A model generated the notes under the pieces. It had not been told where the DNA came from, made no database searches, and was given only the letters and a program-made list of their open reading frames with translations. The position numbers and the translations under genes are program-made. DNA of 56,102 nucleotides from Flavobacteriales bacterium (GTDB lineage Bacteria; Bacteroidota; Bacteroidia; Flavobacteriales_D; Crocinitomicaceae): positions 1 through 56,102 of the forward strand of contig JABXHO010000024.1 in the NCBI GenBank assembly GCA_013373595.1. The letters are read 5' to 3'. Every line of letters starts with the position of its first letter. Position 1 is the stretch's first letter. Below, piece after piece: positions 1-56,102 of this stretch.

Positions 1-331
1 GACCAGAAACGCTTCCAGCATATTTATTTCCGAACTGTACGGTGAGAGGAGTTGGAGAAAATGCTCCAGCAGGAATAATCGTTGTTTGTCGTTTGAAGTT
101 GTCATCGAAGGAAATACTTCCATTCACTTGTGGTAAATAGCCCGCGAGACCTTCTTTGTTTTGAGCGTTGGCAATGGCAACCTGATTTTCGTAAATCATC
201 AAGGTTGGACTGTTCGCAAGAGCGTAATCGATACAAGCTTTTAGCGACATACCCTCGCTTTGCGCATGTGTACTTTCTGCTGCGAATACAGAAAAGGCAA
301 CAAACACGAGGGATTTTATTGTTTCTTTCAT
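1..331 (-). CDS. TolC-type outer-membrane efflux protein, N-terminal part
   Basis: Only the first 110 codons are present; the gene runs off the left edge of the window. The start codon is the ATG at 331. A signal peptide (hydrophobic stretch after MKETIK, ending near THAQ) is followed by the typical opening of outer-membrane efflux proteins: MSLKACIDYALANSPTL, where a helix begins with LxxCIxYALxNSP, and then QVAIANAQNKEGLAGYLPQV. In this family the protein forms the outer-membrane channel of a tripartite pump. The gene lies just downstream of a GbsR/MarR-type regulator on the same strand, with a dyad 24 bp before its start, so the usual order regulator - TolC - HlyD - RND pump is expected to continue outside the window. 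Family is clear; the substrate is unknown. Confidence 0.85.
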   Translation of the reverse strand, partial: MKETIKSLVFVAFSVFAAESTHAQSEGMSLKACIDYALANSPTLMIYENQVAIANAQNKEGLAGYLPQVNGSISFDDNFKRQTTIIPAGAFSPTPLTVQFGNKYAGSVSG

Positions 332-354
332 TGTTGTTTAGTTTATTATTGGTT

Positions 355-382
355 TTTTAGTTCTGTTTTAAGAGAACCAAAA
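355..382. promoter_or_regulatory. Operator dyad before the tolC-like gene
   Basis: TTTTAGTTCT (355-364), an 8-bp spacer, then AGAACCAAAA (373-382). It differs from the dyad in front of the regulator gene at one base in the right arm and has the same 10-8-10 layout. Its inner edge lies 24 bp from the ATG of the TolC-like gene, the same distance as the other copy has to its gene. Most likely both are binding sites of the regulator encoded at 398-868. Confidence 0.7.
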
Positions 383-397
383 TGATCAAAAAAATAG

Positions 398-868
398 TTA
401 CTTCTTTTTAGCTTTCCATTTTGCGAAAATCTCAGGTAATTGTTCTTCCATGAACTCCATAAAATCAACAACTTGTGCTAATTCAGCATTAAACTTAGGA
501 GTGTCTGGAGTGCGTGCTTCTAGTATCTGGCTATAAATTTCTTTCATGCTCAAAAACTGCTTGAATCGCTTTTGGAAGTCTGACTTTTGTGTTGCGATCA
601 CGGTTTTGAAATAGCGCTTACGATCACCTGTTTTTGTGATATAAGTGATCTTTTCGAATTGCATTAAGGTGTTGAGAGCGTTACTGGTTGCACTCTTGCT
701 AAGCTGAAGTGCTCCCCGAATTTCATCAAAGGTCAATTCGACTCTATCCGCAACCAAAAGTAAGCCCATAACTCGCGCCTGAGCAGGAGAAATACCAGAA
801 CGTTCTAGAAAAACACCCAATTTTTCAATGAGTTCTTTCTGTTTTTCTGTTAATTTTATCTCTTCCAT
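398..868 (-). CDS. GbsR/MarR-type transcriptional regulator
   Basis: A 156-residue winged-helix regulator. Residues 1-45 contain the phrase ERSGISPAQARVMGLLL, typical of GbsR-like proteins (helix before the recognition element), followed by LTFDEIRGALQLSKSATSNAL as the helix-turn-helix and a wing around ITKTGDRKRYF. The C-terminal third is helical and probably dimerises. In Bacteroidota such regulators often precede TolC-HlyD-RND efflux operons, and that is the arrangement here: the TolC-like gene follows 66 bp downstream. Matching dyads upstream of both genes suggest autoregulation and control of the pump. The inducing ligand cannot be read from the sequence. Confidence 0.85.
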   Translation of the reverse strand: MEEIKLTEKQKELIEKLGVFLERSGISPAQARVMGLLLVADRVELTFDEIRGALQLSKSATSNALNTLMQFEKITYITKTGDRKRYFKTVIATQKSDFQKRFKQFLSMKEIYSQILEARTPDTPKFNAELAQVVDFMEFMEEQLPEIFAKWKAKKK

Positions 869-891
869 AACGCTACAAATGTATGAAGTTT

Positions 892-919
892 TTTTAGTTC
901 TGCCACGCGAGAACTAAAA
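892..919. promoter_or_regulatory. Operator dyad before the GbsR-like gene
   Basis: A perfect inverted repeat: TTTTAGTTCT (892-901), spacer GCCACGCG, AGAACTAAAA (910-919). It ends 24 bp before the regulator start codon at 868. A near-identical dyad stands at the same distance before the TolC-like gene, so this is very likely the autoregulatory operator. Confidence 0.75.
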
Positions 920-1029
920 TTTTAGATTTTTTTTGATTTCGTACATTGTTCAAAAACAGGTAGAACTACTGTTTCACTTTACGGGGGATTCAATTATTTT
1001 TGAGTTAGACTTTTAACTAACAATTCAAA

Positions 1030-1890
1030 ATGGCCACTTTCATGCATTACTTCGCAAAAGCGTTTTTACTATTGCTTACCTTCTTTTCATTTTCATCCTT
1101 CGTAAGTACTTGTGAAACAGTAACTCGATCTGGAAATCCAATAAAAGAGCTTGGTAATCAACCGAAAGACAGCATCATTCCACTCAATACGCAGCTTGAT
1201 TTCATCAAAGTAATGGCTGAAGTTTCCCGCGATTCGAATTCACTGTATGTATTCGATATCGACAATACGTTACTGATTACCAACGAAAACAAATTTGGTA
1301 GCGATTGGTGGTACGCCCAAACGAAGAAAAATCCAGCGCTGAAATTGAATGTCAGTTCTTCCTGCTTATTTGACGAATTAACGCCCTTGTTTTATTCTAC
1401 ACTTTCAACAATTCCCGTTTTTCCTGATCAAGCAGGGGTAATGGATTTACTTGAAGAGCCGAGCAACAAAACAATCGCCTTGACTTCACGTGGATATTCT
1501 CCCGTTGTGGCTTCGGCAACAGAACTTGAACTCACCGAAAATAATTTCGATTTCTTAGACAGCGATAGTTTAGGGTTGGAAAACGATGTGGTGATGCTGC
1601 ACGGCGTTATCTATACTCGCGGACAAAACAAAGGAGTTGCGTTGCTAGAATACTTGGAGAAATATCCCTACACGAATATTTATTACTTCGACGATTCCTA
1701 TTACAAAGTCGAGAACGTACAGAACGCCTTCGCGGCGGCAGGAAAGCCCGTTGCACTATACCACATGAAAATTGCTCCGAAAATTCCATACACGGAAGCA
1801 GAAATCAACTACATGAAAGCAAAACTTTGTGTATTGATCGAAGATCTTCAGTCGATGGGAGATACAGAGTGTAAATGCCAAAATCCATAA
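1030..1890 (+). CDS. Secreted DUF2608-like HAD-superfamily protein
   Basis: 286 residues. An N-terminal signal sequence (FLLLLTFFSFSSF) indicates export. The HAD nucleophile motif is at residues 76-80 (DIDNT), with the second motif around TIALTSRG and an acidic motif in IYYFDDSYYKVEN. This set matches the DUF2608 family of HAD-fold proteins, predicted phosphatases of unknown substrate. Two starts are possible: the ATG at 1030 (MATFMHYF) or the one at 1042. The gene overlaps the next one, and all four genes up to 5878 run in one direction with overlaps or tiny gaps, so they form one operon with a dehydrogenase small subunit, a GMC flavoprotein and a ferritin-like protein. Its role beside them is unclear. 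Confidence 0.75.
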   Translation: MATFMHYFAKAFLLLLTFFSFSSFVSTCETVTRSGNPIKELGNQPKDSIIPLNTQLDFIKVMAEVSRDSNSLYVFDIDNTLLITNENKFGSDWWYAQTKKNPALKLNVSSSCLFDELTPLFYSTLSTIPVFPDQAGVMDLLEEPSNKTIALTSRGYSPVVASATELELTENNFDFLDSDSLGLENDVVMLHGVIYTRGQNKGVALLEYLEKYPYTNIYYFDDSYYKVENVQNAFAAAGKPVALYHMKIAPKIPYTEAEINYMKAKLCVLIEDLQSMGDTECKCQNP

Positions 1891-2324
1891 CCATGATAAT
1901 TGCCAACATTGAAAACGTCGATGATTTCTATTACGACGTATTCATCTCAATTTCTGCTGCATCAGTAGGGTTTGAAGTGAATGATCTCATCTCAACAGGC
2001 TTGGGGGAAACCTATTACAAACACATTCTGAATAGTGTGGAAGAAGCGACCTTTTTGGAGTTTCTGAATACCTCCAAAGATATTTTGGAATCTTCTCACA
2101 GTGAGACACAGCTGAATATTGCCATTTCCGAAAATTTGATAGCGCATGCAGGCATGAAAGAATTGCTCGATAAGGTGATCACGCTTTGGTACTTGGGAAC
2201 GTGGGATGGATTTTACGTAACGACAAACGCCTATACGCAAGGTCTTGCATGGAAAGTAATGTCGGCGCATCCGCCAGGAGCGAAACAGCCTGGGTTTAAG
2301 TCGTGGAATGTGAAACCTGTTTAA
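1875..2324 (+). CDS. Sugar/gluconate dehydrogenase small-subunit-like protein
   Basis: 149 residues (or 143 from the second ATG at 1893). The C-terminal part WYLGTWDGFYVTTNAYTQGL, followed by an alanine/tryptophan-rich PPG segment and an aromatic tail, resembles the small subunit of membrane-bound FAD sugar dehydrogenases (gluconate 2-dehydrogenase subunit 3, sorbitol dehydrogenase small subunit). In known complexes this subunit carries a Tat signal that takes the folded flavoprotein across the membrane. No Tat or Sec signal is visible here, so the complex may stay in the cytoplasm. It stands directly before the GMC subunit (9-bp gap), as expected for a partner chain. Confidence 0.65.
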   Translation: MPKSITMIIANIENVDDFYYDVFISISAASVGFEVNDLISTGLGETYYKHILNSVEEATFLEFLNTSKDILESSHSETQLNIAISENLIAHAGMKELLDKVITLWYLGTWDGFYVTTNAYTQGLAWKVMSAHPPGAKQPGFKSWNVKPV

Positions 2325-2333
2325 TTCGAAGAG

Positions 2334-4403
2334 ATGAAAAATCAAGAAACGAAAAAGAAAGATGTCATCATTGTAGGGACAGGAATTGCAGGGGCACTTG
2401 TGGCGAAAACGTTGTCTGATCATGTCTACCATTTGAAGAAGAAAAAAATGGTGCATCGTGCATCGGTTGGAGAGAAAGATTCCATTCAAGAAATCGAAAT
2501 TTTGATGCTCGAAGCAGGATTGGAAGCTGGCGTGATGCTCGATTCGGCGCGCTCCTTCGAAACGTACGAAGAATATGTTCAAACCTTCTATTCGGAAGAA
2601 GCAAAAGTGCCGAATTCACCGTATCCAAACTTGAGGCAAGCGCCTTCTCCAGATGTGTTGGATATTCGACAAATCAATCCGCCTTTTCCTGATAAAACAG
2701 GTTATCTCGTGCAATACGGACCAATGCCTTTTGCCAGTGATGCCATTCGTGTGGGAGGAGGGACAACGATGCACTGGCTCGGAACCACACCGCGCATGCT
2801 ACCAAATGATTTCAGATTGAAATCGGAATACAACGTTGCGATGGATTGGCCGATCGAATACAATACATTGAAGCCTTATTATGAAATGGCGGAAAATGAA
2901 ATTGGCGTGTCGGGAAATGTAGACGAACAGGAATATCCAGGCATCAAAAATATTCATCGATACTATGGAAAAGGATATAATTTCCCGATGGAGAAAGTGC
3001 CTCAAAGTTACATGGATGAGAAAATTAGTGCTGGATTAAAAGGTGCATCGGTCAAGTTGGGAAATGAAACAATCCCACTGTATTTCGTGCCGTCACCTCA
3101 AGGAAGAAACTCAACTCCTAATGCTGATTATGATCGATCTGGCGTAATTGCAGCAGAAAAAAATAAAGATGGATACCAATTGTCTTTTGCGGATTCGAAC
3201 GATGCTTCGTTTCGGGTAGAAGGTGCTGTTTGGGATCCGTATCAGGGCGAACGCTGTGAAGGTAATGCTTCGTGTGTTCCGATTTGTCCGGTTCAAGCGA
3301 AGTATAATGCACTCAAAACCTTGAAAAAGGCTGTGTACAAGCGCGATTCAAAAGGTTACTTACGAAAAACAAAAAGCGTGGAAATTGAAGCGCAAAGTGT
3401 GGTCTATAAATTGTCGGTTTCAAAAGACAATCCAGAATTGATCACGAAGCTTCACCTCCGTCGATATGAGTCGGAGGACAAAACAAATTTTGAGGAAATC
3501 GTAAAGGATACATCGGATTCCATTGTTGTCCTAGCAGCGAATGCCTTCGAGAATCCAAAAATTCTACTGAATTCTCCATACACGGTAATCGAAAATGGAG
3601 TAGAAGTGAAGCGAACGGTAGCCAACCGAAGCGATCAGGTCGGAAGAAACTTGATGGATCACATGGTTATGCTCACGTGGGGACTTTTCCCAGAACCGAT
3701 TTATTCATACCGAGGTCCAGGTTCAACCACCAATATTTCATCGTTCCGAGATGGTGATTTCCGATCGGATTTCTCGTCATGGATTTCTCCACTCGACAAT
3801 TGGGGATGGTCGTGGCCAGCATTTTCGCCTGGTTCGGACATCGCTGAGTTTATTGGACAAGGCATGTTCGGGAAAGAATTACGCGAAGCATTGACATCAC
3901 GTTTAACGCGACAAGTGCTCTTCCATTTTGAGATAGAACAATTGCCGAATGCCGATAACCGCGTAACGATCAGCAACGAATACTTGGATATAATGGGAAT
4001 TCCGCGCCCAATTGTGCACTACGACATTCAAGAATACGAAAAGAAAGGAATGGAGCAGGCGAAGTTGGTGTCTGATCAAATGTTCGAAAAGCTCGGAATT
4101 GAAGATTTTACAAGTTACAAGTCGAGCGATAACAATACATTCGTTTACAATAACGTCCGCTATTCATTTAATGGCGCTGGACACATTGTTGGAACCCATC
4201 GCATGGGGCACGACGCGACCGATTCTGTTACAAATAGCTACTGCAAGGCGTGGGATCATCAAAACCTATATGTTGTTGGAGCAGGAAGTATGACCACACT
4301 CGGAACTTCGAATCCAACGTTAACCTTAGCAGCCTTAACCATTCGCTCCGTAGAATCGATGCTAAACGATTTGGACGCACAATTTAATTCAGAAAAGAAA
4401 TGA
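2334..4403 (+). CDS. GMC-family FAD oxidoreductase with cysteine cluster
   Basis: 689 residues. The FAD-binding GTGIAG motif (G15, G17, G20) is at the N-terminus. VGGGTTMHWLG is the second GMC signature region. HIVGTHRMG and GTSNPTLT near the C-terminus supply the catalytic His/Asn pair of GMC enzymes. Residues 308-318 hold C308-x5-C314-x3-C318 followed by P and QAKY, as in gluconate and FAD-glucose dehydrogenase flavoproteins. There this spacing binds a 3Fe-4S cluster that passes electrons to a cytochrome c subunit. No such cytochrome gene is in this operon. The last four bases overlap the next gene (ATGA). It probably oxidises a sugar, alcohol or hydroxyl group; the substrate is unknown. 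Confidence 0.9.
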   Translation: MKNQETKKKDVIIVGTGIAGALVAKTLSDHVYHLKKKKMVHRASVGEKDSIQEIEILMLEAGLEAGVMLDSARSFETYEEYVQTFYSEEAKVPNSPYPNLRQAPSPDVLDIRQINPPFPDKTGYLVQYGPMPFASDAIRVGGGTTMHWLGTTPRMLPNDFRLKSEYNVAMDWPIEYNTLKPYYEMAENEIGVSGNVDEQEYPGIKNIHRYYGKGYNFPMEKVPQSYMDEKISAGLKGASVKLGNETIPLYFVPSPQGRNSTPNADYDRSGVIAAEKNKDGYQLSFADSNDASFRVEGAVWDPYQGERCEGNASCVPICPVQAKYNALKTLKKAVYKRDSKGYLRKTKSVEIEAQSVVYKLSVSKDNPELITKLHLRRYESEDKTNFEEIVKDTSDSIVVLAANAFENPKILLNSPYTVIENGVEVKRTVANRSDQVGRNLMDHMVMLTWGLFPEPIYSYRGPGSTTNISSFRDGDFRSDFSSWISPLDNWGWSWPAFSPGSDIAEFIGQGMFGKELREALTSRLTRQVLFHFEIEQLPNADNRVTISNEYLDIMGIPRPIVHYDIQEYEKKGMEQAKLVSDQMFEKLGIEDFTSYKSSDNNTFVYNNVRYSFNGAGHIVGTHRMGHDATDSVTNSYCKAWDHQNLYVVGAGSMTTLGTSNPTLTLAALTIRSVESMLNDLDAQFNSEKK

Positions 4404-5878
4404 GACAGAAACTTATCCATAAGAAAGAAAAAGCGACAAAACGTTTACTAAAATCGAGCGGAGCAGCTGAAATGGCTTCGAACGAAATGGACGTTTCTCT
4501 GGCAGATTTACTGTTTAATCCTCACCTCGGAAAGGAAGCGTGGATGAACGGAATCAAAGCACACAGTAAAGAACTCATTTCAACCTTGTTGAGTGAAAAC
4601 TATGAACAAGAATTTGATGCATATTTGAAATCAAATTTCAGCGATCTAAACAAAAGTGCTGAAACGAAAAATGCCTTGAAAAACAGTAGTATTCTGCAGG
4701 TTGATGAACGGGCATTTTTGCAAGAGTTTCTGCAGTTGGCTGTATTAATTGAGCATTCAACGATTCCTCCATATCTCACTGCAATGTACTCCGTAAAAGA
4801 AGGCGCGAACGGAATGGCGGTAAACATCATTCGAAGTGTGGTGATCGAGGAAATGCTGCACATGATCATGGTTTGCAATGTGCTCAACGCGATCAACATC
4901 GTTCCGTCGGTGAATAAACCACAAAACTATCCGACTTATCCCATGAAATTGCCGCTAAATGTGGATTTCTATGTTGGATTGGAGAAGTTTTCATCAAACA
5001 GCATTGCGACCTTTATCGCTATTGAAAGTCCGAGTAGTCAAACAGTGAAGGCTCCTGAATTTCCTGAACCAGAAATGGAATCGACTGCCTTGTTGAAGCG
5101 AAAAACGGTTCAGGAATCTGATGGACTGTGGACGTCGAATAATTTGAATGAGTTCCTAACGAAAAACGTAAGTACGATCGGAGAATTCTACGATGTATTG
5201 TTCTTCTTCCTAGTGATTTTCCAATGCCTTGAATATTACCGCGAAAATGGCAAGTTGCCGACCTCATTTGAGGAAATCAATACAGGTGGACTTTTCACCG
5301 GAGATCCGAAACTTCAGCTTGGAAGCGAGCATTATTACGGTAGTGGAGGAAAACTCTACAAAGTAGAAGATTTGCGTGGTGTAATGCAGGTTTTTGAAGA
5401 AATCAAAGGTCAGGGTGAAGGAGTGGACGATTCCATTTTTGATGTAGACCGATCTCAGTTCGAAGAGGGAGCAGAATTGGCGCACTATTTCCGATTTAAA
5501 GAAATTTTTCACGAGCGTTTTTATGTAGAAGGAAACTACGAAGCATTCACGGATGAAAATGGTCGCATGCCTGTGATCACACCTCCAACAGGCATCGAAA
5601 TGAAAGTCGATTGGGACGCTGTTTACCCAATGAAAGCGAATGTAAAAATGGCCGATTACGCATCAAATCCGTTGCTCTATGCGCAAGGAAAAGCATTCAA
5701 TCAGACCTACAAGAAATTGTTAGATGCCATTCAAGCAGCAGTTGAAGGAAAGCAAGAAGTATTGGCAGAATCGGTGATGTACATGTACGCACTCAAAGAA
5801 CAGGCAATTGAGTTGATGCGTCAACCGTTAACGGCGCAAGAAAATGCGGGGCCAACATTTGAGTATCCAACGAACTGA
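4400..5878 (+). CDS. Ferritin-like di-iron protein (VioB/iminophenylpyruvate-dimer-synthase-like)
   Basis: 492 residues. The helical bundle has E118-H119 (LIEHSTIPPYLTAMYS) and E150-E151-xx-H154 (VIEEMLHMIMVCN), the EH...EExxH metal ligands of the ferritin-like family that includes the C-terminal half of VioB and similar proteins. The pattern IEHSTIPPYLTA is characteristic. VioB-type enzymes act on amino-acid-derived imines in pigment and indolocarbazole synthesis, but many family members have no known reaction. The gene overlaps the GMC gene by four bases, so the two are almost certainly co-translated and may act in sequence or as partners. No signal peptide is seen. Confidence 0.75.
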   Translation: MRQKLIHKKEKATKRLLKSSGAAEMASNEMDVSLADLLFNPHLGKEAWMNGIKAHSKELISTLLSENYEQEFDAYLKSNFSDLNKSAETKNALKNSSILQVDERAFLQEFLQLAVLIEHSTIPPYLTAMYSVKEGANGMAVNIIRSVVIEEMLHMIMVCNVLNAINIVPSVNKPQNYPTYPMKLPLNVDFYVGLEKFSSNSIATFIAIESPSSQTVKAPEFPEPEMESTALLKRKTVQESDGLWTSNNLNEFLTKNVSTIGEFYDVLFFFLVIFQCLEYYRENGKLPTSFEEINTGGLFTGDPKLQLGSEHYYGSGGKLYKVEDLRGVMQVFEEIKGQGEGVDDSIFDVDRSQFEEGAELAHYFRFKEIFHERFYVEGNYEAFTDENGRMPVITPPTGIEMKVDWDAVYPMKANVKMADYASNPLLYAQGKAFNQTYKKLLDAIQAAVEGKQEVLAESVMYMYALKEQAIELMRQPLTAQENAGPTFEYPTN

Positions 5879-5905
5879 AAACAGAACAGGCCTTTTCTGA
5901 TGAGG

Positions 5906-5944
5906 TGGTTCCAAAGTGCATAAGAAATTGATGTTTTGGAACCA
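5906..5944. repeat. Inverted repeat between the GMC operon and the KAP gene
   Basis: TGGTTCCAAA (5906-5915) and TTTGGAACCA (5935-5944) form a perfect 10-bp stem with a 19-base loop. There is no T-run after it, so it is not a standard terminator. It could end the operon message or bind a protein. The 179-bp gap holds nothing else recognisable apart from a Shine-Dalgarno-like AAGGAG at 6045-6050. Confidence 0.45.
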
Positions 5945-6057
5945 TCCTAGGGTTGAATGAGTAATGGAGAAATCAATCCAACTTTTTCCTGAAACGTAAT
6001 TCCTTTACGTACCATCGTGCTATATTGTGAACGATAACCCACTGAAGGAGTGCCAAC

Positions 6058-8694
6058 ATGGAAAATTTCCAATCGAAAATAACTGAAATTAAGGACGAAG
6101 CCGGACGATTGTACCGATTGAAACTAAGCGACGACTTGCTGTTCACCGAAGCGAATAATGTTTCAAAAAATAAGCTCGATGAATTGCTTCAAACGTATGC
6201 TGGAAGCAAAGGGAAGCCTGTCAATTTCATGCGTGAACGAATCATCCGAATGTTGCTTGAAGGAAAGCGTGTGACCAAAGAAATGCTCGATACCATGATT
6301 GAGCAAGATCACAATGCAGCCGACAAAAATAGCTTTCAAGCTTGGGGATATTTCTCGATTTTATTTCCGATTGTTAGTAAAGATTTATCCTTCAATGTAA
6401 AGGAGTTTATGCGCGATTTCGGACAGGAATTGATCACTAAATTAGATCTCAAAGAGCATGTAGCAAAACCCTTCGTTGTTGACTTTAAAGGACCGCGAAA
6501 TTTCGGTTCTGACAATGTATGGATGGCAATTTACAACAAATCGAACCCCAAACACACCACCGCCATTCAGTTCTTCATTCAAATCGATTACCGCGGATTG
6601 ATTGTTCATCTTTATGATCGTTTAAAAGATCACTTCATCAGCTCTCGAAAAATTGAGATTGACTTGGAAATGGAAAAACAAGTGGAAATCTTTGGGAAAA
6701 TTGTAAAGGATAAGGTGATTGCAGATCGAAATGAGGAGAGTGAGGGAAGATACCGTGAGTTGGGGGTGAAAACGAATAAGATTTTTAAGATCTCTCATGG
6801 AACGGAATTTTTTCAAACAGCTGAGGAAATTCAATATTGTATCGATCAGAACATTGTGGTGGTGCACGAAGCAACACGGTCAAAAGGAAAACCAGCGACA
6901 ACTCAATATGAGAATTTTCAGAAGGCAAAGGCAGGTGACTTGTTCTATTTATGCTGGGGAAATTCTCGGTTTCTCTTGATCGGTCAATTTGCCGACGATA
7001 AAATAGAAGATTACAAGTACACAACAGATACAGGGTGGAAAAAACGAAAATATCGCTTCTTGTATGATGCGGTGTCGGACCAGTCGTTTGCGGGATCATC
7101 GAAGTGGTGGACACCTAACAATCCTTCAACTTGCATTCAAATTCCAAAGAATGAATATGAACTTGCCAACGATCTCATTTTTCGGCATTACTTCATGGTT
7201 GAACTAAAAACCGATTTCGATACCGAACTTCTCCTGCCAAAACTCGGTGCAGCATCGCGCCAAAAAATTTCCATCGATGAATACGTTGAGCCGAAATTGG
7301 AAGTCAATTTGATAGCCAGAGAACTAACAGGCATTATCGATAATCTCGATAAGAACAAGGGACAAATGATCGGCATTTTTGGAAGCTGGGGAAGAGGGAA
7401 AACCTTTTTGTACGGGCAAATGCGTGATTACATCAAGGGCAACAAAGAGCTTCACTTCGATTACGAACATTTTACCTTCAACGCGTGGAAATACCAAGAA
7501 ACGGAAACCGTTTGGGCCCATTTATACGACTCTTTACTGGAAGGATATATGGGAAATGCCAATCGATTCGGTCGTTTTTGGAAAACCATTCGACTCAATA
7601 TTGCACGAAAAGGTTGGTGGCCACTTTTTGGAAGCGTTGGTAGTTTATTGGTGACAATTTGCCTTACGTATTTCGTTTCCACTTCCTTGAAACTTGAAAT
7701 TGCTCAATGGCTCGTCGGTATTTTTGGAAGCGTTATCGGCGTGGTACAGGCCATTTACATTTATTGGCGATTCTATCAACCGCTTAAATCGACTTTGCTA
7801 TTGTATATTTCGCAGCACAACTACCAGGAAGTGTTGGGATTGCAATCGAGTATTCAACAAGAATTGACTGTATTGGTGAAGTTGTGGCTCAAGAATCATG
7901 AAGCGAACAAAGAGCGTAAACGTCTTTTACTTTTCGTGGACGATCTCGATCGTTGTCAAGAAGAAAAAATCATTAGCGTACTTGATGCCTTGCGCGTGAT
8001 GCTCGATAATCCAGAGTTAGTGGAATGCATCATTGTTCTTGTGGCGGTGGATGAGCAATTACTGAATCGAGCCATTCATTTCAAGTACCGAAACTTCAAA
8101 TTGAACGATCAACCCTACGCCAAAAATCTCGTGGAAGAATACATGGACAAATTGTTCATTGCCGGCATAAAATTGCCGAAGCTCAATCCAGTGGAACAAG
8201 GTGTGATCCTTCGCAATTATGCGATCAATAATGAAATTTTGGAACGTGTGACATCGAAGGAAACGGATGAGACAACGACCGTTGTGGAGCCAATTTCCGC
8301 AGCAGAAGAAACGACGGAGGAGTTAATTTTCCCAGAAGCAAATCCACGCGAGTACATCGAATCGCAATCTGAGTATTTTCTCCTCGAAAAAGAAATGGAA
8401 TGGCTCAACACATACGCTGATAAACTAAGTCCAAGCGTGACACCACGCCAATTGCGGATTTACATGTATCGTTACTTGCTCGCGAAAAATATCGCTTCCG
8501 ATTATTTGTGGCAGCGCACGGGGGAAAGTCAACTTTCCGATGACTATTGTGAGTTTTTAGCCGAGGCAATTGCACGAAGGTCGAATCAATCGGGCTTTTT
8601 TGGTTTCCAAGGAGATTATCATTTCGACAAGGTACAAAACCCAACCTTAAAAGCATTTACGGGCAAATTAGTAGAGATCGTTGTGCCGTATTAG
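6058..8694 (+). CDS. KAP P-loop NTPase with N-terminal EVE/PUA-like and MrcB-N-like regions
   Basis: 878 residues. The NTPase core has Walker A at 442-449 (GSWGRGKT) and Walker B at 627-632 (VDDLDR, followed by CQ), both in KAP-family form. Two membrane helices are inserted between them (about 520-543 and 548-571), also a KAP trait. Residues about 1-230 are helical, then contain a segment with FGSDNVWMAIYNK resembling the MrcB N-terminal domain (weak). Residues about 245-390, with KAGDLFYLCWGNSRFLLIGQ and WWTPNNPSTCIQIP, look like an EVE/PUA-type module; in related proteins these read modified bases in DNA. KAP NTPases include PifA, which excludes phage T7. An AAGGAG stands 7 bases before the start, strong for this phylum. 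A membrane-anchored defence protein is plausible but unproven. Confidence 0.8.
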   Translation: MENFQSKITEIKDEAGRLYRLKLSDDLLFTEANNVSKNKLDELLQTYAGSKGKPVNFMRERIIRMLLEGKRVTKEMLDTMIEQDHNAADKNSFQAWGYFSILFPIVSKDLSFNVKEFMRDFGQELITKLDLKEHVAKPFVVDFKGPRNFGSDNVWMAIYNKSNPKHTTAIQFFIQIDYRGLIVHLYDRLKDHFISSRKIEIDLEMEKQVEIFGKIVKDKVIADRNEESEGRYRELGVKTNKIFKISHGTEFFQTAEEIQYCIDQNIVVVHEATRSKGKPATTQYENFQKAKAGDLFYLCWGNSRFLLIGQFADDKIEDYKYTTDTGWKKRKYRFLYDAVSDQSFAGSSKWWTPNNPSTCIQIPKNEYELANDLIFRHYFMVELKTDFDTELLLPKLGAASRQKISIDEYVEPKLEVNLIARELTGIIDNLDKNKGQMIGIFGSWGRGKTFLYGQMRDYIKGNKELHFDYEHFTFNAWKYQETETVWAHLYDSLLEGYMGNANRFGRFWKTIRLNIARKGWWPLFGSVGSLLVTICLTYFVSTSLKLEIAQWLVGIFGSVIGVVQAIYIYWRFYQPLKSTLLLYISQHNYQEVLGLQSSIQQELTVLVKLWLKNHEANKERKRLLLFVDDLDRCQEEKIISVLDALRVMLDNPELVECIIVLVAVDEQLLNRAIHFKYRNFKLNDQPYAKNLVEEYMDKLFIAGIKLPKLNPVEQGVILRNYAINNEILERVTSKETDETTTVVEPISAAEETTEELIFPEANPREYIESQSEYFLLEKEMEWLNTYADKLSPSVTPRQLRIYMYRYLLAKNIASDYLWQRTGESQLSDDYCEFLAEAIARRSNQSGFFGFQGDYHFDKVQNPTLKAFTGKLVEIVVPY

Positions 8695-8810
8695 CGTTTA
8701 GTTCGTCCTCAAAACCGTATGAAGCGATGTCCTTTTAGAATTTATTAATGCATGAGTGTATGCTTCAATGCCCGAAGTATTCCTGATCAACAACAACGAA
8801 CCTAAAACAA

Positions 8811-8830
8811 TAACTTCGAAGTATAAAGTA
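8811..8830. repeat. Dispersed repeat fragment, copy C
   Basis: TAACTTCGAAGTATAAAGTA matches 18 of 20 bases of 11036-11055. A little upstream, GATGTCC (8726-8732) and TTTATTAA (8741-8748) match parts of the copy near 9367-9420. Together they look like a decayed third copy of the element. Confidence 0.35.
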
Positions 8831-8840
8831 TGGCGAATCA

Positions 8841-8870
8841 AAAAAATGCTTCGATCCAATCGAAGCATTT
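8841..8870 (-). terminator. Rho-independent terminator
   Basis: A perfect 12-bp stem (8844-8855 with 8859-8870) closes a three-base loop. Read on the minus strand it is followed by a run of six T (8846-8841). It lies 27 bases after the stop of the gene at 8897-9226 and ends that transcript. Confidence 0.8.
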
Positions 8871-8896
8871 GTCAGAATTCTTGTGGAGTTTCCGGA

Positions 8897-9226
8897 TTAG
8901 TTTTCCAATCCCATATGGTTGTCCAGCGTTGTTCCAGAAATTACAAATTTGAGGTCATCTCCGTTCGGATCGTATTGGAACATTTGTCCAAATGTATTGT
9001 CTTTTCCAGCTTCGACCCACGCTTTCATCTGAACCATTTCTCCAGCCTCCAACGAAGGGATTTTTTTCTTCAAATCCATGGTCCGCGTCTGTCCCAAGGG
9101 AAAGTTGTCATGATTGGGAACATCTCCCTGTTTATGTCCCTCATCGTTGTAGTAGATACAGTGGATGTCACACACAAATCCTCCTTGATTTGTCAATGTA
9201 AACGACTTTACTTTTCTAAGTCCCAT
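8897..9226 (-). CDS. Small beta-sandwich protein resembling the thiol-cytolysin C-terminal domain
   Basis: 109 residues without a signal peptide. The order of features fits the stand-alone domain found at the C-terminus of thiol-activated cytolysins and in many single-domain proteins: an early TNQGGFVCDI strand, a middle segment with LGQTRTMDLKKKI, and the ending FVISGTTLDNHM, where the GTTL motif is characteristic. In cytolysins the domain contacts the target membrane. Stand-alone versions have no settled role. The gene is transcribed alone, has its own terminator, and converges on the KAP gene. The match is from memory of the pattern and is moderate. Confidence 0.5.
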   Translation of the reverse strand: MGLRKVKSFTLTNQGGFVCDIHCIYYNDEGHKQGDVPNHDNFPLGQTRTMDLKKKIPSLEAGEMVQMKAWVEAGKDNTFGQMFQYDPNGDDLKFVISGTTLDNHMGLEN

Positions 9227-9379
9227 AGTAATTGTTTTTATGTTAGACTTTAAAATTCTGAGAATGGCAGTGCGTTTTCAAGAGTGATTACACGTGATTT
9301 TAGAGAATAGGTGAATGTACGTGGAGGGAATACATAACTATTTCTTTGGTGTTTGTTTTATTAAGGGATGTCCACTTTC

Positions 9380-9420
9380 TTCAAAGATTTATTAAGGCAG
9401 GATTACTTGCTTTAAAGTTC
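9380..9420. repeat. Dispersed repeat, copy A
   Basis: The first 22 bases (9380-9401) match 19 of 22 bases of 11009-11030, and the following TTACTT...TTTAAAGT part is also similar. It lies in the 227-bp gap between two minus-strand genes, which otherwise shows nothing recognisable. Confidence 0.4.
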
Positions 9421-9453
9421 AGAATGTGAGCTTATCAACTAACCAAATGCAAT

Positions 9454-10587
9454 TTAGAATAAGAAGAAAGATAGACAGAAGAGGATGGCGAATCCTAGCA
9501 TAAACAGGGAGTTCATCCCCACTTCTTTCCACGAGTTTGTATAGTTCCCTGTCTCTTTGTCCTTGTTCATTATTGGTAATCCAAGGAGGAAAATAGCGAA
9601 ACCAAGAAAAAGCAATTTATCAAACCACGAAGCATTCTGATGAAAAAGGACGTAGTATTCATTTTGAATCGATTCGAAAGGGTAGAAAATAGGGAAGATA
9701 CTCGTCACGATGAGCGTCAGAATGATGATGTTTAGTATTCGACACAGGAATTTTATCCAAGCTTTTTGTTCAGTGTATCCCTTCTCACTCAACAAGTACG
9801 AAACATTGATATTCACTAAATTACACATATTCAAGACGAAAATCTCTCCTGGGATGGGTTTCTTCTCGCTGATTTTGGGGTGGGTAAATGCAGAATTGTG
9901 ATTTTTAACTTCCTTCAACGTATATCGACTTGCATCCATGAGGTAGAGGTTGTCCAGTTTAGAAGGATCGCTCGGAAGTAAGTCGTAATCAACGACGTAA
10001 CCAGAGTAAAATTCATTCTCTCCGCCATTGCTAATTAAAACATCTACTTTTGATAACTCAACAATTTTTTTCTTACCGTTTTCGCTCGCTTTCCCTAAAA
10101 TGTTAGCGGCACTTTTGAACTTTTTGAATTCGAAAATTTCTCCACTAAATATATAGTACCACTGATTTTTAAAGCGTAACATTTTGATGTGTTTATCCAA
10201 GCTCCATGCTCGAATCAACCTGGAAAAAATAATACCACTCAAAAACGAAAGTCCATAAACAATAAGTAGGTAATAGCCAAAATGCACGGGATTTTCAATG
10301 AGCATTTGAGCTTCTTCGTTTTCAGCAATTTTCTGGTTGTTTACCGTCTCAAAAAAGGATAATACATGTATACTATCCACAGAAATCCAACCCAATTTCT
10401 TTCCGATCAAAAAACTTAGAATTTCGATAATGGATCCCGGAATAATCCCGAAAAGGAGCTGTTTGGTAATATTGTCCTTCGGATTAAATTGTTTACTAAA
10501 CTCGCCAAAATAGTAGCTTCTCAGAAATAGAAATCCTGGAATTACGATAGTAAAAAACAAGACAAGAAACCCTGTAGTAAGGCTCAT
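9454..10587 (-). CDS. DUF6338-type membrane protein
   Basis: 377 residues. It opens with a membrane helix and the phrase IPGFLFLRSYYFGEF, the start typical of DUF6338 proteins. A second helix near 46-62 and a third near 105-122 follow, then a soluble middle (about 130-275) with a VLISNGGENEFYSGYVVDYD segment, then two or three C-terminal helices. The function of the family is unknown to me. The short gene at 10616-10861 ends 28 bp upstream on the same strand, so the two are probably one operon. Neighbours in this stretch are equally uncharacterised. Confidence 0.6.
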   Translation of the reverse strand: MSLTTGFLVLFFTIVIPGFLFLRSYYFGEFSKQFNPKDNITKQLLFGIIPGSIIEILSFLIGKKLGWISVDSIHVLSFFETVNNQKIAENEEAQMLIENPVHFGYYLLIVYGLSFLSGIIFSRLIRAWSLDKHIKMLRFKNQWYYIFSGEIFEFKKFKSAANILGKASENGKKKIVELSKVDVLISNGGENEFYSGYVVDYDLLPSDPSKLDNLYLMDASRYTLKEVKNHNSAFTHPKISEKKPIPGEIFVLNMCNLVNINVSYLLSEKGYTEQKAWIKFLCRILNIIILTLIVTSIFPIFYPFESIQNEYYVLFHQNASWFDKLLFLGFAIFLLGLPIMNKDKETGNYTNSWKEVGMNSLFMLGFAILFCLSFFLF

Positions 10588-10615
10588 AGTGGTTAATATG
10601 GTTAGTAGATAATGA

Positions 10616-10861
10616 TTAGTTCAGGTCAACAACAGGATTTTCCCAAATGCCTGTTTCTCGTTGTTTGCGTGCAGAGGCTTCAAAAGCTGCGTCAATCTTC
10701 CGCTTTTTGTCAGGATCATTGATCGCTTTCAAACCTTTGTCCGAGATAATGTCCGTTTTGGAATCAGAGAAGATATCAGCCACAACTTTTACAATGGCAA
10801 CGGTAAGTACCGCACCAACGAGTGCACCCCAAAAATCATTATTTGTATTTGATTTGCTCAT
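10616..10861 (-). CDS. Small single-helix membrane protein, unknown
   Basis: 81 residues. A glycine/alanine/valine-rich helix (ALVGAVLTVAIVKVVADIF, about residues 13-31) is followed by a charged tail with repeated K/D/R residues. I do not recognise the family. It precedes the DUF6338 gene by 28 bp on the same strand, and the pair may act together in the membrane. Confidence 0.55.
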   Translation of the reverse strand: MSKSNTNNDFWGALVGAVLTVAIVKVVADIFSDSKTDIISDKGLKAINDPDKKRKIDAAFEASARKQRETGIWENPVVDLN

Positions 10862-11194
10862 TTACGTAAAGATACGAAAGTAATCATTGTTTATTGACGA
10901 ATCGTTGTTAAAATTATATAAGTGCTTGTTTTTGAGTGTAAATTGATTCGATGGTAGAACGCATTCAAGCGAATTTGTTACGTAAAAGCATGAAGCAACG
11001 CCCATTTTTTCAAAGTTTTATTAAAGTAGGGGTAGTTACTTTGAAGTATAAAGTAATTGGAGTTAACAACAAAATGCTGAATCACATAACTGTTTTATTT
11101 CTGAGCTTAAAACGTATACTCGACTTTCTTCATTTCCAATGGCTTGATTTTAATAGTTATAAATTTTAGATTTAGCTTCTAATACTCCGCAACC
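10862..11194. other. Gene-poor stretch with a repeat copy
   Basis: This AT-rich interval separates the DUF6338 operon from the small secreted protein at 11195. It contains the repeat copy at 11009-11056. A 72-codon frame at 10951-11169 runs across the repeat but has no recognisable domain and unusual composition, so I do not call it a gene. Confidence 0.4.
11009..11056. repeat. Dispersed repeat, copy B
   Basis: This is the fullest copy. Bases 11009-11030 match copy A (9380-9401) in 19 of 22 positions, and 11036-11055 match copy C (8811-8830) in 18 of 20. The core includes TTATTAAAGTAGG and ACTTTGAAGTATAAAGTA. No flanking target duplication was noticed. Confidence 0.4.
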
Positions 11195-11407
11195 ATGATC
11201 AAACTACTGCTATCATCCGCTCTTTTTGTCGTAGTGTCGGCATCAAGTAATTCAACCAAAGTCTATATCTGCGATTCTGAGAATTCCGTGGCGTATCATT
11301 ATACGAAGAATTGCCGTGGCATTAAACCATGCACGCACGATGTGCTGGAGGTAACTGTCGTCAAAGCGAAAGAGAAAGGCTTGCGATTGTGTGGTTGGGA
11401 GGATTGA
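11195..11407 (+). CDS. Small secreted cysteine-rich protein
   Basis: 70 residues. A short signal peptide (LLLSSALFVVVSAS) is followed by VYICDSENSVAYHYTKNCRG, then CTHDVLEV and the ending LRLCGWED. The four cysteines and the histidine are arranged as in a family of small periplasmic proteins common in Bacteroidota, somewhat like Ada-type metal-binding modules (Y-H-x3-C-R pattern). Metal binding or disulfide formation is likely; the role is unknown. A 23-codon membrane ORF follows after 15 bp. Confidence 0.65.
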   Translation: MIKLLLSSALFVVVSASSNSTKVYICDSENSVAYHYTKNCRGIKPCTHDVLEVTVVKAKEKGLRLCGWED

Positions 11408-11422
11408 AAAATATAGTCAAGC

Positions 11423-11494
11423 ATGAAACAAGTTGTTTATATCATTGGCTTAATTGCCATAGCTGCAATTTGGGGAATTGTGATTAAGTTTTGA
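11423..11494 (+). CDS. Possible 23-residue membrane microprotein
   Basis: MKQVVYIIGLIAIAAIWGIVIKF is, after its first two residues, one uninterrupted transmembrane helix flanked by lysines. It begins 15 bp after the stop of the secreted protein at 11195-11407, so it could be co-transcribed. So short a frame can arise by chance, but lysine-capped helices of this kind are typical of real microproteins. Its end overlaps the minus-strand relic at 11484-11787. Confidence 0.35.
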   Translation: MKQVVYIIGLIAIAAIWGIVIKF

Positions 11495-11787
11495 GTTTGG
11501 TAGGTTCCAGTGAATTGATCATTCTACCCTGTGTTTTGTTATCGGAATTACTGTTCACCTCATCCACCAATTTTTGGAAATCGAGTTTTTTTCGCTTACT
11601 TCCTTGAATGCTTTTTCTTTTCCCGATCCGACTGGAAAACCATGCGTGCTTGGCGAAATCATTAGTGCAATAAATTACCTGTTTCGGACTTCAAGAACAA
11701 TTCGACGTGCTCAACTCTTACGTATTCCGAGTATCCAACCTTCAGCAAGCGTAAGCGATCAGAAAATCGAATCTTCAGAAAATCTAT
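11484..11787 (-). pseudogene. Probable frameshifted gene relic
   Basis: Two minus-strand frames without start codons follow one another. The first (11787-11662) reads like protein with LRLLKVGYSEYVRVEHVELF and stops at 11662. A one-base shift joins it to a second frame ending at 11484, with FAKHAWFSSRIGKRKS and LDFQKLVDEVNSNSDNK. The composition is ordinary for a protein C-terminus, and no ATG opens either frame. I take it as the decayed end of an unrecognised gene. Chance open frames remain possible, and an opposing plus-strand frame covers the same place. Confidence 0.3.
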
Positions 11788-11978
11788 TCAATAATCTCCT
11801 TCACTCTTCCAACCTTGCCATCATCCAACATCACCTTAATCCCATGAGGATGAAACTTCGAGTTCGTCAAAATGCGTTTCACAAAGCCATGCGTTAATGC
11901 ACCCGACTGCTGGTCTTTCTTCAATACTACTTCAACCTCCAATCCAATCTCGATATTTTCGCGTTTTCTTCCGTCCAT
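11784..11978 (-). CDS. ywbE: YwbE family protein
   Basis: 64 residues, the normal size for this family. The sequence follows the YwbE pattern throughout: IEIGLEVEVVLKKDQQSG, then LTHGFVKRILTNSKFHPHGI and a final VMLDDGKVGRVKEI. The fold is predicted to be a small beta-barrel. The function is not known, although the family is widespread in Firmicutes and Bacteroidota. It is a single-gene unit here. Confidence 0.85.
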   Translation of the reverse strand: MDGRKRENIEIGLEVEVVLKKDQQSGALTHGFVKRILTNSKFHPHGIKVMLDDGKVGRVKEIIE

Positions 11979-12113
11979 AAGCTAAAAGTAACGATCCCTA
12001 GTGATATCCTGAAATTCAGGCATCAAACATTTTAGTGCGGATTGAATTATTCCCATACTAGGCGCATCCTTACTGGACGCGGAGCATCCTTTTTCGGAGA
12101 AGTAATCGGCTTG

Positions 12114-12587
12114 TTAAGCTAAGATCGCGCGTATAATCCTCAAATGGTGTTCGGTGTGCATTTCCAAGAAACGAATGGAATCATTCAGGGCGAGGTTTCC
12201 AAAAATAGGATGCTTGAAGTAGGCTTTGGGTTCGAGTTGAGATAGGGAAGGGACGTTCTTTGTCGAAGTTTCTAAGTGAGCGTTCAACTCTTCCTGAGAA
12301 TAAACTTCTGTCTTTGGGCGAACCGATTTCGGAGCTCTAGCTTTTCCTCTGGGGAACTTCCCGAGCAAATAAATAATGATCTTTTTTAGGTTGAAAGGCG
12401 CTTTGAATGTAGAAGGATCTGATTTTGAAAGCGATTCGATCACTCCATCAATAACCAATAATGAATGTTCGATATGCCATCCAACATTGGCTGCAGAAAC
12501 ACGTTCGTTCGAGATCTCAAAATGTTGAACATGATCTTTTAGTTCGTGAAGTTGGCGGGTTAATTGCTCTAGTGATCGTTGACTCAT
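12114..12587 (-). CDS. DUF1569/DinB-like protein
   Basis: 157 residues. The helical four-bundle pattern of the DinB superfamily is visible. H38 and H41 (GWHIEHSLLVIDGVI) and the C-terminal HTEHHLRIIRAIL supply the three-histidine metal site. DUF1569 members carry the phrase KHPIFGNLALNDSIRFLEMH near the end, as here. Known DinB-like proteins are metal-dependent transferases acting with thiols, but this subgroup is uncharacterised. Starts at MSQRSLEQL. Confidence 0.7.
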   Translation of the reverse strand: MSQRSLEQLTRQLHELKDHVQHFEISNERVSAANVGWHIEHSLLVIDGVIESLSKSDPSTFKAPFNLKKIIIYLLGKFPRGKARAPKSVRPKTEVYSQEELNAHLETSTKNVPSLSQLEPKAYFKHPIFGNLALNDSIRFLEMHTEHHLRIIRAILA

Positions 12588-12642
12588 GAAATTGAATTTG
12601 CTGACAAAGGTAAAATAAGTATTTCAAGGAGATGAAAAAAGA

Positions 12643-12670
12643 AAAGGCGCTCCAGAATTGAAGCGCCTTT
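12643..12670 (-). terminator. Rho-independent terminator
   Basis: AAAGGCGCT (12643-12651) pairs with AGCGCCTTT (12662-12670) around a 10-base loop. The minus-strand transcript continues with a T-rich tail. It lies 20 bases after the stop of the T9SS-exported protein gene at 12691-14766. Confidence 0.8.
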
Positions 12671-12690
12671 CATCGTAATTATTTTACTTT

Positions 12691-14766
12691 TTAGTGTGTT
12701 ACAGATAATCTTTCTGTTACAACGTTTCCGTCTACTACGATGTTTACGAAGTAAACTCCGTTAGCCAAAGCAGAAGCATCGAATGTAGCGTATTGACTTC
12801 CTACGTTCATTGAAGCAGAAGAATTCATTACTGTATTTCCCATTGCATCTGTCAATGTGATTTCAACATCAGAAGCATTCTCCAATGTGAATGATACATG
12901 TACAATGTCATTTGCTGGGTTCGGATACAACTTCATTTCGATTGCATTTTCAATCTCATTAATACCGATGTTACCACCAGTAATTGCTGTTTTGTATGCA
13001 TTCAAAATCTCTCCGTTGTCCGCGTTTACAATCATCACAACTGCATGTGCTTTGTTGAGATCGTTCACAACATTTGCAGGAATAGGGTCGAATGTGTGCG
13101 AGTGAACTCCTAATGGAACTGATCCAGAAGGTAAACTTCCAGCATCTCCAAGAATGTCATCATCCGAAAGGTAACGCGCTACGTGATCGTATCCGCCAAA
13201 ATCAGCAGGGTTAACAGAGCTTCCAGCAGTAGAGAAATCAAATCCTCCATTTACTCCAGAAGGGAACTGCATTGTTCCTGCAGGTTCACCAGAATAATAG
13301 TTCTCTTGTCCCCAGTCTGAACCTGTTCCCATTACGTCATCTTCAACGATCACACATGAGAAACGGTAGTTTCCTGAAACGCTTCCATACCATTCTGATT
13401 CTCCAGAAACAGTAATGTTACCCGCTGCAGGATCGTATACTGCTGAAAGGTTTTTCACGTCACATGGAACAGTTGCTCCAACACGTTCGTTGTGCATATA
13501 TAAGAAGTTCGAAGCAGAAGGGTTTCCTTCTAACACGCGATCAACACCTCCACCAGGATATCCACCAGGAATGTAAGTATTGATGCCACTATCGTATGCA
13601 GCAATCGTCATTGGATCACCATTGTGAATAGCAATTCCGATAAATTCAGAAACGGACTCCATGTTTGCTAATCCCACAGCACCACGAGGACACCATCCAC
13701 ACCATGTACCTGTTTTTTCTTCACCCACTACATATTTTGTAGGGATCTGCGTCAAAGCAACAGTACTCACTTGAATGTCATTGTTTGTCAAATCAGCATC
13801 GCCAGTAATAGTCGCGTTCAAATCAATTGTGTAAGAAGATCCTGCCACAGAGTTCAATTGCGTTGGACTTGTAAACTGGTATGTTTGGTTTGGCTGAATG
13901 TTTAAACCAGTGATATTATCTTGATTTGGACCTGAACCATCATCCCATGTTACTGATAAAGCAGTAATTGGATCTGATCCGAGGTTCTTCACCGTTCCCA
14001 TGATGTCAATTCCTCCTGTTCCGATGTAAGAAAGAATATCAAATGACATCAATTCCACTTCATTTTGCGGCTGTGAACCGTAGATGAATCGGTAATAGAA
14101 ATCGTCTGCACTCGTAAAATCTGTTCCCGCTGTTGCATCAACTGATGGTGAAGCTGGATCAGAAATCGCTGTTGTACCATCAATTTGAATTCCAACACTC
14201 AACGCTCCAGTTCCTGATGTGTTTCGTTGATCAACGATGTAGATATCGTTGGTTCCTTCTTCTAAAACAATCGACCAGTAAGACCATGAGATTGATCCGT
14301 TTGTACATGAAGAAAAGTGAATCCATTCTTGCTGGCTTCCAGCAGATCCAAATGTTTTTGTAGAAACGTTGTCGTTTGAACCTGTAGCTTCTAACCCCCA
14401 AACACAAACAGAGTTGTCCGGAATGCTAGCACTTGGTAAGGCTGAAGGAGTTGAACCTGGCACAGCCGTAGCACCTGTCGAAAACGTTAAGACTCCAGTT
14501 GACGAAACTTTATAGCTTGTTACGGGTGTTCCATTAAATTCGAATGTAAATGGAATTGTTTGATCCGCTGACCAAGTTGGTGTTCCTACAGATGGCCCAA
14601 GAATTGAATTCCATCCTGCTACTTGTCCACCTCCAGCAGGGTACGCAGGGTCCTGGTTAAGACCTCCTGGAGTGTTTCCACTATCGGTCAGGTAATAATA
14701 TTGCCCAAATGCAAGATTTCCTAACAAAGTAAGACCTGCCAAAAGGGAGAGTCGAGTTGCTTTCAT
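12691..14766 (-). CDS. Omp28-like secreted protein with T9SS sorting domain
   Basis: 691 residues. It has a signal peptide (ending near NLAFGQ) and an N-terminal region of beta-sandwich character (about 20-230). A CARDB-like segment follows around residues 240-330 (VKNLGSDPITALSVTW). Next comes an Omp28-related domain with thioredoxin-like GTWCGWCPRG at about residue 350. The C-terminal 85 residues hold the type A sorting domain: LYPNPANDIVHVSF, VEITLTDAMGNTV, GVYFVNIVVDGNVVTERL. T9SS exports such proteins and anchors them at the cell surface. The single CxxC may be redox-active or structural. It is transcribed alone and ends at a strong terminator. Confidence 0.85.
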   Translation of the reverse strand: MKATRLSLLAGLTLLGNLAFGQYYYLTDSGNTPGGLNQDPAYPAGGGQVAGWNSILGPSVGTPTWSADQTIPFTFEFNGTPVTSYKVSSTGVLTFSTGATAVPGSTPSALPSASIPDNSVCVWGLEATGSNDNVSTKTFGSAGSQQEWIHFSSCTNGSISWSYWSIVLEEGTNDIYIVDQRNTSGTGALSVGIQIDGTTAISDPASPSVDATAGTDFTSADDFYYRFIYGSQPQNEVELMSFDILSYIGTGGIDIMGTVKNLGSDPITALSVTWDDGSGPNQDNITGLNIQPNQTYQFTSPTQLNSVAGSSYTIDLNATITGDADLTNNDIQVSTVALTQIPTKYVVGEEKTGTWCGWCPRGAVGLANMESVSEFIGIAIHNGDPMTIAAYDSGINTYIPGGYPGGGVDRVLEGNPSASNFLYMHNERVGATVPCDVKNLSAVYDPAAGNITVSGESEWYGSVSGNYRFSCVIVEDDVMGTGSDWGQENYYSGEPAGTMQFPSGVNGGFDFSTAGSSVNPADFGGYDHVARYLSDDDILGDAGSLPSGSVPLGVHSHTFDPIPANVVNDLNKAHAVVMIVNADNGEILNAYKTAITGGNIGINEIENAIEMKLYPNPANDIVHVSFTLENASDVEITLTDAMGNTVMNSSASMNVGSQYATFDASALANGVYFVNIVVDGNVVTERLSVTH

Positions 14767-15213
14767 ATTTAATTTAGTTTATTAGATAATACCTCAAGAT
14801 TAAGAATGTTTTACGGATATTCAACACCTATTATATATGTTTACGTGGAAGGCAAAGGTGATGGGGAGTGTACACTTGGTTTTCTAAAAAAGAATCAAGG
14901 ACTGGACTTATTCTGTCGGACTTGTATCATTTGAAGTGATTGAAACAACCGTAAACACTAATGGTTCAGTTGCTTTTGGCGGTTCGCCGCCTCAAAGGAG
15001 GGATGGTTCTATCAATGTTTTATTTTAACAATTTGATAAGGGAGAGTGATTATTTTAAAAAACAGGGAGAGTGATTATTTGAAACCTATTTTCAATTATG
15101 GATTCAAAGAAAGTGAATGTTTGAGTAGAAAACACCTTTGATTTGGGAGGTAATAAACTAGTAATCAGTAAGTAGTGTTGAAAGGGAAGGTTTGAGTACA
15201 TTTGCCTTCATCT
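14767..15213. other. Non-coding interval with direct repeat and hairpin
   Basis: Divergent promoter region between the T9SS cargo gene and the membrane protein at 15214. It contains a GC hairpin with TTCG loop (14978-14991: GGCGG-TTCG-CCGCC), the 17-bp direct repeat listed separately, and a TACATTTG -7-like element at 15197-15204 just before the next gene. No coding sequence was recognised. Confidence 0.5.
15039..15080. repeat. Perfect 17-bp tandem direct repeat
   Basis: AGGGAGAGTGATTATTT occurs at 15039-15055 and again, unchanged, at 15064-15080, a period of 25 bp. It lies about 135 bp before the membrane protein gene at 15214. It could be a pair of protein-binding sites or a recent slippage duplication. 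Confidence 0.6.
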
Positions 15214-15885
15214 ATGGATTTTATACAAAGTACTTTTCTTTATTGGTCTTTCATTACAGGTGTAATCGTTGTTTGTCTTTGGTTAATGTATGGCGTTTAT
15301 CGTAGTTACGAGCGAAAGAATAGAATTCAAGCTTGGTTAACTTGGTTCCTTTTGGGAGGGTTCATTACGTTCGTTCTATTCGTGAACGATCTTATTCCTG
15401 GTTCGAATGCTTATTACGATTATCGTTACACAAAATCCATTTTGGGTGAGGGAATTCTTCTAGACGAAATCTACGAGTACGAATCTTACGTTGAGCCATT
15501 GTTGGGAGATGGATACTCTCTTTACGTGTATGGTATTAGTGAGGAGAATGGTGATTATTTTGCTCATCCCGACTCAACCTTTTTCGATTTTCCTTTTGGA
15601 GAGCGTGCCAATGGGGAGCAGGTGAAAAACTGGAGAGGTACTCGATCCATGAAAGAAGATAGTATTTATCTGAGTTTCGCTTTGGGTGAAGAAAATCACT
15701 ATTTGCCTGTGCGTAAAACAAAATTGTCCAGTGTCCAAAAGTTGATTGGGGCATTGCTAAATGAAGAAGGGAATTATTTTGCTTACAATGCAAGAGAGCA
15801 CAGTGAGAATTTTGTGTCAGATATCACTCTATATGTAATTTCGCCAAAAAATAGATGGCTCATTGCGATTTATAGCAATACGTGA
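15214..15885 (+). CDS. Unknown membrane-anchored protein
   Basis: 223 residues from the ATG at 15214 (MDFIQSTFLYW); a TTG at 15202 in frame is a less likely start. Two membrane helices lie near residues 5-30 and 42-62, separated by a short basic loop with YRSYERKNRIQAW. The rest is a soluble domain with many acidic and aromatic residues (SYVEPLLGDGYSLYVYGISE) and a beta-strand ending ITLYVISPKNRWLIAIY. I do not recognise the family. Confidence 0.65.
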   Translation: MDFIQSTFLYWSFITGVIVVCLWLMYGVYRSYERKNRIQAWLTWFLLGGFITFVLFVNDLIPGSNAYYDYRYTKSILGEGILLDEIYEYESYVEPLLGDGYSLYVYGISEENGDYFAHPDSTFFDFPFGERANGEQVKNWRGTRSMKEDSIYLSFALGEENHYLPVRKTKLSSVQKLIGALLNEEGNYFAYNAREHSENFVSDITLYVISPKNRWLIAIYSNT

Positions 15886-15984
15886 TATTCGCTACGGTTT
15901 GTACCATTTTCCCAAGTACCTTTTGTTACCCATCATTCGTTTTAATTCTAGTACCTTCGTAGTACGAATCATTCAACTCATCAC

Positions 15985-17547
15985 ATGGCGAACTTTTTAG
16001 ATTTAGAAGTTGATCAGCGTTTTACGGATAGTTTACCGGCAGATTACCTCACCGTAAACATGCCACGACAGGTGTTAGAAGCCTGTTTTTCATGGGTGGA
16101 AACGAAAGTTCCATCGAATCCTTCCTTGGTGCACCGCTCTTCGGAATTTATGAAAGAGTTGAAGCTGGAAGTGGAAGATGAAGAGGCATTCCTCAAGGTT
16201 GTGAGTGGAGCCGTTCCGTATCCTGGTGCAAAGGCATACGCGATGTGCTACGGAGGACATCAGTTCGGTCATTGGGCAGGACAGTTGGGAGATGGAAGAG
16301 CGATCAATATCGCCGAACTCAACATTGGTTCATCGAATTGGAAATTTCAACTGAAAGGAGCAGGGCCAACACCGTATTCGCGTCGAGCGGATGGATTGGC
16401 AGTATTGCGTTCGTCTATTCGGGAATATTTGTGCAGCGAAGCAATGCATCACTTGGGTGTTCCGACAACGCGCGCACTTTCATTGGTCACAACAGGAGAT
16501 CTAGTTCCACGCGACATCATGTACAGTGGAGATGTTCAAGACGAACCGGGAGCCATCGTGTGTCGTGTTTCTCCCAGTTTTGTTCGATTTGGAGGTTTCG
16601 AAATCTTTACCTCCAGACAAGATGTCGAGAATTTAACGAAGTTAACCAATCACGTCATCAAGGAACATTATCCGCATTTAGGCGAGCCATCAAAGGAAAC
16701 CTACGTGAAATTCTTTGCTGAGGTAGTGGACCGAACAAAGAAAATGATCGTGCATTGGCAGCGCGTAGGATTTGTTCACGGTGTAATGAATACAGACAAT
16801 ATGTCCATCCTCGGACTTACCATCGATTACGGTCCGTACGGATGGTTGGAAGATTACAATCCTGGATGGACGCCAAATACAACGGATGCTCAACACAAGC
16901 GCTATCGATTTGGAAGTCAGGCTTCAATTGCTCTATGGAACTTGGTTCAATTAGCAAATGCATTGTTTCCGCTCATCGAAGAAGCGAAGCCGCTTGAAGA
17001 TATTCTCGAGAACTACAAAAAGGAGTATTTGGCAGAATACTTTGAGATGATGTGTGCGAAAATTGGTTTGGCGGAACGATCAAATTTGGATGCACAATTG
17101 ATCGATGAATTGAAAGAACTCCTCGAAAGTTCGTCCATTGATATGACGATCTTTTTCAGAAATCTCAGCCAGTTTGAAGAACCCAATACCTTTTTGGATG
17201 TTGTGCGAGAAGCGAGCTATTTGGAAGATGAGAAGTTCGATAACTTTGTTGATTCTTGGTCATCGTGGCTGCATGATTACGCAGTTCGACTTGGTCAAGA
17301 AAAACGAAGTAGGGAAGAGCGTATCAAAGCAATGAACGCTGTGAATCCGAAATATGTACTGCGCAATTACATGGCTCAATTGGCCATTGATGCTGCTGAA
17401 CACGAGGATTACAGTCTCGTGGATGAGTTGTATCAATTACTCCTGAAACCGTATGATGAGCAGCCAGAAATGGAGAAATGGTTTGCGAAACGTCCAGATT
17501 GGGCATTAAATAAAGTTGGTTGCTCGATGTTGTCGTGTAGTTCGTAA
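15985..17547 (+). CDS. selO: Protein adenylyltransferase SelO (YdiU)
   Basis: 520 residues, the usual length. SelO is a pseudokinase that transfers AMP from ATP to Ser/Thr/Tyr of target proteins and is linked to redox stress. The hallmark segments are present: YGGHQFGHWAGQLGDGRA, WKFQLKGAGPTPYSR, ADGLAVLRSSIREYL, FVHGVMNTDNMSILGLTIDYGP and YRFGSQASIALWNL. The C-terminal CSMLSCSS carries cysteine where animal SelO has selenocysteine. It starts at MANFLDLEV. The stop codon abuts the terminator of the converging gene. Confidence 0.95.
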   Translation: MANFLDLEVDQRFTDSLPADYLTVNMPRQVLEACFSWVETKVPSNPSLVHRSSEFMKELKLEVEDEEAFLKVVSGAVPYPGAKAYAMCYGGHQFGHWAGQLGDGRAINIAELNIGSSNWKFQLKGAGPTPYSRRADGLAVLRSSIREYLCSEAMHHLGVPTTRALSLVTTGDLVPRDIMYSGDVQDEPGAIVCRVSPSFVRFGGFEIFTSRQDVENLTKLTNHVIKEHYPHLGEPSKETYVKFFAEVVDRTKKMIVHWQRVGFVHGVMNTDNMSILGLTIDYGPYGWLEDYNPGWTPNTTDAQHKRYRFGSQASIALWNLVQLANALFPLIEEAKPLEDILENYKKEYLAEYFEMMCAKIGLAERSNLDAQLIDELKELLESSSIDMTIFFRNLSQFEEPNTFLDVVREASYLEDEKFDNFVDSWSSWLHDYAVRLGQEKRSREERIKAMNAVNPKYVLRNYMAQLAIDAAEHEDYSLVDELYQLLLKPYDEQPEMEKWFAKRPDWALNKVGCSMLSCSS

Positions 17548-17576
17548 AAAAGCCCGCAGACAAAATGCCTACGAGC
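17546..17576 (-). terminator. Rho-independent terminator
   Basis: On the minus strand GCTCGTAG (17576-17569) pairs with CTGCGGGC (17559-17552), eight pairs including two G-U, followed by six T (17551-17546). It lies 29 bases after the stop of the gene at 17606-20926 and touches the selO stop codon. Confidence 0.65.
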
Positions 17577-17605
17577 CTTCCTGTGATTTGTGATTTAGGC
17601 AAAAA

Positions 17606-20600
17606 CTAGTTTGTTTTCACAACTTTCATGGTCTCTTTTCCAATGCGGATGATGTACATACCTGCTTCCCAATCAGAGGTATCAACGGTTGAATTGATTC
17701 CTGTGATAAGCTCAGAATAAACCATTTGTCCCATTGAATTGATAACGAGTACTTGCGTTTCTTCGTCACTGGAGCGCTCAATGGTCAAGTGCGTTCCAGA
17801 ACTGAATGGATTCGGGTACACTTTCGTAGAAACTACTTCGTCGATTTCTTCATCATCTAATGTTCCTCCAAATTCAAACGCACCGAGATCGATGGTTGTG
17901 TTCTGTACACGAAGTGTTCCATCCAAATCGATGTCTACTACTTCTGTTGTGTTTCCGTCGGCATCCAAATCAAAAGCATCAACGTGCATCAAACTATTGA
18001 TTCCATTATCAATGGCAGGCGATCCAGCGCTTAATCGTAAGTCACCGGTCGCTGCATTGATGTACATGGGATCAGTAGTGGTGATGTTGGTTCCTGTTCC
18101 ATATCCTCCGCGAACGATACAGTTATTCACGATGTATGGAGTTCCCACAACATTTTGAATTTCAAGACCGCCACCTGGATTCCAAAGAATACAATTTTCA
18201 ATAGTTGATGTGCGTGTCCCAGAATATCCGTTGTAAAATTTACCTTGAGACCCAACGTTGTTTCCAAATGAACAGTTCGTGATCGTTGCTTCAGCATCAC
18301 GCAGTAACATAATCGCTCCGAGTTGAGCGCTGTTGTTCCATACTTTGCAGTTGTACACGGTCGGTTGACAGTTGGCTCCGCCATTGTATGCATAGAACGC
18401 CCATGCACCTCCGTTCAGACCAGAATTCCCATTGAATTCGCAATTGGCAATGGTTGGAGTATGTGTTCCGCCATAAGTATTCACAATGATTCCTGCAGCT
18501 ACACTTCCCGAGTTATTCTCGATTTTACAGTGAAGTACGGCAGGAGATGCTGTTCCAACCGAATGACTAATGGCCATTCCTCCTCCATTGCTCGCATTGT
18601 TGTTGGTTATTTTACAATTACGGATAATCGGAGAAGAAGAGATTAAAAATCCACCTCCAATTCCTGTAGCGGCTTGCCATCCGTTTGAGTTTCCTCCGCG
18701 TACGGTAAATCCATCCATTTGACTCACGTTGGTACAGTTTGCGTATTCTACAACTGTGTAACAGTTATCACCATTGGTTCCGAGAGCACCAATGTTTCCA
18801 TCCAAAATCGTTTCGTATGCAACCCAGTCGCGTTGTGATTCGTGTGTTTCAAACCCCTGGAATCCACCTTGGATCACTACGTCAAAATCAACGTAGAAAA
18901 CATTGTTTCGATCGTTTGGATTAGATCCGTTGCCTGTCTTTGTTTTGCTTGGTTTGTACGTTCCTTCTGCTACCCAGATCGTGTCAACCATACAGGTGCG
19001 CGCTAGATCAATCGCATCTTGAAGACTGTTGAAAGCGTTCGCCCAATCCAAACCTGTATTCGCTCCGTTCGCATCGATATCTACGAAAAGTTTCACAGGA
19101 CATGGATCGTTTTCATAGGCTCCCATGTCTGGAAATGCTCCCACAATTCGAGCATTTCCATTTAGATCAAGAGTCAACGTAGTGAAGGCAGCCGATCCCG
19201 CATCTATGGCAGGAGAGAGCGATTGCAAAGTAAGGTCATCATTCAGAGGATCGGTGTAGAGAGGAGAAGCAACGACGCAATTTCCAGCATTCGTGAACGA
19301 CCATAAGTTCGACCAGCCGTTTTCATGCATGGTATTTTGTCCAGAGAAGCTTGCGCCAGGCGTAATGTACAATCCAATGCCATTCTGTCCATGAGATACG
19401 GAGTTATAGATTTCTCCTGCACATGTTCCTCCGTTTTGCGAGTAGAACGCGATAATGGTTCCAACATTTCCTGATTGGTTTTTTGAGAAACTACAGTGTT
19501 CAAATCGTGGTTCTGTTGTTCCTTGATTACTTTTGAAGTACAAACCACCACCGTCGTTATTCGCGTAGTTTCTTGAAAAAATGGTGTTGATGAACTCCGG
19601 TTGACATAGTCCAATGGTTCCATCAGCATAAACGGCACCACCATCATCCGAGGTGTTTTGAATGAACTTACAATAGTGGATTTGTGGATTACATGTTCCA
19701 GCTAAACCGTCAAGCATGATTGCTCCTCCGCGTAAGGCAGAAGCATTCGATCTAAATGTCGAATTGAGAATACTTGGGGATGAAGTTTGACCTTGTGTTC
19801 CATTACATTTTATCGCACCTCCGCTTGTGCCACTTTGGTTTTGTTCGAAAGTACAATTGTCAATCAGTGGACTGCTCACATGACACCAAATAGCACCTCC
19901 ATTATTCGTACAAAGGTTGGCGTTAAACGTACAGTTAATTACTTGTGGAGAAATAAAAGTGGTTGAGAACGTTGCAATGGCAAGTGCTCCACCGTCTCCA
20001 TCAGACTTATTTCCTGTGAATGCGCAATTTGTAATGATTGCTTCACCGTCGCCAAATCCACCTTCAATGAAAACCGCTCCTCCAGCATTGTACACTTCGT
20101 TCAATGTGAAAGATGAATTGGAAATCGTCGGTTTTGAAACGCCGCTATTCTCTGCATAGTTGTAGATGGCTCCACCTTGACCAGAATAGTTTTCCATGAA
20201 CTTACACTGTGAAATGGTTGGTGAGGAAATCCCGCTTTCTCCATTGTTGTAAATAGCGCCACCTTGTTCACTAATATTCTTCAAGAAAATACAATTCGTG
20301 AAGCTTGGAGATGCATTTCCGCCGCTATTTCCATGGTTGATAACCGCACCACCTTGTCCAGCACCGTTGTTATTAAAGTAGCAGTTCACGAAGTTCGGAT
20401 TTGAACTGTTTCCAGCTCCCGATCCATCGTTGTACCAAGCTGCTCCCGCCAGTGTGTTCATTTCGGCGAGACCTTTTTCTATGGTGATACAATCGATGAT
20501 GGTCGCTGTAGATAAAAATTCGGAGTAGCAAACGTTGTATGCGTTATCAGAAGGGTCGTTCGCTACTCCGATATCACCACTAAAAACCGTGGCGTTGTTG

Positions 20601-20926
20601 GTGTCACATATTTGAACACCTCCGACAAATCCCCCGTGGACTTCGACGTCAACATCAAAGAAGAAGGTTTTTGATCGAGAATCGGCCGGAGAGGCATTTC
20701 CTGTTTTGTCTTTGGAAGGATAGTAAACTCCAACTCCAACATTAATGATATCTCCCGCGAGGGCAACGTCCAACGCCGACTGAAAATCGGTATAGGCATC
20801 TGTCCAGGAAGAACCGTTGTTGGAACCTGTTGCTGAGACATCCACGTAGATGGTTGTTTGCGCCAAGCTTGAGAAGGCTCCCAGCAGAACGAGGATTAAT
20901 ACTAAGGGTAAACTGTTTCGTTTCAT
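17606..20926 (-). CDS. Secreted right-handed beta-helix protein with T9SS sorting domain
   Basis: 1106 residues from the ATG at 20926 (MKRNSLPLVL, followed by a clear signal peptide). An upstream in-frame ATG at 20959 would put a polar stretch before the signal and is unlikely. Two choice-of-anchor-Q-type modules occur, near residues 25-140 (YVDVSATGSNNGSSWTDAYT) and near 610-720 (FVDIDANGANTGLDWANAFN). Each leads into many short beta-helix turns rich in N, G, S and the pattern C-x-F-x-x-N. The C-terminus is a type A T9SS sorting domain (VYPNPFSSGTHLTI ... AGMYIIRIGKETMKVVK). Probably a surface adhesin or a carbohydrate-binding protein. Confidence 0.85.
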   Translation of the reverse strand: MKRNSLPLVLILVLLGAFSSLAQTTIYVDVSATGSNNGSSWTDAYTDFQSALDVALAGDIINVGVGVYYPSKDKTGNASPADSRSKTFFFDVDVEVHGGFVGGVQICDTNNATVFSGDIGVANDPSDNAYNVCYSEFLSTATIIDCITIEKGLAEMNTLAGAAWYNDGSGAGNSSNPNFVNCYFNNNGAGQGGAVINHGNSGGNASPSFTNCIFLKNISEQGGAIYNNGESGISSPTISQCKFMENYSGQGGAIYNYAENSGVSKPTISNSSFTLNEVYNAGGAVFIEGGFGDGEAIITNCAFTGNKSDGDGGALAIATFSTTFISPQVINCTFNANLCTNNGGAIWCHVSSPLIDNCTFEQNQSGTSGGAIKCNGTQGQTSSPSILNSTFRSNASALRGGAIMLDGLAGTCNPQIHYCKFIQNTSDDGGAVYADGTIGLCQPEFINTIFSRNYANNDGGGLYFKSNQGTTEPRFEHCSFSKNQSGNVGTIIAFYSQNGGTCAGEIYNSVSHGQNGIGLYITPGASFSGQNTMHENGWSNLWSFTNAGNCVVASPLYTDPLNDDLTLQSLSPAIDAGSAAFTTLTLDLNGNARIVGAFPDMGAYENDPCPVKLFVDIDANGANTGLDWANAFNSLQDAIDLARTCMVDTIWVAEGTYKPSKTKTGNGSNPNDRNNVFYVDFDVVIQGGFQGFETHESQRDWVAYETILDGNIGALGTNGDNCYTVVEYANCTNVSQMDGFTVRGGNSNGWQAATGIGGGFLISSSPIIRNCKITNNNASNGGGMAISHSVGTASPAVLHCKIENNSGSVAAGIIVNTYGGTHTPTIANCEFNGNSGLNGGAWAFYAYNGGANCQPTVYNCKVWNNSAQLGAIMLLRDAEATITNCSFGNNVGSQGKFYNGYSGTRTSTIENCILWNPGGGLEIQNVVGTPYIVNNCIVRGGYGTGTNITTTDPMYINAATGDLRLSAGSPAIDNGINSLMHVDAFDLDADGNTTEVVDIDLDGTLRVQNTTIDLGAFEFGGTLDDEEIDEVVSTKVYPNPFSSGTHLTIERSSDEETQVLVINSMGQMVYSELITGINSTVDTSDWEAGMYIIRIGKETMKVVKTN

Positions 20927-21068
20927 CTGTAAATTTTTCTGTTTACAGGTTAGTGACATGCAATGTGAAAGACCTAACCACTTTCAGAAAAAAAGATGAA
21001 ATCTTTATTTCTAGTTGTCTGCTTTGATGTACTTTTAACCTCAATTCGACAAAGAATCAGATACAAGC

Positions 21069-21701
21069 ATGAAGCAAGCACTTATTGACCACTACGGATA
21101 TATTTTTGAAGATGAATTGATTGATGAGATCGTAAAAGTTGGTAGAGTTTCCAAAATTTATCAAGGAGATACGGTAATCGAATATGGTCAATCAGTTCGT
21201 TATATGCCTTTGTTGTTGGATGGTGCGATTAAAATTATGCGTCAGGATTCTGATGGCGAAGAATTACTGTTGTATTTCCTCGAATCGGGCGATACGTGTT
21301 CAATGACGATGACGTGCTGCATGGGGAACTCTAAAAGTGAGATTCGTGCTGTAGCCGAAAAAGACAGTACACTCGTTATGATTCCCGTTGAACACATGGC
21401 GAGCTGGATGCAAAAATATCCAGGTTGGATGTCGTTCGTATTTGATAGTTATTCCAATCGTTTTTCGGAAATGTTGGAAGCCATCGATAGCTTGGCGTTT
21501 AGCAATATGCACGACCGCGTATATCGTTATCTGAAAGATAAGGTCATGGTTACGAAAAGTACCGAATTAGATGTTACGCATCAACAAATAGCGAATGACT
21601 TGCATTCTTCGCGCGTGGTGATTTCACGTTTGCTAAAAAGTTTGGAGAAGGAAGGGAAAATCCAAATATCTAGGAATAAATTGGTGGTGTTGGAATTTTA
21701 G
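21069..21701 (+). CDS. Crp/Fnr-family transcriptional regulator
   Basis: 210 residues. The N-terminal cyclic-nucleotide-binding-type beta-barrel spans about 20-120 (VIEYGQSVRYMPLLLDGAIK), followed by the dimer helix and a winged helix with LDVTHQQIANDLHSSRVVIS as recognition region. No FNR-type cysteine set is placed for an iron-sulfur cluster; C78, C83 and C84 are within the barrel. In Bacteroidota such regulators often answer stress or redox signals. It is followed after 6 bp by a secreted protein gene. Confidence 0.88.
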   Translation: MKQALIDHYGYIFEDELIDEIVKVGRVSKIYQGDTVIEYGQSVRYMPLLLDGAIKIMRQDSDGEELLLYFLESGDTCSMTMTCCMGNSKSEIRAVAEKDSTLVMIPVEHMASWMQKYPGWMSFVFDSYSNRFSEMLEAIDSLAFSNMHDRVYRYLKDKVMVTKSTELDVTHQQIANDLHSSRVVISRLLKSLEKEGKIQISRNKLVVLEF

Positions 21702-21707
21702 AATGTA

Positions 21708-22289
21708 ATGAATTTCATGAACCGCTATCTTTTTTTACTGCTGATTCTATTTTTATCATTCTCAGGACTGGCGCAGGAAATTGATTCGGTTCGAACGGAC
21801 TCGTTACTATCTTATGCGGAACTGCCTCAATCAAAAATTACTAGAGCAGAACTCGTCCAGTTAGCTCCTTTGTGTAGCGATGAACTTCATCGTGTTAAAG
21901 TAAAAGGTAAACTATTCAAAAAAAAACTTCAAATATGTTATGCCGAATCGGTTCTGAATTGTGAATATACGGATTCAGAATATACCATATTAGACTGTGA
22001 AATTGATACGACTCGCTTACGGAATAAAACTCCGGTAAATGAAATTGATCTCGATTCAATTTTGATGATTTTATACGATTCTCCAGAAGTGTCATATTTG
22101 GCTGTTTGCTATAGTCCCAGACATGGAATTTTAATGTATGATCAAGATGATGAACTAATAGGTATGGTTGAAATTTGCTTCGAGTGCGATCGAACTTTAG
22201 CGAGTAATAGTGATTTAGAAGTAAAACTTCTTAGTGGAAAAGCTTTTAATAAGTTGGAGCAATTTTTTAATAAGTATGGACTGAAATAG
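21708..22289 (+). CDS. Unknown secreted protein
   Basis: 193 residues; the start may be the ATG at 21708 or 21717. A signal peptide (LFLLLILFLSFSGLAQ) is clear. The mature part has four or five cysteines, with CSDELHRVKVKGKLFKKKLQ and a late ICFECDR. No known domain is recognised. It lies 6 bp after the Crp-type regulator on the same strand and may be co-transcribed. Confidence 0.6.
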   Translation: MNFMNRYLFLLLILFLSFSGLAQEIDSVRTDSLLSYAELPQSKITRAELVQLAPLCSDELHRVKVKGKLFKKKLQICYAESVLNCEYTDSEYTILDCEIDTTRLRNKTPVNEIDLDSILMILYDSPEVSYLAVCYSPRHGILMYDQDDELIGMVEICFECDRTLASNSDLEVKLLSGKAFNKLEQFFNKYGLK

Positions 22290-22360
22290 TTCTTTGCCTT
22301 TTTGATCTCGATATAATATTCTGGAACTTTTTTAGTTTTAGAGTTCTAACTCGATGTGCT

Positions 22361-23299
22361 ATGAGAACTTTATCATTCTTACTGTTTGCCCTCTTATTGA
22401 TTTCTTGTTCGAAGGAAAAGCGAGCCGAAAAAGCAGCAGACAAAATGCGTGATTTCGTGATTGAATTGTCCGAATACGCAAAAGCGGAAAACCCCAACTT
22501 CCTGATTATTCCTCAAAATGGAATTGAATTGTGTTTCAACTACGAGTCGCTAGAGGATGGATTTTCTACCAATTACATGAATGCAATTGACGGTGTTGGA
22601 GTGGAGGAACTGTTCTACAATTCGGGTGTGGCTGAAGAAGATGGACGTATTGCGCAAGCGGAAGAAATCGGTCAAAGCAAATCAGTGTTGGTGGCGGATT
22701 ACGTTAATCCGAATTCAAATATGAATGATGCGTTTGCGCAGAGTGATCAACGTGGATTTATTGCCTTTCCAAGAGCTGCAAACGGATATGATTATCAATT
22801 TATTCCAGATAGCGTGCACAATGAGAACGCGAATGATATCAACACCTTGGGCGAAGCTCAAAATTTCCTCTATTTGATATCAACAACTTCGTATTCCTCT
22901 AAATCGGACTTTCTGAATGCAATTGCTGCCAGCAATTTTGACGTTGTGCTGATTGATCTCTTTTTTGAAGGGGATGAATTAACGAGTTCTGAGATCCAAT
23001 CGCTAAAAACGAAAGCCAACGGTGGAAAACGACTTGTAATTGCCTACATGAACATTGGAGCGGCTGAAACCTATCGCTACTATTGGCAAGAAAAATGGAA
23101 AAAGGGTCGACCGAATTGGATTAAAAAGGAATACGACGGTTATCCAGATGAGTATTGGGTGAAGTTTTGGAAAAAAGACTGGAAAGAAATTATTTACGGA
23201 AATGATGAATCCTACACGAAAAAATTACTCAATGCAGGATTTGATGGTGCGTATCTCGACAACGTCGAAGTGTACTACTATCTCTATTTTGACGAATAA
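22361..23299 (+). CDS. GH114-like lipoprotein (endo-alpha-1,4-polygalactosaminidase family)
   Basis: 312 residues. The lipobox LLIS precedes C16, so the protein is a lipoprotein. The C-terminal half has the TM-barrel pattern of the GH114/TM1410 family: FDVVLIDLFFEG, GGKRLVIAYMNIGAAETYRYYW, and FDGAYLDNVEVYYY, with the aspartates expected in the active centre. Known relatives cleave galactosaminogalactan-type polymers. Here the exact substrate is unknown. The N-terminal third (about 20-110) repeats a degenerate version of the strand pattern. Confidence 0.75.
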   Translation: MRTLSFLLFALLLISCSKEKRAEKAADKMRDFVIELSEYAKAENPNFLIIPQNGIELCFNYESLEDGFSTNYMNAIDGVGVEELFYNSGVAEEDGRIAQAEEIGQSKSVLVADYVNPNSNMNDAFAQSDQRGFIAFPRAANGYDYQFIPDSVHNENANDINTLGEAQNFLYLISTTSYSSKSDFLNAIAASNFDVVLIDLFFEGDELTSSEIQSLKTKANGGKRLVIAYMNIGAAETYRYYWQEKWKKGRPNWIKKEYDGYPDEYWVKFWKKDWKEIIYGNDESYTKKLLNAGFDGAYLDNVEVYYYLYFDE

Positions 23300-23305
23300 T
23301 TCCGA

Positions 23306-23890
23306 TTAGTTCTTTCGGAGAACCAGTGTCGTCATGCAACGCAGTTCTTCCACTTTAACTGTTTTTACTGGTTCGAGTAGCGACAAAGAATGTGCGCGTA
23401 GCAACTCATCTACTTTTTCGCGTGTCAGCAAGTAACGCGTTGAGCCATCGAGAAGGAGATAAACGCCATTTTCTTCGGAATGATCCATGGGGAGACCAAT
23501 GTCTGAAGTCATTCTGATAAAAAGTACTCCGTTGTTGGATAGCAATGCGACGAGCGATCGAAACATCGCATCGAAATGTGCGTGGTTTCGAGCAAAATGG
23601 AGCACGGCATTGCAAATAATGAAATCAAATTTTGATTCAGAGGCAAAATCTTCGACCGTCGAATGGAGAAAATGTGCATTTGTTTCTGCGTGCAACGTTT
23701 TTAAGGAAGTGATCAGCTCTTGATTCCCATCGAATGCCGTAACGTCAAATCCTTGTTGAATCAAATAATGAATGTTCCGTCCGCTTCCGCAGCCTGCGTC
23801 CAAAATTTTACTCTCCCGATCAACAGTTCCCTTCATCAATTGGTCGATGAGGTACACGTCAATTCCCCGTAATGCGTTTACTTCTTCCAT
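23306..23890 (-). CDS. Class I SAM-dependent methyltransferase
   Basis: 194 residues. Motif I for SAM binding is ILDAGCGSGRNIHYL (about residues 29-43), with DVTAFDGNQELI as the acidic loop and FDFIICNAVLHF as motif IV. The overall form is close to TehB/type-11 methyltransferases, which act on small molecules. It is convergent with the GH114-like gene, leaving 6 bp between the stop codons. Confidence 0.85.
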   Translation of the reverse strand: MEEVNALRGIDVYLIDQLMKGTVDRESKILDAGCGSGRNIHYLIQQGFDVTAFDGNQELITSLKTLHAETNAHFLHSTVEDFASESKFDFIICNAVLHFARNHAHFDAMFRSLVALLSNNGVLFIRMTSDIGLPMDHSEENGVYLLLDGSTRYLLTREKVDELLRAHSLSLLEPVKTVKVEELRCMTTLVLRKN

Positions 23891-23973
23891 TATCCAAAGA
23901 AAGAAAATAGAAATGATATCCAGTCCATTGTTTTGGATTTGTTTATCTTGTTAGGCAATTCGAAACACACAAG

Positions 23974-25374
23974 ATGAACACTACCCAATTCCTACTCAAC
24001 TTCGCGGACAAAATAGAACAGAAGGAAATTGTAAATCAATCCACAGCGATCAAAATTCGGAGCTATATCCGAAAGCTGGAGGATTCGACGCCAATCGAAC
24101 TTTTCTTGATTGTTTCAGGGATTATGGGGGCTTTGTTTTGTGCGGCTGGAATCTTTTCGCTAATCGGTCACAACTGGGACGATTACTCTAAAACCGTGCG
24201 AGGAGTCTTGAGTATTCTTCCGGCGATCATTGCCTTGTATTTTTACTATCGAGCCATTTTCCATCATCCCAAATCTCGTCCCTGGATTGAGGCCAGTTCG
24301 GTGTTTCTGATGCTGATGATTGGCGCATCGATTGCATTGGTCAGTCAAACATACCAGCTCGATGGTGACTTCACGAAGTTCATTAAAGTCTGGGCTGTAC
24401 TGACAATTCCGCTTTTCTACTTTGCCAGAGCTTCGGGAATCACGATCTTGTATTTGGGACTCATTTCTGTCCTCGTAGTTGACCTTTCCTTTGGTTGGTT
24501 CGGAATTCCCAATGTGAGGGAGAGCGAGAATAGCATGTGGTATTGGTATTTGCTCTTAGGATATCTTCCGCATTACTATTTCGCGCTGAAGAAAAAGAGC
24601 CGTTTGCAGAGTATTCGAATTGTGTACATGTCATACGTGGTTTATTTGTCGCTTTTTCTGGCAATGATGGTTACGGTAAAGGGCAATTACTTCCTGTGGA
24701 TCGCTACAACGAGTGCTGCATTTTATCTTTTAGGCAAACGTTTCATGGGAGAAAATTCCCACATTTTTGCTCGCCCATTTCAATTGTTTAGCCAGTCGTG
24801 GATATCCATTCTGCTTATCGCGTTGTCAAACAAGGACTCAATCAATATGATTCTAGGAAATGATTCGTTTGTTCATATGTTTCAGTTGAGTGATTCGAAT
24901 TCACTTTACAGAGAGATGAACTCGGAATTAAGCTCTGAAAGGTTGTTCTACTTCGTGCTGCTGATGATGGTGATGGTAGGACTTTATATCGTCTACTTCC
25001 TGTTTAAAAAGCACTTCAAAGATGTGAGTAAACTCGTATTATTCACTCCATTGTTTTTATTTTTTGTGATGATTCTACACGAATATCTTCTTCCTGTTTG
25101 GATGGTTGTATTCTTGGTGAATGCATACGTTTTGCTGCTTGGACTTAATGCGCTTACAACAGGAAGCGAAAACAAAAACGTGGCACAAATGGTCTACGGA
25201 TTTTTACTGATTTCCGTTCTACTTTGGTTGCGCTATTTCGATACAGATTGGAACTTTATTCTAAAAGGTTTGGTGTTCATTGGCATAGGTGGAGTGTTCT
25301 TCCTGATTAATCTTACTCAAAAAGGAAAACTCGAACGAATTATCCGAAATAAAACAAGAAGAGATGACTATTAA
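23974..25374 (+). CDS. DUF2157 polytopic membrane protein
   Basis: 466 residues. A short soluble head (to about residue 45) precedes about eleven membrane helices. The first helix region FCAAGIFSLIGHNWDDYSKT carries the GHNWD pattern typical of DUF2157. The 3' end overlaps the following GDYXXLXY gene by 11 bp. The pairing of a DUF2157 protein with a GDYXXLXY protein is recurrent in bacteria, so they probably form one membrane complex; its role is not known. Confidence 0.85.
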   Translation: MNTTQFLLNFADKIEQKEIVNQSTAIKIRSYIRKLEDSTPIELFLIVSGIMGALFCAAGIFSLIGHNWDDYSKTVRGVLSILPAIIALYFYYRAIFHHPKSRPWIEASSVFLMLMIGASIALVSQTYQLDGDFTKFIKVWAVLTIPLFYFARASGITILYLGLISVLVVDLSFGWFGIPNVRESENSMWYWYLLLGYLPHYYFALKKKSRLQSIRIVYMSYVVYLSLFLAMMVTVKGNYFLWIATTSAAFYLLGKRFMGENSHIFARPFQLFSQSWISILLIALSNKDSINMILGNDSFVHMFQLSDSNSLYREMNSELSSERLFYFVLLMMVMVGLYIVYFLFKKHFKDVSKLVLFTPLFLFFVMILHEYLLPVWMVVFLVNAYVLLLGLNALTTGSENKNVAQMVYGFLLISVLLWLRYFDTDWNFILKGLVFIGIGGVFFLINLTQKGKLERIIRNKTRRDDY

Positions 25375-25972
25375 AAAAGGGTTTTTCATTGCTTTTGCGG
25401 CCATTATCGTGTTGATTCCTGTATATGTTGCACTGAGTTCGCAAAACGTTTTGAGCAACGGAAAACAATACAAGTTTAAACCGATGGCTTACGATCCGTT
25501 CGATCCTTTTCGAGGGAAATACCTGCGAATTAACTACGAAACGAACTTTATCCCAACGAAATTCGGTTTTGATGAGCGTGAAACAATTTACGTTTCCATA
25601 GCAGAAGACGAGGAAGGTTTCGCCTATTTCGAGGAAGGGTTTAAGTCGCCACCAAAAGACAAGGATTATCTTGAGACAACTGTTTCCTTCTCTTCAGGGG
25701 CAGATGAATTGACGCGGGATTTAGAGCGAATGATGGATGGAGATGAGGATATCGACTTCGAAGATATGGATACGCGTCAACGTGTCAACATCAAAATTCC
25801 AAACAACATGAATAAGTACTTCATCAATGAGGATGACGCGCTAAAAGCAGAAAGAGTGCTAGAGAAGGAGCGTGAGCATATCTATATTGCAGTTCGAATT
25901 TTAGATGGCGAAGCACGATTAGAAGATATCTATGTGCATGACCAGCCGATTAAGAAATACCTACATAAGTAA
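25364..25972 (+). CDS. GDYXXLXY domain protein
   Basis: 202 residues. An N-terminal membrane anchor (FFIAFAAIIVLIPVYVAL) is followed by YDPFDPFRGKYLRINYE, the motif that names the family (G-K/D-Y-x-x-L/I-x-Y). A second half with IYIAVRILDGEARLEDIYV repeats the fold. It overlaps the DUF2157 gene and is followed 6 bp later by a thioredoxin-like gene, so three genes form one transcription unit. Confidence 0.85.
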   Translation: MTIKKGFFIAFAAIIVLIPVYVALSSQNVLSNGKQYKFKPMAYDPFDPFRGKYLRINYETNFIPTKFGFDERETIYVSIAEDEEGFAYFEEGFKSPPKDKDYLETTVSFSSGADELTRDLERMMDGDEDIDFEDMDTRQRVNIKIPNNMNKYFINEDDALKAERVLEKEREHIYIAVRILDGEARLEDIYVHDQPIKKYLHK

Positions 25973-25978
25973 ACGTCG

Positions 25979-26476
25979 ATGTCAAAAATCATTAAGAATC
26001 TACTGTTTGTTGCCGCTTTGGTGATTATCGGTGGATTCATTTATTTGAAACTTTCCGCAGCAAACGAAGGAGATCCTGCACCAGAAATCAACGCAGTATT
26101 AGCAGATGGAACACCGTTTAAGCTAAGTGATCTACAAGGAGACTACGTCTTATTGGATTTTTGGGGCTCATGGTGTGGACCTTGCCGTGCAAAATCTCCC
26201 AAGCTGATTGCGCTTCACGAAAAGTATAAGCCGAAGTTGAAAATCGTAAGTGTTGCTCTGGAGAAAGATGCTAAAGCAGCGGAAATTGCAGCGAAACGAG
26301 ATGGTTTTACGTGGAAGTACCGCATTGTGGAAGAATCAAGCTTCGTAATGATGTCGCCCACAGCACAAGATTACGGAGTAACGGAAATCCCAACGATGTT
26401 TTTGATTTCCCCCGAAGGCGTTTTGTTGGGAGAAAAGAGCATTGAAGAGGTGGAGGAAATCATGAGTAAGGTATAG
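25979..26476 (+). CDS. TlpA-like thiol-disulfide oxidoreductase
   Basis: 165 residues. An N-terminal membrane anchor (LLFVAALVIIGGFIYL) places the domain in the periplasm. The thioredoxin fold has the active site WGSWCGPCRAKS and the cis-proline loop GVTEIPTMFLISPEG. In Bacteroidota such proteins reduce or isomerise disulfides, for instance in cytochrome c assembly. The start is 6 bp after the GDYXXLXY gene. Confidence 0.88.
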   Translation: MSKIIKNLLFVAALVIIGGFIYLKLSAANEGDPAPEINAVLADGTPFKLSDLQGDYVLLDFWGSWCGPCRAKSPKLIALHEKYKPKLKIVSVALEKDAKAAEIAAKRDGFTWKYRIVEESSFVMMSPTAQDYGVTEIPTMFLISPEGVLLGEKSIEEVEEIMSKV

Positions 26477-26616
26477 TTAAGTCTATACTTCGAAATAGAT
26501 AAATAAAGATTATCTCCGAAAGCGTAAAAACGACGATTTCCACCAACCGTATCATGAGTTACACGAGGACCGCTAAAAAAGTGTTATTTTCAGATAAAGA
26601 CTTTTGAAAAGATCCC

Positions 26617-27540
26617 ATGAACACCACCATCAGCATTATCGGTTTTGGCAACATCGGAAAGATGATTTGCGGACTTCTCCTAAATGAGAAAGAGCATGCG
26701 TACACCTTAAATGTAATGGATGTAAACGATGAAGTGCAAGGAGCAATCCTTGACTTTAAACATGGAATCCAAATTGAATCCACGCATAAACTGACCTATA
26801 ACAATAGGGAATTATTCAATCAATCCGATTTCATTTTTCATTGCGCAGGAGCATCTGTACCAAAAGGTGAATCGCGTCTGTATACCTGTCAGCAGAGTGT
26901 AGATATTACGGAAGCCGTTTTTGAAAATTTCAAGCCTTCAAAAAATCCATTCATCATTGTAGTCGCGAATCCTGTGGAGATTATCACAACAGTAACGCAG
27001 CAAATTACACAGCTTCCCGAGGGACACGTATTCGGAACAGGAACGTTTTTGGATTCTATGCGGATGAATCACGTAGTGAAAGAAGATAATGAAAAGGTGT
27101 CGGAAGTAAAGGCCATTTTATTAGGAGAACACGGAAGTTCTGTGTTTTTGAGCGAACAACTTTCCTCGGTGGATGACTTGCCTTTTTCAAAACGTTTCAA
27201 TGAGGAGGAACGAACATCTTATCTCGACAAGGTGAAACATGCGGCGGAAGAAATAAAATCTACTCAAAAGGCGACCATTTTTGGCGTGTGTTACTGTGCC
27301 ATAGCTCTTTTTGAAGCGCTCATGTCTGAGGAAGCGATCTACCAACCCGTAAGTGTTCCCGTTCCTAACTTCCTACGGAAGAAATTGAGAGAAGAGAGCG
27401 TGTGCTTGAGTTTGTATTGTAAAATCGATAGAAATGGTGCCATTCCCGATGATGCCTACGACCCAAGTGCTTCTGAACTGGAGGATTTGCGTCGTTCTTT
27501 TGATGTCATTCGAAATTGTCTACCTCACAAATATTTGTAA
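26617..27540 (+). CDS. Lactate/malate dehydrogenase-like enzyme, altered specificity residue
   Basis: 307 residues. The NAD-binding GFGNIGKM motif is at the N-terminus. The catalytic set is present: GTFLDSMR (Asp and Arg), GEHGSS (catalytic His) and the mobile-loop arginine in GASVPKGESRLY. At the loop position that is Gln in lactate and Arg in malate dehydrogenases, this protein seems to have Val, so the substrate is uncertain. Length is typical of the LDH/MDH family. It stands alone in its direction, with a 140-bp leader region before it. Confidence 0.75.
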   Translation: MNTTISIIGFGNIGKMICGLLLNEKEHAYTLNVMDVNDEVQGAILDFKHGIQIESTHKLTYNNRELFNQSDFIFHCAGASVPKGESRLYTCQQSVDITEAVFENFKPSKNPFIIVVANPVEIITTVTQQITQLPEGHVFGTGTFLDSMRMNHVVKEDNEKVSEVKAILLGEHGSSVFLSEQLSSVDDLPFSKRFNEEERTSYLDKVKHAAEEIKSTQKATIFGVCYCAIALFEALMSEEAIYQPVSVPVPNFLRKKLREESVCLSLYCKIDRNGAIPDDAYDPSASELEDLRRSFDVIRNCLPHKYL

Positions 27541-27605
27541 AAATCACGACCCAATCGATTGAAAAAGTGAGGGCTTTGTATTTTTGAGGGTAGACTTACC
27601 GTATC

Positions 27606-28619
27606 ATGAAACACATACTCTTTATCTTTTTCCTTAGTGCATCTGTACTTTCGTTTGCTCAAATTCAAGGTACAATTGCCGATCGCTACACGCATTTTCA
27701 ATTGGTTCACAAGAAAGATACGATTGATTTTGTAGTGGTAGACACGTCACTTACTGAAAAGAAACCCGTTTTGCTATTCTGCCAAGGATCACGACCAACA
27801 CCTCTTTTCATTGATGCTGGAGAACAAGGTTTTTTCCCTGTAACACTGAACAATTTTGATTTGATGGAAATGAAGAAACGGTATCATGTGGTGGTGATAT
27901 CGATGCCGAAAACACCAGTGGTAGCAAAACTGGAAGAGTTAAATCGTTCGTTTAGTTATGTGGTCGACACAGCAGATCAGCGCAGTTATGCTCCGGAATA
28001 TGTCGAATCGGATTATTTGGAGAATTATGTCAACCGTGGGAACCGTGTGTTGAAGTTCTTGAGTAAGCAAAAATGGGTGGAGAAGGACGAGATGGTCATT
28101 GCTGGGCATTCGCAGGGTTCGCGCGTAGCTGTGGGCATTGCGCATTCCAATAAGCATGTCACCAAATTGGGATTGTTCGGTTACAATCCGCAGCGCAGAA
28201 TTGATCAGCAGGTGTGGTTGATTCGGAAACGAGCGCAAAAAGAAGAAATTTCGTGGGAGTTGGCAGATTCATTGCAGCAACAGCAATATGCATTTTATGA
28301 GGAGATTTTGAATCCCGATTCATTGGCAAAGTATCCCATGTATAAATCGTGGAAATCATTTTCTGTGGGATCAGTAGATGAAGTGAAAGGGTTGAAAATT
28401 CCCGTTTACATCGCCTTTGGAAGCGAAGATGATGTGGCTGATTATTGCGATTTGCTTCCGCTTGATTTTGCCGAAACAGGGAAGAAGGATTACGTCCTCG
28501 TGCGTTACCCGAATTTAGATCACAATTTCTTCCCGATAGGATCGAATGGAGAGCCTAACTACAATGAAGGGAAGTGGGTAGAGGTGATGAATGCATTTCT
28601 AGAATGGACGGATGATTAA
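27606..28619 (+). CDS. Secreted alpha/beta hydrolase
   Basis: 337 residues. The signal peptide ends near VLSFAQ. The nucleophile elbow is GHSQGS (in MVIAGHSQGSRVAVGIAH), with DDVADYCD and NLDHNFFP as the likely acid and histidine regions. The substrate is not evident; an esterase or peptidase-type fold is probable. A TATTTTTG -7-type element lies at 27579-27586, 19 bp before the start. Confidence 0.75.
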   Translation: MKHILFIFFLSASVLSFAQIQGTIADRYTHFQLVHKKDTIDFVVVDTSLTEKKPVLLFCQGSRPTPLFIDAGEQGFFPVTLNNFDLMEMKKRYHVVVISMPKTPVVAKLEELNRSFSYVVDTADQRSYAPEYVESDYLENYVNRGNRVLKFLSKQKWVEKDEMVIAGHSQGSRVAVGIAHSNKHVTKLGLFGYNPQRRIDQQVWLIRKRAQKEEISWELADSLQQQQYAFYEEILNPDSLAKYPMYKSWKSFSVGSVDEVKGLKIPVYIAFGSEDDVADYCDLLPLDFAETGKKDYVLVRYPNLDHNFFPIGSNGEPNYNEGKWVEVMNAFLEWTDD

Positions 28620-28735
28620 ATTGTCCGCTTTTCATCGAATTCAAGCTATTTAAATTGATTCCATTTTGTGCTATGTGCAACTCGAGTTACGCACTTTTCG
28701 TTGGATGCGTACTAGTTTGGTAGAAAACCAAAGAG

Positions 28736-29167
28736 ATGAAAAAGTTCGTTATTTTTCCAATGTTAGCGACTGTTCTATTTGCTTGTGATACAGAAAGTAC
28801 CGTTTCTACCTTGGATCAAGATATTGCTGGATTGAATGGGAAGGTGCTGATGGAAAACAACTGTTTTTCGTGTCACAATACGCAAGGAACAGACAATATG
28901 CTGGCGCCGCCCATGCAGCGCGTAAAAGATCATTATTGGGACGAAGATGCCTCCAAAGAAGATTTCGTTCAGGCCATTGTAGAATGGTGCGAAAATCCAA
29001 CCGAAGAACATTCACTTATGCCCGGAGCGAGACGTAAATTCGGAATCATGCCGAAGCAAGCTTTCGAGAAAAAGGAAGTGCAAGCAATCGCAGCTTACCT
29101 GTACGATAACGATTTGGATCAATCGTGCGGAGGTGGCTGTGGAAATGGTTGTTCACACGACCACTAG
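28736..29167 (+). CDS. Cytochrome c-type lipoprotein with Cys/His-rich tail
   Basis: 143 residues. The lipobox LLFA (written VLFAC) gives a lipid-bound C17. Haem c attaches at C43-F-S-C46-H47. A methionine ligand is available in SLMPGARRKFGIMPK. The protein ends with CGGGCGNGCSHDH, three cysteines and two histidines beyond the cytochrome fold, which could bind another metal. It is transcribed toward the decarboxylase gene, with 2 bp between the stop codons. A periplasmic electron carrier is likely. Confidence 0.8.
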   Translation: MKKFVIFPMLATVLFACDTESTVSTLDQDIAGLNGKVLMENNCFSCHNTQGTDNMLAPPMQRVKDHYWDEDASKEDFVQAIVEWCENPTEEHSLMPGARRKFGIMPKQAFEKKEVQAIAAYLYDNDLDQSCGGGCGNGCSHDH

Positions 29168-29169
29168 CA

Positions 29170-30549
29170 CTATCGAACGGCTTCAGGATTATTGGCTACG
29201 AAGTCTTCCAACACCTTGAAGAAGTTCAATAAATCTTCTTTCGAATTGTTTGCATTGATGGTAACCAATCGAACGAATGTGTCTTCATTGAACGATCCGA
29301 ATCCTACGACCGTCACTTGGTGCTCGTACAGCGCCGTACAAAGAACGGTCGGGTCGATATCTTTATAGTTGAAACAGATCGAAATAGAATCGTCGAAACT
29401 GTACAAAGTATAATCTGGATGATTTCGAACGTATTCACGCGCAACATCCGCTAAGTAGAATTGTTGATCGACGATTTTCTTTAATCCACTTGTTCCAACA
29501 GATTTCCAAAGCGTCCAGAATTTCAAAGCGTCATTTCTTCTTCCACATTGGAAAGAAGTTTTTCCCAAATTGAAATCATCTCCATCGGTTTGATACAGGT
29601 AATCGGCATCGTTACTGAATGAATTGTACAGGTGTTTTTTATCGCGCACCAAAATAACCGAACAGGTAAGTGGCGTCCCAATCATCTTGTGGGCATTGTA
29701 GCTGAATGAGTTCGAGCGCTCAACACCTTTCAAGAGGTGTTTGTATTTCTCACTGAAAATCACGCTTCCACAATACGCTCCATCTACATGTAACCAGATG
29801 TCATATTTTTCGGTGATATCGGCAATTTTGTCAATTGGATCAAAGGCTCCCAAAACGGTTGTTCCTGCTGTCGCATTCACGTATGTAGGAATGTATCCAT
29901 CGGCAATATCTTGCTTAATTTGCTCTTCCAATTTTTCAGGAATCATACGTCCGAGTGAATCGGCAGGAATAAAACGAAGGTTGTTTCTTCCCATTCCAGC
30001 AAAGCTGACGTTTTTCGCATTGGAGTAGTGCGACTCTTTCGAAGTGTACGCGATGAGTGGCTTTCGAACACCTTCTGCTCGGCAATCTGGATCTTTCACG
30101 TCGCGTCCCATCACCAAGGCCATATAGTTACTCATGGAGCCTCCCGTTGGAATCGTTCCATTACTTTGTGGTCCGTAACCAATCAAGTTACACGATTGTC
30201 GAATAATTTCCTGTTCAATTCCTACTTGCGGTCCCGCAACTTTGTACGTGTACATGCTGTTATTCAACATAACGGCTAGTAAATCGCCCAAAATGGCTTT
30301 GCTTTGTCGCCCACCAAAAAGTTGATTAAAAAATAGGTGAGTGGCTGTTTTTGGGGTTGAAACCAATACGTCGCGAAGCAATGATTTAAAATCGTCATCG
30401 ATCATGGCAGAGTCGTTCAGTTTAAGATCGATCGCACTGTAAAGCTCATCGGCTTCAATTCTGTCCGCAACGGGATGTTGTTGTTCTTCGTTTAATAGCT
30501 CTTCAACCAGTTCATTGAACAGAACCAGATCATTTTGAATATTCGACAT
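29170..30549 (-). CDS. PLP-dependent cysteine sulfinate decarboxylase-like enzyme
   Basis: 459 residues, group II amino acid decarboxylase. The catalytic lysine is K288 in SYNAHKMIG, the cofactor aspartate is D256 in HVDGAYCG, and the ring-stacking histidine is in TSKESHYSNAKN. Residues 73-102 read FFNQLFGG and NNSMYTYK; as I remember the animal enzymes, this is closer to cysteine sulfinate decarboxylase (SQYTY) than to glutamate decarboxylase (NMFTY). The gene directly upstream encodes cysteine dioxygenase (21-bp gap), which makes cysteine sulfinate. The expected product is hypotaurine, the precursor of taurine. Substrate assignment rests mainly on this context. Confidence 0.8.
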   Translation of the reverse strand: MSNIQNDLVLFNELVEELLNEEQQHPVADRIEADELYSAIDLKLNDSAMIDDDFKSLLRDVLVSTPKTATHLFFNQLFGGRQSKAILGDLLAVMLNNSMYTYKVAGPQVGIEQEIIRQSCNLIGYGPQSNGTIPTGGSMSNYMALVMGRDVKDPDCRAEGVRKPLIAYTSKESHYSNAKNVSFAGMGRNNLRFIPADSLGRMIPEKLEEQIKQDIADGYIPTYVNATAGTTVLGAFDPIDKIADITEKYDIWLHVDGAYCGSVIFSEKYKHLLKGVERSNSFSYNAHKMIGTPLTCSVILVRDKKHLYNSFSNDADYLYQTDGDDFNLGKTSFQCGRRNDALKFWTLWKSVGTSGLKKIVDQQFYLADVAREYVRNHPDYTLYSFDDSISICFNYKDIDPTVLCTALYEHQVTVVGFGSFNEDTFVRLVTINANNSKEDLLNFFKVLEDFVANNPEAVR

Positions 30550-30570
30550 GTAGAATGTAATTTTTTGTTT

Positions 30571-31113
30571 TTAGGCAGATTCGGACATTGTTGTGTACAC
30601 TAATTTTCGGTGGATCAGCTTTCCTTCGTGAAGATCATAGCTGTTACAACTTCGAATCGGTTTTGCGTAAAGGTGAAGCGTCATGCTCCGTTCATCAGTT
30701 AAATTCTGGAGGGTGTGAAAGCCCATGAAATCAATCATGTACGTCACTTCATTTTCCTTTGCCGTGTGTGTTTTTACTTCACGTAATTGCTCTTGTTTGT
30801 CAATGGAATAGATTACCTCTTCAAATTCACCTTTGATCACACGCACCCAGCATTCTTCTCCTCCGTGGTCATGAATGGGCGTTATCTGATTTGGGTTCCA
30901 GCAGAGTAGGATCAGTTCAAATTGATCGTTTTCAAAGATGCAGTTTCTGGTGTAAATTTCATCCGACCAGTATCCGTAATCTTCAAATTCTGCTATTGGA
31001 ATGTAAAAATTGTGAATGATTTCTGAGTACGTTGTTCTGTCTCCCTGTTTGAGTGCAGAAACAAGCTCTTCTATTGATTGGATATCTAAGGAAGTGTTAT
31101 TTATAGAATTCAA
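30571..31113 (-). CDS. cdo: Cysteine dioxygenase
   Basis: 180 residues, cupin fold. Iron ligands are H81, H83 (ITPIHDHGGEECWVRV) and H133 (FMGFHTLQN). C88 and Y149 stand at the spacing of the Cys93 and Tyr157 that form a thioether cofactor in mammalian cysteine dioxygenase. Y54 and R56 (IYTRN) match the substrate-binding Tyr58/Arg60. The reaction is cysteine plus oxygen to cysteine sulfinate. Many bacterial homologues lack the cysteine at this position, so this one is close to the animal type. It is the first gene of an operon with the decarboxylase and faces a divergent sodium symporter. Confidence 0.9.
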   Translation of the reverse strand: MNSINNTSLDIQSIEELVSALKQGDRTTYSEIIHNFYIPIAEFEDYGYWSDEIYTRNCIFENDQFELILLCWNPNQITPIHDHGGEECWVRVIKGEFEEVIYSIDKQEQLREVKTHTAKENEVTYMIDFMGFHTLQNLTDERSMTLHLYAKPIRSCNSYDLHEGKLIHRKLVYTTMSESA

Positions 31114-31219
31114 AAGATCGATACTTTTTTGTGAGAGGTAGAATTAAAGGGATATCCAAAAATTCATCCAAACACTAGATTTCTCGAATTCCAAAAATAG
31201 TCAATTTTTAGCGTTTTTT

Positions 31220-31284
31220 TGATTGTTTTTAATTAGTTTTTAGCGATTTCATTAAAAAAATGATTGTTTTTGATCATTTTTTAG
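31220..31284. promoter_or_regulatory. Repeats and dyad in the divergent cdo/symporter promoter region
   Basis: The 24-bp segments at 31220-31243 and 31261-31284 (both begin TGATTGTTTTT and end TTTTTAG) match in 21 of 24 bases with a 41-bp offset, near four helical turns. Within the second, AAAAAATGAT (31255-31264) and ATCATTTTTT (31273-31282) form a perfect dyad with an 8-bp spacer. The region lies between the starts of two divergent genes, so it is a likely shared control site. Confidence 0.55.
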
Positions 31285-31377
31285 TCAAATTGCAGAATTC
31301 CCTAAAATGCCTTTCTAGAGGTGTTGAACATTGAACACTGTGAGTGCGAGTCGCTGATAGTCTACTAATTACAAAAT

Positions 31378-32955
31378 ATGGATAATCAAGAGTTTTACAT
31401 AAAGATTGGTGTACTGGCGGCATATGTTGGTGTATTGTTTTTAATTGGAATTTTAGCATCTCGTCGAATTAAAGACATGAGCGACTACTATGTAGGTGGT
31501 AAGAAAATGAAATTTTGGGCGGTTGCTTTTTCTGCTAGAGCAACAGGAGAGTCAGGATGGCTGCTAATCGGATTAACAGGGATGGGCGCAATTGCTGGAT
31601 ACTCTGGTTACTGGGTTGTTGCAGGTGAATTGTTAGGTGTTTTTATTTCCTGGCAGTTCATGGCAAAACGCTTTAAGCGAAGGGCCGATAGTTATGGAGC
31701 GATTACAATTCCGGATTATTTGGAATCACATTTCAAGTCGGCAAAGCATACGTTGCGAATTATTGCGGCCTCTGTTTTGGTTGTTTTTGTAACCATTTAT
31801 GTGGCTTCTCAAATGGATGTAACGGGCATTGCCTTTGAATCCATGCTGAAAATTCCGTACGAATATGGCGCATTGATCGGTTTTGTAATCGTATTGATTT
31901 ACATCTTTATCGGTGGATTTGTCGCTGCTGTTTGGTCGGATATGTTTCAAGGAATTCTCATGTTTTTTGGGCTGATTTTACTTCCCATCGTGATTTGGTT
32001 TTCCATGGATAGCGGAACGGGAGTAACCGAAGGTTTGAATGCGATTGACCCAACACTGACTCAAGTAATGGGACGAAGCGATGATGGATGGATGAATCTA
32101 TTTACGATTCTCGGGTTTTCCATGATTGGTCTTGGCTTTTTGGGATCGCCCCAAGTCTATGTTCGGTTCATGTCGATTGATAGCGAGAAGTCGATCGATA
32201 AAGGGAAGTGGGTCGCGTTGATTTTTACGTTGCTGACAGATGCTGTAGCGGTAACCATTGGTATTCTTGGGCGAATTTACTTTACAGAGGCGGGAGACGA
32301 TCCTGAAATCGCTTTGGGAACCGGAGGCGATCAGGTGTTGAGTATGGTAACGAATGAATTCTTGCCGACTATCTTGGTGGCAATTTTTATCGCAATTGTT
32401 CTATCGGCCATCATGTCTACAATTGATTCCTTATTAATTTTGGCTTCCAGTGCGATTACACGCGATTTTTACCAGAAGATTTTCAAACCAAAAATGAAGA
32501 ACAGTGATTTGACACGTTTTTCGAGAATAGCGACCGTGAGCATGGCATTGGCAGCGCTCGGAATTGCGATTCTGTTGTACAACTTGTATCCCGAAAGGCA
32601 GATATTTTGGGTGATGATCTTCGGTTGGTCTGGAATAGCCGCCACTTTTTGTCCAGTGATTATTCTATCCTTGTTTTGGAAAGGTTATTCTGAAAAAGGC
32701 GCAATTGCCTCCATGGTAACGGGATTTCTGTCGGTGATTCTATTCAAATTCGTTCTGTCTGACCTTGAGGGAATCGGTGAATATTTCGTGAAACTGGATG
32801 TACTGGCACCTTCGTTTGCCATGGCGATGATTGTTGGAGTAATTGTTTCCAAGCTGTTCCCTCCTCGTGCTGAAGCGGTAAAAGTAACCCAAGATATTGA
32901 TGATATGAGAACGGATTCCGACGCTTCTATCATTGATGATGTAGAAACGAAATAA
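31378..32955 (+). CDS. PutP-like sodium:solute symporter
   Basis: 525 residues with about thirteen membrane helices. It matches the SSS family: MSDYYVGGKKMKFW near the N-terminus, then ARATGESGWLLIGLTGMGAI and GYWVVAGELLGVFISW in the sodium-site region, as in proline permease PutP. Sodium-driven uptake of proline or a related compatible solute is plausible; the substrate is not fixed by sequence. It is divergent from the cysteine dioxygenase operon, which would make a taurine-type osmolyte. Confidence 0.85.
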   Translation: MDNQEFYIKIGVLAAYVGVLFLIGILASRRIKDMSDYYVGGKKMKFWAVAFSARATGESGWLLIGLTGMGAIAGYSGYWVVAGELLGVFISWQFMAKRFKRRADSYGAITIPDYLESHFKSAKHTLRIIAASVLVVFVTIYVASQMDVTGIAFESMLKIPYEYGALIGFVIVLIYIFIGGFVAAVWSDMFQGILMFFGLILLPIVIWFSMDSGTGVTEGLNAIDPTLTQVMGRSDDGWMNLFTILGFSMIGLGFLGSPQVYVRFMSIDSEKSIDKGKWVALIFTLLTDAVAVTIGILGRIYFTEAGDDPEIALGTGGDQVLSMVTNEFLPTILVAIFIAIVLSAIMSTIDSLLILASSAITRDFYQKIFKPKMKNSDLTRFSRIATVSMALAALGIAILLYNLYPERQIFWVMIFGWSGIAATFCPVIILSLFWKGYSEKGAIASMVTGFLSVILFKFVLSDLEGIGEYFVKLDVLAPSFAMAMIVGVIVSKLFPPRAEAVKVTQDIDDMRTDSDASIIDDVETK

Positions 32956-33085
32956 TGGATTGATCACCGTAGAGTTAAAAGAGACGAGAATCTAAATTTA
33001 ACACTTCAAATAAAATCAAGGTAAGAAAAGAAGATGCATTTAAAGAGTGAAAACAGACTTAGTGAATCAACTACTTCTCTTTTTC

Positions 33086-34693
33086 TTAGGCGTTATTCAA
33101 TAGAATATTTTCGCCTTTGGCTTTCACTTCAATATTGATTTTTTCGTGCTTTGCCCTCAGCTCAAATTCCTCGATAATTTCAAGGATGTCATTACTTAGA
33201 TGAATCACTTTCGAATAGTCAAGAATCACATTAGCGTTTGGTGGAATAGAATCCAACTCAGAGTTCAAACTCGCCTTGTTCAGGAAGGTCATGTTCTCAG
33301 ATAGATGAACTACGAACAAATCTTTCGGGCCGTCTTTTAGTTTTTGCAAATAATGCGATGACTTAAAGTTGACGTAAAGGATGAAGAAGATCGAGAAAAC
33401 AAGACCGATTCCAATTCCTTTCAAAAGGTCTGTCATCAAAATTCCAACAATCGTTGCAAGGAATGGAATAAACTCTGCCCATCCTTTTTTGTACACAGAT
33501 ATGAACAAAGTAGGTTTTGCTAGCTTGTAACCCACCATGAATAAAATAGCCGCCAAACTTGCGTAAGGAACCATGTTGAGGACGCCTGGAATAAATGCGA
33601 TAGATCCAGCAATGAGAATACCATGGAATATTGCCGCAAACTTTGTTTTTCCTCCCGAGTTGATATTCGCAGAACTACGAACAATTACTTGAGTAATAGG
33701 AAGTCCTCCTAAAAATCCAGCAAGGGTATTTCCAACACCTTGAGCAACCAATTCTTTATTCGGGTCTGTTACGTGTTTTTCTGGGTCCAGTTTATCGGTG
33801 GCTTCTACACAAAGGAGCGTTTCAATACTCGCTACAACAGCGATGGTAATTCCAGTAATCCAGATGGATGCCGAACCTACTTTATCGAATAAAGGGAAGG
33901 CAAATAACTCGGTGAATTGTTTGTCTGCAATTCCAAGCGAAACACGGTGTTCTTCAGAAATACCAATAGCGCTAACTTGCGTGAAATACGTGTAAAGAAT
34001 TCCTAGGATTACGACGATCACCGCGCCTGGCACATTCTTTAGAAAAGTTGTTTTGATCAATTTTGTTTCCCATAAAGCCAGAATGGCTAGAGAAATAACC
34101 GTGATGAGGATAATCGTCATTGACATTTCATCGGGATTCATTATGATTGCCTTGATCTCTTGAAAGAAGGAAATGTGTTGTTCTCCAGAGTTATAGTAAT
34201 CTCCTAGAGCGTCTTTATCATATCCTAATCCGTGCGTTAATTCTTTCTTAATCAAGATTAAACCAATCGCGGCAAGCATTCCTTTAATGACAACATTCGG
34301 GAAATAGTAGGCAATAAATCCAGCCTTGAGAAATCCGAGTAGCAACTGAATCACTCCTGCGATGAGTACAGAGAAGCCAAGCATTTGCAAGGCCATCATG
34401 TTGATTTCCGTATCGGACAAACCATCCGTTCCTACTTCTGTTTTAAATGTGGCAAGTGCGGAAATAATAATTGCAATCAAACCAGCGGCTGGACCAGAAA
34501 CACCAACACGCGAATTGGAGAATGCTCCAACAACGACACCACCAACAATTCCAGCAATAAGGCCAGAAAAAGCGGGAACACCAGAAGCGAGGGCGATTCC
34601 TAAACACAGTGGGATTGCGACCAGAAAGACAACCAATCCCGCAGGAAGGTCGAACTTTAAGTTTGTCAAGAAGTTATTTTTTGAGTTACTCAT
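33086..34693 (-). CDS. SulP-family anion transporter
   Basis: 535 residues. The membrane domain of about 12 to 14 helices starts with LPAGLVVFLVAIPLCLGIAL and SGLIAGIVGG, and contains VGVSGPAAGLIAI. A shortened STAS-like domain covers about residues 445-530. SulP carriers move sulfate, bicarbonate or chloride across the inner membrane. The gene follows the TetR-family gene by 12 bp, so the two form an operon. The substrate cannot be told; sulfate or bicarbonate are the usual ones. Confidence 0.88.
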   Translation of the reverse strand: MSNSKNNFLTNLKFDLPAGLVVFLVAIPLCLGIALASGVPAFSGLIAGIVGGVVVGAFSNSRVGVSGPAAGLIAIIISALATFKTEVGTDGLSDTEINMMALQMLGFSVLIAGVIQLLLGFLKAGFIAYYFPNVVIKGMLAAIGLILIKKELTHGLGYDKDALGDYYNSGEQHISFFQEIKAIIMNPDEMSMTIILITVISLAILALWETKLIKTTFLKNVPGAVIVVILGILYTYFTQVSAIGISEEHRVSLGIADKQFTELFAFPLFDKVGSASIWITGITIAVVASIETLLCVEATDKLDPEKHVTDPNKELVAQGVGNTLAGFLGGLPITQVIVRSSANINSGGKTKFAAIFHGILIAGSIAFIPGVLNMVPYASLAAILFMVGYKLAKPTLFISVYKKGWAEFIPFLATIVGILMTDLLKGIGIGLVFSIFFILYVNFKSSHYLQKLKDGPKDLFVVHLSENMTFLNKASLNSELDSIPPNANVILDYSKVIHLSNDILEIIEEFELRAKHEKINIEVKAKGENILLNNA

Positions 34694-34705
34694 AGGGTGA
34701 ATGAA

Positions 34706-35404
34706 TTAGGTATATTTTCCAGAGGGTTTAATCTGAAGTGTCTTTAGTACCATGTCCTTACAAAAGTTCGTGATGGCATCTTCACCGTGAACGGAATTGG
34801 TTAAACTTGGAATATGGTCTGCGAAGTAGCGCTGGTGATGCATTCCTTCAATAACAGTTGAAACAAGCATGTGTGGATACTTGTAATCGGGTTTTATTTC
34901 TAAGATGATTGCACCGATTCGCTCTACGAGTCGTTTGTAGCCTGAGAACGATCCTGTTTTATTGTCGTGATCAACTTCACGCGTTAAATAGGCTTTTGAA
35001 GATTCCGCAATAACGATTTTATGTAATTTAATTTCGTTGATATGGGCAAAGTTTCCATCCTCTTCCACTTGCTTCGTGACAGTAATAATGGCTCTTTCAA
35101 GTCGAATAACCGGATTTTCAACATTGGCGAGGGCAAACATGAGTCGGTACTCTAACCACGACCAATACCAAGAGGTAAGGTACACCAGCAATTTGTGCTT
35201 GTTCTCGAAATAACGATAAATCGACGCCTCAGTAGAGGAGATAGATTTAGCCAGTTTTCTGAATGTGAATGATTCAAATCCAATTTCATGCATCAATTCA
35301 ATACTGCCTTGAATGATTTTCTTTCCGAGCTGACTCGAGGAAGGATCTTTCAGATAGATATTCGCATTGACACAGATTTCAATATTCGACAGGAAATTCT
35401 TCAC
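34706..35404 (-). CDS. TetR-family regulator of the SulP operon
   Basis: 232 residues if translation starts at the GTG at 35404 (read as MKNFLSNIEICV). An in-frame ATG at 35455 lies upstream of a perfect -7 element, so it cannot be in the message from that promoter. The TetR helix-turn-helix is at about 50-85 from this start (FTFRKLAKSISSTEASIYRYF). The C-terminal ligand domain has several tryptophans and tyrosines (TSWYWSWLEYRLMFAL). The SulP gene follows 12 bp downstream. A palindrome next to the -7 element suggests autoregulation. Confidence 0.8.
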   Translation of the reverse strand: MKNFLSNIEICVNANIYLKDPSSSQLGKKIIQGSIELMHEIGFESFTFRKLAKSISSTEASIYRYFENKHKLLVYLTSWYWSWLEYRLMFALANVENPVIRLERAIITVTKQVEEDGNFAHINEIKLHKIVIAESSKAYLTREVDHDNKTGSFSGYKRLVERIGAIILEIKPDYKYPHMLVSTVIEGMHHQRYFADHIPSLTNSVHGEDAITNFCKDMVLKTLQIKPSGKYT

Positions 35405-35424
35405 TATATAACTAGAGTTTTGTA

Positions 35425-35447
35425 CAAATATAATAGTATTACTATTA
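35425..35447 (-). promoter_or_regulatory. TetR-SulP promoter and operator
   Basis: On the minus strand TATATTTG (35432-35425) is a perfect Bacteroidota -7 element. The palindrome TAATAGT-ATT-ACTATTA (35431-35447) sits immediately upstream and overlaps it. A protein bound there would block polymerase, so it is the likely operator of the TetR-type protein. No good -33 element was seen. Confidence 0.6.
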
Positions 35448-35604
35448 AAGTACATATCATTGTTATTAAAAAATGAGCCTAAAATGGATTTCTACGTATT
35501 TTCCGCATTTTCGCAAAATACGCTGAATAGCCAATAAAAACAGGGGTTTTGAGCCTATTTGCACAGTTTCTAAAATAATATATAGTATTTTCCGAATTAA
35601 AAAA

Positions 35605-35649
35605 TGCGGAATTCCGCACCTCTCAATTGAAATACATTGCGTATATTTG
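35605..35649 (+). promoter_or_regulatory. Small-RNA promoter with upstream palindrome
   Basis: TATATTTG at 35642-35649 is a perfect -7 element. The usual TTTG at -33 is missing; in its place, at 35605-35618, lies the perfect 14-bp palindrome TGCGGAATTCCGCA. This is the layout expected of a promoter that needs an activator, or one controlled by a palindrome-binding protein. Confidence 0.6.
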
Positions 35650-35655
35650 AATCAT

Positions 35656-35844
35656 TAGAGGGTGACAACACAGAGAGTTAAGTCAATGAGTTAAGAGAGT
35701 GACGAGTAAGCCGGGAGTCTTCAAGTTTATTCTTTCATTGATGAATCTAACAATCGTTTCGTAGTGATTCATAGACTGTGTTGGCGACAAATCTAATTTC
35801 TAGTAGTAGGGGTCCAGTTTCGCAGAGCGAGACTGGACTTTTTT
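35656..35844 (+). ncRNA. Candidate structured RNA, family not recognised
   Basis: About 190 nt between a promoter and a terminator, with no coding potential. It can fold as a three-way junction: P1 CAACACAG (35666-35673) with CTGTGTTG (35776-35783); P2 CAATGA (35684-35689) with TCATTG (35735-35740); P3 ATGAATC (35741-35747) with GATTCAT (35766-35772). P2 and P3 abut. A terminator hairpin follows. It lies upstream of mscS (start 35962), so it could be either a free small RNA or a leader with conditional termination. The 6S-Flavo family is one candidate that should be compared; I do not recall its consensus well enough to decide. Ends are estimates. Confidence 0.55.
35812..35844 (+). terminator. 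Rho-independent terminator of the small RNA
   Basis: GTCCAGTTTCGC (35812-35823) pairs with GCGAGACTGGAC (35827-35838), 12 pairs including one G-T, around AGA, followed by six T (35839-35844). It is a strong terminator and ends 118 bases before the mscS start. Confidence 0.85.
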
Positions 35845-35961
35845 CTTTCCATAGAATACTACTCGATCCCTTTTTGAATTCAGTTCGTTTAGAGAAAATA
35901 ATATAGTACATTAGATTTTCCTCTAGTCAAATACCATAGGAAGTGACTTAATTTGAACTGC

Positions 35962-36840
35962 ATGAATACAATAAAAGAAAGCTTTTTAGAGAATTTGAAT
36001 CAGGTGATTGTAGAAGTGCCCAATTATCTGATAGCCTTATTAATTTTTGTTATTGGCGTCATTTCGGCTCGATTCATTGCGAATCTCTCCAAGAAAACAT
36101 TGAATATTAGGTCGAAAGATCCCTTAATTGTCAATTTTTTATCGAAAACGATAAAGTATGCCGTTATACTATTAGTATTTATACTAGCTCTTAAAGTTGC
36201 AGGTTTGGGGTATATCGCAACAGGTTTGTTTGCTGCAGCAGGAGCATCCGCTGTCATTTTAGGATTTGCTTTCAAGGATATTGGAGAGAATTTTATTTCG
36301 GGTGTTATCCTGGCATTTAATCGGCCTTTTGATGTTGGAGATACAGTGAGCGTAGGAGATATTTTCGGAAAGGTTAAAACGATGGAGTTTCGATATACAA
36401 AGCTCAAAACCTTTGATGGTAAAGATGTGTACATTCCAAACAGTGATATTATTAGAAAGTCCGTTTTTAACTTTACTGAAGATGGCTTTTTCCGAGTAGA
36501 TTTTGTTGTTGGAATTGCTTACGAAGATAATATCGATTTTGCGGAAGAGGTGATACTTACAGCAATTCGTGGAACAGAAGGGGTAATTGAAGATGAAGAA
36601 CACGAAGCCTTCACCACGATTGATGAACTGGCAACAAGTACAGTGAATATCAAAGCCTATTTTTGGGTGAAAACAACAGAGTATGGAAAAAGATCACATC
36701 GAATTAAGAGTGATGCGATTAGTAATGTAAAGAAGTCAATTGAGAAAGAAGGCTTATCAATGCCTGCAGATATTCAGGAAATCAAATTGTACGGAAGTCA
36801 AAAAGAGATTCCTGTGATTATAAAAAATGGAAAGTTGTAG
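35962..36840 (+). CDS. Small-conductance mechanosensitive channel (MscS family)
   Basis: 292 residues from the ATG at 35962 (MNTIKESF); a TTG at 35953 extends the frame but is a weak start. Three membrane helices are followed by the glycine/alanine-rich pore helix GLFAAAGASAVILGFAFKDI and ISGVILAFNRPFDVGDTVSV, the MscS signature. The rest is the beta and alpha/beta cage domain. The channel opens under membrane tension and releases solutes after hypo-osmotic shock. It stands next to genes for a possible osmolyte pathway. Confidence 0.92.
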   Translation: MNTIKESFLENLNQVIVEVPNYLIALLIFVIGVISARFIANLSKKTLNIRSKDPLIVNFLSKTIKYAVILLVFILALKVAGLGYIATGLFAAAGASAVILGFAFKDIGENFISGVILAFNRPFDVGDTVSVGDIFGKVKTMEFRYTKLKTFDGKDVYIPNSDIIRKSVFNFTEDGFFRVDFVVGIAYEDNIDFAEEVILTAIRGTEGVIEDEEHEAFTTIDELATSTVNIKAYFWVKTTEYGKRSHRIKSDAISNVKKSIEKEGLSMPADIQEIKLYGSQKEIPVIIKNGKL

Positions 36841-36852
36841 TTTGGGAATAAA

Positions 36853-37524
36853 TTAGGCTTTTATTAGTCCCTTCTTAATGCCGTACATGATCAAACCGAT
36901 TGAATTTTTCGTGCCGGTCTTCTTCATCATTTCACTTCGATGCTTATCAATAGTACGTGTACTTCGGTAGAGTTTATCCGCAATTTCTTGGGTAGTAAGC
37001 TCTTTCGACATCAAATCGAGAATGGAAATTTCCATTTGTGTAAAGCTCAATTCGTTGTTGATAAAAGTCGGAGCAATTTTCCCTTTGCTGATCATTGATC
37101 GGATGAAAATTTTCGAGATACGATCATTGAAATAATATTCATTATCCAAAACACTGTGCATGGCCATTTCGAGCTCTTCGAGATCATCATCCTTCGATAG
37201 GTAAGCGTTGGCACCGTTTTCAATTGCCTTTTCAACAAAACTCTCGTCATCAAACATGGATAGAATGATGATTTTCATGTTTGGGTGTTTGGTTCGAAGT
37301 AGTTTACTTGTTTCGATTCCTCCCATGATCGGCATTTTGTAATCGATAATAGCAATGTCCACTTTGTCGATGTCCTCATGTTCGAGAAGTAGCTTTCCAT
37401 TTTCGGCTTGTGCCACAACCGACACGCCGCTAAAGCTGTTGAGTAAATGTCCAAGAGCAGATCGAAAAATTTCCTGATCTTCCGCTATTCCTACACTAAT
37501 GTTTTTCATAGTCTCGAATTTCAA
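36853..37524 (-). CDS. NarL/LuxR-type response regulator
   Basis: 223 residues (or 218 from the second methionine). The receiver domain has the phosphorylation site D61 (IDYKMPIMGG), acidic pair in GIAEDQEIF, and the conserved lysine in AYLSKDDDLEEL. The LuxR-type HTH (LSFTQMEISILDLMSKELT, then QEIADKLYRSTRTIDKHRSE) is at the C-terminus. The start overlaps the end of the kinase gene by 29 bp. This is the last gene of a four-gene minus-strand operon. Target genes are unknown. Confidence 0.92.
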   Translation of the reverse strand: MKFETMKNISVGIAEDQEIFRSALGHLLNSFSGVSVVAQAENGKLLLEHEDIDKVDIAIIDYKMPIMGGIETSKLLRTKHPNMKIIILSMFDDESFVEKAIENGANAYLSKDDDLEELEMAMHSVLDNEYYFNDRISKIFIRSMISKGKIAPTFINNELSFTQMEISILDLMSKELTTQEIADKLYRSTRTIDKHRSEMMKKTGTKNSIGLIMYGIKKGLIKA

Positions 37525-38281
37525 TGTTCACTATCGTTCCTTTTGGCGACAATTTACGGTATTCAATTGTACCACCCACTTGTTGAATACGACTTTTTAT
37601 ATTTTTTAATCCAAGCGATCCAGATTTCGACATGTCCTTTTCTGACGGTTCAAAACCTGTTCCGTTGTCTGTAATAGTCAATAAATATTTTCCGTCATTC
37701 AGTTCTTCTTGAATAATTACCTCAGTTGCTTTCGCATACTTGATAATGTTATTCAGAATTTCCTGAACTACGCGATACAAAGCTAATTGAGCCTGATCAT
37801 TATGCAAGGATTCTAGCTCATAATTTCGATAATATTTACAATCAATTACCGCAGCATCTTGTATGCGTTGGGATAGTCGTTCCAAAGCAGCTTGTAGGCC
37901 CATGTCTTCCAGTACCGAAGGCATCAACTCGTTGGAGATTCTGCGCACATCTGCACTAATTGCCTTGATGTTGTCATCAATTTGCTTCTTGTGCTCTTGC
38001 ACGAGATTCATTTGAATAATGGACATTTTCAAAGCGGTTAATGCCGATCCGATCCCATCATGCAACTCTTGTGCCATTCGCTTTTGCTCTTTTTCCTTTG
38101 CAAGAAGTACGGCATCCATGAGCTCAAGCTGAGCTTGCATCTCCATATCATTCATCTCACGTTGCTTCGCGTACAGTCGACGTTGGTAGGCTACAACGAA
38201 TATAATTATAAAGAGCGCCAATGTCAACATCGCCGCTGTTCCTAACAATAGTGTTAATTCAATTTCCGTACTCCCATCCAT
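37496..38281 (-). CDS. Sensor histidine kinase (HisKA_3 type)
   Basis: 261 residues. A single N-terminal membrane helix (about 10-31) is followed by a coiled helix, the phosphoacceptor H74 in AQELHDGIGSALTALK, and the HATPase with NITDNGTGFEP-like ITDNGTGFEPS and SGSLGLKNIKSRIQ. No periplasmic sensor domain exists, so the signal must come through the membrane helix or a partner. The upstream membrane protein overlaps this gene by 28 bp and may be that partner. Confidence 0.9.
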   Translation of the reverse strand: MDGSTEIELTLLLGTAAMLTLALFIIIFVVAYQRRLYAKQREMNDMEMQAQLELMDAVLLAKEKEQKRMAQELHDGIGSALTALKMSIIQMNLVQEHKKQIDDNIKAISADVRRISNELMPSVLEDMGLQAALERLSQRIQDAAVIDCKYYRNYELESLHNDQAQLALYRVVQEILNNIIKYAKATEVIIQEELNDGKYLLTITDNGTGFEPSEKDMSKSGSLGLKNIKSRIQQVGGTIEYRKLSPKGTIVNIEIRDYEKH

Positions 38282-38877
38282 AATGATCCGGTTAACCCAA
38301 TATTAAGTATTATGTTCAAAACACAGTTTAAATTCCAGTACCCTTGGTTCGTCGAGTCCATTAACTCTTTGTTATAAATGAAAAGAAATAAGGTCCCAGC
38401 AGTATATAATAATATTGATGAGCACATCCAAAAGTTTGGTTCCAGTTCGATTCGAATTATTTTGGCTTCAACAAAAATCTGCGAGTAGTACAAAAGACAA
38501 TATGCAAGAATTACTACAGCGGCAAAATAACGTTGATTAGAGTTGAATTCTAGTAGGTTTTCCCAAAAGATTACATTAATTATAGAGAATAGGAGATAGG
38601 CGCCACATAGAATATAAATGGCGTTCTTCTTGAAACCATTTGTAAAGGTCGAAAAGATCCAGGCTAGAAGTGGAACCTGAGCAAAAGCATACAAGTGCGA
38701 AATGATCATGTTATTCCAACCATACTCGAAATAGATGGCGGCAAGTGTTTCCGTGATAGCACTGAAAAGAATAAAAACGCCTAATAGCTTAAGCGTTTTA
38801 TTTAATCGATTGAATAAAATTACCGCAGATATTAGCGGGATTAAAATTGATAGTGCCGAGATATCGTCTAAATTCAA
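38254..38877 (-). CDS. Unknown polytopic membrane protein of the two-component operon
   Basis: 207 residues with about seven membrane helices and very short loops, many tyrosines and tryptophans (YFEYGWNNMIISHLYAFAQV). I do not recognise a domain. It overlaps the kinase gene by 28 bp and starts 2 bp after the 103-residue gene, so its product is made with the kinase. It could supply the sensing function that the kinase lacks; this is inference. Confidence 0.65.
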   Translation of the reverse strand: MNLDDISALSILIPLISAVILFNRLNKTLKLLGVFILFSAITETLAAIYFEYGWNNMIISHLYAFAQVPLLAWIFSTFTNGFKKNAIYILCGAYLLFSIINVIFWENLLEFNSNQRYFAAVVILAYCLLYYSQIFVEAKIIRIELEPNFWMCSSILLYTAGTLFLFIYNKELMDSTNQGYWNLNCVLNIILNIGLTGSLWMGVRKLN

Positions 38878-38879
38878 TT

Positions 38880-39191
38880 TTAAGAATTTAAATCATTTGC
38901 GGAAGAACAATTTGAAGGACAAGATTTAGAAAAATCTGCAACGATACCTATAATATCATCTTCTTTTTCGTCCGCTCCAACAAGAACCAACTCACGTTCG
39001 CCACTGTCTGCATTAATTCCGTAGTAAATACGGATTCCCATACATCCTCCCTGATTCAAAATTGCTTCGATAATATCTTTTCCAAAAAAATGCCCCATTC
39101 GAGCGTTTGGATTCTGTGATCGATGTTCTTTAGTGAGTGCAGCAGCATCGGGGAGTGAAATTGCTCTTCCTTCCGTTCCGTCAAATCCCAT
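38880..39191 (-). CDS. Unknown 103-residue protein, first gene of the two-component operon
   Basis: No signal peptide. The sequence opens MGFDGTEGRAISLPDAAALT, then HRSQNPNARMGHFFGKDIIE, then a GGCMGIRIYYGINADSGERE segment and the ending FSKSCPSNCSSAND. Three cysteines, two at the end. I recall similar short proteins in other Bacteroidota without an assigned function. It is 2 bp upstream of the membrane protein gene and begins the operon that ends in kinase and response regulator. Confidence 0.6.
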   Translation of the reverse strand: MGFDGTEGRAISLPDAAALTKEHRSQNPNARMGHFFGKDIIEAILNQGGCMGIRIYYGINADSGERELVLVGADEKEDDIIGIVADFSKSCPSNCSSANDLNS

Positions 39192-39391
39192 AGTGTTTCG
39201 TTTTATGTGTTTCTATTGCTTGAAAGTACGAAAAACTGTGATGTCTCAAATAGTAGAATTGATATAAATAAGTCCGATGCTCCGCTAATGTCCAGTAAAT
39301 CAGAGGATGTGTCAATAGTGTAACCTAATTTTTCGAGAAATCCGATTTTTTAACTACGGAAAACCGTATCGTCAAAGTGGTTCTTTCCGTA

Positions 39392-39422
39392 TTTGAAGCA
39401 GGTTTGGGAATAGCTAGCTTTG
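39392..39422 (+). promoter_or_regulatory. Bacteroidota-type promoter
   Basis: TTTG (39392-39395) and TAGCTTTG (39415-39422) are separated by 19 bp, a textbook -33/-7 pair. Transcription would start near 39428. This falls after an ATG at 39426 and favours the GTG at 39456 as the start of the downstream gene. Confidence 0.6.
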
Positions 39423-39455
39423 CCTATGCTAGATGTACTACTAAGTTTCATTTCT

Positions 39456-39647
39456 GTGAATAATTCGAGATTCCACATCAAACGTAAAGAGGAAGCAGAG
39501 CGAATTTCAACGATTATCGACTGCCCAGTGGAAATTGTTCAGCATTGTATGCTTCAGATTGGTCCATCACTTCCAGCAATTGAGGCGTATTGGCAAATGA
39601 ACAAGGAGCGTTTACTCCACGAAATGGAGCATGCAAAGGCACATTAA
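39456..39647 (+). CDS. Small DUF3606-like protein
   Basis: 63 residues from the GTG at 39456 (MNNSRFHIKRKEEAERI). An ATG at 39426 would lengthen it by ten residues but lies before the predicted transcript start. The body is two helices with VEIVQHCMLQIGPSLPAIEAYW, which resembles the VGPSVDAVR-type pattern of DUF3606. The last ten residues are charged and include two histidines. The function of the family is unknown. Confidence 0.5.
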   Translation: MNNSRFHIKRKEEAERISTIIDCPVEIVQHCMLQIGPSLPAIEAYWQMNKERLLHEMEHAKAH

Positions 39648-39665
39648 TTAATAGAGTGGTTTCAT

Positions 39666-40184
39666 TTAGAAAGGAAGCATTTCTTGTCCTCTTTCCAAGG
39701 ACAGTAACTTTTCTTTCCGCCAAAGCTCTCCCGAATATCCTGTTAGTTTTCCACTTGAACCAACAATACGGTGACAGGGAACAATAATAGCAATGTGATT
39801 TTGTCCGTTTGCCTGAGCAACTGCTCGAACACTCTTGGGCTGATTCATCGAGGTAGCCAACTCCAAATAACTCATGGTTTTCCCAAAGGGAATTTTCTGC
39901 AAGGACCTCCATACTTCGCACTGAAATGAAGTTCCGTACAAATCCAAAGGGAGATCAAAATGTTTTCTCGTTCCGTTGAAATAATTGTCTACCTGTTTTT
40001 TGACTTCTTCCACTTCTTTTTCAGGGCAGATGTCGGTTTCTTGATGTTTATCTAGAAGCATCTTTCGATGTGTCTGAAGTCGTTCTTCTATCGGGTACTC
40101 AAACATCGCGATGCCTTTCGAGGTAATCGCCAAATGCATGCTTCCGATTGGTGTTTCCACCGTTTCAAAGTAGATGGTAGACAT
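39666..40184 (-). CDS. ogt: Methylated-DNA--protein-cysteine methyltransferase
   Basis: 172 residues, the Ogt/Ada-C type size. The active site is IVPCHRIVGSSGKLTGYSGE with the alkyl-accepting cysteine. The helix-turn-helix region is LQKIPFGKTMSYLELA. The enzyme repairs O6-methylguanine by transferring the methyl group to its own cysteine. Its start codon overlaps the stop of the DUF2461 gene (TAATG), so they are co-translated. Confidence 0.95.
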   Translation of the reverse strand: MSTIYFETVETPIGSMHLAITSKGIAMFEYPIEERLQTHRKMLLDKHQETDICPEKEVEEVKKQVDNYFNGTRKHFDLPLDLYGTSFQCEVWRSLQKIPFGKTMSYLELATSMNQPKSVRAVAQANGQNHIAIIVPCHRIVGSSGKLTGYSGELWRKEKLLSLERGQEMLPF

Positions 40185-40870
40185 TACAGGATGGATTCAC
40201 CATTCGAGTCCGTGGTTAAGACCTCACTCATGAAATCGAAGAAAGGACGCATAGCTTTAAACGTATCGTTAACGCGATCCAGAAAGTCAGGGGCGAGGAC
40301 TTCCTCGTCCGAGAAGTTTTTCGAGAAGATAAATTGCTTGTAGCGCAACAAATCAATGTCTGGATGGTCTTTTGGAAAGCCTTTTGGCGCTGTTTTGAGT
40401 TGTTCGCCTTGCAGTTCACCAAAGGTCGAGATGAAAACAGGATCAGCTAAGATATCTCGAAGTTCTGAAGCATCGGTAGCAATTTCCTCGCGAATACGAA
40501 GCAAGTCTTCTTTGTTTGGAGCCCAAAACCCACCGCCAATAAACGATTGTCCTTCTGGTTGGATGTGAAAATAATAGCCTCCTCTTCGTGCTTTCGTTGC
40601 GCGCGTGAAACCTCCTGCCCAATGTGTTTTGTATGGTGATTTATCTTTGGAAAATCGGACATCTCTATAAATTCGAAACAAGCTTTTCTTTCCCGATGGA
40701 GTTTCAATCACATCGTGCTCGTTCATTTTTAAAAGCAAGGCATCGGCAAAGGAAATGATTTGCTCATGCTCCTTTTGATAGCGTTTCTTGTGCTCGGTGA
40801 ACCAGTCGCGGTTATTGTTCTTCTTGAGGTCTTTGAGGAATGTTATGCTAGATGATGGAATTTGAGTCAT
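40184..40870 (-). CDS. DUF2461 family protein
   Basis: 228 residues. The opening FLKDLKKNNNRDWFTEHKKR is the family hallmark, followed by IYRDVRFSKDKSPYKTHWAG and GGYYFHIQPEGQSFIGGGFW. The fold and role are not established. It is the middle gene of an OmpA-like / DUF2461 / ogt operon, with 19 bp to the gene before and a one-base overlap with the gene after. Confidence 0.9.
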   Translation of the reverse strand: MTQIPSSSITFLKDLKKNNNRDWFTEHKKRYQKEHEQIISFADALLLKMNEHDVIETPSGKKSLFRIYRDVRFSKDKSPYKTHWAGGFTRATKARRGGYYFHIQPEGQSFIGGGFWAPNKEDLLRIREEIATDASELRDILADPVFISTFGELQGEQLKTAPKGFPKDHPDIDLLRYKQFIFSKNFSDEEVLAPDFLDRVNDTFKAMRPFFDFMSEVLTTDSNGESIL

Positions 40871-40889
40871 GATGGATGTCTTCGTTAAT

Positions 40890-41372
40890 TTATTCTTTTT
40901 CGTCGGGATAGGTTATGATGAAATCGACGCGTCGGTTCCGTCGTTCATCTTCATCGCTTCGTTCTGGGTCAATTAATGGAATGGTATTGCTGTAGCCTGC
41001 GTAGCTCAATCGACTTTTTGAAATCCCGCTTCGTTTTAGGTAGCGATACACGTTTCTTGCTCGTCTTCGGCTAATTCGTTTTCCTGGTCGACAACAGACA
41101 TGTCCACGAATGTGAACGGAAAGGGATGGATTTTTTTTGAGAAAGTCGACGAAGGCTTGCAGCGTGTACTGATAATTTGCGTTGATATGAACGCTTGCTC
41201 CTTCAAATTTGATGTCGTAAAAATACAGGTCTGTTGAGTCCTGCGGTGAATGAGCGAGTGGGGCAGCGGCCAAGCTATTTGGTACAACAAAAAAGAGGTA
41301 GAAGAACAAAACGAAGCGTGTGCCTCGTTTGTTGCTGAGAATTGCGTTATGTTGTCGATTCTCTCTAATCAC
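40890..41372 (-). CDS. OmpA-like peptidoglycan-binding protein
   Basis: 160 residues. A basic N-terminus precedes a signal sequence (FVLFFYLFFVVPNSLAAA). The C-terminal domain has VHIRGHVCCRPGKRISRRRA, NVYRYLKRSGISKSRLSYAG, and DEDERRNRRVDFII, the OmpA-like pattern that binds peptidoglycan. The usual GHTD is replaced by GHVCC. A minus-strand terminator (41382-41419) separates it from the upstream M16 operon. Confidence 0.75.
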   Translation of the reverse strand: MIRENRQHNAILSNKRGTRFVLFFYLFFVVPNSLAAAPLAHSPQDSTDLYFYDIKFEGASVHINANYQYTLQAFVDFLKKNPSLSVHIRGHVCCRPGKRISRRRARNVYRYLKRSGISKSRLSYAGYSNTIPLIDPERSDEDERRNRRVDFIITYPDEKE

Positions 41373-41381
41373 TTTTTCGTT

Positions 41382-41419
41382 AAAAAAGCCCCGATTCCGA
41401 TGTTGGTCAGAACCGGGGC
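41382..41419 (-). terminator. Rho-independent terminator of the M16 operon
   Basis: GCCCCG (41388-41393) pairs with CGGGGC (41414-41419); further pairing extends into the loop. On the minus strand the stem is followed by six T (41387-41382). It lies 7 bases after the stop at 41426. Confidence 0.8.
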
Positions 41420-41425
41420 AATGGA

Positions 41426-43534
41426 TTATTTTTTGTACGGTGCCAAGTCGATTTCGGCATTGATCGTGCGCGAAACCACTTTTCCTTCAAGATTTGCTTC
41501 TCCTGTGGAAACTTTAATTGTACTTGGGAACATAATTTCATTCACTAGCACATAGTCTTCGTAAGTTGAAGTCACTTCTTGTGTTTCTTCTCCTTCAGTT
41601 TCGATTGAAACCGTTCCTGCTTTTAGAAAAGTCTCTTTGTCGAAGTACTCAAATGAAACGGTTTTTCCATCATTCAATTTCAGTACGTAACAGTCTCTAC
41701 CGTTGAAGTTTTCAATTCCAATTACTTCATATTCCATTCCAGTTGACGTGTAATTGAACTCAGGAATAATTCCCATCGATTTGTTGCTTGCCGCAATTTC
41801 TTCAGGTGTCATTTCTGATTTTCCAACGCCCATCGCTTGCTGCTGACCTGTTTTTCCGTCAGAGTAAGATGATGAGAACGTCATTCCTTGTCCTTCCATC
41901 AGTTGTCCGCGAATATTCGGAGCCATCCAAATGGATTTTGTGGTAATCGGGAAAGGAATTTGAGCAGAAGTCATTTCAATCACGACTTCCATCGACTCAA
42001 TTCCTGAAAGGAACTTTTTACGTTTTTTTGCCAATTTCTTGCTTTTGCTAGCGCTGATGTTTGGCAATACTGCAGATAAGTAGTTGTTGAGTACTTCATC
42101 TGCGGTTAAATCCGATGGAATCTTTTCTACTTTTGGATTTCCAAATGCGTCCAAACGCTCAATTTTTCCGTCGGCATCAAACTTTCCAAGATCAGGAACT
42201 ACTTCCTCATTTCCAACGACAACGATGTTACAGTTAGAGGCTGTCCAGTATTTTTGAGCAACTTCCAATAAATCTTGTTTGGTAACCCCTTCGAGTTGTT
42301 GGAGGTAGGTTTGATAGTAATCTTTCGGCAAGTCGTTGCGAATAATGCTGAGTGCAAATCGCGCAATTGTCGAAGGACGCTCCAATGAACGACCGAACGA
42401 TCCTGCCATCGATGACTTCGCCAAACTGAGTTCTTTATCCGTTACGTAATCATCAACAATTTGCTCTAATTCGAACAAGATTTGAGTGATCGCACTGTCG
42501 GTTACTTCATTTCTAAAGTTTCCTCCTGCCGAGAACCAACTACCATCTTCAGTTACATTGATACTCGAGTAACATCCATATGTGTAGGCTTTATCTTCAC
42601 GAAGATTTTGCATCAATCGTGACGCAAATCCACCTGCTCCCATGATGTTGTTGAGCACTTTTAGTTTGAGGTAGTCAGGATGCGAAGGTGTAATATTCAT
42701 TGGGAAAGAAACATAGATAACCGATTGAACGGCTCCTGGTTTTTCTACGAAAATAACGCGGTTTCCAGAGTTGAATTTTCCTGTTCCCCAATCCGTTTGG
42801 TTTGGTTGAGGTCCTGTCCAACTTCCAAAGTATTTCTCCACCATTTTCTTCGTCTCCTCGAGAGTGATATCTCCAACTACAACAAGGTAGCTTCCTTTCG
42901 GGCTGAAGGTAGTTTTGTAGTAGTCTACAATTGAGGAACGATCGATATTGGCCAAGGTCTCGAAGGTCATGATCTCTCCATACGGATGACCTTTTGGGAA
43001 ATTGGCTGCGGCTGTTGCGTTTTGAGCCATCGATCCTGCATCCGACTTCGTAGAAGTTAAATTGGATTCGTTTTGCTTGATAATACGGTCAACTTCGCTC
43101 TCTGGGAAATTTGCATTCATTAATACATCCGACATCAACGTCAAACCTTTGTCCATGTGTTTGGTCAAGCTCGACATGTAAATCGAGTTGTTATCAGCAG
43201 ACAACGTTGCTCCGATGTTATCGATTTCGTTGTCGAGGACATCTTTTGTGCGATTGCTTGTTCCAGACATAATCAATGTTCCGGCAATGTCTGATAATCC
43301 TGTTTTTTCCTTTTCCAATACAGGATCAGATCCAACAACCAAGTTGAACGAAACCCGAGGAATTTTGTGATTCTCAGAAAGGATTACTGTAATTCCATTA
43401 TCCGTTTTGAATACTTCGGAATCCTTGATGTTGATGGTTGGAGCAGGGGCTGCTTCCGGGCGAATGGAACGATCGATTTGACCGAATAATAGGGTCGGTA
43501 CGAAAAGTCCAAGTGCAATGATATATTTTTTCAT
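41426..43534 (-). CDS. M16-family protein without zinc motif, fused to a LolA-like domain
   Basis: 702 residues from the ATG at 43534 (MKKYIIALGLF, signal peptide); an in-frame ATG 69 bp upstream would bury the signal. The M16 fold covers about 45-465 (TDNGITVILSENHKIPRVSF). The HxxEH metal motif of active M16 enzymes is not present; the place reads GLSDIAGTLIMSGT. Residues about 490-702 form a second domain of beta character with IENFNGRDCYVLKL, like outer-membrane lipoprotein carriers. The catalytic partner lies 13 bp upstream. The two would form the known active/inactive M16 heterodimer in the periplasm. Confidence 0.85.
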   Translation of the reverse strand: MKKYIIALGLFVPTLLFGQIDRSIRPEAAPAPTINIKDSEVFKTDNGITVILSENHKIPRVSFNLVVGSDPVLEKEKTGLSDIAGTLIMSGTSNRTKDVLDNEIDNIGATLSADNNSIYMSSLTKHMDKGLTLMSDVLMNANFPESEVDRIIKQNESNLTSTKSDAGSMAQNATAAANFPKGHPYGEIMTFETLANIDRSSIVDYYKTTFSPKGSYLVVVGDITLEETKKMVEKYFGSWTGPQPNQTDWGTGKFNSGNRVIFVEKPGAVQSVIYVSFPMNITPSHPDYLKLKVLNNIMGAGGFASRLMQNLREDKAYTYGCYSSINVTEDGSWFSAGGNFRNEVTDSAITQILFELEQIVDDYVTDKELSLAKSSMAGSFGRSLERPSTIARFALSIIRNDLPKDYYQTYLQQLEGVTKQDLLEVAQKYWTASNCNIVVVGNEEVVPDLGKFDADGKIERLDAFGNPKVEKIPSDLTADEVLNNYLSAVLPNISASKSKKLAKKRKKFLSGIESMEVVIEMTSAQIPFPITTKSIWMAPNIRGQLMEGQGMTFSSSYSDGKTGQQQAMGVGKSEMTPEEIAASNKSMGIIPEFNYTSTGMEYEVIGIENFNGRDCYVLKLNDGKTVSFEYFDKETFLKAGTVSIETEGEETQEVTSTYEDYVLVNEIMFPSTIKVSTGEANLEGKVVSRTINAEIDLAPYKK

Positions 43535-43547
43535 GATCGTAACTTCT

Positions 43548-45029
43548 TTATTTGTTGTCAGGATTCTCTTCCATTGGAAGATAGTGGAGAATAATGCGCG
43601 CATCTTGCGTTAAGTATTTCTTAGCAACACGTTGAATGTCTTCGCGTGTTACAGCAAGGTATTCATCCAACTCTGTGTTGATTTTCTCCGCTCCACCAGC
43701 ATACACGTGATTGTCGGCTAAACTTTCGGCAATTCCTGCAATGGTTGAATTCGTAGAAACAAATTGATTTTCGTACTGATTTCGAATTTTCTCGAATTCC
43801 TCCTTGGAAATCAGTTCGTTTTTGATGCGGTCGATTTGCTCGTCGAAAGCCATTTGAATAGAATCCAAATCTTTCCCCTGCGCTGCGATTGCGGCAAAAA
43901 TTCCCATTCCTGCATCTTCCAAACCATACGCGAAAGAGAAGGCGAATTGCGCAATTTGTTGCTTTTCTACCAAGTTTTTATTGATACGCGAGCTTGCTCC
44001 TCCAGAAAGTACATCGTTCATCATTTCAAGTGCATGAAAATCTGGATGCGATTGATCAGGGAAACGGTAAGCCATAAATAAAGCAGGAAGTTGAATGTTG
44101 TCATAAACGACATCTTTTATCACCGAATTCAATTGCTCTGTCGCCTTTTCTGGTCGAGGAATCTCAATGGGCATCGCCGAATATTTCTTTACAAGTTCGT
44201 TCGCCTGCGGATCTCTTTGTGGAGAGAATTTTTTTAAATCAAGGGCGTCTAACTCAACGTTGTATTTCTTTTTGAATTCATCGGGCGATAAATTCTCTGC
44301 GTCGCGGTACAAGTTGATCGCTTCTCCTTTTGGAATAGAACCAAAATACTTGTCAATCCATGCTTTCGTTTGCTCAATGTCGATGTCTCCAGCAATGGAA
44401 AGTGTCGCATTGGCAGGCACGTAAAATGTGCGGTAAAAATTGACGTAGTCTTCTTCTTGCGCTGCATCCAAATGCTCCATGCTTCCAATAGGAACCCAGT
44501 TGTACGGATGCTCCTTAAACATGCGAGAGAAAGTCTCAGTAATGAATGACGCGTAAGGTTGGTTGTCTACCCGTTGACGTTTTTCTTCTTTTACTACACT
44601 GCGTTGTGTTTCAATTCCCTCGATGTCTACTTTGGCGTGAAGCATGCGCTCGCTTTCTAACCAAATTCCCAATTCCAATTGATTGGAAGGTAGAATTTCA
44701 TAATAATAGGTGCGATCTTGAGAGGTGTTGGCATTTAATGCTCCACCGTTTTTTTCTACAAGTTCGCTGTATTCTCCGCGGTCGATGTTTTCGGACCCTT
44801 CGAATAATAAGTGCTCAAAAAAGTGAGCGAATCCTGTTCGGTCAGGTTGTTCGTTTTTTGAACCTACATGGTACAAAACAGAAACAGCAACAATTGGCGT
44901 TGCATGTTCTTCGTGGAGAATGACGTGAATTCCGTTATCCAAGTCGTATTCAAGGTATTCGATCTCGCGCTGGCCGATCACATTGCTGGCCAAAATGGAG
45001 AGGATCCCTGATAAAAGAATGTATTTCAT
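43548..45029 (-). CDS. M16-family zinc metalloprotease, catalytic subunit
   Basis: 493 residues from the ATG at 45029 (MKYILLSGILS); the ATG at 45056 would add a polar extension before the signal peptide. The zinc motif is HFFEH (GFAHFFEHLLFEGS), with the downstream glutamate region EKNGGALNANTSQDRTYYYE. It forms an operon with the inactive M16 partner that follows. Known relatives degrade peptides in the periplasm or outer membrane. Confidence 0.9.
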   Translation of the reverse strand: MKYILLSGILSILASNVIGQREIEYLEYDLDNGIHVILHEEHATPIVAVSVLYHVGSKNEQPDRTGFAHFFEHLLFEGSENIDRGEYSELVEKNGGALNANTSQDRTYYYEILPSNQLELGIWLESERMLHAKVDIEGIETQRSVVKEEKRQRVDNQPYASFITETFSRMFKEHPYNWVPIGSMEHLDAAQEEDYVNFYRTFYVPANATLSIAGDIDIEQTKAWIDKYFGSIPKGEAINLYRDAENLSPDEFKKKYNVELDALDLKKFSPQRDPQANELVKKYSAMPIEIPRPEKATEQLNSVIKDVVYDNIQLPALFMAYRFPDQSHPDFHALEMMNDVLSGGASSRINKNLVEKQQIAQFAFSFAYGLEDAGMGIFAAIAAQGKDLDSIQMAFDEQIDRIKNELISKEEFEKIRNQYENQFVSTNSTIAGIAESLADNHVYAGGAEKINTELDEYLAVTREDIQRVAKKYLTQDARIILHYLPMEENPDNK

Positions 45030-45212
45030 TATTCTAGAATTATTGATCTTTCGCAATTTAAGGAGAATAGTTTGAACACAATCGCATTTTATACAATTGG
45101 ATGCGTGCTTGGATGAGTGGCAATTTTACGAAAGAATGAACGTTATTAGCGCAAAATCAGCTTAATCGTGCGTGGGGCATTCTCTGGCGTGAATTTTGAT
45201 TAAATTTGAAAC

Positions 45213-46295
45213 ATGAGATATATTCTTTCACTTTTCCTCTTCGTGACGGTCTCGTCACACGTCTCGGCCCAGAAGGTTGTACCATTTATCGATTTTAGCG
45301 GTTTCTTCAAAAGCTTTCAGGATGGATTTTTCCGCCAGATTGAGTTTCAACGCGTTCGCGAGTTTAAAACAGGGGATGATGTGGTCGCTTACATCGATTT
45401 TAGAGGGAATTTGCGGGTTTTTGATGGTTCGCAACCTGAGGATATTTCGAATGTTCAAGTAGAATACGAAGTATCTGACCATTTGATGATTTGGAAAATC
45501 GGTCCAACATTGAATATGTGGGATGATGGAGAGATGCGTACCTTGACCTATTTCGCGGATCAATACATTCTCCGTGATAGCATTATTGTATTCAATGATA
45601 CGCGTTTCAATTCCGTTCATGTTTATTACGATGGTGATATATATGAATTGTATAAATCTTCGGGAACAGTTGCCATGCCTGAGGTGGTTGGGGAGAACAT
45701 TGTAGCGTTTCGAGATAATGGAAACTTCAATAAAGTATTTTGGAATGGTCAGATTTATGAATTAGATGTTTGGCACAACAAATACTCGTTTAGCGCGGGA
45801 ACCGATATTCTAGCATTTAACGATCCCGTAAATGGAACGTTTGCCATTTTTGAAGATGGTCAGTTTTTGGATGTGGAAGATTTTAGAATGAATTCGTACA
45901 AGGCTGGACGTGGATTTGTTGTCTATGAAAATGTCAATAACGATTTGATGATCTACAAAGATGGAGCAACGAAGAAATTAACGAATTTCGGTGCCGATTT
46001 TTACGATGTAGTGGATGATGTCGTAATCTGGACAGAAAACGGCTTTACGTACGGGTATGCAAATGGTCAAAAAATAGAATTGGCGAAGTTTGAAGTCAAC
46101 AATTACAAGTTAAAGAACAATGTGATTGCTTTTACAAATATCATGGGGGGAGTAGATGCTGTGATAGATGGAAAGTTAAAAACGCTTACAACTTTGCAAA
46201 ATGTTGAGTTCACGATCCATGGAAATGCGGTGCTACTCGAATCCTTCAATAGTACATTTACCTTGTATATCAACGGGCGCGAATACCGAGACTAA
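45213..46295 (+). CDS. Secreted repeat protein, propeller-like
   Basis: 360 residues with a signal peptide (ending VSSHVSAQ). The mature part is built of about nine imperfect repeats of 32-40 residues. Each has a hydrophobic strand such as NIVAFRDNG, DILAFNDPV, DVVIWTENG or NVIAFTNIM, then an aromatic strand and a turn D/N-G with a closing L (FWNGQIYEL, IYKDGATKKL). This suggests a beta-propeller. I find no known family. A TAAATTTG element lies directly before the start, which would leave almost no leader. Confidence 0.65.
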   Translation: MRYILSLFLFVTVSSHVSAQKVVPFIDFSGFFKSFQDGFFRQIEFQRVREFKTGDDVVAYIDFRGNLRVFDGSQPEDISNVQVEYEVSDHLMIWKIGPTLNMWDDGEMRTLTYFADQYILRDSIIVFNDTRFNSVHVYYDGDIYELYKSSGTVAMPEVVGENIVAFRDNGNFNKVFWNGQIYELDVWHNKYSFSAGTDILAFNDPVNGTFAIFEDGQFLDVEDFRMNSYKAGRGFVVYENVNNDLMIYKDGATKKLTNFGADFYDVVDDVVIWTENGFTYGYANGQKIELAKFEVNNYKLKNNVIAFTNIMGGVDAVIDGKLKTLTTLQNVEFTIHGNAVLLESFNSTFTLYINGREYRD

Positions 46296-46373
46296 ATAGC
46301 GAAGGAAGAAGTCGGTTTAATGCGAATAGCGTCTTCCGAAATGAGATCACCTTATCTTTTCATCTTTCCAAAT

Positions 46374-46802
46374 CTAGTAAACCATCCGAATGGAAATTGT
46401 TTTGTCGTCGGTAATCCAGAAACGGCACGATTTGAACTCAGGAGCGCTCAGGAAAGGCCGAACATTATTGGAAAAGGCATAGGCTTCGGTGGGAACTCCA
46501 AATATATTTTTATTGCACGATTTATCGTTGTTCTCGTCGTGGTAAACGGCTATTGCGTAGCTTCCATTTTTTAATCCAGTAAAGCGATGAGTAACGGTAT
46601 TTCCTTGAACTTTAACACGTCCTTTTTTGCATTGTTTTCCAACTTTCGGAAAGCAATTTTCCTTTTCGTACAATCCAATTTCTACCGTTCCACGCTGGTG
46701 CCTGATGCGCGTAATCTGTACCGTTAACGTGTGCGTACTGTTAGAGCGAAATCCCCAGAGGATAAAAATGGCGAAAACCAAAGATAGTTTCCCAAGGAGC
46801 AA
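46374..46802 (-). CDS. DUF2141 protein
   Basis: 142 residues. A signal anchor (LSLVFAIFILWGF) is followed by the DUF2141 pattern: LTVQITRIRHQRGTVEIGLY, a loop, VTHRFTGLKNGSYAIAVYHD and ENNDKSCNKNIFGVPTEAYAF. The fold is a periplasmic beta-sandwich; the role is not known. It is followed on the same strand direction after 13 bp by the end of the sterol desaturase gene, so it lies at the 3' end of a three-gene operon. Confidence 0.85.
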   Translation of the reverse strand: MLLGKLSLVFAIFILWGFRSNSTHTLTVQITRIRHQRGTVEIGLYEKENCFPKVGKQCKKGRVKVQGNTVTHRFTGLKNGSYAIAVYHDENNDKSCNKNIFGVPTEAYAFSNNVRPFLSAPEFKSCRFWITDDKTISIRMVY

Positions 46803-46815
46803 GATGATCGATCGC

Positions 46816-47523
46816 TTATTCAGGGGACTTTTCTTTAAATCGGGTGTTCAATAATCTATCCCAGATTCGAAACGTTGAAGCGTAATTGCCATTTAACTTG
46901 GCGTGGTGCACGTCGTGGTCTTCCACAGGACTTACAAACGGTATGTGTTTTAATAGTGGCAAATTCAAATCTGAATGGATATGAATTTCGTGAAGATTTC
47001 TCAATAATACAAATCCCCAGAAGGCATAAATGTTCAAAGGCATGACGAGAATGATCAAACCAAAGCCAAGAAAGGTACCAATAACACCAATCATCCATTC
47101 GAGCGGATGAACGTACAAGTATTCCAACGGGAAAGGCGTGTGCGCTCGATGATGAATGCTGTGAATTTTCTTGAGCAGGTACTTGTTTTCGTGCATGTAA
47201 CGATGCGAAAAATAGAACCAGGCATCATCAATGATAAAAATGAACAGAATTTGTCCCGCAAACATCCAAATGCTGGGCAACTCCGTGTCGAAAAAGGGAC
47301 GAAGGGTAATGATTCCAACCACACCGAAGATGGAAAGGATCAATAAATTCAATAAATACAAGGGAAGACGCTCCTTGAACACTCCTTTTTTGTATGGTTT
47401 GGTCTGAATGCGATACTTTGCGAAGATGGATGTTTTGAGTACAATCAACGAGTAGATGACGCCAAATAAATTGCCGCTGTACAATACAGCCAGGGTTACG
47501 ATGATCATGTATTCCGTGCTCAT
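46816..47523 (-). CDS. Fatty acid hydroxylase/sterol desaturase family protein
   Basis: 235 residues with four to five membrane helices. The histidine boxes are present: FSHRYMHENK, SIHHRAHTPFPLEY, and EDHDVHHAKLNGNY. Family members use a di-iron centre to hydroxylate or desaturate lipids and carotenoids. Its start overlaps the FkbM-type methyltransferase by four bases (ATGA). Confidence 0.9.
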   Translation of the reverse strand: MSTEYMIIVTLAVLYSGNLFGVIYSLIVLKTSIFAKYRIQTKPYKKGVFKERLPLYLLNLLILSIFGVVGIITLRPFFDTELPSIWMFAGQILFIFIIDDAWFYFSHRYMHENKYLLKKIHSIHHRAHTPFPLEYLYVHPLEWMIGVIGTFLGFGLIILVMPLNIYAFWGFVLLRNLHEIHIHSDLNLPLLKHIPFVSPVEDHDVHHAKLNGNYASTFRIWDRLLNTRFKEKSPE

Positions 47524-48320
47524 CTTCGCGTAGCAAATAAGTTAAACAATTGCGTTTCTTCCAATCCTGCTTCTCGCTCTATGTGAATGGATGAAAATCC
47601 ATGTTTCTTCAAAATGGATTGAATGGTATCCAAGCGACCGTTCGTGTCGTGTACTTCAATAACCAAGGATTGAATTTTGGGCCAGTCATCGGCATCGATT
47701 CCCTGAATTGCGCTCAGTTCAGCTCCTTCACAGTCTACTTTCAATAAGTCGATGCGCTCTACATTTTCTTCTTTGATGATCGTCGATAAACGTTTTAATT
47801 GACAATCGACTTGCTTTTTTCCTTTTACAAGTTGCTTGGCAATCAATCCAGAGAAAGCAGTAGGGATGAGGCGCATCCATTTCATTCCATCAGGTGGATT
47901 TTTCATCGTCCCTTTCACTGCTTTAGCAAACGCTTTTGGATCTTTGTCCCATTCTTCGGGATGCAAGGTCGAAAGTGCAGGTGTATTCGGGAAGTACGAA
48001 AATGTCGCGTGAGCTTCTTCGTTGGAAACGCCGAAAGGAATCACACGTAATCGTTCTTTATCGAAGGTTTCTGCGTTCTTGTTGAGAACTTCCAAAATGT
48101 CGGGAATTGGCTCAAAACAATAGACGATTGTGTTGGGATGATTTTGGATCGCGCGTATGCCGAATACACCAATGTTGGCGCCAACATCGAAAATAACGTC
48201 TCCATCTTTGATAGATATGCCGTGGTTTAGGTAGCCTTCAACGTGGTGGTCGAGCATTTTTGCTTCAGGCGCACGTAGACAAAACACAGAGGTTCCGTCT
48301 CTTAGCAGAGTTCTCTTCAT
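47520..48320 (-). CDS. FkbM-family methyltransferase
   Basis: 266 residues from the ATG at 48320 (MKRTLLRDGTSVF); a start at 48401 would add 27 residues without homology. The SAM-binding segment is VIFDVGANIGVFGIRAI, followed by IVYCFEPIPDILEVLNKN, and LLKVDCEGAELSAIQGI, the FkbM hallmarks. It transfers methyl groups to oxygen of sugars or other small molecules. It overlaps the lipid hydroxylase gene by four bases, so the two may act on a common lipid or glycolipid. Confidence 0.88.
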   Translation of the reverse strand: MKRTLLRDGTSVFCLRAPEAKMLDHHVEGYLNHGISIKDGDVIFDVGANIGVFGIRAIQNHPNTIVYCFEPIPDILEVLNKNAETFDKERLRVIPFGVSNEEAHATFSYFPNTPALSTLHPEEWDKDPKAFAKAVKGTMKNPPDGMKWMRLIPTAFSGLIAKQLVKGKKQVDCQLKRLSTIIKEENVERIDLLKVDCEGAELSAIQGIDADDWPKIQSLVIEVHDTNGRLDTIQSILKKHGFSSIHIEREAGLEETQLFNLFATRR

Positions 48321-48453
48321 ACTCAAAAATAGAAAAATATTACAAAGATCAAAGTGGAAAGTCGATGCATCCCGATTTATTTGATTGTGAATAACTTTCA
48401 CTATTTCATCCCGAATTCGAAGGTGAATCCAAGATCAGATCGAAATCTCTGTT

Positions 48454-48461
48454 TATCTTTG
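48454..48461 (+). promoter_or_regulatory. Probable -7 promoter element
   Basis: TATCTTTG, 19 bp before the DUF4494 gene, matches the Bacteroidota -7 consensus. The -33 region (about 48430) does not show TTTG. Confidence 0.45.
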
Positions 48462-48480
48462 TAGAACTAAAAAATATAAC

Positions 48481-49092
48481 ATGAATAATTGGTTTACAGT
48501 AAAGGTGAAGTACACGAAGCAATTGGATAACGGAGCACTGAAACGCGTGTCTGAACCGTATCTTTTGGCAGCAATGACATTCACAGATGCTGAAGCGCGA
48601 ATTTACGAGGAGTTAGGACAGATTATCCGAGGAGAATTCAACGTAGTTGGAATTGCGCGTACAGAGATTCACGATATTTTCGCTTACGATGATGCCGATG
48701 TATGGTACAAGTGTAAGGTGCGATACGAAACAATGGATGCCGACAACGAAAAGGCACGAAAGGTAAATCAGAACTTCCTGGTTTCTGCGAACTCGGTGAA
48801 AGAGGCATACGAACGTATTCAGGAAAGTTTGTCAACGCTAATGGTTGATTTCGAAATTCCTTCAATCATTGTTTCTCCAATTGTTGAGATTTTCCCATAC
48901 GCTGAGGACTTGGATAGAGAGTTGTCTAGAAAACCGATCGAAGAGCTTGAAGTAGAAGAGGAAGATGATGATGCTCAAAATACGAACGTAGTATTCTCGG
49001 CTTCTGGTTCAGATGCTGACGATGAAGAAGAGGAGCAAGACGAAGAGGAAGAAGCAGATAGCGAAGTTGAAGACGAATTCGACGGAGAATAA
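48481..49092 (+). CDS. DUF4494 protein with acidic tail
   Basis: 203 residues. The domain occupies about 1-155: WFTVKVKYTKQLDNG, PYLLAAMTFTDAEARIYEEL, and FLVSANSVKEAYERI, as in the DUF4494 family of Bacteroidota. After residue 160 comes a tail of about 40 residues that is mostly Asp and Glu. The role is unknown. The gene precedes pdxH by 10 bp and a protease gene beyond it, in one operon. Confidence 0.85.
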   Translation: MNNWFTVKVKYTKQLDNGALKRVSEPYLLAAMTFTDAEARIYEELGQIIRGEFNVVGIARTEIHDIFAYDDADVWYKCKVRYETMDADNEKARKVNQNFLVSANSVKEAYERIQESLSTLMVDFEIPSIIVSPIVEIFPYAEDLDRELSRKPIEELEVEEEDDDAQNTNVVFSASGSDADDEEEEQDEEEEADSEVEDEFDGE

Positions 49093-49102
49093 AACAATTG
49101 CC

Positions 49103-49744
49103 ATGAGCAACCCACTTGAACAATACAGAGACAGTCATCGCGACTTTGAACAAGATGCATCAGCGAACATCAGCGATAATCCCTTTGAGATTTTTCAGGA
49201 TTGGTTTGCAGCTGCAGATGAGCACGGTGAGTTGGAAGCAAACGCGTTTGTTCTGGGAACAACTTCTTTGGACTTACAATCAAGTTTGAGAATTGTTTAT
49301 TTGAAGGAATTGTTGGACAAGCAATTTATCTTCTACACGAATTACAATAGCCAAAAAGGGCATGAGATAGCGGCGAATCCAAAGGTTTCGATGTTGTTTT
49401 TCTACCCGAAAATGGCGCGACAGATTCGAATCGAAGGAGTTTGTACCAAGGTAGACGCAGCAACAAGTGATGAGTATTTCAATTCACGTCCGCGTGGAAG
49501 CAAGATTGGAGCATGGGCGTCGCATCAAAGTGATGTTTTGTCAGATGTTTCGGTAATTGAAGAGCGCGTAAAGGAACTCGAAAAGAAGTTTCCGAATGAA
49601 GTCCCACGCCCAGAACATTGGGGAGGTTATCAAATTGATCCAACACATTTTGAATTTTGGTTGGGGAAAGAATCACGTTTACACGAACGAGTTGTCTTCG
49701 ATAAGGTCGGAGATGATTGGAAAATGTACCGAAAGAATCCATAA
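49103..49744 (+). CDS. pdxH: Pyridoxamine 5'-phosphate oxidase
   Basis: 213 residues from the ATG at 49103 (MSNPLEQYRDSHRDFEQD). In-frame starts upstream lie inside the DUF4494 gene and would encode an acidic tail in another frame. The FMN-binding and active-site segments are AFVLGTTSLDLQSSLRIVYL, FIFYTNYNSQKGHEIAANP, and the C-terminal HWGGYQIDPTHFEFW. The enzyme makes pyridoxal 5'-phosphate, the cofactor of the decarboxylase seen elsewhere in the window. Confidence 0.95.
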   Translation: MSNPLEQYRDSHRDFEQDASANISDNPFEIFQDWFAAADEHGELEANAFVLGTTSLDLQSSLRIVYLKELLDKQFIFYTNYNSQKGHEIAANPKVSMLFFYPKMARQIRIEGVCTKVDAATSDEYFNSRPRGSKIGAWASHQSDVLSDVSVIEERVKELEKKFPNEVPRPEHWGGYQIDPTHFEFWLGKESRLHERVVFDKVGDDWKMYRKNP

Positions 49745-49747
49745 AGA

Positions 49748-50980
49748 ATGATCGAACTCGATCCTGTTATTTTTGAACTCTCGAATGGGATAAAAGTCGT
49801 TTATCTCCGGAGAAAAGCACATGTTGCGCACTTGGGAGTGATGATTCACGCTGGATCGCGTTTCGAGCGCCCCGACGAGCAAGGTTTGGCGCATTTTATC
49901 GAGCATTGTATTTTCAAAGGAACACAGAAACGTACAGCATTTGATGTCTTTTCTGATCTCGATCGAGTTGGTGGAGAACTCAACGCCTACACCAACAAGG
50001 AAGAAATTGCCGTTCATGCTTCGTTCAGAAAAGAGCATTTCTTTATCGCTTCAGAATTGATCGGAGATATCTTGCAAAATGCGACCTTTCCCAAGGAAGA
50101 ATTGCAAAAGGAGAAAGAGGTTATTTTGGATGAAATTCGGTCCTATCTCGATAATCCTGCAGAGCGCATTCACGACGAATTTGAAGCGCATTTGTACGAA
50201 GGGCACTCGCTGGGATACAATATTCTTGGCACGAAAAAATCCGTAAAAGGATTTACGCGCGAGGATATTTTAAATTACATCGATCGATTATTTACACCGA
50301 AAAATATGGTCATTTCTTTTGTGGGAGATGTGCCGGAAATGTCGGTTCGTACCATCCTCGAAGAGGAATTCGGTTCGATTCAAGGAGAAGGAAAGCCACA
50401 CATCGAGCCGCCATTGGTGACTATTCCTCCGTTTCAGATCCGTGAGAAAAAAGCAAATTACCAGATTCATACCTTGGTTGGAGGCTTGGCGCCATCGTAT
50501 AACGAAGACAATCGTCGCGCAATGACCTTATTGACGAATTTGCTCGGTGGTCCTGCGCTCAATTCACGATTGATTCTTTCCATCAGGGAAAAGTACGGTT
50601 ACGCATACAATGTAGAAGCCAATTATACGCCTTATTCCGATACAGGATATTGGAATATTTACTTGGGAACAGACAAGAAATACCTAAAGAAAGCGATTAA
50701 ACTGATTCGAGAAGAATTGGATAAATTGATTGAGGAACCACTTTCAACAGTGGAACTCGAAGAAGCGAAAGAACAGTTGAAAGGACATCTCGCGTTATCA
50801 TTGGATAGCAACTTGGAGTTGATGTTTAGCTTCGCGAAAAGCGTGTTGATCTTTGGTAAAGTCGATTCCATGAAAGAAATCTATGAAGAGCTTGACAAGA
50901 TTTCTGTTGAAGATGTCCAAAATGTGGCAAAAACCTACTTTGGTGCCGATCAATTGAGCGAGTTAGTATTTGACTTTTAG
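49748..50980 (+). CDS. M16-family zinc metalloprotease (processing-peptidase-like)
   Basis: 410 residues. The zinc motif is HFIEH (LAHFIEHCIFKGT), the glutamate region ELNAYTNKEEIAVH. No signal peptide, so it is cytoplasmic, unlike the exported M16 pair at 41426-45029. It starts 3 bp after pdxH and closes the operon. Related proteins in Bacteroidota are single-chain processing-peptidase-like enzymes. Confidence 0.9.
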   Translation: MIELDPVIFELSNGIKVVYLRRKAHVAHLGVMIHAGSRFERPDEQGLAHFIEHCIFKGTQKRTAFDVFSDLDRVGGELNAYTNKEEIAVHASFRKEHFFIASELIGDILQNATFPKEELQKEKEVILDEIRSYLDNPAERIHDEFEAHLYEGHSLGYNILGTKKSVKGFTREDILNYIDRLFTPKNMVISFVGDVPEMSVRTILEEEFGSIQGEGKPHIEPPLVTIPPFQIREKKANYQIHTLVGGLAPSYNEDNRRAMTLLTNLLGGPALNSRLILSIREKYGYAYNVEANYTPYSDTGYWNIYLGTDKKYLKKAIKLIREELDKLIEEPLSTVELEEAKEQLKGHLALSLDSNLELMFSFAKSVLIFGKVDSMKEIYEELDKISVEDVQNVAKTYFGADQLSELVFDF

Positions 50981-51026
50981 TACTTCTCTATAAATCTGAA
51001 CATTGAGGATTTCGAATTGTTCCTGA

Positions 51027-51266
51027 CTAGTAACTCTCGATAAAATGCAACTTTGGATTTGCTTTGTAAATTTCCGTAACCAACTGCTTTCGATCTTTCA
51101 CAAAACTCACTTTGTAGTCGGTAAAACCATGAATAGCGAAAGGAGTTTTACTTCGAACAAAGTTATAATTATAACAGAGAACCCAATTACCCCCTTCTTT
51201 TTGACGGGGTTGTTTAAGTTTAGTGTGGGATTTATCAAGAGTACCCCCTAAAATAAATAGGGGTTG
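51027..51266 (-). pseudogene. 3' remnant of an unknown gene
   Basis: A 79-codon minus-strand frame runs from just after a TAA (51267-51269) to a TAG at 51027-51029. It has no ATG at all and no plausible start near its beginning, yet it reads like real protein: GGNWVLCYNYNFVRSKTPFA, then IHGFTDYKVSFVKDRKQLVT and a final EIYKANPKLHFIESY. I take it as the surviving end of a gene whose front was lost when this DNA met the glnN upstream region. I do not recognise the family. Confidence 0.45.
51189..51264. repeat. Two ACCCC-N12-GGGGT dyads before glnN
   Basis: ACCCC (51189-51193) and GGGGT (51206-51210), and again ACCCC (51243-51247) and GGGGT (51260-51264), both followed by TGTT. The dyads are 54 bp apart, so they could be paired operator sites about 55 and 110 bp before the likely transcript start. 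Because 54 bp is also 18 codons of the minus-strand relic, they may instead be a repeated QP-x4-GG protein motif. Confidence 0.4.
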
Positions 51267-51287
51267 TTAATAAAAAGTTGTAAAAAT

Positions 51288-51320
51288 TTTGATTTCACCC
51301 CTCGTTTTGATGTAGATTTG
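51288..51320 (+). promoter_or_regulatory. glnN promoter
   Basis: TTTG (51288-51291) and TAGATTTG (51313-51320) are 21 bp apart, an excellent Bacteroidota -33/-7 pair. The expected start near 51326 gives a leader of about 14 nt before the ATG at 51340. Confidence 0.75.
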
Positions 51321-51339
51321 CAAAAAAAAACAATTTCTC

Positions 51340-53526
51340 ATGTCTAGTAAACGAATGCAAGCGTATCATGATGTACTACATCGAACGCCAAAGCACACAG
51401 AGTTAAATCAAAAAGTTTCTGAATTATTTGGTGAAAATGTCTTTCACTCAGAAGTAATGCGCGAGTATCTTCCGGGAGAAGCATATAAGAAAATGAAAGA
51501 AGTTGCTCGATCAGGAGCACGCTTGGATCGTAATGTTGCCGATCAGGTAGCGTCAGCGATGAAAGATTGGGCATTAACAAAAGGTGCTACACACTACACA
51601 CACTGGTTCCAACCATTAACAGGAGCAACGGCAGAGAAACACGATGCTTTCTTCAAGCCAATTGGTCCAGGAAAGGCAATTGAGCAATTCGATGGCGATT
51701 TGTTGGTACAACAAGAACCAGATGCTTCGTCTTTCCCGAATGGAGGAATTCGTAACACATTTGAAGCGCGTGGATATACCGCTTGGGATCCATCATCACC
51801 AGCTTTTGTAATCGGGAAAACATTGTGTATCCCAACAATCTTCATTTCCTACACGGGGGAAGCATTGGATTACAAAATGCCATTATTGAAAGCGCTACAT
51901 GCAGTTGATGAAGCAGCAGTAGGTGTGTGTCAATATTTTGATAAGAATGTAAAGAAAGTATCAGCTACACTAGGATGGGAGCAAGAATACTTTTTGGTAG
52001 ATAAAGCCTATTACAACTCACGTTTGGACCTTCAAATGTCGGGAAGAACTTTATTTGGACATGCTTCCGCGAAAGGACAGCAGTTGGACGATCATTACTT
52101 TGGTTCGATCTCAGAGAGAGCAACCGCATTCATGCGTGATTTCGAGACAGAATCAATCCGTTTGGGAATTCCTGTGACAACGCGTCACAATGAGGTAGCT
52201 CCAAACCAATTCGAATGTGCGCCAATGTTCGAAGAGTGTAACTTGGCAAACGATCACAACTTGTTGTTGATGGACTTGATGGAAAAGATCGCGCGTAAGC
52301 ATGATTTCCGTGTGCTTTTGCACGAAAAGCCATTCGCAGGAGTAAACGGATCTGGAAAACACAACAACTGGTCATTGGGAACAGATACAGGTGTCAACTT
52401 GTTGGCTCCAGGGAAAAATCCTAAATCGAATCTTCAATTCTTGACTTTCTTCATTAATACAATCAAAGCGATTCATGATCATTCAGGATTGTTGAGAGCA
52501 TGTATTGCTGGAGCAGGAAACGATCACCGTTTGGGAGCGAATGAAGCGCCGCCAGCGATTATTTCTGTGTTTATTGGTTCACAATTGTCTGCTATGTTGG
52601 ACAAGATTGAGTCGGATGTGAAGGCTGGAAAAATGACGCCTGAACAAAAAACGGAATTGAAATTAAACATCGGAAAAATTCCACAAATCTTGTTGGATAA
52701 CACCGATCGTAATAGAACATCACCATTCGCATTTACAGGAAACAAATTTGAGTTCCGTGCGGTTGGTTCTTCTGCCAACTGTGCAGCAGCAATGATTGTG
52801 ATTAATACAATTATGGCGAACCAATTGAAAGAATTCAAGAAAGATGTTGATGCCCGAATCAAAAAAGGTGAAGGGAAAGACGAAGCGATCTTGAAACAAT
52901 TGCAAGTATTGATCAAAGAGTCGAAGAAAATTCGCTTCGAAGGAAACGGTTACGGTGACGAGTGGGTGAAAGAAGCGGAGAAACGCGGATTGGCAAACTT
53001 ACGCGATACACCACGTGCATTAACGGTATGGCACGATAAAAAAGTGGTTAACTTGTTCAACGACATGAAGGTGTTGACTCCACGTGAGTTGGAAGCACGT
53101 CAAGAAATCGAATTTGAATCGTATATCTACAAATTGCAAATTGAAGCACGTGTAATTGGCGAAATGGCTATCGGAAGCATTATGCCAGCCGTTGTTGATT
53201 ACCAAAACAAACTCATCAAAAACATTCAAGGATTATTCGATGTACTTGGAGAAAAGATGGGGAAAGAAGCAGCTGAAGCTCAAATCGATCTATTGAAACG
53301 TATTTCGATTCACTTGAATACAATGAAAGATGCATGTGACAACATGTTGGCAGCGCGTAAGAAAGCGAACAAGATCGAAGATATGGAGAAGAAAGCAGTG
53401 GCATACTGCGATGAGGTAAAAGTCTACTTCGACGAGATTCGATACCACGCAGATAAGCTCGAAGGATTGGTAGAAGACGAAACATGGCCGCTACCAAAAT
53501 TCAGCGAGATGTTGTTTACACGTTAA
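51340..53526 (+). CDS. glnN: Glutamine synthetase type III
   Basis: 728 residues, the length of class III enzymes. It makes glutamine from glutamate, ammonia and ATP. Diagnostic pieces include LGWEQEYFLVDKAYYNSR, THYTHWFQPLTGATAEKHD, NEVAPNQFECAPMFEECNLA, GVNGSGKHNNWSLGTDTG, and NRTSPFAFTGNKFEFRAVGS. It starts at MSSKRMQAYH, 20 bp after the -7 element. It is monocistronic with its own terminator. The control of this class is not known in detail; possible operator dyads lie upstream. Confidence 0.97.
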   Translation: MSSKRMQAYHDVLHRTPKHTELNQKVSELFGENVFHSEVMREYLPGEAYKKMKEVARSGARLDRNVADQVASAMKDWALTKGATHYTHWFQPLTGATAEKHDAFFKPIGPGKAIEQFDGDLLVQQEPDASSFPNGGIRNTFEARGYTAWDPSSPAFVIGKTLCIPTIFISYTGEALDYKMPLLKALHAVDEAAVGVCQYFDKNVKKVSATLGWEQEYFLVDKAYYNSRLDLQMSGRTLFGHASAKGQQLDDHYFGSISERATAFMRDFETESIRLGIPVTTRHNEVAPNQFECAPMFEECNLANDHNLLLMDLMEKIARKHDFRVLLHEKPFAGVNGSGKHNNWSLGTDTGVNLLAPGKNPKSNLQFLTFFINTIKAIHDHSGLLRACIAGAGNDHRLGANEAPPAIISVFIGSQLSAMLDKIESDVKAGKMTPEQKTELKLNIGKIPQILLDNTDRNRTSPFAFTGNKFEFRAVGSSANCAAAMIVINTIMANQLKEFKKDVDARIKKGEGKDEAILKQLQVLIKESKKIRFEGNGYGDEWVKEAEKRGLANLRDTPRALTVWHDKKVVNLFNDMKVLTPRELEARQEIEFESYIYKLQIEARVIGEMAIGSIMPAVVDYQNKLIKNIQGLFDVLGEKMGKEAAEAQIDLLKRISIHLNTMKDACDNMLAARKKANKIEDMEKKAVAYCDEVKVYFDEIRYHADKLEGLVEDETWPLPKFSEMLFTR

Positions 53527-53548
53527 TACAACTCAATTGAAATTGTTG

Positions 53549-53580
53549 AACCGCTCTGACGTTGTTGGAGCGGTTTTTTT
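53549..53580 (+). terminator. Rho-independent terminator of glnN
   Basis: AACCGCTC (53549-53556) pairs with GAGCGGTT (53568-53575) around an 11-base loop and is followed by a T-run to 53580. It begins 23 bases after the glnN stop. Confidence 0.88.
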
Positions 53581-53740
53581 GTGCTCTTTAACGGACGGAC
53601 TATTGAAACTCCTGAGTATTGTTAGTGAGGAGCTTAAATACTATTCTCCTAAGCTCTCGAATATTGTTCGCTCAGGTTCTCGAAGTAGACAAATATTTCT
53701 TCAAACTCACCAATAAATCAGCTTGAATTTACCCTTAGAA

Positions 53741-55159
53741 CTAAGGAATCTCATACGCTCCAATATCGGGCGAAGGCGTTGCTCGAGGTACACCGTTTAT
53801 TCCTATTCCATCCGCAGGTTCACCTGGTGTGTTTGGATAGCTGTCACTTCCTCCACCATGCAAAGGCGAAATAGAGTAGAACAAGAAGTCGTTATCAATT
53901 GGATTCACAAAATACGGCTCCTCATTCCATAAATTATCTGGACCAAAGAAGGCGTTATTGTACGTTGTCTCGCTTTTGATAAGGTTATTCTGGAAGTTCA
54001 AGTTGAAATTCAAGACGTTCGTTGCATCTGTGGTATCGATCACGAGTTCAGTATCCAAATTTCCATAGATAACACTATTCGTAATTTCTCCTTGATTGAT
54101 GTGCGTGTAGTACGCCACATCTTGTACTTCATCGTACCCAAGATTACTAATTCCAACAGCAGGCGTTTGTTCTCCAGCAGAACTGTATCCAACTAGGTGA
54201 CAATGATTGAAACTGAAATCAGCTGCGAATGACGCGAGACCGTATGATACGTTTTTGGAGAAAATGCAATTCTCTGCACGAACGTGAGCGCCAGAGTAGA
54301 GTAGAGCTCCTGCGAAGGCGTTGTTTGTAAATATAGAATTCGTCACACGCAGTGTGTAATCAACATTTCCGGGATCTTCGTTGAAGACATGAATTCCAAC
54401 CGTTCCATTCTTTACAATGCAGTAGTCGATGCGACTCTCTTTCGCGTAGAAAAGGTAAATACCATAGAATTGTCCAGCTACGTCATCATACAGTGATTCC
54501 AAACGATCTCCTTGGAAAACGACTTCGTTCCCGAGTTGACCTTCTATGTTCAATGTTCCTTTAAAGTTCGTTAAGCGCGAATTCTTGTGTAGGTAAATTT
54601 CTGTTCCCGCAGGAATCGTTAGTGTTGTATTCTCATCGATCACGGCATTTCCGTAAATCACATGAGGCTTATCATTTTGCCATGTTCCTACAACATATTC
54701 ATTGCTGTGATAATACATGTCTTGTCCCCACACAGCGAGATTTACATATTGGTCTACACCGTTTGTTCTAAATCGGATACTATCTTCAACAACAACAGGG
54801 TTGTTCGTATTATTAGGGTCAAGCGTCACTTCAACAAAAACAAACAAGCTGTCTTTTCCTTCCACTTCAATACTTTGAAATTTGGTGCCAGATAATCCAT
54901 CCACATTCACACGGAAAGGAGAGTTCTCGCCTCCCACCAACTCAATTTCTTCTACCATGATCGTTTTATTGTCATTGTTGTAGAATTTAAATTGTTGCGT
55001 CGTGGAACCAATCGTTGTAAAAACAGTGTCAAAAAGAACAGTATCCTTGCTAAAACTCAAATTTCCTTCAGAAAAAGAAAGGGGTTTTCTACAGCTTGAA
55101 AGGCCGAAAGAAGCTAAAATAGCTGCTAAAACAACAAAAATAAAAGCGTGTCGTATCAT
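53741..55159 (-). CDS. Right-handed beta-helix lipoprotein
   Basis: 472 residues. The lipobox GLSS precedes C23. Residues about 28-140 form a beta-sandwich (FDTVFTTIGSTTQQFKFYNN), and 150-450 are beta-helix turns (AVIDENTTLTIPAGTEIYLH, NSRLTNFKGTLNIEGQLGNE). The end, ATPSPDIGAYEIP, is the closing phrase common in choice-of-anchor-Q-type proteins. The protein is lipid-anchored, probably at the outer membrane; no enzyme motif is seen. Transcribed alone. Confidence 0.8.
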   Translation of the reverse strand: MIRHAFIFVVLAAILASFGLSSCRKPLSFSEGNLSFSKDTVLFDTVFTTIGSTTQQFKFYNNDNKTIMVEEIELVGGENSPFRVNVDGLSGTKFQSIEVEGKDSLFVFVEVTLDPNNTNNPVVVEDSIRFRTNGVDQYVNLAVWGQDMYYHSNEYVVGTWQNDKPHVIYGNAVIDENTTLTIPAGTEIYLHKNSRLTNFKGTLNIEGQLGNEVVFQGDRLESLYDDVAGQFYGIYLFYAKESRIDYCIVKNGTVGIHVFNEDPGNVDYTLRVTNSIFTNNAFAGALLYSGAHVRAENCIFSKNVSYGLASFAADFSFNHCHLVGYSSAGEQTPAVGISNLGYDEVQDVAYYTHINQGEITNSVIYGNLDTELVIDTTDATNVLNFNLNFQNNLIKSETTYNNAFFGPDNLWNEEPYFVNPIDNDFLFYSISPLHGGGSDSYPNTPGEPADGIGINGVPRATPSPDIGAYEIP

Positions 55160-55278
55160 AAACGTGAGTTGTTGTCAAAGTTAACGCAAAAACGGAAAGA
55201 TTATTCTAATTTTACCCCGATTCGATTTTTTTCCAAGAAAAATTTAAAATCGATTTCCGATTAATTAAAAAGTTTCTA

Positions 55279-55286
55279 TATCTTTG
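55279..55286 (+). promoter_or_regulatory. rpmE2 -7 promoter element
   Basis: TATCTTTG, a perfect -7 element, 35 bp before the rpmE2 start. The -33 position is only TTTC-like. Confidence 0.6.
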
Positions 55287-55321
55287 CGACCCCGTTAAGG
55301 GATTATTATACAATATTCGTT

Positions 55322-55579
55322 ATGAGAAAAGACATTCATCCAGATAATTATCGATTGGTCGTATTCAAAGACATGTCAAACGACTACAGTTTTGTTTGTA
55401 ATTCATGTGCTGAATCAAATGAAACAGTACAATGGGAAGACGGAAACGAATATCCATTGATTAAATTGGATATTTCTCACAAGTCGCATCCATTCTTTAC
55501 TGGAGTTGTTCAGTTTGTGGATACTGCAGGACGTATTGATAAATTCAAAAACCGTTACGGAACTAGAAAGAAAAAATAG
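55322..55579 (+). CDS. rpmE2: 50S ribosomal protein L31 type B
   Basis: 85 residues. The type B pattern is complete: [40 protein letters not shown], and [10 protein letters not shown]. It is a component of the 50S subunit at the bridge to the 30S. Unusually, C26 and C29 form a CxxC (FVCNSCAES) where type B proteins that I know have no cysteines; only the type A form normally has a zinc ribbon. Promoter and strong terminator make it monocistronic. Confidence 0.95.
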
Positions 55580-55598
55580 TTTCCTACAACAATATTGG

Positions 55599-55644
55599 AC
55601 CTCCCAATCATTCCAACAATGGACACTGATTGGGAGGTTTTTTT
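55599..55644 (+). terminator. Rho-independent terminator of rpmE2
   Basis: ACCTCCCAATCA (55599-55610) and TGATTGGGAGGT (55627-55638) form a perfect 12-bp stem, followed by T at 55638-55644. It begins 19 bases after the rpmE2 stop. Confidence 0.9.
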
Positions 55645-55690
55645 ATGGCTCAATCTTTGTGCAGCATTTACATAGAAGTATATTTGTCAC

Positions 55691-56102
55691 ATGAATCGAA
55701 ACGTCTTAAAATCCTTACTCCTTCTGGTGCTGATCCTCAGTAGTTCCATGTCCTTTGCTGGACGTGTAAAGAAAGGATTTAATGCACTTGAAGTACACGA
55801 TTACTTCAAGGCTAAAAAGATGTTTACCAAAGGAATGAAGTACAATCCCGAGATCAGTTCGTATGGATTGGCCATTCTTTACTCGCGCGATAATCATGTT
55901 TTCTATTCTAAAGATTCAGCCTATCGCTATATCAATTTGGCGAAAACGACGTTTTACGACGCGAAAGCATCCAAACGTGAACGATGGTCGAAAAAGTTCG
56001 GCTGGAATATGAACGCGATCGATTCTGTTGAACAAATTATTACAGACCAGTTTTATGCTGCCGCAAAGGAGATAAATACGCCTCAATCGTATAATGACTT
56101 CC
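55691..56102 (+). CDS. Secreted protein, N-terminal part (TPR-like)
   Basis: 137 codons to the right edge. The start MNRNVLKSLLLLVLILSSS opens a signal peptide ending near SFAGRVKKG. After it, NALEVHDYFKAKKMFTKGMK looks like a tetratricopeptide-type helix pair, with YGLAILYSRDNHVFYSKDSA following. In Bacteroidota such heads precede long surface or OmpA-type proteins. The rest lies outside the window. Confidence 0.6.
   Translation, partial: MNRNVLKSLLLLVLILSSSMSFAGRVKKGFNALEVHDYFKAKKMFTKGMKYNPEISSYGLAILYSRDNHVFYSKDSAYRYINLAKTTFYDAKASKRERWSKKFGWNMNAIDSVEQIITDQFYAAAKEINTPQSYNDF

Follow-up and report, generated by a model that had tools for sequence, protein, structure and literature searches.

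A McrB-type head joined to a membrane KAP NTPase: a candidate single-gene defence protein in a Flavobacteriales bacterium

Introduction

Can one gene couple the reading of foreign nucleic acid to an effector seated in the cell membrane, with both functions on a single chain? The question is raised by a gene of a Flavobacteriales bacterium of the family Crocinitomicaceae (6058..8694, forward strand, ATG start), whose 878-residue product combines a McrB-type N-terminal head with an NTPase of the KAP family. PifA, which is responsible for phage exclusion by the F plasmid, is one of the defence proteins with which this NTPase is compared below. The gene lies in a contig stretch of 56,102 nucleotides, the whole of which is referred to here as the window. 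A preliminary description of this DNA had singled the gene out as a defence candidate, and we examined its architecture, relatives, distribution and neighbourhood with that proposal in mind.

Results

A KAP NTPase core with two inserted hydrophobic segments

KAP_NTPase (PF07693) was the sole Pfam family above its curated cut-off in the 878-residue protein, spanning residues 418–804 (7309..8469; all features within the gene are on the forward strand) with an E-value of 2.8e-26 and scoring 92.9 bits where the cut-off is 20, and no nuclease domain was found in the protein with Pfam. A Walker A motif, GSWGRGKT (residues 442–449; 7381..7404), and a Walker B motif, VDDLDR (residues 627–632; 7936..7953), bracket two hydrophobic segments of 19 residues each, delimited at a mean Kyte-Doolittle threshold of 1.5, at residues 523–541 (7624..7680; mean 1.82) and 546–564 (7693..7749; mean 1.53), both of which are likely transmembrane helices. 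On this core the preliminary description, which had read a KAP NTPase from its Walker motifs and a pair of membrane helices lying between them, was borne out by the Pfam match and the hydropathy profile. A third segment, residues 647–665, lies C-terminal of Walker B and barely reaches the threshold; it is probably protein core rather than membrane. Two segments between the Walker motifs are also present in three of the relatives introduced below (L009, L010 and L011), and L026 has one above the threshold. The full-length structure model (pLDDT 40.6) was of too low a quality to be used in fold comparison.

Upstream of the gene, a Shine-Dalgarno-like AAGGAG (6045..6050, forward strand) is placed 7 nt 5' of the ATG. 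It had been called unusual, which is right locally: among the 43 window ORFs of at least 150 aa, counted with mechanical starts and after dropping ORFs largely covered by longer ones, AAGGAG occurs within 20 nt upstream of the KAP gene alone, with AAGGA at one further ORF. As a family feature the site was rejected, since it does not stand at the same place in the four relatives compared: in L009 and L010 the 100 nt before the gene contain no AAGGAG, in L011 it lies 61 nt before the gene, and L026 has only GGAG, at 16 nt. A second short sequence, CTATATTGT (6020..6028, forward strand), was noticed by eye; it recurs ahead of the KAP genes of L009 and L010 and is a possible promoter element.

The head is built from two modules that recur in McrB proteins

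No Pfam domain was detected in residues 1–420. The region comprises two modules. Module 1 (residues 1–200; 6058..6657), without a Pfam family, is predicted to consist of a helical part followed by a beta sheet; module 2 (residues 241–380; 6778..7197) is probably the EVE/PUA-like part, and carries the invariant residues SHG, GD and WW.PN..ST. With tblastn, residues 55–186 matched in three haloarchaeal plasmids, residues 232–388 in a 149-aa protein of an Azospirillum plasmid (L019) and residues 242–379 in the gut phage NatCom_35866 (L021); three of the four plasmid head matches were opened, the one left out being Natrinema. Genome searches added two Bacteroidota McrB proteins, matched at residues 18–178 (L030) and 112–177 (L031). 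When viral contigs (IMG/VR) were searched with the module-2 alignment, 3 of 154 pattern matches were relatives (L032, L033 and L034), while scans of viral contigs with the whole protein or with module 2 as a single sequence returned no relative. Queried with the whole protein, tblastn recovered only the same module-2 match in phages; the plasmid search gave 15 records, all of them short of 80% query coverage.

We then scanned with Pfam nine of the ten loci outside the KAP family in which a head match had been found. Eight of these nine (L020, L021, L022, L030, L031, L032, L033 and L034) are McrB loci, in which AAA_5 is accompanied by an adjacent McrC (PF10117). Module 1 was found in L020, L022, L030 and L031, and module 2 in the McrB proteins of L021, L032, L033 and L034, as well as on its own in the ninth locus, where the Azospirillum protein (L019, 8016–8465) consists of module 2 alone, without a Pfam match. 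An EVE domain was detected by Pfam in the same chain in L021 and in L030 to L034. In Halosimplex, module 1 and AAA_5 share one chain, followed by McrC; in Haloarcula (L022), head and AAA_5 are annotated as two separate genes, again followed by McrC; and in L030 a C5 cytosine methylase comes after McrC. Outside the KAP clade, L030 and L031 are the only loci that may have both modules, in the same order, module 2 being tentatively recognised there from a 23–24% MAFFT alignment. Module 2 has 25 columns that do not vary among its KAP, McrB and stand-alone partners, and a profile–profile comparison of module 2 with the McrB module that lies beside EVE gave a weak match (E 0.0061, probability 6%). 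Judged by these sequence comparisons, each head module also occurs in McrB proteins.

The gut phage locus also contains an array of its own (L021, 2385–11564): behind a gene annotated as a DNA methyltransferase lie the McrB gene (module 2, EVE and AAA_5), McrC, a PLD protein and a T5orf172–ResIII protein.

The company that these modules keep bears on what the head might bind. Domains of the EVE superfamily are described in PMC11090510 as recognising modified DNA or RNA. The head might read RNA, either modified or of phage origin, in the way predicted for CoCoNuT, a branch of the McrBC systems. The head's relatives nevertheless sit in McrB–McrC pairs, which may act on DNA, one of them with a DNA cytosine methylase, and we regard RNA reading as very unlikely.

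A predicted EVE/PUA-like fold outside the catalogued families

The preliminary description had likened the N-terminal modules to MrcB-N and EVE/PUA. In kind this held, in that both modules recur in McrB proteins, but the literal assignments did not. MrcB_N (MrcB_N/DUF3578, PF12102) matched none of 8 module-1 sequences and EVE (PF01878) none of 7 module-2 sequences at E-values up to 1, and in hhalign module 1 gave E-values of 0.29 against EVE and 0.35 against one MrcB_N sequence, so that either family name was rejected at the family level. Module 2 did align with 11 EVE sequences over 41 columns near the GD hairpin, weakly (E 0.0041, probability 8%). Profiles of either module, and the single head sequence, retrieved nothing significant among PDB sequences. 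An absence of EVE/PUA or MrcB-N similarity in profile searches had been named beforehand as grounds for abandoning the proposal; Pfam alone finds such an absence, which we do not take as a refutation because the same modules occur in McrB proteins.

An AlphaFold2 model of the head (residues 1–411, built from four sequences; moderate, pLDDT 64) had as its best PDB match in Foldseek the EVE-HNH protein VcaM4I (6yex; prob 1.00, E 4.4e-3, matched residues unlisted), followed by an ASCH protein (prob 0.94), and none of the 279 PDB matches reached an E-value of 0.001 or better. Among BFVD models, an uncharacterised protein from a phage ranked first (prob 1.00, E 5.6e-4); ASCH-type proteins came second and fourth, and DUF3850 fourteenth. 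From its strand order, we infer that module 2 is the part of the head that these structures match. The EVE/PUA-like fold proposed earlier thus has fair support for module 2 from the model, tempered by the moderate quality of that model and the unlisted residue range of the match, and we take module 1 to be an uncatalogued McrB head domain. Both modules could be catalogued as new families, being without a Pfam match in the sequences scanned.

A small, patchily distributed clade

Four further proteins share the architecture of the window protein. Two are 74% identical to it, in L009 (the same contig as C23 of genome G022) and in L010 (the same contig as C178 of genome G032), the latter up to residue 829; a third, from Flavivirga (L011), is 59% identical, and a fourth, of 916 aa (L026, genome G248), is 32% identical, with a KAP match at E 4.5e-26. 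Together with the window protein these formed one KAP clade (local support 0.935) whose sister group consists of the short-headed L012–L016 (0.988), the two groups together being supported at 1.000. The tree, inferred with FastTree and midpoint-rooted, comprised 39 KAP proteins, i.e., 12 named ones and those from 27 of the 29 loci L036–L064. It left out L049 and L060, from which the Walker text filter retained no protein, the KAP matches L005, L006 and L008, the fragment L018, and weaker KAP places for which no locus had been made. Between the window protein and those of L009 and L010, pN was ~0.17 and pS 0.76–0.78; on these sequences, protein change is held back while synonymous sites are saturated, and because of this saturation no whole-gene dN/dS value is given.

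The conservation of the head relative to the rest of the protein speaks to whether it has a part in sensing. A KAP part that senses phages by itself, with the head as a mere scaffold or protein-binding part, would be in keeping with the short heads of the sister clade and with Tmn, a KAP family NTPase for which PMC11846954 calls the mechanism of defence unexplored. Against this, the head is kept about as well as the KAP core, each module being 75% identical to its L009 counterpart and the KAP parts outside the membrane segment 74–82%, and the invariant module-2 columns extend to McrB and stand-alone partners; such sensing by the KAP part alone appears to us quite unlikely.

Members of the sister clade carry other heads or stand in other surroundings: L014 has an AlbA_2 head, an Eco57I-type methylase precedes L012, and L016 is flanked by a PLD-helicase and GmrSD. 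These heads and neighbours hint at an effector family that swaps its heads.

Across genomes, matches that include the head were rare. They were found in 2 of 33 other genomes of the same genus (G022 and G032), in none of 3 further genomes of the same family and in none of 23 of the same order. In larger draws, and with the own genome counted each time, they amounted to 3 of 399 genomes for the order, 2 of 395 for the phylum (the own genome and the McrB-bearing G677) and 2 of 395 for the class (the own genome and the McrB-bearing G887); the KAP part alone was present in 38 of the 395 phylum-draw genomes, own included. By these searches the KAP gene is accessory and patchy, not core. The earlier concern that homologues might prove to be core genes in all relatives is thereby answered, with only two of the 33 congeneric genomes carrying the gene.

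A non-defence role is conceivable because PcdA of Staphylococcus aureus, a McrB-family protein with two EVE domains, was turned into a division-plane factor, according to PMC10602043, and the window protein might similarly have been co-opted for housekeeping, e.g., for anchoring DNA or marking the division site at the membrane. The rarity and scatter of the gene weigh against such a role, not decisively, because PcdA is also lineage-limited; overall, we find co-option highly improbable.

Type I restriction-modification genes lie near two of the five loci

Next to the KAP gene, the window contains four small genes with counterparts in G032. They encode a 109-aa protein (8897..9226, reverse strand; 84% identical copy at L090 1837–2166), a 377-aa protein convergent with the KAP gene (9454..10587, reverse strand; 83% identical copy, adjoining the KAP gene end), an 81-aa protein (10616..10861, reverse strand; 93% identical copy in the same block) and a 70-aa protein (11195..11407, forward strand; 67% identical copy in the same block, there adjoining HsdM). 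None of the four has an NCBIfam match, and the first three match no known family. The set occupies 8897–11407 in the window and 160–2624 of L090 in G032, with a different gene order. The G032 contig that carries the last 50 residues of the KAP gene continues with the 377-, 81- and 109-aa genes, small ORFs and HsdM (PF12161, PF02384), which is 94% identical to the HsdM of G022; in the latter genome, the KAP gene is followed by HsdM and HsdS. By eye and with a few scans, we saw no HsdM beside the KAP gene in the window, L011 or L026; inspection by eye and scans of a few neighbours likewise gave no evident restriction gene for L011 and L026.

In PADLOC, none of 10 further window proteins matched at E-values up to 0.01, and 5 nearer ones yielded only JAB (E 0.025), which was dismissed along with matches to Syntaxin and PIF1 (E-values 0.025–0.14). 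Defence neighbours are found in G022 and G032, where type I genes lie beside or near the KAP gene, and none that convinces among the 15 window proteins scanned. Repeats near the gene, which had been offered as a further hint, are short low-identity families that add nothing, and they were set aside.

These neighbours raise the alternative that the KAP protein assists type I restriction-modification, serving as a gate, a localiser or a back-up when restriction fails, with a head that binds host-methylated DNA instead of phage modifications. Besides the arrangements in G022 and G032, a second KAP NTPase of the own genome (999 aa, HU-CCDC81-like head; L091 9500–12499, contig C44) is flanked by HsdM and HsdS, and HsdR follows further downstream. 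On the other side, no restriction-modification gene was found adjoining the KAP gene in three of the five loci (window, L011 and L026), as judged by eye and from the few scans, and we consider the accessory role unlikely.

The own genome also holds one McrC match (PF10117), which does not adjoin the KAP gene. It is on contig C154 (L093 5259–9154), with an 887-aa ORF directly upstream that is probably McrB, and no protein of this locus matched the 878-residue protein in blastp at E-values up to 1.

Discussion

The combination of a McrB-type head with a KAP NTPase is real and uncommon. The domain make-up, the sequence kinship of each head module to McrB proteins, the five-protein clade, the patchy distribution and the restriction-modification neighbours in two relatives are all observed directly. 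As to function, the reading that we favour, while holding it tentatively, is a single-gene, membrane-anchored defence protein in which the McrB-type head reads nucleic acid and the KAP part acts at the membrane. The two head modules, which elsewhere precede the McrB AAA domain, would read foreign or modified nucleic acid; this would switch the KAP NTPase, which the helix pair between its Walker motifs would anchor in the inner membrane, into an ATP-driven assembly; and the assembly might harm the membrane or block phage entry, so that the infected cell is stopped. A type IV restriction reader would thus be coupled to a membrane effector of the Tmn or PifA kind, in place of the McrB GTPase and the McrC nuclease. 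The effector side of this proposal is plausible because PMC11846954 reports inhibition of several phages by Tmn, likewise a KAP NTPase and one with two transmembrane domains.

A more specific form of this proposal, restriction without a nuclease, in which a McrB-type reader of modified DNA is wired to the membrane NTPase and recognition kills or arrests the cell, is possible but somewhat doubtful. If it were true, the KAP clade would represent a general effector that swaps nucleic-acid-reading heads, of McrB type here and AlbA_2, HU-like or short in relatives. Coupling of a McrB-kind reader to a membrane NTPase would link two separate branches of bacterial immunity, would offer a candidate trigger for KAP defence proteins such as Tmn, and would allow reader and effector to be studied apart within one gene.

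Comparison with known systems

In the open-access papers searched, we found no description of a McrB-type head combined with a KAP NTPase. The term "KAP" does not occur in the main text of a review of EVE domains (PMC7641849), which presents modification-dependent readers coupled to nucleases or McrB, and appears in that of PMC11090510 only within "Kaposi".

Among known defence proteins, PADLOC matched the window protein to QatA, PDC-S20 and PifA at E-values from 2e-11 to 0.002, in each case within the KAP part. QatA resembles the window protein in the KAP core (E 4.4e-16 for residues 415–719 with the NCBIfam model, E 2.3e-11 with that of PADLOC), but the score of 58.7 bits is far from the NCBIfam cut-off of 600 (NF041923), and the head has no QatA match. 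PifA matches the Walker A region (residues 418–492, E 3.8e-8), although this match is limited to a short stretch. By its description in PMC11846954, Tmn resembles the window protein in being a KAP NTPase with two membrane segments, and differs in that a McrB-type head, which the window protein has, goes unmentioned for Tmn in that account.

On the side of the head, the modification-dependent endonuclease VcaM4I (EVE-HNH) provides the best PDB match to the predicted structure; whereas VcaM4I carries a nuclease, the window protein carries a KAP NTPase and no Pfam nuclease domain. McrB, in McrBC systems and in the EVE-McrB architecture, shares head modules 1 and 2. The McrB proteins of L021 and L030–L034 have a Pfam EVE domain that the window protein lacks, and in the latter, AAA_5 and an adjacent McrC are absent, the head being joined instead to a KAP NTPase with membrane segments.
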